Shown here: positions 1-41,831 of the stretch, piece after piece | Layout: every line of letters begins with the position of its first letter | Numbering within the stretch: the stretch's first letter is position 1 | Source of the DNA: Rhodothermales bacterium | GTDB lineage: Bacteria; Bacteroidota; Rhodothermia; Rhodothermales; ISCAR-4553 | NCBI GenBank assembly: GCA_026984335.1 | Contig: JALSSK010000381.1 | Location: 1 to 41,831 of the forward strand | Length of the DNA: 41,831 nt | Reading direction: 5' to 3' | Program-made: the position numbers and the translations under genes | The notes under the pieces: model-generated | What the model saw: only the letters and a program-made list of their open reading frames with translations | Database searches by the model: none | What the model was told of the DNA's origin: nothing

Positions 1-221
1 ACGGAAAAGCCGGGGCTTCGGATGCGGGCCTCCCAATATACGAGGCCGACGCGGGAATGCGCTCGGTTTCCACCGTGAAGACGCGGACGGGCGAGGAAGC
101 CGCTGTGTTTGCCGCGCCCGTCGTGGATCCCGGACCCGGATGGCGGTATGACACGGGGGTGACGCAACCTGCGCCTAACCTGGCGGGTTCAAGGCTCCCT
201 ACGTCCACCAGCCCCATCGCC

Positions 222-2279
222 ATGCCTCTTTCCGACACCGACCACCGTTTCAGGATCGTCTCCGACTTCGAGCCCACGGGCGATCAGCCGCGCGCCATCG
301 CGGAGCTCACCGAGGGCCTGCGCCGCGGCGATAAATACCAGACGCTCCTCGGCGCGACGGGCACGGGAAAGACCTTCTCCATCAGCCACGTCATCCAGAA
401 CCTGAACCGCCCCACGCTGGTGATGAGCCACAACAAGACGCTCGCCGCCCAGCTCTATGCCGAGTTCACCCAGTTCTTCCCCGACAACGCCGTCGAGTTC
501 TTCATCTCGTACTACGACTATTACCAGCCCGAGGCCTACATCGTCCACTCCGACACGTACATCGAGAAGGACATGGCCATCAACGACCGGATCGACCGGC
601 TGCGGCTGCGGGCCACGAGTTCGCTCATCTCCGGGCGGCCCGACGTGATCGTGGTCGCCTCGGTCTCGTGCATCTACGGCCTCGGCTCGCCCGAAGAATA
701 CCGCTCGCAGATCGTGCAGGTCCGGCAGGGGCAGGAGATCGTCCGCAACGAGCTGCTTCGCGGCCTCGTGCAGATCTATTACAACCGCAACGACCTCGCC
801 TTCGAGCCCGGCGCCTTCCGCGTGCGCGGCGACGTGGTGGACGTCTTCCCGGCATACCTGGAGGACCTCGCCTATCGCATCGCGTTCTGGGGCGACGAGG
901 TGGAGAAGATCAGCGTTTTCGATCCGGTCAGCGGACAGACCCTCCGCGAGGAGGACATGCTCACGATCTACCCGGCCAAAATCTTCGTCACGCCGCCGGA
1001 CCGGATGGAGCGGGCCGTCGCCTCCATCGAGGAGGAGCTTCGCTGGCGGCTGGCCGTGCTTCGCAACGAGGGGCGGGTGGTGGAGGCGCAACGGCTGGAG
1101 CAACGGACGCTCTTCGACCTCGAGATGATGAAAGAGGTGGGCTATTGCGCCGGCATCGAAAACTATTCGCGCCACCTCTCCGGACGCAAACCCGGCGAAC
1201 GGCCCTATTGCCTGTTCGACTATTTCCCCGACGACTTCCTGCTCGTCGTCGATGAGAGCCACGTGACGATCCCGCAGGTGCGCGCCATGTACAACGGCGA
1301 CCGCGCCCGCAAGCTGACGCTCGTCGAGCACGGCTTCCGTCTTCCCTCGGCCCTCGACAACCGCCCGATGACGTTCGAGGAATTCGAGGCGGCGCACCAC
1401 CGCGTCATCTTCGTCAGCGCCACCCCCGGCGACTACGAGCTCGAAAAGAGCGGCGGCGTCTTCGTCGAGCAGGTGATCCGCCCCACCGGCATCCCCGACC
1501 CCGAGGTGGAGGTGCGTCCCACCGAAAACCAGATCGACGACCTCCTCGACGAGATCCGGGAGGTCGTCGAGCGGGGCGCGCGCGTGCTCGTGACCACGCT
1601 CACCAAACGCATGGCCGAGGACCTGACCGACTACCTCGACTCGTTCGGCGTCCGGGTGCGCTATCTCCATTCCGACATCGACGCGCTCCAGCGGGTGGAG
1701 ATCCTCCGCAACCTGCGCCTGGGCGACTTCGACGTGCTCATCGGCGTCAACCTCCTGCGCGAGGGGCTCGACCTGCCCGAGGTGGCGCTCGTGGCCATCC
1801 TCGACGCCGACAAGGAGGGCTTCCTGCGCAGCGACCGCTCGCTCATCCAGACGGCCGGGCGCGCCGCCCGCAACGCCGAGGCGAAGATCATCCTCTACGG
1901 CGACACCGTCACCGGCTCGATGCAGCGCATGATGGACGAGACGAACCGCCGGCGCGCCCTCCAGCTCGCCTACAACGAGGCGCACGGCATCACGCCGAAG
2001 ACCGTCTACAAAAGCCGCGAGCAGATCCTCCGGGGCACCGTCATCGCCGAAGAAAAATACGACGAAGCCGACGGCCCCGGCGCGCATTATTACGCCGGGC
2101 CGGACGCACACGCCGTCATCGCCGACCCCGTCGCCAAATACCTGAGCGACGATCAGAAGCGGGACCTCCTTGCGCAGCTCGAACGCGAAATGCGCGAAGC
2201 CGCCGAAAACCTGGAGTTCGAGCGCGCGGCCGAGCTCCGTGACAGCATGGCCCGGTTGGCGGCTCAAATCAAGAAATGA
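222..2279 (+). CDS. uvrB: UvrABC system protein B (excinuclease ABC subunit B)
   Basis: ORF 57..2279; likely ATG at 222 ([29 protein letters not shown]). Walker [21 protein letters not shown] beta-hairpin, C-terminal UVR motif. Confidence 0.97.
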
Positions 2280-2507
2280 GCGGGCGGCAAGCGGCGATTT
2301 CGGGCCTGAGAAAGAAAGGGTTAAGAAAGGATGACCCTTCGCGCATCTTGTTATTTTCCGTTAAAATCGCTATTTACGCAAGATATGTGACCCTTCCCCC
2401 TTCGCCGCCGGCGTTGCCCGCTCAAAGATGTGCCGTTCTAAATGACGGGGACGCCGGGCCACTAAAGAACCGGGCATGAAGCTTGTGCCCCTGTCGCGTA
2501 TTCGATC

Positions 2508-4676
2508 ATGAGCCCTCTACCCATGCCTTCCGGTCTTTTCTCTCGCTCCACGCGCTTCTTTCCCGCCTCCCTGTGGTTCCTGTTCGGGTGGATCGGTGTA
2601 TGGGCCGCGCCCGAAGCCGCCCGGGCCCAGGTTCAGGTGCAGGACATTGCCGTCGAGAGCCGCTTCCAGGGTGACTTCGGCGGGCACTTCGCACGCGGCC
2701 GCGCCCTCGTCGCCGCCGACTTCGACCTCGACGGGCGCATCGACTTCTTCGTCGGCAATCCGGGCGACGAGTCCTTCATCCTGCGCAACGTGCAGCGGGC
2801 CGGGCGCACGCAGTTCCTCGTCACGCAGATCCTGCTCAAAGACGCCCTTGCCTGGGGCGCTTCCACCGCCGACTACGACAACGACGGCGACTACGACCTG
2901 TTCATCACCACCGGCGCCAACGAAGGCATCGGGCTCGACTATCTCTTCAAGAACATGTTCGTGGAGGAAGGGCGTCTTCGGTTCGAGGACGTCTCGGCCG
3001 AAGCCGGCGTCCAGGGCCCGCTCGACGACAACGGCGACCCCATCGAAACCGCCAGCGCCAATGCCGACTGGTGCGACATCGACCACGACGGCGACGTGGA
3101 CCTCTTCGTCAGCGTCAACATCTGGAACGGCACGGGCATGGACGGCCCGGAGATCCTGCAATCGCCCGGCGACGTCGCGCCCGTCCCGCAGAATCTCCTC
3201 GGCTCCTATTCCACCGGGCAAAATCTCCTCTACCGGAACAACGGCGACGGCACGTTCAGCTACATCGCGCCGCTCGTCGGGTTGACCAAAGCCAAAAGCA
3301 CCCGCCACTCCACGTTCGTCGACATCGACAACGACGGCGACTGCGACCTGCTCGAGAACAATTACAACACGTCCAACTTCCTGTGGCGCAACCTGCTCGT
3401 GGAGACCGGCACGCTCCAGTTCGAAGACGTGACGGCGGAGTTTTCGCCCGAGGGCGAGGACCTCTCGTATCCCAAGCTTTCCTTTGTCAGTTGCGCGGCG
3501 GATTTCAACAACGACGGCTGGGAAGACCTGATGCTCTTCATGCGCAATGAGGGGCCGGAACCCGGCAGTCCTTACGATGAAGGGCACGCCCTCTTCCTCA
3601 ACGACGCGGGGACCGGCTTCCGGAACGTGGCCCAGGATGCCGGCATCAACGTCAACTACGTCTCGGCCAAGAACCAGGGCGTCATGGGCAGCCAGATCGG
3701 CGACGTCAATGCCGACGGCGTGCCGGACCTCTACATCGGCAACGGCGGCCCTTCGCAGGGCATGAACGACCAGTTTTTCCTGAGCACGTCCGCCATTGGC
3801 GCGGATCCGGTCTATGAGGACTGGACGGCGAACATCGACTTTGCCGCTCCGGTCAACGCGCGCACGACGGCCAACTACCCCGACTACCCCTACCGCACGC
3901 ACGGCACCGCCTTCGTCGACGTCGACGGAGACGGGCTGCTCGAAGTGGCCGTCGTCAACGGCGGCCCCGCCTTCGACCCCGACGACGACGAGATGCAACA
4001 ACCCAACCGCCTCTTCAAGTTCGAGGGCTGGGACCCCGTCCCCAATTTCTTCAAGGTGCGCCCCGTCGGCGACGGCGTCAACGTGAGCAAGGACGCCATC
4101 GGCGCGCGGGTGAGCCTCCAGGTGGGCTTCGGCGCAGAGCAGTCCTGGAACCTCTACCAGACGCAGCGGGGCGGCAGCTGCTTCTCGGCCCAGAACGGCT
4201 TCGACCTCTTCTTTGGTTTGGGCAATGCCGATCTGATCAAAGAGGTGCAGGTGAACTGGCCCGACGGCACGAGCACGGTGATCTCGGACGGCCTGGCGGT
4301 CAACGACGCCCTCGTGGTGCACTACGACGGCACGGTGGAGCAGGCGACCCCGCGCCGCGTCGCGCCCGAGGCTCCCGCCCGCCTCGACGCCGCGCTTGCC
4401 GCCGGGACGCCGCGCTCTTTCGCCCTCTCGGAGGCGTATCCGAACCCGTTCAACCCATCGACGCGCATCACGTACGCGCTGCCCGAAGCCGCGCACGTGC
4501 GCCTGAAGGTCTACGACACGCTCGGCCGTGAGGTGGCCACGCTGGTCGACGGCCTCACGGCGGCGGGCCGGCACAGCGCCGTCTGGCGCGCCGGCGCCGT
4601 GCCGAGCGGGCTCTACCTCTACCGTCTCGAAGCGGGTTCGTTCAGCCGGACGCGCACCATGCTCCTGCTCAAATGA
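2508..4676 (+). CDS. Secreted FG-GAP/VCBS-repeat protein (CRTAC1/ASPIC-UnbV-like) with T9SS C-terminal sorting domain
   Basis: Signal peptide; repeated DxDxDG motifs (DFDLDGRID, DYDNDGDYDLF, DIDHDGDVDLF, DIDNDGDCDLL); ASPIC/UnbV-like GARVSLQVGF...VQVNWPDGTSTVI; C-terminal AYPNPFNPSTRITYALPEAAHVRLKVYDTLGREV...LPSGLYLYRLEAGSF-type CTD. Confidence 0.92.
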   Translation: MSPLPMPSGLFSRSTRFFPASLWFLFGWIGVWAAPEAARAQVQVQDIAVESRFQGDFGGHFARGRALVAADFDLDGRIDFFVGNPGDESFILRNVQRAGRTQFLVTQILLKDALAWGASTADYDNDGDYDLFITTGANEGIGLDYLFKNMFVEEGRLRFEDVSAEAGVQGPLDDNGDPIETASANADWCDIDHDGDVDLFVSVNIWNGTGMDGPEILQSPGDVAPVPQNLLGSYSTGQNLLYRNNGDGTFSYIAPLVGLTKAKSTRHSTFVDIDNDGDCDLLENNYNTSNFLWRNLLVETGTLQFEDVTAEFSPEGEDLSYPKLSFVSCAADFNNDGWEDLMLFMRNEGPEPGSPYDEGHALFLNDAGTGFRNVAQDAGINVNYVSAKNQGVMGSQIGDVNADGVPDLYIGNGGPSQGMNDQFFLSTSAIGADPVYEDWTANIDFAAPVNARTTANYPDYPYRTHGTAFVDVDGDGLLEVAVVNGGPAFDPDDDEMQQPNRLFKFEGWDPVPNFFKVRPVGDGVNVSKDAIGARVSLQVGFGAEQSWNLYQTQRGGSCFSAQNGFDLFFGLGNADLIKEVQVNWPDGTSTVISDGLAVNDALVVHYDGTVEQATPRRVAPEAPARLDAALAAGTPRSFALSEAYPNPFNPSTRITYALPEAAHVRLKVYDTLGREVATLVDGLTAAGRHSAVWRAGAVPSGLYLYRLEAGSFSRTRTMLLLK

Positions 4677-4737
4677 GCCGCCTCGTCTCGTCGCGTATTC
4701 TTCATGGAGAATGTCGCCGGGCGAACCGGCCTCCGTG

Positions 4738-4769
4738 TTGCGCGTTACTAATGCGGCACTTTATATTTG
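4738..4769 (+). promoter_or_regulatory. Bacteroidota-type promoter (-33 TTG, -7 TAnnTTTG) for tRNA-Ser
   Basis: TTG at 4738-4740, 21-nt spacer, TATATTTG at 4762-4769, about 29 nt before tRNA-Ser. Confidence 0.65.
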
Positions 4770-4797
4770 CCGATCCAACGACGTTGGCAGTCTCTCC

Positions 4798-4887
4798 GGA
4801 GAGGTGGGTGAGTGGCTGAAACCACCGGTTTGCTAAACCGGCGTACCTCTAATCGGGGTACCGAGGGTTCGAATCCCTCCCTCTCCG
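4798..4887 (+). tRNA. tRNA-Ser(GCT)
   Basis: Acceptor GGAGAGG/CCTCTCC, anticodon loop TTGCTAA (GCT), long variable arm, T-arm GAGGG-TTCGAAT-CCCTC, discriminator G. CCA not encoded. Confidence 0.96.
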
Positions 4888-4893
4888 CCGTTC

Positions 4894-4923
4894 AAAAGCC
4901 GGACCCTCGGGTTCGGCTTTTTT
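4894..4923 (+). terminator. Rho-independent terminator after tRNA-Ser
   Basis: AAAAGCCGGACCC-TCG-GGTTCGGCTTTTTTT hairpin followed by T-tract. Confidence 0.85.
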
Positions 4924-5006
4924 ATGCCCGCCCCGCTCGTATGACATAGCATGTTCATCCCGCTCATGCTATACTGCGGCAACAGCTTCTCCCGGAGGAA
5001 CGAGCC

Positions 5007-5561
5007 ATGCACGACGAACCCTTGACCCCGCCCGCCGGATACGACTACCGGACCCGGCAGCTCGACCTGCTCGGCGACCGCGAGCCGCTCGGCGTGCTGG
5101 CCCAGACCCCCGACGTGCTGGCGATGATCGTGGCTGCCTATCCGGGGGACGTGCTCCGGAAACGACCCTTCGCCAACCAGTGGACGCCGTGCGAAATCTT
5201 CGGTCACCTCGTCGACACGGAGTGGGTCTTCGGCTTTCGCATCCGCACCACCCTCCTCGACGAGACCCCGGTGCTCATGCCGGTCGATCAGGATCGATGG
5301 GTGGCCGGGCAACGGCACAACGACACCGACCTGCGCGACCTGCTCAGCCGTTTTCAGATGCTCCGGACGATCAACCTCGACCTGTGGCGCGCGCTCCCGC
5401 CCGAAGCCCTGACGCGGACGGCCCGCCACCGGGAGGCGAACGTGCCGCTCTCTGCCGGGCAGATGCTCCGGATCCTCGCCGGACATGATCTGTATCATCT
5501 GCTTCAGATGAAAAGGTCCATAAAAGCCATCCGAGACGAATCCCTCACGATGGCGCACTAA
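5007..5561 (+). CDS. DinB-family protein (putative metal-dependent hydrolase fold)
   Basis: NQWTPCEIFGHLVDTEWVFGFRIRTTL... and GHDLYHLLQMKR match the DinB/YfiT four-helix pattern with conserved His. Confidence 0.85.
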   Translation: MHDEPLTPPAGYDYRTRQLDLLGDREPLGVLAQTPDVLAMIVAAYPGDVLRKRPFANQWTPCEIFGHLVDTEWVFGFRIRTTLLDETPVLMPVDQDRWVAGQRHNDTDLRDLLSRFQMLRTINLDLWRALPPEALTRTARHREANVPLSAGQMLRILAGHDLYHLLQMKRSIKAIRDESLTMAH

Positions 5562-5684
5562 AACGCATCCCTCGCGCGTTTACCCGCTGTTCGCCCGGCC
5601 CTTTCCCTGCTCCGGCGCGCAACCTTTTCGCTGCTGCGACGCACACCAACCGAGGCTCAATACGACTTCGACAGGGACTCCACG

Positions 5685-6818
5685 ATGCGGAATTTTTGGC
5701 GTGAATACGGCTTGATTGCCTTCCTCATCGTCATCGCCATGGCGGGTTACCTGTTCTATTATCAGGCGCGGGGAGACGTCCTGGCAACCTCCCTGAACAT
5801 GGTCGGTGATCGTCTCATTACGATGGTTCTGGGCGGCGAGCGTGCTTCCGGTCTGATCGATCAATTCAAGACGAACTGGCTCGGCCAGGATGACCACGCG
5901 CGTCCTTCGGACTTTACGCCGGCCGAGGCCGATACGCCCGTTACGGACGAAGCCCTGACGACGAACGGCGGGATCGGGAGCCCGCCGCCCCCCCCGCACT
6001 CTTCGGCGGCCGCCACGCCCGCGCCGACGACGCCTCCCGAACCGACAGCCTCGCCCCTCGCCTCGGCCGGCGCCGGCGACATGAGCGTTTTTGCGGAGGA
6101 GATCCGCCGTGTGTTTCCGGACGATCCCGAACTCCGGCAAAAGCTGAGCGAGCACGTGCACCTGAGCTTTGAGGACGGCCTGCGGATCACCATCGACCCT
6201 GAGGCAAAGCAGCTGATGCGGGAAGAGGACCGGAAGCAGTTCTTCGCGGCGATCCGGAAGCTGGAGCGGCAGAAACGGGCGCTATGGGCAGAGACCCTCG
6301 CCCGCGTCATCCGAAAGCGCGAGGAGGTCCGGCATCACGCCATGGACATGATGCGCGCGGACTCCGGCGCCGCCCGTGAAGCGCCCGACCCGGCGCATCG
6401 GATCGCCATGGGGCAGGTGCAAGAGAGCATCCTCGCGTTTCAGAAAGCGGCCCGGGGGAAAGCCCTCGCCTCCCTGGCGACGCTCCGGCGTCTGGCCATG
6501 CTCCGGCGCGTGCCGCCCGCCACGCACGACTCGATGCGCCTCGCCGTACGGCAAGCCATGAACGAGGTCCTTGCGCGCGCCCGGGCCGCTTCCGGAGAAC
6601 TCGCCCGCCATGCAGGCCGCGAGAGCTTCGACACGGCCATGGAAGCCTATCGGCGTCAACTCGACACCTATCTCGAATCCTATGAGGCGCGCCTGGAATC
6701 CGTTCTCGACTCCCTCGAGACGACGACGGAGGAGCGGGTCGAGGCGCATCCCCGGGTCCCCTTCGCCGCCGTGTATGCGCCGGCTGCCGAACGCAACGGC
6801 CATCCGCGCCCGCTGTGA
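5685..6818 (+). CDS. Hypothetical single-pass membrane-anchored, helix-rich protein
   Basis: N-terminal TM (YGLIAFLIVIAMAGYLFYYQ), Pro/Ala-rich linker, long charged helical C-terminal region; no family recognised. Confidence 0.75.
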   Translation: MRNFWREYGLIAFLIVIAMAGYLFYYQARGDVLATSLNMVGDRLITMVLGGERASGLIDQFKTNWLGQDDHARPSDFTPAEADTPVTDEALTTNGGIGSPPPPPHSSAAATPAPTTPPEPTASPLASAGAGDMSVFAEEIRRVFPDDPELRQKLSEHVHLSFEDGLRITIDPEAKQLMREEDRKQFFAAIRKLERQKRALWAETLARVIRKREEVRHHAMDMMRADSGAAREAPDPAHRIAMGQVQESILAFQKAARGKALASLATLRRLAMLRRVPPATHDSMRLAVRQAMNEVLARARAASGELARHAGRESFDTAMEAYRRQLDTYLESYEARLESVLDSLETTTEERVEAHPRVPFAAVYAPAAERNGHPRPL

Positions 6819-6864
6819 GGGCAAAGGGGGCGCCCGGCGCGAAGGCCTGAAAGCGGTTCCGGGA

Positions 6865-8271
6865 TTACGGGAAAATACCCATTTCAAGGTACGAGACGGC
6901 CACTTTGTCGATGGCGTTGATGAACGCCGCCGTGCGCAGATCCACCCCGTGCCGCTTCCGGAGCTCCCGGATCTCGCCATAGGCGTCGATCATCGTCTCT
7001 TCGAGGCCCGAGTTGACCAGGTCCACCTCGTCGGCGCCGTGGGCCACCTCCTCGAACATCTCCGGGGCGAACCTTTTGCCGGTCACCTGCTCCACGGCGC
7101 GCATGAGTTTCTCATTGATGCTTTGCTCGAAGCGACGGCTCATGCGCCCGAAACGAACGTGCGAGAGGTTGCGCAGCCATTCGAAGTACGAGACCGTCAC
7201 ACCGCCTGCGTTGAGGTACACGTCGGGAATGATGAGGACGTTCTTTTCAAGCAGGATCGCGTCGGCGGCGGCGGTGACGGGCCCGTTGGCGGCTTCTCCG
7301 ATGATCTTCGCCTGGATGCACAGGGCGTTGTCGGAGGTGATCTGCCCTTCGAGCGCTGCCGGGATCAGGATGTCGCACGGCAGTTCGAGCGCGTCGGCGC
7401 TTCGCTCGAGGTTCTGCGCGCCGGGGAAGTCGAGGATCGAGCCCGTTGCCCTGCGGTGCGCCACCACGGCTTCGACGTCGAGCCCCTCGGGGTTATGGAT
7501 GGCGCCTTCATACTCGGCCAGCGCGACGATGGTGGCTCCGCCCTCTTGCATGAACTTGGCGGCGTGGTAGCCGACGTTGCCCAGTCCCTGCACCACCACG
7601 GTCTTGTCGCCGAGGCCCGGCCGGAGGCCGAGGGCGGCCATGTCGTCGGCATAGCTGCACGCCTCGCGAATGCCGAAGAAGACGCCGCGGCCCGTTGCCT
7701 CGGTGCGCCCGCGCACGCCGCCCTGCCCCACGGGCTTGCCCGTCACACAGGCCAGCGCGTCGAGCGTGTCCGAACTGATGGTGTTGTACGTGTCGAGGAT
7801 CCATGCCATCTCGCGCGGGCCGGTGCCGTAGTCCGGCGCGGGCACGTCCACGCCCGGCCCGATGAAGTTCTTCCGGATCAACTCGTACGTGTATCGCCGC
7901 GTGACGCGCTCGATCTCCGCTTCCGAATACTTGCGCCGGTCGATCTTGACGCCCCCCTTGGCTCCTCCGAAAGGCACGTTGACGATGGCGCACTTGTACG
8001 TCATCAGCGAGGCCAGCGCCATCACCTCATCCTCGTTCACCGCCGAGGCGTACCGGATCCCGCCCTTGACCGGCAGCTTGTGATGACTGTGCTCGGCGCG
8101 GTACGCCTGAATCGTGTCGATGGCGCCGTCATCCCGTTTGAGCGGAAAAGTCATATGATAGACGCTGTTGCATATCTTGATCTGACTCAGCAAGCCGACG
8201 GGATGCTTCGTATGCGCAGCCGCCTTTTCGAACATGAGGTCTACCTGCGCGAGAAAGCTTTCATGGGCCAT
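6865..8271 (-). CDS. gdhA: Glu/Leu/Phe/Val dehydrogenase (glutamate dehydrogenase)
   Basis: [59 protein letters not shown] motifs of the GDH family. Confidence 0.95.
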
Positions 8272-8460
8272 GAGCGGTTCCTCCTGACGGTGGTTGTTTG
8301 AGCACGTGAGCGATGACGGGGCTTCAAGGGAACATTTATGCCGAAAAGAATACGCACAACCGCCGCGCGATACAAGTCTGTCGCCGCGCGGAACCTCCCC
8401 CCGGCAGAGCGTCTTTCGAAGAAAAGACGGAAACCGGGAACGGAGGGTCCATCATTGCCT

Positions 8461-10719
8461 GTGAGCACGCCTGTGGAGTCGTCCCACGATGCTTTGCGCC
8501 GCCGGCGAAACCTCCTTCCGGCAATCGTGATGGGGCTGTGCGCCGTGTGGAGCGTGACGCCCGCGGTCGCACAGATGCCGGAGCGTTTCGCGGGGAGGGG
8601 CCGGCCCATCATCGGCGTGGCGCTCAGCGGAGGCGGGGCGAAGGGCTTCGCCCACATCGGCGTGCTGAAGGTGCTCGAAGAAGCCGGCGTGCCGGTCGAC
8701 GTGGTGACGGGCACGAGCATGGGCAGCATCGTCGGAGGGCTGTACGCCGTCGGCTATTCGCCTGCGAGCATTGAAGAGATGGTGCTCGAGCAGGACTGGA
8801 ACGCGCTCTTCGGAGACGTGACGTTGCGTCGCCTGCCGCCCATCGACCGGCGCCTGCCGCAGGGGCGCTATGCGCTCACGCTCCCGCTGAGCGGCCGCCG
8901 CGTGCAACTGCCGCGCGGGCTCGTGGCCGGGCAGCAGATCTCCATGCTGCTGACGCGCCTCCTGCTGCCGGTCCGCAACGTGCGCGACTTCCGCGCGTTG
9001 CCTCGCCCGTTCGCCTGTGTGGCCACCGACCTCGAAACGGGGGAGGGCGTCCGCCTCGAACACGGCTTCCTGCCCCGCGCCATCCGCGCCAGCATCGCCA
9101 TCCCGAGCGTCTTCGCTCCCGTCACGTTTCAGGGACGCACCTTCATCGACGGCGGCGTCGTGCGCAACCTGCCCGCCGAGGACGCCCGCGCCCTCGGCGC
9201 CGAGCGGGTCATCTGCGTGGACGTGAGCGACCGCCTGCTGCCTGCCGACAGCCTCCACTCGCTCGTGGAAGTGCTCCGGCAGGTCGCCAATTTTCAGATC
9301 GGCGTCTCGACGCGCATCCAGGAAAACTACTGCGACCTCGTCATCCATCCGGACATGAGCGGCTTCGACAGCTTCAGCTATGACGCCGCGCCGGAGATCA
9401 TACGCCGGGGCGAGGACGCCGCCCGCCTCGCGCGCCGCGCCCTCCCGCCGCTGGCCGCCCCTGCCGCCTCGCCGCCACACCCGCCGCCGCCCGTCCTCCC
9501 CGACTCGCTTCGCATCGACCGCATCGACATCCGAAACCTCTCGCCCGATCTCGAAAAACAGGTGCGCGGGCTGCTCCGCCTCCGCCTCCCCGCCTTCCTC
9601 ACCGTGGACGACATCGAGGAGATCGTCCACAACATCTATGCGCTTCGGCTCTTCGATTACGTGGTCTATCAACTCGACCCCGGCGACGATCCCGGCGGGC
9701 AGACGCTCGTCATCGAGGCCGCCGAAAACCCGGGCGAGCACCTCGGCGTGAGCCTCCGATACGAGACCCACCTCAAGGCTGCCCTCCTCGTGAGCGCGTT
9801 CTTCCGCAACCGACTTCGCTTCGGCTCGCGGCTCGGCGTGGACGTGCGCCTCGGCGAGGTCTTTCGCACGAACCTCGTCTTTGCCTATCCGCTGCGCCGC
9901 CGCCCCGACCTCGACCTGCGCTTCGCCGCGCTCTTCGCCGACGTGCCGTTCGACATCTTCGAGAACAACGTGCGCACGCTCAGCCTCCGCACCGAGTCGC
10001 GGGTGGCCGCCGTCTCGCTCGATCTCGTTCCCGCCCGTCCCCTCTTGCTCTCCGGCGGCCTCCAGGGCGAGTTCTTCAACGCCGACCAGTCCGTGGGCCG
10101 TCTCGACGCGCTCAACCTGCGGCGAGGCCTCCTCGGCGTCAATGTGCTCCTCCTCTTCGACACCTTCGACCACCCGGACTTCCCCACGCGAGGCCTTCAG
10201 TTGACGGCGCTCTCAGCGTTCTTCGACCGGCGGTGGGGGAGCGGCGTGACGTTCTCCCACCACACGCTGCTCGGGCAGGTGCGCGCGCCCCTCACCGGAC
10301 GCCTCACGCTCTTCGGACGCTTCGGGGTCGGGCACAATGCCGGCGCGAACACGCCGCTCCACTACCGCTTCTATCTCGGCGGATCCGGAGTGGGCGGGTC
10401 TTCAGCCTTCGGGCTGTGGCAGGATCGCCAGCTCCCGCTCCTCGGCTTCGAGATCCAGCAACTGGCCGGGCGAAACATGCAGATGGCGGGCCTGGGGCTC
10501 CAGTTCGAGGTGCGAAGCAACCTGTACACCTCGTTCCAGTGGAACGCCGCGCGCGTCCTGGAGCAATGGACGTGGCGGCTCGAGCCTTCAGCCTTCCACG
10601 GCGGCTTCGGACTCCAGTTCGGCGCGAAGACGCTCATCGGTCCGGTGGCGCTCACGATGATGAGCCGTCGTCCCTTTGGCTCCTACGCCTTCAAGATCGA
10701 TGTGGGCTATCGGTTTTGA
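8461..10719 (+). CDS. Patatin-like phospholipase with C-terminal BamA/surface-antigen-type beta-barrel (type Vd/PlpD-like)
   Basis: ORF 8338..10719; GTG at 8461 gives a plausible signal peptide. Patatin motifs SGGGAKG, GTSMGS, DGGVVRN; POTRA-like segment and beta-barrel ending in FKIDVGYRF. Confidence 0.9.
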   Translation: MSTPVESSHDALRRRRNLLPAIVMGLCAVWSVTPAVAQMPERFAGRGRPIIGVALSGGGAKGFAHIGVLKVLEEAGVPVDVVTGTSMGSIVGGLYAVGYSPASIEEMVLEQDWNALFGDVTLRRLPPIDRRLPQGRYALTLPLSGRRVQLPRGLVAGQQISMLLTRLLLPVRNVRDFRALPRPFACVATDLETGEGVRLEHGFLPRAIRASIAIPSVFAPVTFQGRTFIDGGVVRNLPAEDARALGAERVICVDVSDRLLPADSLHSLVEVLRQVANFQIGVSTRIQENYCDLVIHPDMSGFDSFSYDAAPEIIRRGEDAARLARRALPPLAAPAASPPHPPPPVLPDSLRIDRIDIRNLSPDLEKQVRGLLRLRLPAFLTVDDIEEIVHNIYALRLFDYVVYQLDPGDDPGGQTLVIEAAENPGEHLGVSLRYETHLKAALLVSAFFRNRLRFGSRLGVDVRLGEVFRTNLVFAYPLRRRPDLDLRFAALFADVPFDIFENNVRTLSLRTESRVAAVSLDLVPARPLLLSGGLQGEFFNADQSVGRLDALNLRRGLLGVNVLLLFDTFDHPDFPTRGLQLTALSAFFDRRWGSGVTFSHHTLLGQVRAPLTGRLTLFGRFGVGHNAGANTPLHYRFYLGGSGVGGSSAFGLWQDRQLPLLGFEIQQLAGRNMQMAGLGLQFEVRSNLYTSFQWNAARVLEQWTWRLEPSAFHGGFGLQFGAKTLIGPVALTMMSRRPFGSYAFKIDVGYRF

Positions 10720-10731
10720 GGGGCGGCGGCC

Positions 10732-11970
10732 TCAGGCGGGGATGCGCCGTACGGAAGGGCTGTATTTTTCGAGCGCGGCGGTGTTGAAGACGACGACGCG
10801 GTCGCCGGGGCGAATGACCTCGCGTTCGACGAGGGGGCCGAGCGCCGCCAGGCACGCCGCGCCTTCGGGGCAGACGCTCCACCCCTTCGCCCGCACCGTC
10901 TCGCGGAGCGCCGCCGCGAGCTCGGCGTCGGTGACGGCGACGGCGTGGCCGCGGCTCCGATAGAGGATGTCGAGCACGCGGAAGTGGCCCACGCCGCCGG
11001 CCACGTTCAGGCCCGTGGCGATGGTCTCGCCCGGCTCCACCGGCGCGGCGTCCGCCGCATGCGCCTCGAAGGCCTGCACCACCGGGGGCGTGCTCGCACT
11101 TTGCACGCTCACGATGCGCGGGCGTCGCGCGTCGATGAGGCCGAGCGCTTCGAGTTCGTCGAACGCCTTCCACATGCCGAGGATGCCCGTCCCGCCGCCG
11201 GTCGGGTACACGATCACGTCGGGGAGCGACCACTGCGTCGCGCCGGGGGGCGGCTCGGCCAGTTCGAGCCCCATCGTCTTCTTCCCCTCGATGCGCCATC
11301 CCGGCTCCCGGAACGTGGCGACGCTGAAGAAGCCCTCGGCGAGGTATTTCTCCCGCGCGAGCGCGCCCGCCTCGCGGATGGTGCCCGCGACCACGTCGAG
11401 GTGGACGTTCGGGGACTGCCGGGCCCGGCGCGCCACACTTTCGAGGATCGGCGCGTCGGTGTCCTCGGGCATGACGACGGCGACCTCCAGCCCCGCGGCC
11501 GGTCCGTAGGCGGCGAGCGCGTCGCCCGCGTTGCCCTGTGTGGGGACGGCCAGCTTCCGGAGGCCGAGCTTCCGCGCCATCGAGACGACCATCGCCATGC
11601 CGCGATCCTTGAAGCTCCGGGTGGGGTTATGGCCGGGCGCGCCCTCGTCTTTGATCTGAAGGTGAAAGCCCGCCCGCTTCGCCAGCGGATGATCGTCGTA
11701 GTCGCGCACCGGCGTGCCGCCCTCGCCGAGCGCGACGATGTGTCGCCGGTCTTCGGGGTCGGCGACGTCGAGCGGGAGGAGCGCGCCGAAGCGCCACATG
11801 TCGGGCCGCCCGGGGTGATGCCACGCCGCGTTCGGCTGCTCGGCGCGGAGGCGTTCGAGGTCGAGCACGATCTCGACGGGCCGCCCGTCGACGGGGCTCA
11901 GGTTCATGATCGTGTCGGGCGGGTATTCGTCGCCGGAGCCGAGCCCGCGGAGACAGCGAACGTACGTCAT
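10732..11970 (-). CDS. thrC: Threonine synthase
   Basis: Start MTYVRCLRGLGSGDEYPPD inside ORF 10732..12786; PLP-fold II motifs KDEGAPGHNPTRSFKDRGMAM, PTQGNAGDALAAY, PTGGGTGILGMWKAF. Confidence 0.9.
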   Translation of the reverse strand: MTYVRCLRGLGSGDEYPPDTIMNLSPVDGRPVEIVLDLERLRAEQPNAAWHHPGRPDMWRFGALLPLDVADPEDRRHIVALGEGGTPVRDYDDHPLAKRAGFHLQIKDEGAPGHNPTRSFKDRGMAMVVSMARKLGLRKLAVPTQGNAGDALAAYGPAAGLEVAVVMPEDTDAPILESVARRARQSPNVHLDVVAGTIREAGALAREKYLAEGFFSVATFREPGWRIEGKKTMGLELAEPPPGATQWSLPDVIVYPTGGGTGILGMWKAFDELEALGLIDARRPRIVSVQSASTPPVVQAFEAHAADAAPVEPGETIATGLNVAGGVGHFRVLDILYRSRGHAVAVTDAELAAALRETVRAKGWSVCPEGAACLAALGPLVEREVIRPGDRVVVFNTAALEKYSPSVRRIPA

Positions 11971-12129
11971 GCTTTGGAGAGGTCGGAGAGCGGGAGGGAG
12001 CGGGATCGGCTCGGGGAACGGATCGCCGCGCCTATGGTACGTCGCCGTGCTGCCGCGCGCAAGAGACACGTTGCGGGAGAGGGGAATTATTACGTATGCT
12101 GCCCGCCTGCTCCGCCTTTTCTTTCGCCC

Positions 12130-13014
12130 ATGCCCATCGACGCAAAGACGCGCCTCGTCCTGCTCCTCGGCGATCCGGTTGCGCACTCGCGCTCGCCGCT
12201 GATCCACAATGCCGCCTTCCGGCATCAAGGGGTGCGCATGGTGTATGTGGCCGCCCGTGTGGCGCGCGAAGATCTCGCGGCGGCGGTGGCGGGGCTGCGA
12301 GCGCTCGGCGTGGCCGGGGCGAACGTGACGATCCCGCACAAACGGGCCGTCGCGCCGATGATGGATACGCTTTCGCCGGAGGCCGAGGCCGTCGGGGCGG
12401 TGAACACCATCGTCTGCCGTCGTGAGGCGGGCGCGGTCCGGCTTCACGGCGACAACACCGACGTGGCGGGCTTTCTCGCTCCGCTGCGCCCGTACGCCGA
12501 CCGGCTGCGCGGCGCGCCGATGACGGTGCTCGGCGCGGGCGGTGCGGCGCGGGCGGTGGTCTATGCGTTGCTGACGACCTTCGCCCCCGCGCGCCTGACG
12601 GTGGTCGCCCGCGATCCGGCGAAGGCGTCCCGGCTTCTCGAAGCGTTTGCCGCACACGACGCCGGGGGAGCGCTCCGGGCCGTCGCGTGGGCCGGGGCGA
12701 AGGAGGCCGTGCGCACGAGCCGCCTCCTCGTCAATGCCACGCCCGTGGGCATGCGCCCGGACGCGACGCGCACCCCGTGGCCTCATCTCGCCGGCTTCGG
12801 GCCGGGGCAGCTCGTGTACGACCTCGTCTATACCCCCGAGACGACCCGCCTCCTCCGCGAAGCCGCCGCGCGCGGCGCGACGACGCTCGGCGGCCTCGAC
12901 ATGCTCGTCGGGCAGGCCGCCGCCGCCTATACGCAGTGGACCCGACGCCCCTTCCCCGACGCCGTGGCGCGCGCGGCGCTCCGAGCCGATACGGCTTCCG
13001 AAGACGCCGCATAA
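12130..13014 (+). CDS. aroE: Shikimate dehydrogenase
   Basis: MPIDAKTRLVLLLGDPVAHSRSPLIHNAAF..., GANVTIPHK, GDNTDVAGF, VLGAGGAARAVVYAL, LVYDLVYTPETTRLL. Confidence 0.95.
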   Translation: MPIDAKTRLVLLLGDPVAHSRSPLIHNAAFRHQGVRMVYVAARVAREDLAAAVAGLRALGVAGANVTIPHKRAVAPMMDTLSPEAEAVGAVNTIVCRREAGAVRLHGDNTDVAGFLAPLRPYADRLRGAPMTVLGAGGAARAVVYALLTTFAPARLTVVARDPAKASRLLEAFAAHDAGGALRAVAWAGAKEAVRTSRLLVNATPVGMRPDATRTPWPHLAGFGPGQLVYDLVYTPETTRLLREAAARGATTLGGLDMLVGQAAAAYTQWTRRPFPDAVARAALRADTASEDAA

Positions 13015-13221
13015 AAATCCGCTTCAGATTCCTTCCGGGTGGACGATACTACCCCATGAACCCTGGCAGCAGTGGCCCCATCGGTGCGTCGGCCTTTCCT
13101 GGCGTCTGTGTATTTCCTGGCTCGCGGGCGCGTTCTCCACGCAGCTTTTTGCCGCTCTGCTTCGGCTCGCCCCCTGCCCAAGATCATTAATCAGTGTGTC
13201 CGGGAGAGAGTCTTCAAGCCA

Positions 13222-14157
13222 ATGAACGTCATTCGAAAGGAAAACAAAGCCGCTGCGCTCGGTGCGCTCGAACTGAAGTGCCCGCCGATGCCGCAGACGC
13301 TGCTCGAAGCAATGGAACTGATGCACCAACCGGAAGGCCCGCAGATGAAGCAGGTCCTCCAGATGGTGCAAAATGACCCCGGCGTGGTTGCCCGGCTCCT
13401 GCGCGTGGTCAACTCGGCGTATTACGGCCAGCGCGGCGACATCAAGAGTGTGCGGCGGGCCGTGGTGATCCTCGGCACCGTCTCCGTCACCGGCATCGTG
13501 ATGAGCATGGGGATGAACGAGGTGCGCGACTCGCTCGACGCCAACACCGCGCTGCCTTTCCTCAACCTCGTCCGCCACAGCGTCGCCACGGCTTTCCTGG
13601 CCCGGCACCTGATCGCACATGAGACCGAGACCGGGCGCGCCCATCCCGACCTTCAGGATCGCCTCGGCGATGCCTATACAGCGGCGCTCCTCCACGACTT
13701 TGGCAAGCTCATCCTGCTCTACAACCATCCCGACGTGGCCGTCAGCCTCTACGGCAGCGACCGGCGCGGCGACGCCTCCGAGGAGGAGTCTCTCGAACTT
13801 GAACGCGCGTGGTTCGGCTACGATCACGTCGAAACGGGGGTCTATCTGACGCGCCGCCTTCGCTTCCCCGAAGCGCTGACGACGGTCATCGCCCTCCACC
13901 ATCGGGACATCCATCTCGACGACGTGGATCCGTCCACGAAGCAACTGATCTACGTCGTCAAGGCCGCCAACAAGGCCGCCAACGGCCTCGGCTTCGCCAG
14001 TAGTCGCCCGATCTCGTGGAAGACCTGCGCCCAGGATCCCATCTGGCCACGGCTGATCGAAGAGCGCGTCATTGGTTACTCCGATCCGGACACACTCCTT
14101 CAAGACCTGCTCGAACTCAATTCCGACCTCCGGGACTACGTGGACCTCGTGGTGTGA
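13222..14157 (+). CDS. HDOD domain-containing signalling protein
   Basis: CPPMPQTLLEAMELM...LLRVVNSAYYGQRGDIKSVRRAVVILGTVSVTGIV, typical HDOD core; no output domain. Confidence 0.9.
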   Translation: MNVIRKENKAAALGALELKCPPMPQTLLEAMELMHQPEGPQMKQVLQMVQNDPGVVARLLRVVNSAYYGQRGDIKSVRRAVVILGTVSVTGIVMSMGMNEVRDSLDANTALPFLNLVRHSVATAFLARHLIAHETETGRAHPDLQDRLGDAYTAALLHDFGKLILLYNHPDVAVSLYGSDRRGDASEEESLELERAWFGYDHVETGVYLTRRLRFPEALTTVIALHHRDIHLDDVDPSTKQLIYVVKAANKAANGLGFASSRPISWKTCAQDPIWPRLIEERVIGYSDPDTLLQDLLELNSDLRDYVDLVV

Positions 14158-14269
14158 GTCGCGAGCGCAACGGACGCGCGGCATCGGCGAAAAGGGGCGC
14201 GGCGGATCGTGCGCCGAATCCGGAAACGCCCTAACTTGCGGGGCGTCCGAAACGAGCCGACCGACCCCC

Positions 14270-15391
14270 ATGATCGACCCGCGCACCCTGCCCGACCTCT
14301 CCGACGACGACCTCCGCATCGCGCCGCTCGCACGCGCCGAGACCATCCCCGCGCGGTGGTACACCGACCCCGCGTTTCATCCCTTCGAACGCGACGCCCT
14401 CTTCGCCCGGTGGTGGCAGTACGTGGGGCACGAAAGTCAGCTCCCCAACCCCGGCGACTTCGTGTGCGCCGACGTGGCGGAGAACCCCGTGATCGTCGTC
14501 CGGGACCAGGCGGGCGCGCTCCGGGCTTTCTATAACGTGTGCCGGCATCGCGGCGGCCCGCTCGCCATGGAACCGTGCGGACGGCTCCGCAAAGGCGTGC
14601 TTCAGTGCCGGTATCACGGCTGGACGTACCGCCTCGACGGCGCCCTGCGCGGCGTGCCCCGCTTCGACCGCACCGACCTCTTCGACAGGGACGACTACGG
14701 CCTCGTGCCCGTGACGCTCGCCTCGTGGGAGGGACTGCTCTTTGTCCGTCTCGCCGACGACGGCCCCCCGCTCGGCGACCTCCTCGACGGTATCGCCGAA
14801 CGCATCGCGCCCATGCGCCCCGGCACGAAGACCTTCTTCCGCCGCGTCACGTACGACGTGGCGTGCAATTGGAAAGTGTACGTCGACAACTACCTCGAAG
14901 GCTATCACATCCCGCTCGTCCATCCCGAGTTGTGCCGCGTGCTCGATTACCGGGCGTACGTCACCGAGACGGCGCGATATCACTCGCTCCAATACAGCCC
15001 CATCCGCGACGGCGAACGGCAGTACGGCGCCGCCGAGGGGGAGGCCTTCTATTATTTCCTTTTCCCGAACATGATGCTCAACCTCCTGCCGGGACGCCTG
15101 CAGGTGAACCTCGTCGAGCCCCTCGCCCCCGACCGGTGCCGCGTGATTTTCGACTATCTGTACGACGACGCGACCTCGCCCGAAGCGCGTCGGGTCATCG
15201 AGCGCGACCTGGCCTTCAGCGACCGGGTGCAGGAGGAGGACATCGAGATCTGCGAGCACGTGCAGCGCGGCCTCCACTCGCGGGCGTACGACCGGGGGCG
15301 GTTCTCGGTCGAATGTGAGGAGGGCGTGTATCATTTCCAGTGTCTGCTCAAGGAAGCCTATCGCGAGGCGCTTGCGGAGGCGGCGGCATGA
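14270..15391 (+). CDS. Rieske [2Fe-2S] aromatic ring-hydroxylating oxygenase, alpha subunit
   Basis: Rieske CRHRG...CRYHGW; mononuclear iron site NWKVYVDNYLEGYHIPLVHPEL. Confidence 0.93.
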   Translation: MIDPRTLPDLSDDDLRIAPLARAETIPARWYTDPAFHPFERDALFARWWQYVGHESQLPNPGDFVCADVAENPVIVVRDQAGALRAFYNVCRHRGGPLAMEPCGRLRKGVLQCRYHGWTYRLDGALRGVPRFDRTDLFDRDDYGLVPVTLASWEGLLFVRLADDGPPLGDLLDGIAERIAPMRPGTKTFFRRVTYDVACNWKVYVDNYLEGYHIPLVHPELCRVLDYRAYVTETARYHSLQYSPIRDGERQYGAAEGEAFYYFLFPNMMLNLLPGRLQVNLVEPLAPDRCRVIFDYLYDDATSPEARRVIERDLAFSDRVQEEDIEICEHVQRGLHSRAYDRGRFSVECEEGVYHFQCLLKEAYREALAEAAA

Positions 15392-16137
15392 AGCGCCCGA
15401 GGCTCCTTCGCCCCGCCGTCTTCGCCGGCAATCCGCGTCTCGCCGCCGGTTTCACGACGCGGCACGGCGGCGTGAGCGAGGCGCCGTACGCCACGCTCAA
15501 CCTCGGCCTGAGCACCGCCGACGAGGCGGCCCGCGTCCGCGAGAACCGCCGCCGTCTCGCCGAGGCGCTCGGCTTTGCCCCGGATGCGCTCGGCGTCGCC
15601 GGGCAGGTGCATGGCGCGGAGGTGCGCGCGGTGGACGCGCCCGGCCTCTACGTCGGCTTCGACGGCCTCGTGACCGCCGCGCCCGGCGTGCTTCTGTGCA
15701 TCACCGCCGCCGACTGCGCCGCCGTCCTCCTTGCCGACGCCGGGGCGGGCGTCGTCGGGGCGTGCCATGCGGGGTGGCGTGGAGCCGCCGCGGGCATCGT
15801 GCCGGAGACGGTCGAGGCCATGACGGCGCTCGGCGCTTCACCCGTGCGGATGCGCGCCTACGTCGGGCCGTGCATCTCGGCGGCGCACTTCGAGGTGGGG
15901 CCGGAGGTCGCCGAACGGTTCGCGCCCGCCTTCGTGCGTCGTTTTCCGGGAAAGGACAGGCCGCACGTCGCCCTCAAGGCCGCGCTCGCCGCACAGCTCG
16001 CCGAGGCGGGCCTTCCGGGCGACGCCGTCGAGGTCTCGCCGCGCTGCACCTTCGCCGAGACGCGCGACTTCTTCTCGCACCGCGCCGAAGGCGGCGTCAC
16101 CGGGCGCATGATGGGCGTGATCGGGATGCGGGCCTGA
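15388..16137 (+). CDS. pgeF: Polyphenol oxidase/purine nucleoside phosphorylase-type laccase-domain protein (YfiH/PgeF)
   Basis: FTTRHGGVSEAPYATLNLGL, GQVHGAEV, ITAADCAAVLLAD, CHAGWRGAAAGI, YVGPCISAAHFEVG; ATGA overlap with upstream gene. Confidence 0.93.
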   Translation: MKRPRLLRPAVFAGNPRLAAGFTTRHGGVSEAPYATLNLGLSTADEAARVRENRRRLAEALGFAPDALGVAGQVHGAEVRAVDAPGLYVGFDGLVTAAPGVLLCITAADCAAVLLADAGAGVVGACHAGWRGAAAGIVPETVEAMTALGASPVRMRAYVGPCISAAHFEVGPEVAERFAPAFVRRFPGKDRPHVALKAALAAQLAEAGLPGDAVEVSPRCTFAETRDFFSHRAEGGVTGRMMGVIGMRA

Positions 16138-16162
16138 GGCCGCCCCACGTCGCCTTCAGCCC

Positions 16163-16195
16163 TTGCGCCGCAATGAAATAAGTCACATATTTTTC
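16163..16195 (+). promoter_or_regulatory. Candidate Bacteroidota-type promoter upstream of the repeat-protein gene
   Basis: TTG 16163-16165, 22-nt spacer, TATTTTTC 16188-16195 (imperfect TAnnTTTG), within a 284-bp intergenic gap. Confidence 0.3.
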
Positions 16196-16421
16196 TCCGT
16201 CTTCATCCTATACGGATCGTTCGTCTTCCGGGAACGGTTCTCGTTCACCGGACCACGGACCGCACGGTGCTCTACGGCCGTCCACCCATCCCGGCGGCCT
16301 CCCTTCAGGCGCCACACAGCCGTGAAATCTCTTGCGCCCTTCCCCGCCCGGGCCGCGCGATGCGGCCCGGCGATGCGGTGTAGGGCCTTCTTCTTTCCCC
16401 TACCACCGACCGGATGGAACC

Positions 16422-18962
16422 ATGAAGCATTTCGCCCTTCTCCTCGCACTCACCGCAATGATCGTTGCGCTGCCTGCGCGCGCACAGACGCCCCGAACCA
16501 TCAGCTTCCAGGGCGTGCTCACCGACGATCAGGGACAACCGCTGGCTGACGGAACCTACAGCCTGCACTTCCGCCTGGCGGCCGAGGACGCGCCGGAAAC
16601 GACCCTCTGGGAAGAGCAGCACACCGACGTGCCCGTCTCGGACGGTCTCTTCAGCGTGGTGCTCGGATCCATTGCCCCGCTCGACCTGCCCTTTGACCAA
16701 CCCTATGTGCTCGGCATCGGCGTCGACGGCGGAGCCGAGATGACGCCGCTCGTCAGCCTGACGGCCGCGCCCTACGCGATACGTGCGGCGGCCGTGGCCG
16801 ACAGTTCGGTTACAGGACAGCACGTGGCCCGGGGCGAGCTCCTGCGCAGCCTCAACGACCTGCACGACTCCGTGGACCTCGTGGCCGGCGAAAACGTGAC
16901 GATCACGGTCGAGGGCCAGACGATCCGCATTGCGGCGGAGGGCGGGGGCAATGGCGGCGGCACGGGCGAGGCCTGGAGCCTGACCGGCAACGCCGGCACC
17001 GACCCGGCCGGCCAGTTCCTCGGCACCACGGACGAGGCGCCGCTGGAGGTGCGGGTCAACAACCAGCGTGCGTTGCGCCTCGAGCCGGGCAGCAGCCCGA
17101 ACGTGGTGGGCGGCCATGCCGACAACCTGGCCGTGAGCGGCGTGGTCGGCGCGGCCATCGGCGGCGGCGGCGCGGGGGATCCCGACTACAACGCCGTGAC
17201 CGACGACTACGGCGTCGTCGGCGGGGGCTGGGGCAACCGGGCCGGCGACGACGCAGGCGCCACCAGCGACCAGCGCTTTGCCACGGTGGGCGGCGGCAAG
17301 AACAACACCGCCTCGCGGGTGGCGGCCACCGTGGGCGGCGGCAACGCCAATCAGGCCACGGGCAACTATGCCACCGTGGGCGGGGGCCGGGAAAACACCG
17401 CGGCCAATCCCTATGCCACCGTGGGCGGCGGCCGGAACAACCAGGTGCTGGCCGACTACGGCGCCATTGCCGGCGGCGGCCCCACCGACCCCAACGATGC
17501 CGCCAACACCAACAACCGCGTCTTTGACGACTACGGCGCCATCGGGGGCGGCGGCAACAACCGCGCCGGCAGCGACGACGGCGACGCCACCTCGGCAACC
17601 TATGCCACCGTGGGCGGGGGCCAGAGCAACACCGCCGACGGAGAGTTTGCCACCGTGGGGGGCGGCTCCGGCAACACCGCCAGCAGCGACTACGCCACCG
17701 TGGGCGGGGGGCAGAGCAACACCGCCAGCAGCGACTACGCCACCGTGGGCGGGGGCCAGAGCAACACCGCCAGCAGCGACTACGCCACCGTGGGAGGCGG
17801 CTCCAATAATATCGCCGCCGGCGACTACGCCATCGTGGGAGGCGGCACAATCAACATCGCCAACGGCGCCAAGGCCATCGTGGGAGGCGGCGCAATCAAC
17901 ACCGCCAACGGCGCCAACGCCATCGTGGGAGGCGGCTCCAATAATATCGCCGACGGCGACTACGCCATCGTGGGAGGCGGCACCAATAATGTCGCCGACG
18001 GCGACTACGGCACCGTGCCGGGAGGCCGTTGGAACACCGCAGCCGGTACATACAGCTTCGCCGCCGGTTTTCGGGCCAAGGCCAACCATGACGGCACGTT
18101 CGTCTGGTCAGACGTTGTCGCTAGTATCGACTTCGTCTCTACTGCCGACAATCAGTTCCTGGTGCGCGCTGCCGGCGGAGTGGGGCTGGGCACCAACGCC
18201 CCCCAGGCCCCGATCCATATGCAGGGGTCCAGAAACGGCGCCGCCACACTGTCGAACCACGCGGCCATCATAGAGAACGGGTCCACCTTCACCTCGAGTG
18301 GCCCGGACGTGCTGGCCCTGAAGACCTCGGCCCTGAATCCGGATGGAAGCACCAACTTCGTCACGTTCTTCGACGGCAACGATCAGAGTATCGGTCGCAT
18401 CGAGGGGAACGGGTCGGGGGGCGTCGTCTACGGCACCAGCGGTGGGGACTATGCCGAGGCGCTGCCGCTGCGGTTCCCGGGTGAGTCCATCGAGGCCGGC
18501 GACATCGTGGGGGTGGCGGCGGGTCGCGTCTCGCGCCGGACGTCGGACGCCCACCGGATGATGGTGGTCACGGATCGCCCGGCCGTGCTGGGCAACCTGC
18601 CCCGCGAGGGACGGGAGGACGGCCGCGTGCCGGTGGCCTTCGTCGGGCAGGTGCCGGTGAAGGTATGGGGGGCGGTCCATGCCGGCGACTACATCCTGCC
18701 TTCGGGCCGCGAGGACGGCACGGGGGTAGCCGTCGCCCCCGGGGCGCTGGCGCCCGAGGATGCCGCCCGCATCGTGGGGCAGGCGTGGGAAGACGCTCCG
18801 GGCGCGGGCCTGCACCGCGTCAACGTGCTGGTAGGACTGGACCGCCGCGACGTGCTCATCGCCCGGCAGCAGGCCGAGTTGCAGCGCTTGCGCCGGCGCC
18901 TCGACACGCTCGAACGGCAACTGAACCTCCTGCTCGGCGCCCTCCCGACGGCCGCGCAGTAA
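16422..18962 (+). CDS. Secreted YadA-head-like repeat protein (trimeric-autotransporter head repeats), C-terminal coiled coil
   Basis: Signal peptide MKHFALLLALTAMIVALPARAQ; many YATVGGGxxNTAxxD repeats; GGDYAEALPLRFPGESIEAGDIVGVAAG region; C-terminal heptad-like RQQAELQRLRRRLDTLERQLNLLLGAL. No YadA membrane anchor and no T9SS CTD seen. Confidence 0.85.
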   Translation: MKHFALLLALTAMIVALPARAQTPRTISFQGVLTDDQGQPLADGTYSLHFRLAAEDAPETTLWEEQHTDVPVSDGLFSVVLGSIAPLDLPFDQPYVLGIGVDGGAEMTPLVSLTAAPYAIRAAAVADSSVTGQHVARGELLRSLNDLHDSVDLVAGENVTITVEGQTIRIAAEGGGNGGGTGEAWSLTGNAGTDPAGQFLGTTDEAPLEVRVNNQRALRLEPGSSPNVVGGHADNLAVSGVVGAAIGGGGAGDPDYNAVTDDYGVVGGGWGNRAGDDAGATSDQRFATVGGGKNNTASRVAATVGGGNANQATGNYATVGGGRENTAANPYATVGGGRNNQVLADYGAIAGGGPTDPNDAANTNNRVFDDYGAIGGGGNNRAGSDDGDATSATYATVGGGQSNTADGEFATVGGGSGNTASSDYATVGGGQSNTASSDYATVGGGQSNTASSDYATVGGGSNNIAAGDYAIVGGGTINIANGAKAIVGGGAINTANGANAIVGGGSNNIADGDYAIVGGGTNNVADGDYGTVPGGRWNTAAGTYSFAAGFRAKANHDGTFVWSDVVASIDFVSTADNQFLVRAAGGVGLGTNAPQAPIHMQGSRNGAATLSNHAAIIENGSTFTSSGPDVLALKTSALNPDGSTNFVTFFDGNDQSIGRIEGNGSGGVVYGTSGGDYAEALPLRFPGESIEAGDIVGVAAGRVSRRTSDAHRMMVVTDRPAVLGNLPREGREDGRVPVAFVGQVPVKVWGAVHAGDYILPSGREDGTGVAVAPGALAPEDAARIVGQAWEDAPGAGLHRVNVLVGLDRRDVLIARQQAELQRLRRRLDTLERQLNLLLGALPTAAQ
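17150..18060 (+). repeat. In-frame 45-bp-period tandem repeat (15-aa YadA-head-like repeat)
   Basis: Unit GAC TAC GCC ACC GTG GGC GGG GGN CAG AGC AAC ACC GCC AGC AGC; near-perfect copies at about 17655-17795, degenerate copies on both sides. Confidence 0.9.
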
Positions 18963-19008
18963 AGCCCTCCTCTCCGTTCCTTCTCACCCGACCACCCGCA
19001 CAGCGACC

Positions 19009-19563
19009 ATGAAACGTTTACTTTTCGGGCCCATGCTGGCCCTTGTGCTGGGCCTGTCGGCGACCGGGGCCGCACCGGCCTCTGCCCAGCGCCTGGCGCG
19101 CTTCGTCGCAGGCAGCGGAGCCGCCGAAGCCGGTAGCGGTGGCGTGCGCCTTCGCGCCACTCTCGGCCAGCCCGTAGCAGGCCTCTTCTCCGGAGCAGAT
19201 CAGCAGATACGCGCCGGCTTCTGGAGAGCCTTCACCACGGACGTCGGCACGCAGACCGAGACCGAGCCGGTCCCCCACCTGCCCCGTACGTTTCGCCTGC
19301 TGCAGAACTACCCGAACCCGTTCAATCCCACGACGACCATCGCCTTCGACCTGCCCACGACGGCGCGGGTCACCCTGCGTGTCTTTGATGTGCTCGGCCG
19401 GGAAGTGGCCCGCCTGATGCAGTCGGAGCGCCTGGGGCCGGGCCGTTACCGGGTCACCTTCGAGGCAGCGAACCTGCCCAGCGGCGTCTACCTCTACCAC
19501 CTGGACGCCGCTTCGGAGAACCGGCGTTTCACCGCCGGACGCCGCCTCGTTTTGATCAAGTGA
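19009..19563 (+). CDS. Small secreted protein with T9SS type A sorting domain
   Basis: Signal peptide; short TLGQPVAGLFSGADQQIRAGFW motif; NYPNPFNPTTTIAFDLPTTARVTLRVFDVLGREVARL...LPSGVYLYHLDA CTD. Confidence 0.9.
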   Translation: MKRLLFGPMLALVLGLSATGAAPASAQRLARFVAGSGAAEAGSGGVRLRATLGQPVAGLFSGADQQIRAGFWRAFTTDVGTQTETEPVPHLPRTFRLLQNYPNPFNPTTTIAFDLPTTARVTLRVFDVLGREVARLMQSERLGPGRYRVTFEAANLPSGVYLYHLDAASENRRFTAGRRLVLIK

Positions 19564-19585
19564 GGCCCATCCCTTCTCCCCTCAC

Positions 19586-19618
19586 GAAGGGGGCGTCCGG
19601 CCGGGCGTCCCCTTCTAT
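19586..19618. terminator. Probable bidirectional terminator between convergent genes
   Basis: GAAGGGG-GCGTCCGGCCGGGCGT-CCCCTTC hairpin between convergent stops at 19563 and 19640; no strong T-tract. Confidence 0.4.
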
Positions 19619-19639
19619 TGTCTCGACCGGCTTCGGCAC

Positions 19640-21661
19640 TCACTTCGCGAGCGTCATCGTCCGCGTCTCGACGAACGACCCGGCTTCGAGGCGATACAGG
19701 TACAGCCCGCTCGGAAGCGCGTCCGCCGACCACGTGACGGTGTGCCGCCCGGCGGACTGCGGCCCCGCGACGAGCACCGCCACCTCCCGGCCGAGCACGT
19801 CGAACACCGAGAGACGCACGGAGGCGGCCTCGGGCAAGGTGTACCCGATGTTCGTGGAAGGGTTGAAGGGGTTCGGATAGTTCTCCGCCAGCGCGAACGT
19901 AGATGGCGCGGTCTCCGCGTCCGTGCCTGCCCCCGTCACGGGCGAGAGGTCGGTCTCCCAGCCTGTGCCGCCCGCGTGGCCGCGCCCTTTGGAGGCGGAC
20001 TTCTCCCAGGCGAAGGCATGGCTGTCCTCGGCCTGCGGGAAGTCGCCGATGACGGCGGCGAGCGTATAGTTTCCGGGCGGAGCGGCGGCGGGCACGTTCT
20101 GCCGGAGCGCGCGCGTGAGCGTCTCGCCCGGCGCGAGCGTCCACGTCACCGGCCCCCGGGTGATCGCGACGCCCGGCCCGGTGATCACGATCCAGAGATC
20201 GACCGTCTCGGTCCCGGCCGAGGCGCTGGCCACTTCGAGCGTGTACGTGATGCGCCCGCCCGTGGCCGGGATGACGACCGGCGCGGCGTCCGGGCCGACC
20301 GTCACCGTGACGAGCGGGGTCGTCTCCGCGCCGTACTCGTACGCCCCGGCGTCGCAAAGGCCGTCGCGGCGGGTGAAGCCGCGCTGATCTTCGGCGAGGG
20401 CCGCGCCGTCCGTGCCGGTGCACGATCCGGCGTCCACGGCGGGGCTTCCGGCGAGGAGCGCGTGCGTCGGCGTGGGGCCGCCGTTGTCGGCGAGCGGGCC
20501 GAGGACCGACGAGAAGACACTCTCGGGCGCGACGGTCGTGTCGGCGGCGTCCGCCGGGCATCCCGCGCCGCCGCCCACCACGTTCGCGCCCTCCGAGACG
20601 AGCGCGCCGGCGCAATCCGCCGCGGCGTCGTCCCGCTCGGCCGTATTGCCCGCGACGAGGCTGCCGCGGAGCGTGACCGTGCCGCCGAAGGACGCGATGC
20701 CGCCGCCGTGCGCCGTGGCGGCATCCCACACCACACCGACGCTGTTGTCGGTGATCGTGGCGGCCTCGACGGTCGCCGTTCCCGTATTGCGGAGGCCGCC
20801 GCCCGCGCCGCCCTCGAAGCACGAGAGCGTGTTGCCGCTGAGGGTGCTGTTTCGGATCGTGGCCGTGCCCGCGTTGAAGACGCCGCCGCCGTAACAGGCG
20901 TCCTGTACGTCCGTGGCCTGGTTCGCCGAGACGGTGCTTCGTTCGAGGACGAGTGTGCCCTCGTTCCAGACGCCGCCGCCCGCGCCGCCTTCGAGGAGGA
21001 AACCCGACGCCGCGTTGTTCTCGATGAGGCTCTCGATCAGGTAGAGCGTGCCGCCGTTCCAGATGCCGCCGCCCCTCGGCTGCGCGTCGAAGTCGGAAGC
21101 GACCGAGGCCACGTTGTCGCGGACGACGACCCGGGTGAGCGTGAGCGTGCCCGCGTTCCAGATGCCGCCGCCTTGCGCGTTGTCCGTGAAGAGGTCGCCG
21201 CCGTCCCGGATCGTCAGGTCCTCCACGTGCGCCGTGACGCCCGCCTCGACGACGAGAACGTGGTCGTGCCCGGCGGAAGCGCCCTTGTACGCGATGCGTT
21301 CTCCGGCCCGGAGGAGCGTCACCATCGGCGCGATCATCGCCGTGCGGGGGGCCGCGCCGCCGTTCGTCGGGTCGGCGTCGAGGGTGGTCCGGTCCGCGCC
21401 CGCACCGCGCAGCGTGACGTCCGAGCGGAGGGTCAGGTCGCCCTCGTAGAAGGCGCCGGCGCCGAGGGCGACCGTGTCGCCGGGCAACGCCGCGTCGAGG
21501 GCGTACGCCACGGTGGCGCACGGGCGGGCGGCGTCGAGGCAGTCGTTCCCCGCGTCATCGCCCGTGACGGACACGTGCCGCGTTTGCTGCCCCGCCGCCG
21601 GAAATGCCGCGCTCCCCATCACCATCCATACGATCAAGAACATCCAACCGCTGCGTTTCAT
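19640..21661 (-). CDS. Secreted right-handed parallel beta-helix (choice-of-anchor Q-like) protein with T9SS sorting domain
   Basis: Start MKRSGWMFLIVWMVMGSAAFPAAGQ; repeated GGGIWNxGTLxLxxxxVxxN motifs; DNGGPTPTHALLAGSPAVDAG; NYPNPFNPSTNIGYTLPEAASVRLSVFDVLGREV CTD. Confidence 0.92.
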   Translation of the reverse strand: MKRSGWMFLIVWMVMGSAAFPAAGQQTRHVSVTGDDAGNDCLDAARPCATVAYALDAALPGDTVALGAGAFYEGDLTLRSDVTLRGAGADRTTLDADPTNGGAAPRTAMIAPMVTLLRAGERIAYKGASAGHDHVLVVEAGVTAHVEDLTIRDGGDLFTDNAQGGGIWNAGTLTLTRVVVRDNVASVASDFDAQPRGGGIWNGGTLYLIESLIENNAASGFLLEGGAGGGVWNEGTLVLERSTVSANQATDVQDACYGGGVFNAGTATIRNSTLSGNTLSCFEGGAGGGLRNTGTATVEAATITDNSVGVVWDAATAHGGGIASFGGTVTLRGSLVAGNTAERDDAAADCAGALVSEGANVVGGGAGCPADAADTTVAPESVFSSVLGPLADNGGPTPTHALLAGSPAVDAGSCTGTDGAALAEDQRGFTRRDGLCDAGAYEYGAETTPLVTVTVGPDAAPVVIPATGGRITYTLEVASASAGTETVDLWIVITGPGVAITRGPVTWTLAPGETLTRALRQNVPAAAPPGNYTLAAVIGDFPQAEDSHAFAWEKSASKGRGHAGGTGWETDLSPVTGAGTDAETAPSTFALAENYPNPFNPSTNIGYTLPEAASVRLSVFDVLGREVAVLVAGPQSAGRHTVTWSADALPSGLYLYRLEAGSFVETRTMTLAK

Positions 21662-21886
21662 GCCGAACCCATTTTTCTTCCGTGAATAAAACCGAACCGT
21701 CCTTTCCCCGCGCCGCCGCGTGCGGCTCGCCCGGTCCGGTATCACAAAGGCCGGGCGGACGATCTATCGAGACCCGGAACGATACGACGGGCGAGGAACC
21801 GGGTGGAAAACGGTCGGTTCGGCCTATCGACAACCACCGTGCCGTTTCCGCTCGGCAATCCCGTCCCGTCTGCCCTCACCGCTTCG

Positions 21887-22861
21887 ATGCCCCTGCTGAC
21901 GCCTTCCGAATACCGCCCTCCGTTCTGGCTCCGAAACGCGCACGCGCAGACGATCTATGGGGGGCGGCTTCGCCGCGTGACGGGACCGGCCTACACCCGC
22001 GAGCGCATCGACACGCCGGACGGCGACTTTCTCGACCTCGACTGGGCGAAGGGCGGCGCGCAGCGCGTGGCCGTCCTCTCCCACGGCCTCGAAGGCAGCT
22101 CGGACCGCGTGTACGTGCGCGCCATGGCGCGGGCGCTCCTCCGCGCCGGATGGGACGCGCTCGCGTGGAACTACCGGGGATGCAGCGGCGAGCCGAACCG
22201 CCTCCTCCGCGCCTACCACAGCGGCGAGACCGGCGACCTCGACCTCGTCGTCCGTCATGCGTTCGACCGGCACGGATACGCCGCCCTCGCGCTCGTCGGC
22301 TTCAGTCTCGGCGGCAACCTGACGCTCAAATACGTCGGCGAACGCGGCGAAGCCCTCGACCCGCGCATCCGGGGGGCCGTCGCCTTCTCCGCGCCGGTCG
22401 ATCTCGCCGCCGGAGCCGTCGAGTTGGCGAAGCCCTCGCGCCGCGTGTACATGCACTATTTCCGCCGTTCGCTCCTCGCCAAAGCCCGCGAGAAGGCCGC
22501 GCGCTTCCCCGGCGCGTTCGACCTTGCCCGCCTCGAAGCCGCCCGCACGTTCTTCGACTTCGACGACGCCTTCACCGCGCCCGTGCACGGCTTCCGCGAC
22601 GCCGCCGACTATTACCGGCAGTGCAGCGCGAACCGTTACCTCTCCGGCATCCGCATCCCCGCGCTCCTCGTCAACGCCGCCGACGACCCTTTCCTCGGGC
22701 CCGCCTGTTATCCTGCCGAGGCGGCGCGGGCGCACCCCTTCTTTCACCTCGAGGCGCCGGAGCGCGGCGGGCACGTCGGCTTCGTCCGTCCGAACGGAGA
22801 CGGCGCGCACTGGGCGGAGGCCAGGGCCGCGGCGTTCCTCGAAGCGGCGGAGGGGGCCTGA
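21887..22861 (+). CDS. YheT-family alpha/beta hydrolase
   Basis: YRPPFWLRNAHAQTIYGG, SHGLEGSSDRVY, WDALAWNYRGCSGEPNRLLRAYHSGETGDL, GFSLGGNLTLKYVG. Confidence 0.93.
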   Translation: MPLLTPSEYRPPFWLRNAHAQTIYGGRLRRVTGPAYTRERIDTPDGDFLDLDWAKGGAQRVAVLSHGLEGSSDRVYVRAMARALLRAGWDALAWNYRGCSGEPNRLLRAYHSGETGDLDLVVRHAFDRHGYAALALVGFSLGGNLTLKYVGERGEALDPRIRGAVAFSAPVDLAAGAVELAKPSRRVYMHYFRRSLLAKAREKAARFPGAFDLARLEAARTFFDFDDAFTAPVHGFRDAADYYRQCSANRYLSGIRIPALLVNAADDPFLGPACYPAEAARAHPFFHLEAPERGGHVGFVRPNGDGAHWAEARAAAFLEAAEGA

Positions 22862-23012
22862 CGCCAACGCCGGTCGATCTCTTGCGGGTCAAGGGCGGCC
22901 TTTCGCGCAAAGACGCCCCGGCTGGTCTCCGGGCCCCGGCCCGCTCTCTTGAGGGATGAGCGAGTGCGGAGAACCGGGATGAGGGCGCGCGCGACAGGGG
23001 GGAGGAGACGCT

Positions 23013-23366
23013 TTAGCGTGAAGCCTTTTTCGATTTGCCAACCGTTGATCGCGCGCGTCTCTCGGCGGCCACGGACAGGATCCAGATCAGAACCCACCCG
23101 GCCCCGACGAGTCGCCATCCATAGACGAGCAAGACCCCCACGTTGACGGCGTAAAGCGCGTGATAAAACCACACCGGAACCTCGGCGTCGGCGCGTTTGA
23201 ACTGCGCCGTGACGCCCGCGCCGAAGATGCCGATGAGCTTCAAGAGCAGCATAAACGGTGTATATATCCAGACGACCCACTGCGCCCACACGGCCCCCGT
23301 TACGGCGGCGATGACGATGACGACGGTGACCGCGAGGTCGATGAGGACGTGTTTGAGCCAGCCCAT
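23013..23366 (-). CDS. Hypothetical small multi-pass membrane protein
   Basis: 117 aa with three to four hydrophobic helices, basic C-terminus KSKKASR; no family recognised. Confidence 0.7.
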   Translation of the reverse strand: MGWLKHVLIDLAVTVVIVIAAVTGAVWAQWVVWIYTPFMLLLKLIGIFGAGVTAQFKRADAEVPVWFYHALYAVNVGVLLVYGWRLVGAGWVLIWILSVAAERRARSTVGKSKKASR

Positions 23367-23564
23367 GGGCTTTTCAGGGGTTCGGTTCGGAAAATGGTTT
23401 CGGAACGGGTATCGACCGGCCTCGGGCGGGCTTTACCGGTTCGGGAGCCGGGGCGCCCGGGGCGCCATGCGCCAGAATGAGAACAGGGATCGAGAAAAGC
23501 AAGAGAGCGGGTCTCTGGAAGCCCGGTTCCTGTTTCCGGAACGGACGTTTCGAAGCACCCGGTA

Positions 23565-23596
23565 TTGTGAAACAATGGTTGGTATGGTTATGTTAG
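23565..23596 (+). promoter_or_regulatory. Candidate promoter upstream of the kinase gene
   Basis: TTG 23565-23567, 21-nt spacer, TATGTTAG 23589-23596 (imperfect TAnnTTTG); overlaps inverted repeat ATTGT-GAA-ACAAT (23564-23576). Confidence 0.3.
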
Positions 23597-23795
23597 GAGC
23601 GAGCGTGCGCGCGCCACATCGCACGCAGAGGAAAGCGAAACCGGTCTGGTCGTGGTCCCGGCTCCTGCGGGGACCGTCCGGAGAGCAGATCTTTTTTCAC
23701 GCGAGTCCATCGTTGACGTCGCCTTGCACACCCGAAGGGTCTGGCCCATTGGCTGTGAGGGTCTTCGTTGCCGTGGGTGATCAGACCGACGCATC

Positions 23796-26696
23796 ATGAA
23801 GGCATCTCTGTCGCCGGAGCGGTGGGAACGGGTGCAGCGCCTCTTCCATGAGGTCGTTGACCTGGATCCGGAGGCGCGCGCGGCCCGGCTCGCCGAGGCT
23901 TCCGGTGAGGACTCGGCCCTTCGGGAAGAGGTGGAGCAGTTGCTGGAGGCGTACGTGCACGCGAGCGCTTTCCTCCGTGATCTCCGTCCGTTGCCGTCGT
24001 TGCCGCCGCAGGCCCCGGAGGCGTCCGGCTCGGGGCTGCGGACGGGTCATCGCATCGCCCGGTACGAGGTGCGCGAGCGGCTCGGAGGCGGCGGCATGGG
24101 CGAGGTCTATCGCGCCTATGACACGAAGCTCGGGCGCACCGTCGCGCTCAAGTTTCTGACCTCGTACATGAGCGGCGATGCGCAGGCCAAGGCGCGTTTC
24201 CTGCACGAGGCGCATGCCGCCGCCGTGCTCGACCACCCCAACGTCGGCGCCATCCACGAGGTCGGTGAGGCGGACGGGCATCTGTACATCGCGATGACCC
24301 TCTACGAAGGGGAAACCCTTCGGGAGAAGATCGCGCGCGGGCCGTTGCCGCTCGACGAAGCGCTCGATTATGCCGTGCAGATCGCGCGCGGGCTGGCCGA
24401 GGCGCACGCGCACGGCATCGTGCACCGGGACGTCAAGCCGGCGAACATCATCGTGCGCGCCCCGGGCCCCACCGAAGCGGACGGCCTCGTGAAGATTGTC
24501 GACTTCGGGCTGGCCAAGGTGCAAGACGTCGCGCTGACGCGGACCGGCACGACGATGGGGACCGTCGCCTACATGAGCCCCGAACAGGCGCGCGGCGAGG
24601 TGGTCGATCACCGCACCGACATCTGGGCGCTCGGGGTGGTGCTCTACGAAATGTTTACGGGCGAGCGCCCGTTCAAGGGCGCGTACGATCAGGCGGTCAT
24701 CTATGCGATTCTGAACGAGGACCCGCCTCCCATGCGTTCGGTGAACCCGGCCTTGCCGGAGGAACTGGAGCACCTCGTGATGATGTGTCTGGAGAAGGAT
24801 CGCGCGCACCGGTACACGGCCCTCGTCGATGTGCTGGCAGACCTGAGCGTGCTTCGGCAGGGCGCTTCGGAAGGGGATCGGAGCGCCTGGCCTTCGATAG
24901 GCGAGCGGCGTTCGGGCCTGCGCAGCGGCTCCCCGACGGCGATGCCGGCGACGCGCTCGGGACGGCGGCTGCGGGGGGGGATCGGCGCGGCCGTGCTTCT
25001 GGCGGCGCTGGCGCTGGCGACGCCGTGGCTCCGGCGGGCGATCCCGGGACTCGGCGGCCCGGCCATGCCCGCGCAGCGCTTCCTGGCCGTGCTCCCGTTC
25101 GACAACGTCGGCGGCGATCCGTCCAACCAGGCCTTTATCGACGGGCTCGTCTATACCGTGACGAGCAAGCTCACCGAACTGGAGCAGTTTCAGGAGGCGC
25201 TCTCGGTCGTCCCCGCCCGCGACGTGCTGCAGGCAGGGATGCTGGGCACCGCGGCCGCCTCGGAGCGCTTCGGCGTCAACCTCGTCGTCTCCGGCAGCGT
25301 CCAACGCTCGGAGCGCGGCGTGCGCATCACCCTCCAACTGGTCGACCCGAAGGCGGAACGGGTGCTGGCGAGTCGCCAACTCGACACGCCCCTGATGGAC
25401 ATCGCGGACCTCCAGGACGGCGTCGTGGTGACGCTGGCGGGTCTGCTGGAGGTAGAGCTGAAGCCCGCCGCCGAGAGGGCGTTGATGGCCGGGCGGACCG
25501 CCTTTCCCGTGGCCTATGATTTTTACACACAGGCTCTCGGTTACCTGCAGCACTTCGAAGACGAGAGCAACCTCGACGCGGCCATCAGCCTGTTCGATCT
25601 GGCCGTCAGGGAGGACTCGGCCTATGCTCTGGCGTATGCCGGACTCGGGGAAGCCTTCCTTCGCAAATATCAGACGAAGAACGACCCCCCTCTGGTGGCG
25701 CTCGCCGTCCGGAACGGCGAACGAGCCGTGGCCCTCGACGATGAACTCGCGCCGGTCCACATCACGCTCGGCATGATTTATTATGAGACGGGGCGCTATG
25801 AGAAGGCGGAACTGGCGTATCTTCGGGCGCTCGCGCTGGAGCCGAACAACGCTGCGGCCTATCACGAACTCGGACAGGTATACGCCCGGCAGGACAAACG
25901 GGACAAGGCCGAGGAGAGCTATCGGAGGGCGATAGCCCTGAAGCCCTCATACTGGCTCTATCACAATTCGCTGGGGCAGTTCTATCATCGCATGGGGCGC
26001 CATGCGGAGGCCATCCCCCGCTTCGAGGAGGTTATCGCGCTTCAGCCGGACAACCCGTGGGGCTACAACAACGTGGGGGTGCAATACAACCGCCTGGGGC
26101 GGCTGGACGAGGCCATCGCGTGGTACGAGCAGGCAACGCGGGTCAATCCGAAGGCTGCGCGCGCCACGAGCGTCGCCTACCTCAATCTGGCGGGCGTCTA
26201 TTATTCGCAGGATCGCTTCGCCGAGGCGGCGCGCACCTACGAGCGCGCCGTCGCCTTGCGGGAGACCGATTATGCCGCGTGGCGCGATCTGGGCGACGCC
26301 GCATACTGGTCCGGAGACGCCGAGGCGGCCCGCCGGGCCTGGCGGCGCGCGGCAACGCTGGCTCTCGGACGGCTGGAAGTCAACGCGCACGATGCCGAGA
26401 CGCTCGGCTTCCTCGCCGCCGATTATGCGCGTCTCGGCGCGCGGGACTCCGCCCACGCCGTCATCGGCCGCCTGCTCGCCGTGCAGGAGCTTCCCGCAGA
26501 AACGCTGCTCTCCATCGGGAAAGCCTACGAAATCATGGGCGAGCGCGCCCGTGCGTGGCCGTACATCGAAGCGGCGCTCCGCGAAGGCTACAGCCCGGCG
26601 GTGCTGGCCTTCTCTGCCTGGCTCGACGACCTTCGGCAGACCCCACGATACCAGCGGCTGGCGGAGAAGCATGCCTCCTCCCCCGGTCGGGAATAG
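23796..26696 (+). CDS. Transmembrane Ser/Thr protein kinase with TolB-like region and C-terminal TPR repeats
   Basis: Kinase core LGGGGMGEVYRAYD, VALKFL, HRDVKPANI, DFGLAK, TVAYMSPEQARGE; TM GGIGAAVLLAALALATPWL; LAVLPFDNVGGDPSNQAFIDGL; multiple TPRs. Confidence 0.95.
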   Translation: MKASLSPERWERVQRLFHEVVDLDPEARAARLAEASGEDSALREEVEQLLEAYVHASAFLRDLRPLPSLPPQAPEASGSGLRTGHRIARYEVRERLGGGGMGEVYRAYDTKLGRTVALKFLTSYMSGDAQAKARFLHEAHAAAVLDHPNVGAIHEVGEADGHLYIAMTLYEGETLREKIARGPLPLDEALDYAVQIARGLAEAHAHGIVHRDVKPANIIVRAPGPTEADGLVKIVDFGLAKVQDVALTRTGTTMGTVAYMSPEQARGEVVDHRTDIWALGVVLYEMFTGERPFKGAYDQAVIYAILNEDPPPMRSVNPALPEELEHLVMMCLEKDRAHRYTALVDVLADLSVLRQGASEGDRSAWPSIGERRSGLRSGSPTAMPATRSGRRLRGGIGAAVLLAALALATPWLRRAIPGLGGPAMPAQRFLAVLPFDNVGGDPSNQAFIDGLVYTVTSKLTELEQFQEALSVVPARDVLQAGMLGTAAASERFGVNLVVSGSVQRSERGVRITLQLVDPKAERVLASRQLDTPLMDIADLQDGVVVTLAGLLEVELKPAAERALMAGRTAFPVAYDFYTQALGYLQHFEDESNLDAAISLFDLAVREDSAYALAYAGLGEAFLRKYQTKNDPPLVALAVRNGERAVALDDELAPVHITLGMIYYETGRYEKAELAYLRALALEPNNAAAYHELGQVYARQDKRDKAEESYRRAIALKPSYWLYHNSLGQFYHRMGRHAEAIPRFEEVIALQPDNPWGYNNVGVQYNRLGRLDEAIAWYEQATRVNPKAARATSVAYLNLAGVYYSQDRFAEAARTYERAVALRETDYAAWRDLGDAAYWSGDAEAARRAWRRAATLALGRLEVNAHDAETLGFLAADYARLGARDSAHAVIGRLLAVQELPAETLLSIGKAYEIMGERARAWPYIEAALREGYSPAVLAFSAWLDDLRQTPRYQRLAEKHASSPGRE

Positions 26697-26800
26697 ACGT
26701 CACCCGCAATACGGTCGCCATCCCTCACCCTCCATTTACCTTCTCGAACCTCGGGCCGCATCGCCGCACACGGCGGAGGCCCGGCAGACCGGAACGCATC

Positions 26801-27253
26801 ATGATCCTGTTTCAAAGAAGATCCCTCCTCCTGCTGTTCTCACTCGTGCTCGTGGCGGCCTGCGCCCGGAGCGGCGAGCCCGACACGGCGGCTTCCCGGA
26901 CGGCTCCTTCGCCCGAACTCCAGACGGCGGAGGACCCCTCGGCAAGCGCCTCAGAGGGGCCGGTCGTCGTCACCATTGCCGCCGACGGCTCCTTCTCGCC
27001 GGACCCCATCTCCCCCGACCCCGGACAGGTGGTCACTTTTCAGGCCGACGGGCAGGACGTGGTGCTCTGTGTGGACCCGGCATCGGTCTTCGGCGGGGAA
27101 CGCTTTGAAATCCCGAACGGCGGCGCGGTGGACCTGACGGTGCAGCCGAGCGCGGTGCACGTCTCGTTCGCGTACGTCGCTATCATGGGCGACCTGGCTT
27201 CGGAGTGCCGGGGCGCGCGCGGCGGCGAGGGCAGCGGCACCACCGGCCCGTGA
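26801..27253 (+). CDS. Small lipoprotein, possible cupredoxin-like beta fold
   Basis: MILFQRRSLLLLFSLVLVAAC lipobox; VVVTIAADGSFSPDPISPDPGQVVTFQADG resembles cupredoxin strands, but copper ligands not clear. Confidence 0.6.
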   Translation: MILFQRRSLLLLFSLVLVAACARSGEPDTAASRTAPSPELQTAEDPSASASEGPVVVTIAADGSFSPDPISPDPGQVVTFQADGQDVVLCVDPASVFGGERFEIPNGGAVDLTVQPSAVHVSFAYVAIMGDLASECRGARGGEGSGTTGP

Positions 27254-27396
27254 GCGGGAAAAGAACCGGAGATCACGGAGTGGTCCTTTGCGGGCCGCTC
27301 CGTCGTTTCTCCTTTTATGGGGAAGGCATCGGGGCTTGGGCGGGCTGCCTGTCCGTGCTTCGGAGAACTGACGCGCAATAAATTGTGGGGTATGCC

Positions 27397-29397
27397 ATGA
27401 AGAGCCGGATCTATGGCCTATGCCGCGCCGTGGTCGTGTGTGGGATGGGGGCGGGCGTGCTCGCCTGCGGCGGAAGTGAAGGAACGCCCGCCGGCGAATC
27501 CGTCGGGGGATCCTCGTTCGTGGCGGCGACGGTGAGCGCGCGCCCGACGGCGGGTCCATCGGGAACCGCTCCTACGGAGTGGGCCTTGCTCGTGGGCATC
27601 AACACGTATCCCAACCTCACCAGATTTTCTCAACTAGAAGGGGCCGTCAACGACGTGGAGCGAATGCGGGCTTTGCTCACCACGCGGTTCAGTTTTCCGC
27701 CGGAGCACGTGACGGTGCTCCTCAACGAGGCGGCCACGCGCGCGCGCATCCTGGCTGAGCTCGACCGGCTGGCGAGCGTCGCGCAGCCGGGCGACATCGT
27801 CGTGTTCCATTACAGCGGCCACGGCTCCCGCCTCGACGATCAGAACGGGGATGAACTCGACGGCATCGACGAGACCATCGTGCCGGTGGACAGCGACCGC
27901 GCCGGCGCGCGCGACATCCGCGACGACGAGATCAACGAGCGCCTGGGCAAACTTCCGCCGGGCGCGTTCGTGACGCTCATCCTCGACAGCTGCTATTCCG
28001 GCACGGCCTCCCGCGACCTCGAAGGCGGTCGTTCCCGCCGCGTCGTGCGCGACAGCCTGCTCCACCCGACGCCGCCGAGCAGAACGCGGGGGACACCCGC
28101 CGCCGACGGCCTCGCCGCGCCCGGCATGAACTACGTCCTCCTCTCCGGCGCGCGCGCCGATCAGCAGTCGAAGGAGTTCAAAAAAGACGGGAGGGCCTTC
28201 GGGGCGATGACCTATTTTCTCACCGAAACGCTCAACGAAGCCGACTCCTCGATGACCTACACCGATCTGCGCGACGTCGTGCAGGGACGTGTGAACACGG
28301 TCTTTGCCAACCAGCAGCCCCAGCTCGAAGGCTCCTCGTCCGATCATTACGTTTTCAGCCGTGAGGCGCGACTGGCCGAGCCGTACGTGCGGGCCGCTCC
28401 GGGCGAGGGCGGGCGCGTCCTGCTGAAGGCGGGGCAGGTCCATGGCATGACGGCGGGCTCCGTCTTCGAGGTCTACGCGCCGGGCGTGAAGCGCTTCTCG
28501 GAGCCGAACCGCGCGCTGGCGCGGGTGCGGGTGACGCACGTGGCGCCGTTTACGTCGGAGGCCGAGGTGCTCTCGGGCGGGCCGACGCCGGAGGCGGCGC
28601 GGGCGGTCGAACGGGCGCACGTCTATCCCGATCTCCGGATGAAACTCCGGTACGAAGGCCTCGCCGCCTCGCCGCTCCTGAAGGCGCTCAAGGACTCGCT
28701 CGACGGCTTGAGCCACATCGAAGCCGTGCCGGAAGGCAGTGAGGATTTCGACCTGCGCCTGTATGAGCGCGACGGAAACGTGCATCTCCGGCAGAACGAG
28801 ATCGTCTTTTCCGAACCGGTCCCGGTCGAGGAGCCGGAGGCCCTGGAACATCTGGTGAAACAGGTGGGGCAGTGGGCGAAATGGTTCAACGTGCTTGCCC
28901 TCGACGATGCCGCGCCGGAGGAGCAGATCGTGCTCCACTTGCGCATCGAGAATCCCGACGGCAACGAGGGGCGGCCCCGGAACGAGGCCGTCGAGGGCGC
29001 CGACCTGTGGTATGCGTTCGAGAACCGCTCCGACGAGGACCTCTTCATCACCGGGATCGCGCTTTTCTCGACGGGCGCCATACAGCCGTTCTATCCGTGG
29101 CCGCCGGGCGCGGGCGAGCGGCTCAAGGCCGGAACGAGAAGCCGGGAGATCCGCATCCCGAACCTCCGGATCCCGGGCCGGACGCGCCCCTACACGAAGG
29201 ACATCATCAAGGTCTTCGCGACCACCACCCCCATCGACCTGAGCAGCCTGATGCAGGGCGGCATCCGGGGCGGCGCGAACGACCCGCTCGGGCAATTGAT
29301 GCTGCAGGCCACCCAGGGCGCCACCCGCGACTTCACGCCGCAGGAGGCGGGCGCGTGGTACACCACCCGGCAGGCGTACGTCGTCCACCGAAAATGA
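27397..29397 (+). CDS. Caspase-family (peptidase C14/orthocaspase-like) lipoprotein with C-terminal DUF4384-like region
   Basis: Lipobox GAGVLAC; ALLVGINTYPN, HYSGHGS (His codon 27820), DGIDETIVPVD, LILDSCYSG (Cys codon 27991); C-terminal DLWYAFENRSDEDLFITGIALFSTGAIQPFYPWPPGAGERLKAG. Confidence 0.93.
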   Translation: MKSRIYGLCRAVVVCGMGAGVLACGGSEGTPAGESVGGSSFVAATVSARPTAGPSGTAPTEWALLVGINTYPNLTRFSQLEGAVNDVERMRALLTTRFSFPPEHVTVLLNEAATRARILAELDRLASVAQPGDIVVFHYSGHGSRLDDQNGDELDGIDETIVPVDSDRAGARDIRDDEINERLGKLPPGAFVTLILDSCYSGTASRDLEGGRSRRVVRDSLLHPTPPSRTRGTPAADGLAAPGMNYVLLSGARADQQSKEFKKDGRAFGAMTYFLTETLNEADSSMTYTDLRDVVQGRVNTVFANQQPQLEGSSSDHYVFSREARLAEPYVRAAPGEGGRVLLKAGQVHGMTAGSVFEVYAPGVKRFSEPNRALARVRVTHVAPFTSEAEVLSGGPTPEAARAVERAHVYPDLRMKLRYEGLAASPLLKALKDSLDGLSHIEAVPEGSEDFDLRLYERDGNVHLRQNEIVFSEPVPVEEPEALEHLVKQVGQWAKWFNVLALDDAAPEEQIVLHLRIENPDGNEGRPRNEAVEGADLWYAFENRSDEDLFITGIALFSTGAIQPFYPWPPGAGERLKAGTRSREIRIPNLRIPGRTRPYTKDIIKVFATTTPIDLSSLMQGGIRGGANDPLGQLMLQATQGATRDFTPQEAGAWYTTRQAYVVHRK

Positions 29398-29480
29398 GCG
29401 GGACAAGCCGGCCTGCCGGAACCGGTCGATACACGTACGAAAGGATCGCGTCGTCATTCATCAAAGCAACGGTACGAGCC

Positions 29481-31190
29481 ATGTTCTCTCCCTCGATTCG
29501 ACGACGCGCGGCGACCCGGGCGCTCGGCCTGTTCCTCGTGTGTGCGGCGCTGTGGGCCCCCTCCGTTTTCGCGCAGGTGCGCTCGATCTCCAGCGAGACC
29601 CCCGTCACGATCACCTTCTTAAACGCCACCGAGACCCCGGTGGAGGTCTACTGGATCGACTTCGAGGGGCAGGAGCAGCATTACGGCGCGCTCGAACCCG
29701 GGATCACCTGGGAGCAGGGCACCTATGAAACGCACGCCTGGCGCTTCAAGAAAGCCGGGCGCGTGCTCGGGGTCTATGTGGCAAACGCCAACGCTCGGCA
29801 ATATTACACCGTCTATGACGCCGGGCAAAAACCGCTCGGTCCCGCCGACTTTTCGCCCGACCGTGAGGAGCCGGGCCTCCAGGTCTTCAAAGACGGCTTT
29901 TCGCTTCCGTATCGCCCGATCACCGTCTGGAGCGCCGAGGAGGTCTACGATCTCAACAGCTCGAATACTTTTTTGCTCAGCTTCGACGCGCTTCTGGAGA
30001 CGGCGGGGCAGGAACTGATCCTCGCGTTCTCACACAACCGGGTTCCGTGGGGTGCGCCGGGGCCGGACGCGCTCACCATCCGCGTTTCGCCGAGCGACCA
30101 GGATTTCTGGTTCCGAACCGGCTTTTACGGGAATTGGCTCGACACGGAGCTTTATTACGAGCCGTCGGAGCAGATCGTGCGAACGGGGCAAACGCAACGG
30201 TATACCGTCGCCCTGACCGATGCCGCCGTCACGGTGGCGGTGGATGGGCGGGTGATGGTGCGCGCCTCGCTCGAAGGGGTCGCTTTCGAGCGCAAGGGGC
30301 ATGTGGGCTTCGTCGTCTTCGGAAACGACGAACTCGAACACACGCGGATCGCCTATCGGAACGTGTCCGTCAGTCGCCCTCCCACGCCGGCGCCGGCAGG
30401 CGGACTTGCGGGCGAGGCCGGCGCAAACCGGGACTTCGGCACGCCTGCGAACACGGAGACGCCCGAGGCTTCAGAGGCGGGCCGCTATTTTGCGCTCGTC
30501 ATCGCCGTCGAAAAGTATTCCGGAGCGACCATCGAGGACCTGACGTTTCCCGTGCAGGATGCCCAAAACGTCGTCCGGACGCTGACGGAGAACTATACCT
30601 TCGATCCGCAGAACGTGATGTTCCTCCGCGATCCCTCGAAGGCGGAGATCACCAATGCGCTGGATCGGCTGGTGGATCAGGTCAAGCCGGAGGACAACCT
30701 GCTGATCTTCTATGCCGGGCACGGGTACTGGGACGAACGGATGAAGCAGGGCTTCTGGCTGCCGGCGGACGCCGAAAGGGGCTTCCGGGCGAACTGGCTC
30801 TCGAACGGCACCATCCGCGATTACATCAACGGCATCCGGACCCGGCACACCCTGCTCATCTCCGATGCGTGCTTCAGCGGCGGGATCTTCAAAACGCGGC
30901 AAGCCTTCACCGGCGCCGACCGGGCCATCGAGGAGCTGTTCCGGATTCCCAGCCGCAAGGCGATGACGAGCGGAACGCTGAACGTGGTGCCGGACAAAAG
31001 CGTGTTCGTGCGCTATCTGATCAAGACCTTACGGGAGAACCGCGCGCCTTTCCTGACGGCGCGGCGCCTCTTCGACACCCTCCGCGAGCCGGTGATCAAC
31101 AACAGCCCGCTCTCTCAGGTCCCGCAGTTCGGCGTCGTGCACAACACGGGCGACGAGGGCGGCGAGTTCATCTTCGTGCACCGGCGGTAA
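29481..31190 (+). CDS. Exported protein: VHL-beta-like domain + jelly-roll-like region + caspase-like (C14) protease domain
   Basis: Signal peptide MFSPSIRRRAATRALGLFLVCAALWAPSVFAQ; VRSISSETPVTITFLNATETPVEVYWIDFEGQEQHYGALEPGITWEQGTYETHAWRF aligns ungapped with VHL beta; C14 core YFALVIAVEKYS, LIFYAGHGY (His codon 30720), LLISDACFSG (Cys codon 30870). Alternative coupled ATG at 29394. Confidence 0.9.
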   Translation: MFSPSIRRRAATRALGLFLVCAALWAPSVFAQVRSISSETPVTITFLNATETPVEVYWIDFEGQEQHYGALEPGITWEQGTYETHAWRFKKAGRVLGVYVANANARQYYTVYDAGQKPLGPADFSPDREEPGLQVFKDGFSLPYRPITVWSAEEVYDLNSSNTFLLSFDALLETAGQELILAFSHNRVPWGAPGPDALTIRVSPSDQDFWFRTGFYGNWLDTELYYEPSEQIVRTGQTQRYTVALTDAAVTVAVDGRVMVRASLEGVAFERKGHVGFVVFGNDELEHTRIAYRNVSVSRPPTPAPAGGLAGEAGANRDFGTPANTETPEASEAGRYFALVIAVEKYSGATIEDLTFPVQDAQNVVRTLTENYTFDPQNVMFLRDPSKAEITNALDRLVDQVKPEDNLLIFYAGHGYWDERMKQGFWLPADAERGFRANWLSNGTIRDYINGIRTRHTLLISDACFSGGIFKTRQAFTGADRAIEELFRIPSRKAMTSGTLNVVPDKSVFVRYLIKTLRENRAPFLTARRLFDTLREPVINNSPLSQVPQFGVVHNTGDEGGEFIFVHRR

Positions 31191-31205
31191 GCGGCGGTGC
31201 GGCGC

Positions 31206-32291
31206 TCACGCGAGCTTCTTCGTATAGCCTTCTTCGGCCATGCGTTGCATGCCTCCCGCCAGGTTGAAGACCTGCCGGAAGCCCATCTGCTGGGCAAGGC
31301 GTGCGGCCCGCGTCGAGCGTCCCCCGGAGCGGCATACGAACAGGTAGGCGGCTTCTCGGGGCAAAGACTCCAGGCGCGCGGGCAAGTCCTCGCCGATGGG
31401 ATGGCACAGCGCGTGGGGCAAGGGCGCATACTCCTGCGCGTGCTCTTCGGGGGTGCGCACGTCGATGATGGTGAAAGAATCGAGTTGATGGATCACGTCT
31501 CCCGGGGAAAGATCAACGACGTGAACGCCGGTGATGAGGCCGATGAGATCGGACGTAATGCGCCCCCCTTCCTCGCTGCGTCGGCGTACGGAACGGGTAA
31601 GCCGGGCCGTATCCTCGTGTTGCCCCATCGATGAAGTGACGAGGGTTTGAAGTTGAGAGGAGATGCCCTCGATTCCGTTCGACAATTCGTTGAAGGCAGA
31701 AGAAGCCGCCTGTGAGACTTCCTGGTTTTGGTTGAGGTGCTCCCGTGTTTCTTTGGCGATTTGCTGCATGGTCGTCAGCCCGTGCGCGACGCTCTCGCCG
31801 ATATCCAGAGCAGCCTGCCCGCTTTGCCGCGCCAGATCCGCCACCGCCTCGGCCACCACGCCGAAGGCGCGTCCCTCCAGACCCGCCCGCATGGCCTCAA
31901 TCGTGGCATTGATGGAGACGATGTTCGATTTCCGGGCAATGTCGTGGATGACGCCGGATTTCTCCCGGATCTCCTGCAAGATGGTCACGGCCTGATGCAG
32001 ACTGTCGTTGATCCCATGAAGGGTCTCGACCGACTCTGAGAGCCGGTGAATGTTTGCTGCGCCTTTCGCCGAAATGCTCAATGCTTGTTTCGTCAGCACA
32101 AAGGCATCTTTCAGCATCGAAAGATTTTCCGAAACGGTCTCGTTGAGCGCGCGAAGCTGGCGCGCCGTTTCGTCGAGCATCTCCGCCTGTGCGTGTGAGG
32201 AGGTGATCAGGGATTCGCGGATGCGCGTCAATAATTGATCGTGCGAAGCCCGGCGTGGGGCCTGCGCACGATCGGAAGCTAAACCATGCAT
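31206..32291 (-). CDS. Soluble methyl-accepting-chemotaxis-type signalling domain fused to C-terminal rhodanese domain
   Basis: MCP tip-like NIVSINATIEAMRAGLEGRAFGVVAEAVADLARQSGQAALDI; C-terminal FTIIDVRTPEEHAQEYAPLPHALCHPI...YLFVCRSGGRSTRAARLAQQMGFRQVFNLAGGM rhodanese with Cys loop. No TM helix. Confidence 0.92.
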   Translation of the reverse strand: MHGLASDRAQAPRRASHDQLLTRIRESLITSSHAQAEMLDETARQLRALNETVSENLSMLKDAFVLTKQALSISAKGAANIHRLSESVETLHGINDSLHQAVTILQEIREKSGVIHDIARKSNIVSINATIEAMRAGLEGRAFGVVAEAVADLARQSGQAALDIGESVAHGLTTMQQIAKETREHLNQNQEVSQAASSAFNELSNGIEGISSQLQTLVTSSMGQHEDTARLTRSVRRRSEEGGRITSDLIGLITGVHVVDLSPGDVIHQLDSFTIIDVRTPEEHAQEYAPLPHALCHPIGEDLPARLESLPREAAYLFVCRSGGRSTRAARLAQQMGFRQVFNLAGGMQRMAEEGYTKKLA

Positions 32292-32310
32292 ACGTCAGAA
32301 CTACAAAGGT

Positions 32311-32318
32311 CAAAATTA
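32311..32318 (-). promoter_or_regulatory. Candidate Bacteroidota -7 element (TAATTTTG) upstream of MCP-rhodanese
   Basis: Reverse complement of CAAAATTA at 32311-32318 matches TAnnTTTG 20 nt before the ATG; no clear -33 TTG at the right spacing. Confidence 0.35.
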
Positions 32319-32415
32319 TAATTTTTCGAGGCTTATCTGCATAGGATTAATCGACCGGGCTCCGGATGTCTTAACCGGCTTTTCAAAACTCGAGGCAGTG
32401 GGGGACGGGACGGGA

Positions 32416-32453
32416 TAAAAAAAGTCCTTGCAAAACGTCGTTTGCAAGGACTT
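32416..32453 (-). terminator. Rho-independent terminator of tRNA-Val
   Basis: Minus strand AAGTCCTTGCAAA-CGACG-TTTTGCAAGGACTTTTTTTAT: long stem plus T-tract. Confidence 0.9.
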
Positions 32454-32457
32454 CCCG

Positions 32458-32531
32458 TGGGCCCGACGGGATTCGAACCTGTGACCTCTCGCGTGTGAGG
32501 CGAGCGCTCTAAACCGCTGAGCTACGGGCCC
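32458..32531 (-). tRNA. tRNA-Val(CAC)
   Basis: Minus strand GGGCCCGTAGCTCAGCGGTTTAGAGCGCTCGCCTCACACGCGAGAGGTCACAGGTTCGAATCCTGTCGGGCCCA; stem CTCGC/GCGAG, loop CTCACAC gives anticodon CAC. Confidence 0.95.
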
Positions 32532-32582
32532 TCGTCATAGGGACGAAAGCGGGCGGAACGATACGGCAGGCGGCGGCGAAAG

Positions 32583-33209
32583 TCAAGGCGCTCCATTGCT
32601 TCTTTGCATAAGGGACATGGCCTGTGCGGTATCGGGATGGTCGGGGTAGTTCATGAAGCCGCCGGGCCGGGCGTAAGCCGGGAGCGGCGTCGCCGGGCCG
32701 GAAAGGGCCAGGCGAACCTGAGCGTCTCGGGCCCACCACAAAGGCGTCATCGTGCGGGGACGGGCCGCAAGCGTGGTGTTGTGTGCCGGAAAGAGGGTGG
32801 CTTCGGCGGCGCTCCGGGGGTGGGGGGTTTCGGAAAGGAGGGTGGCTCCGGCCAGCATGCCGACGATGAGCATGACGATCATGGCGGAGGCCCACGTCGC
32901 ATAAACGCCGAGGCGTTCGGCCATGCGGGGCAGCGCCGGGTGGTGGGCGCTGCCCATCTCGCAGGCGAGGCGGCTGCGCAGGCGGCTCTGGAAGCCGAGA
33001 GGCGCGCGGCACGCCCCATAGCGACAAAGCATCTGCCGCGCCCGGGACAGGCGTTGAACGTGCTCCCAGAGTTGCGCGTTGGCGCGGAGGTACTCTTCGA
33101 ACGCCATTCGGGCGGCGGGGTCCATCGTGCCGTCTACGTACTCACAGAGGAACTCGTCCAGCCAGGCGTATGCTCCGTCCTCTTTTTCGGCGTGGTATCT
33201 TTGAGACAT
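32583..33209 (-). CDS. Putative anti-sigma factor (single TM)
   Basis: Follows the ECF sigma gene; LDEFLCEYVDGTMDPAARMAFEEYLRANAQLWEHVQRLSRAR anti-sigma-like N-terminus, TM WASAMIVMLIVGMLAGATLL. No canonical HX3CX2C ZAS motif. Confidence 0.7.
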   Translation of the reverse strand: MSQRYHAEKEDGAYAWLDEFLCEYVDGTMDPAARMAFEEYLRANAQLWEHVQRLSRARQMLCRYGACRAPLGFQSRLRSRLACEMGSAHHPALPRMAERLGVYATWASAMIVMLIVGMLAGATLLSETPHPRSAAEATLFPAHNTTLAARPRTMTPLWWARDAQVRLALSGPATPLPAYARPGGFMNYPDHPDTAQAMSLMQRSNGAP

Positions 33210-33283
33210 AGGCAAGATGATTACGATTCATCACGCAGGCGCATCCTTTCCCACATATGCCCGGAGGCATTCCAGGATCCCGG

Positions 33284-33325
33284 GAAAAACAAAAAAAGGC
33301 CGGCAGCGTCTGGGCCGCCGGCCTT
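33284..33325 (-). terminator. Rho-independent terminator between ECF sigma and anti-sigma genes
   Basis: Minus strand AAGGCCGGC...GCCGGCCTTTTTTTGTTTTT: GC-rich stem followed by T-tract. Confidence 0.8.
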
Positions 33326-33356
33326 GGGAGGGCTGGAGTCAGGTTGACAAAAGGGG

Positions 33357-34052
33357 TTATTCTTCCGCAGGCGCGTAGATGTCCTTGAGCAGGGCCTGGA
33401 GCTTGGTGCGCCCCCGGTTGATGCGGCTCTTGACCGTGCCCATGGGCAGGCCCGTGATTTCCGCAATCTCCTCATAGGCCAGTTGCTGCACGTCGCGCAG
33501 GACGACGACCTCGCGGAACTCCTCCGGAATCTGCTTGAGCGCTTCCTGGATGTAGTGATCCTGGATGGTGCTCTCGGTGTGCTTGTCCGGCGCAAAGGTC
33601 TCGTCGGGGATTTCGACCTCGTACTCCTCATCGTCGCGGTTTACCGACTGCAGGGAGTAAAGACGGCGCCGTTTGCGCTTGCGATACTCCGAGCGGGCCA
33701 GGTTGCCGGCGATGGTATAGAGCCAGGTCGAGTACTTCGCGATGCGACGATACGAGTGACGGTTGCGATAGACCCGCAGGAACGTTTCCTGCAGCAGATC
33801 CTCGCATTCCTTCATATCCCCGAGGAAGCGATAAATATAGTTCGTCAGCGGATCCTTGTACCGGCTCACGAGAATGTCGAAGGCTTCGACGGTGCCCGCC
33901 TGAAACTGCGACATCAAATCTTCGTCGCTCATCTGGGCAAGGGTCTCGTAGTGCCGGTTGTTCGGATTGCTCTGCCCCGTCTGGCCCGTCGCCGAGCTTT
34001 TCAGAGTGAGCGTCTTTTTGCTGATCTTCTTGGGCTTGAGTGTATTCGTCAT
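33357..34052 (-). CDS. ECF RNA polymerase sigma factor (RpoE-like)
   Basis: Start MTNTLKPKKISKK; sigma2 FDILVSRYKDPLTNYIYRFLGDMKECEDLLQETFLRVYRNRHSY; sigma4 LRDVQQLAYEEIAEITGLPMGTVKSRINRGRTKLQ. Confidence 0.95.
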   Translation of the reverse strand: MTNTLKPKKISKKTLTLKSSATGQTGQSNPNNRHYETLAQMSDEDLMSQFQAGTVEAFDILVSRYKDPLTNYIYRFLGDMKECEDLLQETFLRVYRNRHSYRRIAKYSTWLYTIAGNLARSEYRKRKRRRLYSLQSVNRDDEEYEVEIPDETFAPDKHTESTIQDHYIQEALKQIPEEFREVVVLRDVQQLAYEEIAEITGLPMGTVKSRINRGRTKLQALLKDIYAPAEE

Positions 34053-34112
34053 ATGTCTTCCTGCTTTCCAGGTAAAGAGTGCAGGCACCCTTTCTTATTC
34101 CGGTTCATCGTG

Positions 34113-35159
34113 TCAGCCGAGGGCGTCCGTGTCGGATCCGGTCCGGCGGACGAGCCGCCGCATCATCAGATCCAGCACCAGACGTTCGTTTCGGCTGCCT
34201 CCTCCCTTGAGTTCGTAGTCCGCCGCCAGGAGGGTGGCAAAGGCCCGTTCGAGCGCGCCCGGGCCGTAGCGCTTTAGGCTGAAAAGGTACTCTTTTATAA
34301 AGTAAGGAGAAACCCCGATACGCGCGGCCATCGCCTTGTCGCTCATGCCGCGGGTCTGGCATACTGTCAGTTTCCACAGTTTCGTGAAGTAGGCTGTCAG
34401 TACGGAAACGATCATGAGACCTTCTCCTCTACCGTTAGAAGCTTGTCGCAACAATCGTTCCGTTATGCGCATGGCGTCGGGGTAGCGCCCTTCGCCGATG
34501 GCGCGCTGGAGCTCGAACACGTTGTGCTCCCGCGTCTGCCCCGTTGCGGCGATCACGTCTTCGCCGGTGAGGGTCTCGCGACCTCCGGCGAACGTGATCA
34601 ATTTCTCGATCTCGCTGTCGGCTGCGCGCAGGTCCGCGCCCACGTATTCGGCCAGCATCTGTGCGGCGCGCGGCTCGATGCGATGCCCCTTGGCGCGCAC
34701 CTGCCGGTCGATCCACCCGGGCATCTGTTTCTCGTAAAGCGGCTTGAACTCGGCCCAGGCCGCATGCGCCCGAAGCGCCCGGTACGGGTGCGCCGAGAGG
34801 TTCGGTTTGCCGCCGCAGACGAGGAGGACCACCGCCGAAGGGTTGGGGTGCTCGGCATATGCCTTGAAACGGCGGTTGTCCTTGAGCTTCTCGAAGTCGC
34901 GGATGACCACCACCCGGCGCTCGGCCATCATCGGGAAACCGGCGCACAACGACAGCGCGGAGGCGGCGTCGGTTTCGGCGCCGTAAACGAGGTCGAAGTT
35001 GAAGTCGCGCTCATGAGGGGCCAGCGCATGCTCGATCAGAAGCTTCTGCAACGTGTCGATCAGAAACCGCTCTTCTCCATAGAGGAAGTAGAGCGGTTTG
35101 AAGTTGCGGTGCCGGAAAGCAGTCTCCAGAGCTTCATATGTCAGACCGGCTTGCGCCAT
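34113..35159 (-). CDS. holA: DNA polymerase III subunit delta
   Basis: FKPLYFLYGEERFLIDTLQKLL, RRVVVIRDFEKLKD, LRAADSEIEKLITFAG, typical HolA layout. Confidence 0.92.
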   Translation of the reverse strand: MAQAGLTYEALETAFRHRNFKPLYFLYGEERFLIDTLQKLLIEHALAPHERDFNFDLVYGAETDAASALSLCAGFPMMAERRVVVIRDFEKLKDNRRFKAYAEHPNPSAVVLLVCGGKPNLSAHPYRALRAHAAWAEFKPLYEKQMPGWIDRQVRAKGHRIEPRAAQMLAEYVGADLRAADSEIEKLITFAGGRETLTGEDVIAATGQTREHNVFELQRAIGEGRYPDAMRITERLLRQASNGRGEGLMIVSVLTAYFTKLWKLTVCQTRGMSDKAMAARIGVSPYFIKEYLFSLKRYGPGALERAFATLLAADYELKGGGSRNERLVLDLMMRRLVRRTGSDTDALG

Positions 35160-35408
35160 AGCGAGCGTATCGTCGAAACGGAAAGTTCTTTTAAGTTAAG
35201 GCATCCGGGCGTCATTCCTATGTCACGACCGTTGCTTTTTTGTCTAAAGACGGTTGGAGCCGGATCGCGAGGATCGGCCCCGCCCCACGCTAACGTTAAC
35301 GATGCGCGCGCCTTTTTCGTATGGAAAAATGGAAAAGAACAGCGCCGGCGTCCTTTTCGCCGCCTTTCCCGTGCGTCGGGAGCGGGCGGCGGAAGTTACG
35401 GAGGCGAA

Positions 35409-35930
35409 TCACTTCGGCAGATCGCTCGCGCGCGCCGTCAGGTGACTCTCATGCAGCCGGTAGCCGATGGCGCGAAGGCTGTCGGCGTCGTGCTGAATGA
35501 CGGCGTGCACGTACGCGTACACGTCCTGCGGCACGCCGCCGACGCTTCCCGTGCGCGCCCACTGTTCCGGCGTCAGGGTGCGGAGAAACGCCGTCAGCGC
35601 CGCGCGCGCGGCCTGCGCACGTTCGAGGAGCGCGCCGATCTCGGCCTCGTTCCAGGCTTCGGACGTCATCAGCGCCCGCCGGTCCGGAGCCTCGAGCGCC
35701 GGCGTGTCTTCCGCTATGATCCGCCGCAGTTGAGGCAGGTGCACCGAGGCGTCGGCGGCGGCCAGCGCGCCGTACTGCTCCTTGATGGACCATTCCCCTT
35801 CGTACGGGCGTCCTTCGAGCGCCCAGTCCGGGATCCGGGAGAGGAGGGCCTTCTGCGCCTCCAACTCATCGATCAGGTAGGCAAGCTGATCGAGTTGCGC
35901 CGCGCGCAACGTGTCTCGATCCGTTCCCAT
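35409..35930 (-). CDS. DinB-family protein
   Basis: Start MGTDRDTLRAAQLDQLAYLIDELEAQKALLSRIPDWALEGRPYEGEWSIKEQYGALAAADASVHLPQLRRII; HAVIQHDADSLR. Confidence 0.7.
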   Translation of the reverse strand: MGTDRDTLRAAQLDQLAYLIDELEAQKALLSRIPDWALEGRPYEGEWSIKEQYGALAAADASVHLPQLRRIIAEDTPALEAPDRRALMTSEAWNEAEIGALLERAQAARAALTAFLRTLTPEQWARTGSVGGVPQDVYAYVHAVIQHDADSLRAIGYRLHESHLTARASDLPK

Positions 35931-35955
35931 AGGCTTTTCGTCCGGGCGTGGACCC

Positions 35956-36603
35956 TCAGGCGGAAGGCGCGGCGGTCTCCGCTTCGAGCGCTTCCACGTC
36001 GTGCGCGGCAAGCCATTTCAAAAAACTGCGGTTCCGGAGGCTGTGGGTGTTGTTGACGGGCTGGAACTCCCAGTGCTGACCGGGTTGCCGGTTGCGCTGC
36101 GCCTCCAGATAATCCAGCCGGTCCCGGAGGCGTTCGGCAGGCATCAACAGGCGTTCCAGCCCGAAGATGGCCTCGTCGCGACTCTGGAACGTCAGGTCGT
36201 ATTCCTTCGACATGACGATGGCTTCCTCCGGGCACACCTCCTCGCAAAAACCGCAGTAGATGCACCGGAGCATATTGATCTCGAACCACTCCGGCTCGCG
36301 CTCCTTCGGCCCGTCGATCTCGTGCGACTGCATGGAGATGGCCATCGGGGGGCAGGCGCGGGCGCACAGGTTGCACGAGACGCACCGCGGGCGCCCGTCC
36401 TCTTCCACCAGCACCGGACGCCCCCGGTAGTTGTCCGGTGGATACCACTGCTCTTCCGGATACTGAAACGTGTACATCGGCTCTTTCGTCATCTTGCGAA
36501 ACGAATAGCCGAGTCCCTTCAAGGCTTCCGGGAGGTAGATCCGTTCCCAGAAGTTGAACTTCCGCTCGTTGGGTTTGCCGGTATTGGCGGGAATTCCGGG
36601 CAT
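35956..36603 (-). CDS. nuoI: NADH-quinone oxidoreductase subunit I
   Basis: Two 4Fe-4S motifs CVSCNLCARACPP and CIYCGFCEEVCPEEAIVMSKEYDL; TFQYPEEQWYPPDNYRGRPVL. Confidence 0.94.
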   Translation of the reverse strand: MPGIPANTGKPNERKFNFWERIYLPEALKGLGYSFRKMTKEPMYTFQYPEEQWYPPDNYRGRPVLVEEDGRPRCVSCNLCARACPPMAISMQSHEIDGPKEREPEWFEINMLRCIYCGFCEEVCPEEAIVMSKEYDLTFQSRDEAIFGLERLLMPAERLRDRLDYLEAQRNRQPGQHWEFQPVNNTHSLRNRSFLKWLAAHDVEALEAETAAPSA

Positions 36604-36688
36604 ATGCGCGATTCGGTTGAATGACTCAAGCAGACCTCAAGATAATGCTTTTCCGGCGTCCATGGGCGACGGCGGATGATAAGACCTG

Positions 36689-36741
36689 TTGAAAAATGTA
36701 GTATTTTCAAAAATTCTTGAAAACGGGAAGAAGCCCGTTTT
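36689..36741. repeat. Overlapping inverted repeats / possible terminator-attenuator between der and nuoI
   Basis: TTGAAAA (36689-36695), TTTTCAA (36704-36710), TTGAAAA (36717-36723), and hairpin AAAACGGG-AAGAAG-CCCGTTTT (36720-36741). Confidence 0.6.
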
Positions 36742-36826
36742 GCGCCGGACGAAAGAGACGGGATCGGTGGAGACGTCTCGCGTCGTCCCGGAAAGGAGAC
36801 GCGGGCGTCAACCATCGTTGGCAGGA

Positions 36827-38131
36827 TTATTTGCGTTTGAAAACGATGGTTAACGGGACGCCGGTGAAGCCGAATGCGGCGCGGAGCCGGTTTTCGAGAT
36901 AGCGCCGGTAGGGCTCCCGGATGCCCTGGGGATAGTTGCAGAAGAAGCTGAACACCGGCGGATCGACGCGCACCTGGGTGGCATATTTGATCTTGACGTA
37001 CTGGTTGCGATACGTCGGCGGGTGGTGGCGGGCGATGGCGGTCCGGATCACCTCGTTGAGCTCGCTCGTGGGGATGCGCCGCTTGCGCTCCTGCGCCACT
37101 GCGAGGACCGTGTCGAGCAGTTTGAAGATGCGCTGTTTGGTGACGGCCGAGATGGTGATGACGGGGACGTAGTCGAGCGTTTTGAGCCGCTCGTGGACCA
37201 GCTTCTCGAACTGCCGCGCCGTGTGCGTGTCTTTCTCGATGAGATCCCATTTGTTGATGGCGACGACGAGGCCTTTCTTCATCTGTTCGGCCTCCCGCAG
37301 CACGCGGATGTCCTGGGCCTCGAGGCCCTGTGTGGCGTCGAGCAGGAGCACGGCGACGTCGCAGCTCTGGATGGCGCGTTCGGTGCGGAGGTGCGCGTAA
37401 AACTCGACGTTCTCCCGGATGCGCTTGCGCTTGCGCAACCCCGCCGTATCGACGAGGACGATCTCTTCCCCCTGATATTTGAAGGCGGCATCGACGGCAT
37501 CGCGCGTGGTGCCGCCGATCTCGGTGACGATGGACCGGTCGCGCCCGAGCAGCGCGTTCGTCAGCGACGACTTGCCGACGTTGGGCCGCCCGATGAGCGC
37601 GATGCGGACGCGGTCGTCGTCTTCCTCGACCTTTTCCTCCGGCGGAAGGGCCGTCACGACGGCGTCGAGCAGGTCGCCGGTGCCGGAGCCGTTGATGGAG
37701 CTGACGGGGTAGACCTCGCCGAGGCCGAGTTGATAGAAGACGGCGGCTTCCCACCGCCTCCGGTCGTTGTCGGCCTTGTTGGCGAGCACGAGCACGGGCT
37801 TGTCGGATTTGCGGAGGAGCGCGGCCATCTCCTCATCGAGGTCGGTGACGCCCGTGGTCACGTCGACAACGAAGAGGATGAGGTCGGCTTCTTCGAGGGC
37901 GATGTGAACCTGCTCGCGGATGGCCGCCTCGAAACGGTCCGCCGAACGCGACACGAAGCCGCCGGTGTCGACCACCTCGAAGGTGCGGCCGTTCCACACG
38001 GCTTCTCCGTACACGCGGTCGCGCGTCACGCCGGGTTCGTCGTGCACGATGGCGTGGCGGGACTCGGTGAGCCGGTTGAAGAAGGTGGATTTGCCGACGT
38101 TGGGCCGGCCTACGATAGCGACAAGCGACAT
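36827..38131 (-). CDS. der: Ribosome biogenesis GTPase Der (EngA)
   Basis: Two tandem GTPase domains: [16 protein letters not shown]...DTGG and [18 protein letters not shown]...[10 protein letters not shown]-like C-terminus. Confidence 0.97.
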
Positions 38132-38322
38132 ACCGGAGGAGTTTGCGTTCGTCGCACGGCGTCGCCGTACGTGCGTCCGGGGATGGGCGTCAAAAATGCC
38201 CGACCGAACCACGCAGAGGTCGGGTCAGGCACGCGAACGGGCGAAATGCGCCCGCCCTTCGTTCACGCCGGCGCGCGCGCATTTGATCCGCACAGAGGCG
38301 CAAATGCATCCAATATTCCCCG

Positions 38323-39138
38323 TCAGAGCCGTTCTTTGTGCTCGATGTACAGGGCGCGGAAGAGCATGAAGGCGGTTTCGGCGGTCTCGGTGGTGAACCA
38401 GTAGTTGACGCCCGCGCCGACGGCCGCGCCCGCGATGGGGATGGTCTGCGCGAGCTTGCGCCCGAGGAGGTTCTTGGCGATCTCGCGGGGAAACTGCCGG
38501 GTCTGATCGCGGAAAGTGCCGCTGACCCGGCCCTTGTACGCCAGCTCGTTCGCCACGGCGGCCGCGGCGACGCTCACCTCGCGGAGGGCGGCGTTCTTGG
38601 CTTCCTTCCCGCCCGAGGCGGCGACGTTGAAGATCGAGAGCACGAGCGGACGGTACTCGGGGCCGTGCATCGGAAAGCCGAAGATCGCGCCGATCTGCTG
38701 GATGAGCCGGAGGTTGATCGTGAAGAGCAACGGGATGTCGGCGGCGATGAAAGCGATGCCGCCCAGCCCCGCGCCGCCGCCCTCGACGGCGGCCATGACG
38801 GCGTGCTGCGAGAAGAGGCCGCGCGCCAGCGGGTCGAGCGTTTCGAGCGGCGCCTCGCGCAGGTCTTCGATGCGCTCGACGTCGAGGCCCTCCTGACGCG
38901 CCTTCTCGAGCAATCCGGCGGCGTCATAGGTCCATGTGGAGGCGTCGTTGAGCATCGAGAGGAGCTGCTCGACGGCGGCGCCGGCCTGATCCTCGAGGTC
39001 CGGGGAGACGATCTGCCGGACGACCCAGTCCACGGGCTGCATGGCCCAGTTGACGGCCTGCATCACGAAGGACGAGTCCCGGTGCTGCCAGCTTTCGATT
39101 TCGCGCTGGACGTCGCGTTCGTAGGGGGTAAGGCGCAT
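38323..39138 (-). CDS. EcsC-family protein
   Basis: LTPYERDVQREIESWQ...GGGAGLGGIAFIAADIPLLFTINLRLIQQIGAIFGF...IPIAGAAVGAGVNYWFT typical of EcsC family. Confidence 0.88.
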   Translation of the reverse strand: MRLTPYERDVQREIESWQHRDSSFVMQAVNWAMQPVDWVVRQIVSPDLEDQAGAAVEQLLSMLNDASTWTYDAAGLLEKARQEGLDVERIEDLREAPLETLDPLARGLFSQHAVMAAVEGGGAGLGGIAFIAADIPLLFTINLRLIQQIGAIFGFPMHGPEYRPLVLSIFNVAASGGKEAKNAALREVSVAAAAVANELAYKGRVSGTFRDQTRQFPREIAKNLLGRKLAQTIPIAGAAVGAGVNYWFTTETAETAFMLFRALYIEHKERL

Positions 39139-39213
39139 GGTCTTCGGTTCGGGGCGCGGGCTTCGCCGGATGCGCCGCAAACCCGGGGCACGAGAGGTGC
39201 GAAACGCCGTCGC

Positions 39214-40698
<1,485 letters not shown>

Positions 40699-40913
40699 AA
40701 GGCTCCGTTCGGGTTCTCGGAAGGGTGGGAGGAGAAGGCGTCTGCGAAAGCGGCGGCAAAGACGTCTCAGAATGGGATCGACCGTCACGACGAGAATCTT
40801 AAGGCAATGCGGGGGACGCAGAGGCAACGCGCTCGTCATTGACCTTCACGGCGTTTCTCGTGATATTGACGGGGACGGCTATGCGGAAAAATCCCACCGA
40901 TCCACGGAAGACG

Positions 40914-41831
40914 ATGAACACACGGCCCTTCGGCGGCGGGCGCGTCCCGCTCCGGTCCTCACGATGGATGCCCCTCGTTCTTGCGGCCATGCTCGCGGCA
41001 GGTTGTGCGGGCGGAAGCGCCGACCCCGCCGAAGAGGCGGCTTTTCGCGCGGAGCTCGCCGCCTTCCGGGAGGCCCGCCTCGACGACCTCACACAGCCCG
41101 ACGGATGGCTCACGCTCGTGGGGCTGCACTGGCTCCACGAGGGCGAAAACACCTTCGGAAGCGATCCCTCGAACGACGTCGTCTTCCCCGAAAAAGCCCC
41201 CGCGCACCTCGGCGTCTTCCTCGTGGCCGGCGCCACCGTGCGCGTGCGCATCGCGCCGGGCGTGGCGGCGCTTCACGACGGCGCGCCCGTGACGGAGCTC
41301 GCCCTGGCCACCGACGCGGAGCCGGAGCCGACCGTCCTTACCTACGGCACGCTCTCGTGGCACGTCATCCGGCGCGGCGACCGGCTCGGCGTCCGCGTCA
41401 AGGACCGCGAGAGCCCCACGCGCACCGCCTTCCACGGCATCGAGACGTTCCCGCCCGACCGCGCGTGGCGCGTGCCGGGGCGCTTCGAAGCGTACGACCC
41501 GCCGAAACCGATCCCCATCGCCGACGTGACGGGCCGCATCTTCGACGAGCCCTCGCCCGGCGCGCTCGTCTTCGAGAAAGACGGCGTCACGCACCGCCTC
41601 GACGTCATCCGCGACGGCGACGAGCCGAAATACTTCGTCATCTTCGCCGACGAGACGAACGGCCGAGAGACGTACGGCGGCGGGCGCTATCTGAAGGTGG
41701 ACGAACCCCCGCCCGGCGACGACCGCGTGGTGATCGATTTCAACCGGGCGTACAACCCGCCGTGCGCCTTCACGCCGTACGCCACGTGTCCCCTCCCCCC
41801 GCGCGGGAACCACCTCGCCCTCCGCGTCGAG
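40914..41831 (+). CDS. DUF1684-family lipoprotein, truncated by window end
   Basis: Open frame to window end (absent from ORF list because no stop): MNTRPFGGGRVPLRSSRWMPLVLAAMLAAGCAGG lipobox; LDDLTQPDGWLTLVGLHWLHEGENTFGSDPSND...DFNRAYNPPCAFTPYATCPLPPRGNHLALRVE typical of DUF1684. Alternative in-frame ATG at 40881. Confidence 0.88.
   Translation, partial: MNTRPFGGGRVPLRSSRWMPLVLAAMLAAGCAGGSADPAEEAAFRAELAAFREARLDDLTQPDGWLTLVGLHWLHEGENTFGSDPSNDVVFPEKAPAHLGVFLVAGATVRVRIAPGVAALHDGAPVTELALATDAEPEPTVLTYGTLSWHVIRRGDRLGVRVKDRESPTRTAFHGIETFPPDRAWRVPGRFEAYDPPKPIPIADVTGRIFDEPSPGALVFEKDGVTHRLDVIRDGDEPKYFVIFADETNGRETYGGGRYLKVDEPPPGDDRVVIDFNRAYNPPCAFTPYATCPLPPRGNHLALRVE

What the first reader, a model, noticed from the sequence alone, without database searches (positions are those of the whole stretch)
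29481..31190. Exported VHL-beta-domain/caspase-like protease fusion with a conserved hydroxyproline-pocket pattern
Seen: after the signal peptide, WIDFEGQEQHYGALEPGITWEQGTYETHAWRF aligns without gaps to human pVHL residues 88-119 ([32 protein letters not shown], recalled from memory). I count 12/32 identities. The pVHL pocket residues W88, Y98, H115 and W117 are identical and S111 is Thr. The upstream segment VRSISSETPVTITFLNAT is colinear with LRSVNSREPSQVIFCNRS. The same polypeptide ends in a C14 domain with both catalytic motifs (YAGHG, SDACFSG). Established: the pVHL beta domain binds hydroxyproline-containing HIF peptides; C14 proteases are Cys/His peptidases. Inference: a periplasmic or surface protease whose substrate choice may depend on a modified-proline-type ligand. 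I believe VHL-like domains occur sporadically in bacteria, but I cannot say whether this fusion has been described.
Basis: partly seen in the sequence, partly recalled or inferred. Interest (0 to 1): 0.88.

Follow-up and report, generated by a model that had tools for sequence, protein, structure and literature searches.

The report
Exported bacterial VHL–caspase-like fusion protein
A bacterium exports a caspase-like protease carrying a true relative of the human tumour-suppressor VHL's peptide-reading domain, and across bacteria such domains are exported, often joined to proteases, and mostly keep the residues human VHL uses to grip hydroxyproline, which suggests an uncharacterised bacterial way of recognising that modification.

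Summary
The 569-aa ORF at 29481-31190 has a signal peptide, a VHL beta domain (Pfam E=1.4e-10; human pVHL is the best hit among solved structures) and a C14 domain with its His/Cys dyad. AlphaFold (pLDDT 93.7) gives a fold whose 50 best PDB matches are VHL or VHL-complex entries (TM up to 0.85). The gene is real: an ortholog in another genus of the family (VHL-LamG-LamG-VHL-C14) lies in the same cassette (transmembrane Ser/Thr kinase-TPR, C14 lipoprotein, VHL-C14).

Bacterial VHL domains are common in Planctomycetota (41/294 genomes) and almost always extracytoplasmic. Most sit in prolyl (S9/DPP-IV-type) peptidases, others in HExxH metallopeptidase-like, C14 and CHAT proteins. The hydroxyproline-pocket set W88-Y98-S/T111-H115-W117 is intact in 51/72 domains, and in 38 of the 42 that are peptidase- or CHAT-linked. 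One clade on sulfatases, esterases and LRR proteins has lost H115.

Best reading: an exported peptide-reading module that brings a hydroxyproline-type ligand to, or switches on, the protease. That the ligand is hydroxyproline is inferred, not shown. No paper found describes the protease fusions, the extracytoplasmic rule or the pocket survey.

The parts
29481..31190 (+). VHL-LamG-C14 gene, 569 aa
   Evidence: Open frame; ortholog in G001 likewise starts just before its signal peptide
29481..29576 (+). Sec-type signal peptide (n-region RRR, hydrophobic core, VFA-Q)
   Evidence: Sequence; hydrophobic segment at residue 15, mean 1.89; no lipobox Cys
29577..29813 (+). VHL beta domain, residues 33-111
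   Evidence: Pfam E=1.4e-10 over 33-100; seven strands, pLDDT 93.7; PDB matches are VHL or VHL-complex entries
29652..29741 (+). Hydroxyproline-pocket equivalents W58, Y68, T81, H85, W87 (pVHL W88, Y98, S111, H115, W117)
   Evidence: HMMER alignment to pVHL; pocket list from PMC9528729; conservation
29874..30377 (+). LamG/ConA-like beta domain, residues 132-299
   Evidence: 54% identical to the second such domain of G001, whose protein matches Laminin_G_3 and 3keto-disac_hyd; all-beta in the model; no Pfam hit of its own
30489..31139 (+). Peptidase C14 (caspase-like) domain, residues 337-553
   Evidence: Pfam E=1.6e-16; fold matches MALT1 and metacaspases
30720..30722 (+). Catalytic His414 (YAGHG)
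   Evidence: Invariant in A5
30870..30872 (+). Catalytic Cys464 (SDACFSG)
   Evidence: Invariant in A5
27385..29397 (+). Cassette partner: C14 lipoprotein (YSGHG, DSCYSG; lipobox VLAC)
   Evidence: Pfam C14 E=4.7e-28; 61% identical to the G001 gene in the same place
23796..26696 (+). Cassette partner: Ser/Thr kinase - one TM (about residue 394) - FlgO-like/TPR
   Evidence: Pfam; 57% identity to G001, 48% to the G022 neighbour; TM

Best explanation
The gene encodes an exported caspase-like protease with an N-terminal ligand-reading head. The head is a homologue of the pVHL beta domain. It docks a protein or peptide bearing 4-hydroxyproline, or a closely similar hydroxylated residue, in the W58-Y68-T81-H85-W87 pocket. 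The LamG-like domain probably adds contact to glycan or matrix. Docking either holds the bound protein in front of the C14 active site or relieves the protease; the D-x-C motif suggests cleavage after Arg/Lys, as in metacaspases. The kinase-TPR and the C14 lipoprotein of the cassette act in the same envelope process. Shown: domains, predicted fold, conserved pocket residues, conserved cassette. Inferred: export, the ligand, the coupling to proteolysis, and the role of the kinase.
For: Pfam and PDB-sequence hits. VHL fold at pLDDT 93.7, with the 50 best PDB matches VHL or VHL-complex entries, including the complexes with capped hydroxyproline (4awj) and RIPK1 hydroxyproline (7cjb). In 72 non-redundant bacterial domains: W88 71, Y98 67, S/T111 72, H115 57, W117 70; S111 and H115 bind the Hyp hydroxyl and Y98 its carbonyl in pVHL (PMC9528729). 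VHL is fused to C14, CHAT (a clan-CD-like domain), S9 prolyl-type and HExxH metallopeptidase-like proteins. 38 of 42 peptidase- or CHAT-linked domains keep the whole set. In the CHAT and kinase proteins the VHL lies beyond a TM segment. The cassette is conserved between two genera.
Against: No binding or protease data. The contrast between peptidase-linked and carbohydrate-enzyme-linked domains rests largely on one clade that lost H115, so it is not independent evidence. That clade keeps W88, Y98, T111 and W117 without H115, so these four may be partly structural. The side pockets that read HIF residues in pVHL (N67, R69, F91, I109) are not conserved. The genome has no collagen-like match, and the one 2OG oxygenase found resembles PKHD-type enzymes only weakly. 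In CHAT-TM-VHL the VHL cannot present substrates to CHAT, since they are on opposite sides of the membrane. The nearest C14 relatives elsewhere lack VHL.
Confidence: 0.45

Rival explanations
1. The pocket reads a different ligand, such as a glycan, a sugar-linked hydroxyl or a non-proline hydroxylated group, and the VHL domain acts like a carbohydrate- or matrix-binding module.
For: VHL co-occurs with LamG, a mannan-binding MVL repeat, F5/8C and NPCBM domains, sulfatases and SASA esterases. An aromatic pocket with His and Thr would suit sugars.
Against: The clade on sulfatases and esterases has lost H115, whereas the peptidase-linked domains keep the exact pVHL set. The commonest partner is a prolyl-type S9 peptidase.
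Confidence: 0.25
2. The VHL domain is an extracytoplasmic sensor: ligand binding switches the attached output (C14, CHAT or kinase) rather than recruiting substrate. The cassette is then an envelope signalling or cell-death module.
For: CHAT-TM-VHL and kinase-TM-MORN-VHL place VHL outside and the output inside. Kinase-TPR genes adjoin both the VHL-C14 and the CHAT-VHL genes. PADLOC caspase and SAVED_CHAT models match.
Against: In the window protein, the S9 and the HExxH proteins, VHL and enzyme are on the same side of the membrane. No NTPase or adaptor domain of the described bacterial cell-death systems was seen in the genes examined.
Confidence: 0.35
3. The VHL domain is only a scaffold or intramolecular lid; the conserved aromatics are fold residues and no modified proline is read.
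For: W88, Y98, T111 and W117 persist in the H115-less clade. Flanking HIF-reading pockets are not conserved.
Against: H115 and S/T111, the hydroxyl ligands, stay fixed across diverse partners and phyla in 57/72 and 72/72 domains.
Confidence: 0.2

Closest known systems
pVHL beta domain (Pfam PF01847), von Hippel-Lindau tumour suppressor
   Same: Gap-free sequence match over residues 63-130, same beta-sandwich, same Hyp-pocket set with Ser to Thr at 111.
   Different: Exported; no elongin-binding alpha domain matched; fused to LamG and C14; side pockets for HIF not conserved.
Prokaryotic caspase homologues (orthocaspases/metacaspases, C14)
   Same: His/Cys dyad, D-x-C motif, fold.
   Different: VHL head. 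The passages I read of the domain-architecture survey PMC3501461 do not mention VHL, and 'hippel' occurs nowhere in its main text.
Planctomycetota S9/DPP-IV-type peptidases with a VHL domain
   Same: Exported peptidase plus VHL, pocket set intact in nearly all.
   Different: Serine prolyl-type peptidase; VHL precedes the beta-propeller; their gene neighbourhoods were not examined.
Litorilituus VHL-domain protein (PMC9002001)
   Same: Secreted bacterial VHL protein, described from sequence only.
   Different: No peptidase; the paper argues tumour suppression and, in the passages read, no bacterial role.

Membership tests
VHL beta domain | Profile match above the curated cut-off | tested here: met
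   41.5 bits against 21
VHL beta domain | VHL beta-sandwich fold | tested here: met
   Predicted, pLDDT 93.7; TM up to 0.85 to pVHL
Hydroxyproline reader of pVHL type | W88, Y98, S111, H115, W117 equivalents present | tested here: met
   W58, Y68, T81, H85, W87; Ser to Thr keeps the hydroxyl
Hydroxyproline reader of pVHL type | The five residues form one pocket in 3D | tested here: inconclusive
   Implied by gap-free alignment and fold match; no coordinates given to measure it
Hydroxyproline reader of pVHL type | Binds Hyp over Pro | not testable with these tools
   Needs a binding assay
VHL E3-ligase substrate receptor | Alpha domain that binds elongin C | tested here: not met
   Only the beta domain matches; LamG and C14 follow instead
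Peptidase C14 | Catalytic His and Cys in conserved context | tested here: met
   H414 and C464 invariant in 23 aligned sequences
Peptidase C14 | Proteolytic activity | not testable with these tools
   Needs a protease assay
EACC1-associated caspase (NCBIfam NF047832) | Score above the curated cut-off | tested here: not met
   75.3 bits against 140

The most novel reading that the evidence does not exclude
Bacteria have an extracytoplasmic, ubiquitin-free counterpart of the VHL readout: a VHL module that recognises prolyl-hydroxylated proteins, their own or those of algal or animal matrices, and delivers them directly to fused proteases of several unrelated catalytic classes.
Probability: 0.35. 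Interest if true: 0.92.

Novelty: new variant of a known kind. Interest (0 to 1): 0.7.

Why it matters
pVHL is known as the cytosolic hydroxyproline receptor of animal oxygen sensing. A homologous domain with the same pocket set, exported and joined to proteases, would mean that the reading module is used in bacteria for direct proteolysis, and would bear on where the animal reader came from. It is directly testable, since pVHL ligands with matched inactive epimers exist. It also offers candidate bacterial hydroxyproline-binding reagents.

Tried and rejected
Chance resemblance: rejected. Misassembly or contamination: rejected, because a complete same-family genome has the cassette. C14 relatives generally carry VHL: rejected, as the near Bacteroidota relatives carry WD40, glucodextranase-B-like or other N-termini and no VHL. 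'Bacterial VHL is always peptidase-linked': rejected, as sulfatase, SASA, LRR, kinase-MORN, F5/8C and stand-alone forms exist. 'Pocket loss tracks partner class independently': not claimed, since H115 loss is essentially one clade. My first conservation count used a regular expression that needed H115; the unbiased recount is. Self-made collagen-like ligand: no match in the genome. The five-sequence VHL alignment had no stretch conserved enough for a viral-contig scan.

Full report
The observation. The frame 29481-31190 (+) encodes 569 residues. Pfam finds VHL (PF01847) at residues 33-100, E=1.4e-10, and Peptidase_C14 (PF00656) at 337-553, E=1.6e-16. A sequence search of the PDB returns human pVHL first, E about 3e-6, gap-free over pVHL 63-130 (pVHL numbering mine). 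Residues 1-32 look like a Sec signal peptide without a lipobox, so the protein is probably periplasmic or released (sequence).

Fold. AlphaFold2 on residues 29-119 with 62 other bacterial VHL domains gives pLDDT 93.7, pTM 0.84, seven strands. The 50 best PDB matches listed are VHL or VHL-complex entries, with TM normalised by the query up to 0.85. They include the complexes with capped hydroxyproline (4awj) and the entry on RIPK1 hydroxyproline (7cjb). The full-length model (mean pLDDT 74.7, pTM 0.47) is good for C14 (MALT1- and metacaspase-like) but says nothing reliable about how the domains are arranged.

The middle domain. Residues 132-299 have no Pfam match of their own, but are 54% identical to the second of two such domains in the G001 ortholog, and that protein matches Laminin_G_3 and 3keto-disac_hyd.

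Cassette. In G001, the only other same-family genome listed among the relatives (one contig, 99% complete), the order is kinase-TPR, C14 lipoprotein, VHL-LamG-LamG-VHL-C14, at 57%, 61% and 49-57% identity to the window genes. In G022 of the same order, a kinase-TPR gene (48%) lies next to a CHAT-TM-VHL gene, with a CHAT-Big2 gene nearby; the VHL is 37% identical to the window's. The kinase has one TM segment between kinase and TPR, which would put the TPR outside; this topology is inferred from hydropathy.

Survey. VHL is found in 3 of 114 genomes of the order, 2 of 396 of the phylum sample, 6 of 289 of an alphaproteobacterial class sample and 41 of 294 of the Planctomycetota sample; three plasmid records also have it. 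Of 26 planctomycete proteins scanned first, 20 carry DPPIV_N and 18 Peptidase_S9. Others carry HEFAH-type metallopeptidase-like domains: one matches ATLF and M90 above their cut-offs, the rest only weakly. The lower-scoring places, fetched to avoid selection, add sulfatases, SASA esterases, LRR, kinase-MORN, F5/8C-NPCBM and further S9 proteins. Partner classes in the tally come partly from motifs (GxSAGG, HExxH, DACFSG) and partly from Pfam. In 51 of 71 frames a strong hydrophobic segment precedes the VHL; most of the rest have a weaker signal-like segment or a truncated frame. The VHL is thus almost always extracytoplasmic, as far as hydropathy can tell.

Pocket. In pVHL, Trp88, Tyr98, His110, Ser111, His115 and Trp117 form the site; Ser111 and His115 bind the Hyp hydroxyl and Tyr98 its carbonyl, while His110 uses its backbone (PMC9528729). 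In 72 non-redundant bacterial domains W88 is kept in 71, Y98 in 67, S/T111 in 72 (64 Thr), H115 in 57, W117 in 70; 51 keep all five. Peptidase- or CHAT-linked domains keep all five in 38 of 42, carbohydrate-enzyme-, carbohydrate-binding- or LRR-linked ones in 1 of 17 (Fisher p=7e-10). A domain tree puts the H115-less domains in one clade, support 0.905, so the p-value overstates the evidence. The positions that read the HIF residues flanking Hyp in pVHL vary, which fits a Hyp-type site in other peptide contexts.

Ligand source. The genome has no collagen-like match. One 2OG oxygenase was found with the one family searched; it resembles PKHD-type enzymes weakly. Bacterial prolyl hydroxylation is known for EF-Tu in Pseudomonas (stated in PMC7864055), but EF-Tu is cytosolic. 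An outside source, such as hydroxyproline-rich algal or animal matrix, is therefore plausible; this is inference.

Novelty. Paper searches over a library of openly licensed papers found one paper on a bacterial VHL protein (PMC9002001), without a protease. Two relevant papers, on prokaryotic caspase homologues and on bacterial death-domain systems, do not contain 'hippel' in their main texts. The library lacks most subscription papers, and domain databases can list architectures that no paper discusses, so the claim is only that no description of the fusions was found. Verdict: real, well supported as homology, mechanism open; a new variant of a known kind.

Noticed in passing
31206-32291 (-): Methyl-accepting chemotaxis signalling domain fused to a rhodanese domain in one protein; an unusual pairing next to the cassette.
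   Followed up: no
L097-L103, L106, L108-L111, L114-L119, L122, L125, L130-L135, L144, L147: Planctomycetota S9/DPP-IV-type peptidases carry a VHL domain ahead of the propeller; L133 instead has an H115-less VHL at its C-terminus.
   Followed up: partly
L124, L129, L136-L139, L141, L142, L148, L149: A clade of VHL domains on sulfatases, SASA esterases and LRR proteins has Ala or Asn in place of H115 but keeps the aromatic residues.
   Followed up: partly
L145:2733-4454 (-): Kinase-TM-MORN-VHL protein with an intact pocket set: a possible receptor kinase with a VHL sensor.
   Followed up: no
L090:1252-1851 (-): Small alphaproteobacterial secreted protein joining VHL to a mannan-binding MVL repeat.
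   Followed up: no
19640-21745 (-): Protein with a Por-type (T9SS) C-terminal sorting tail.
   Followed up: no
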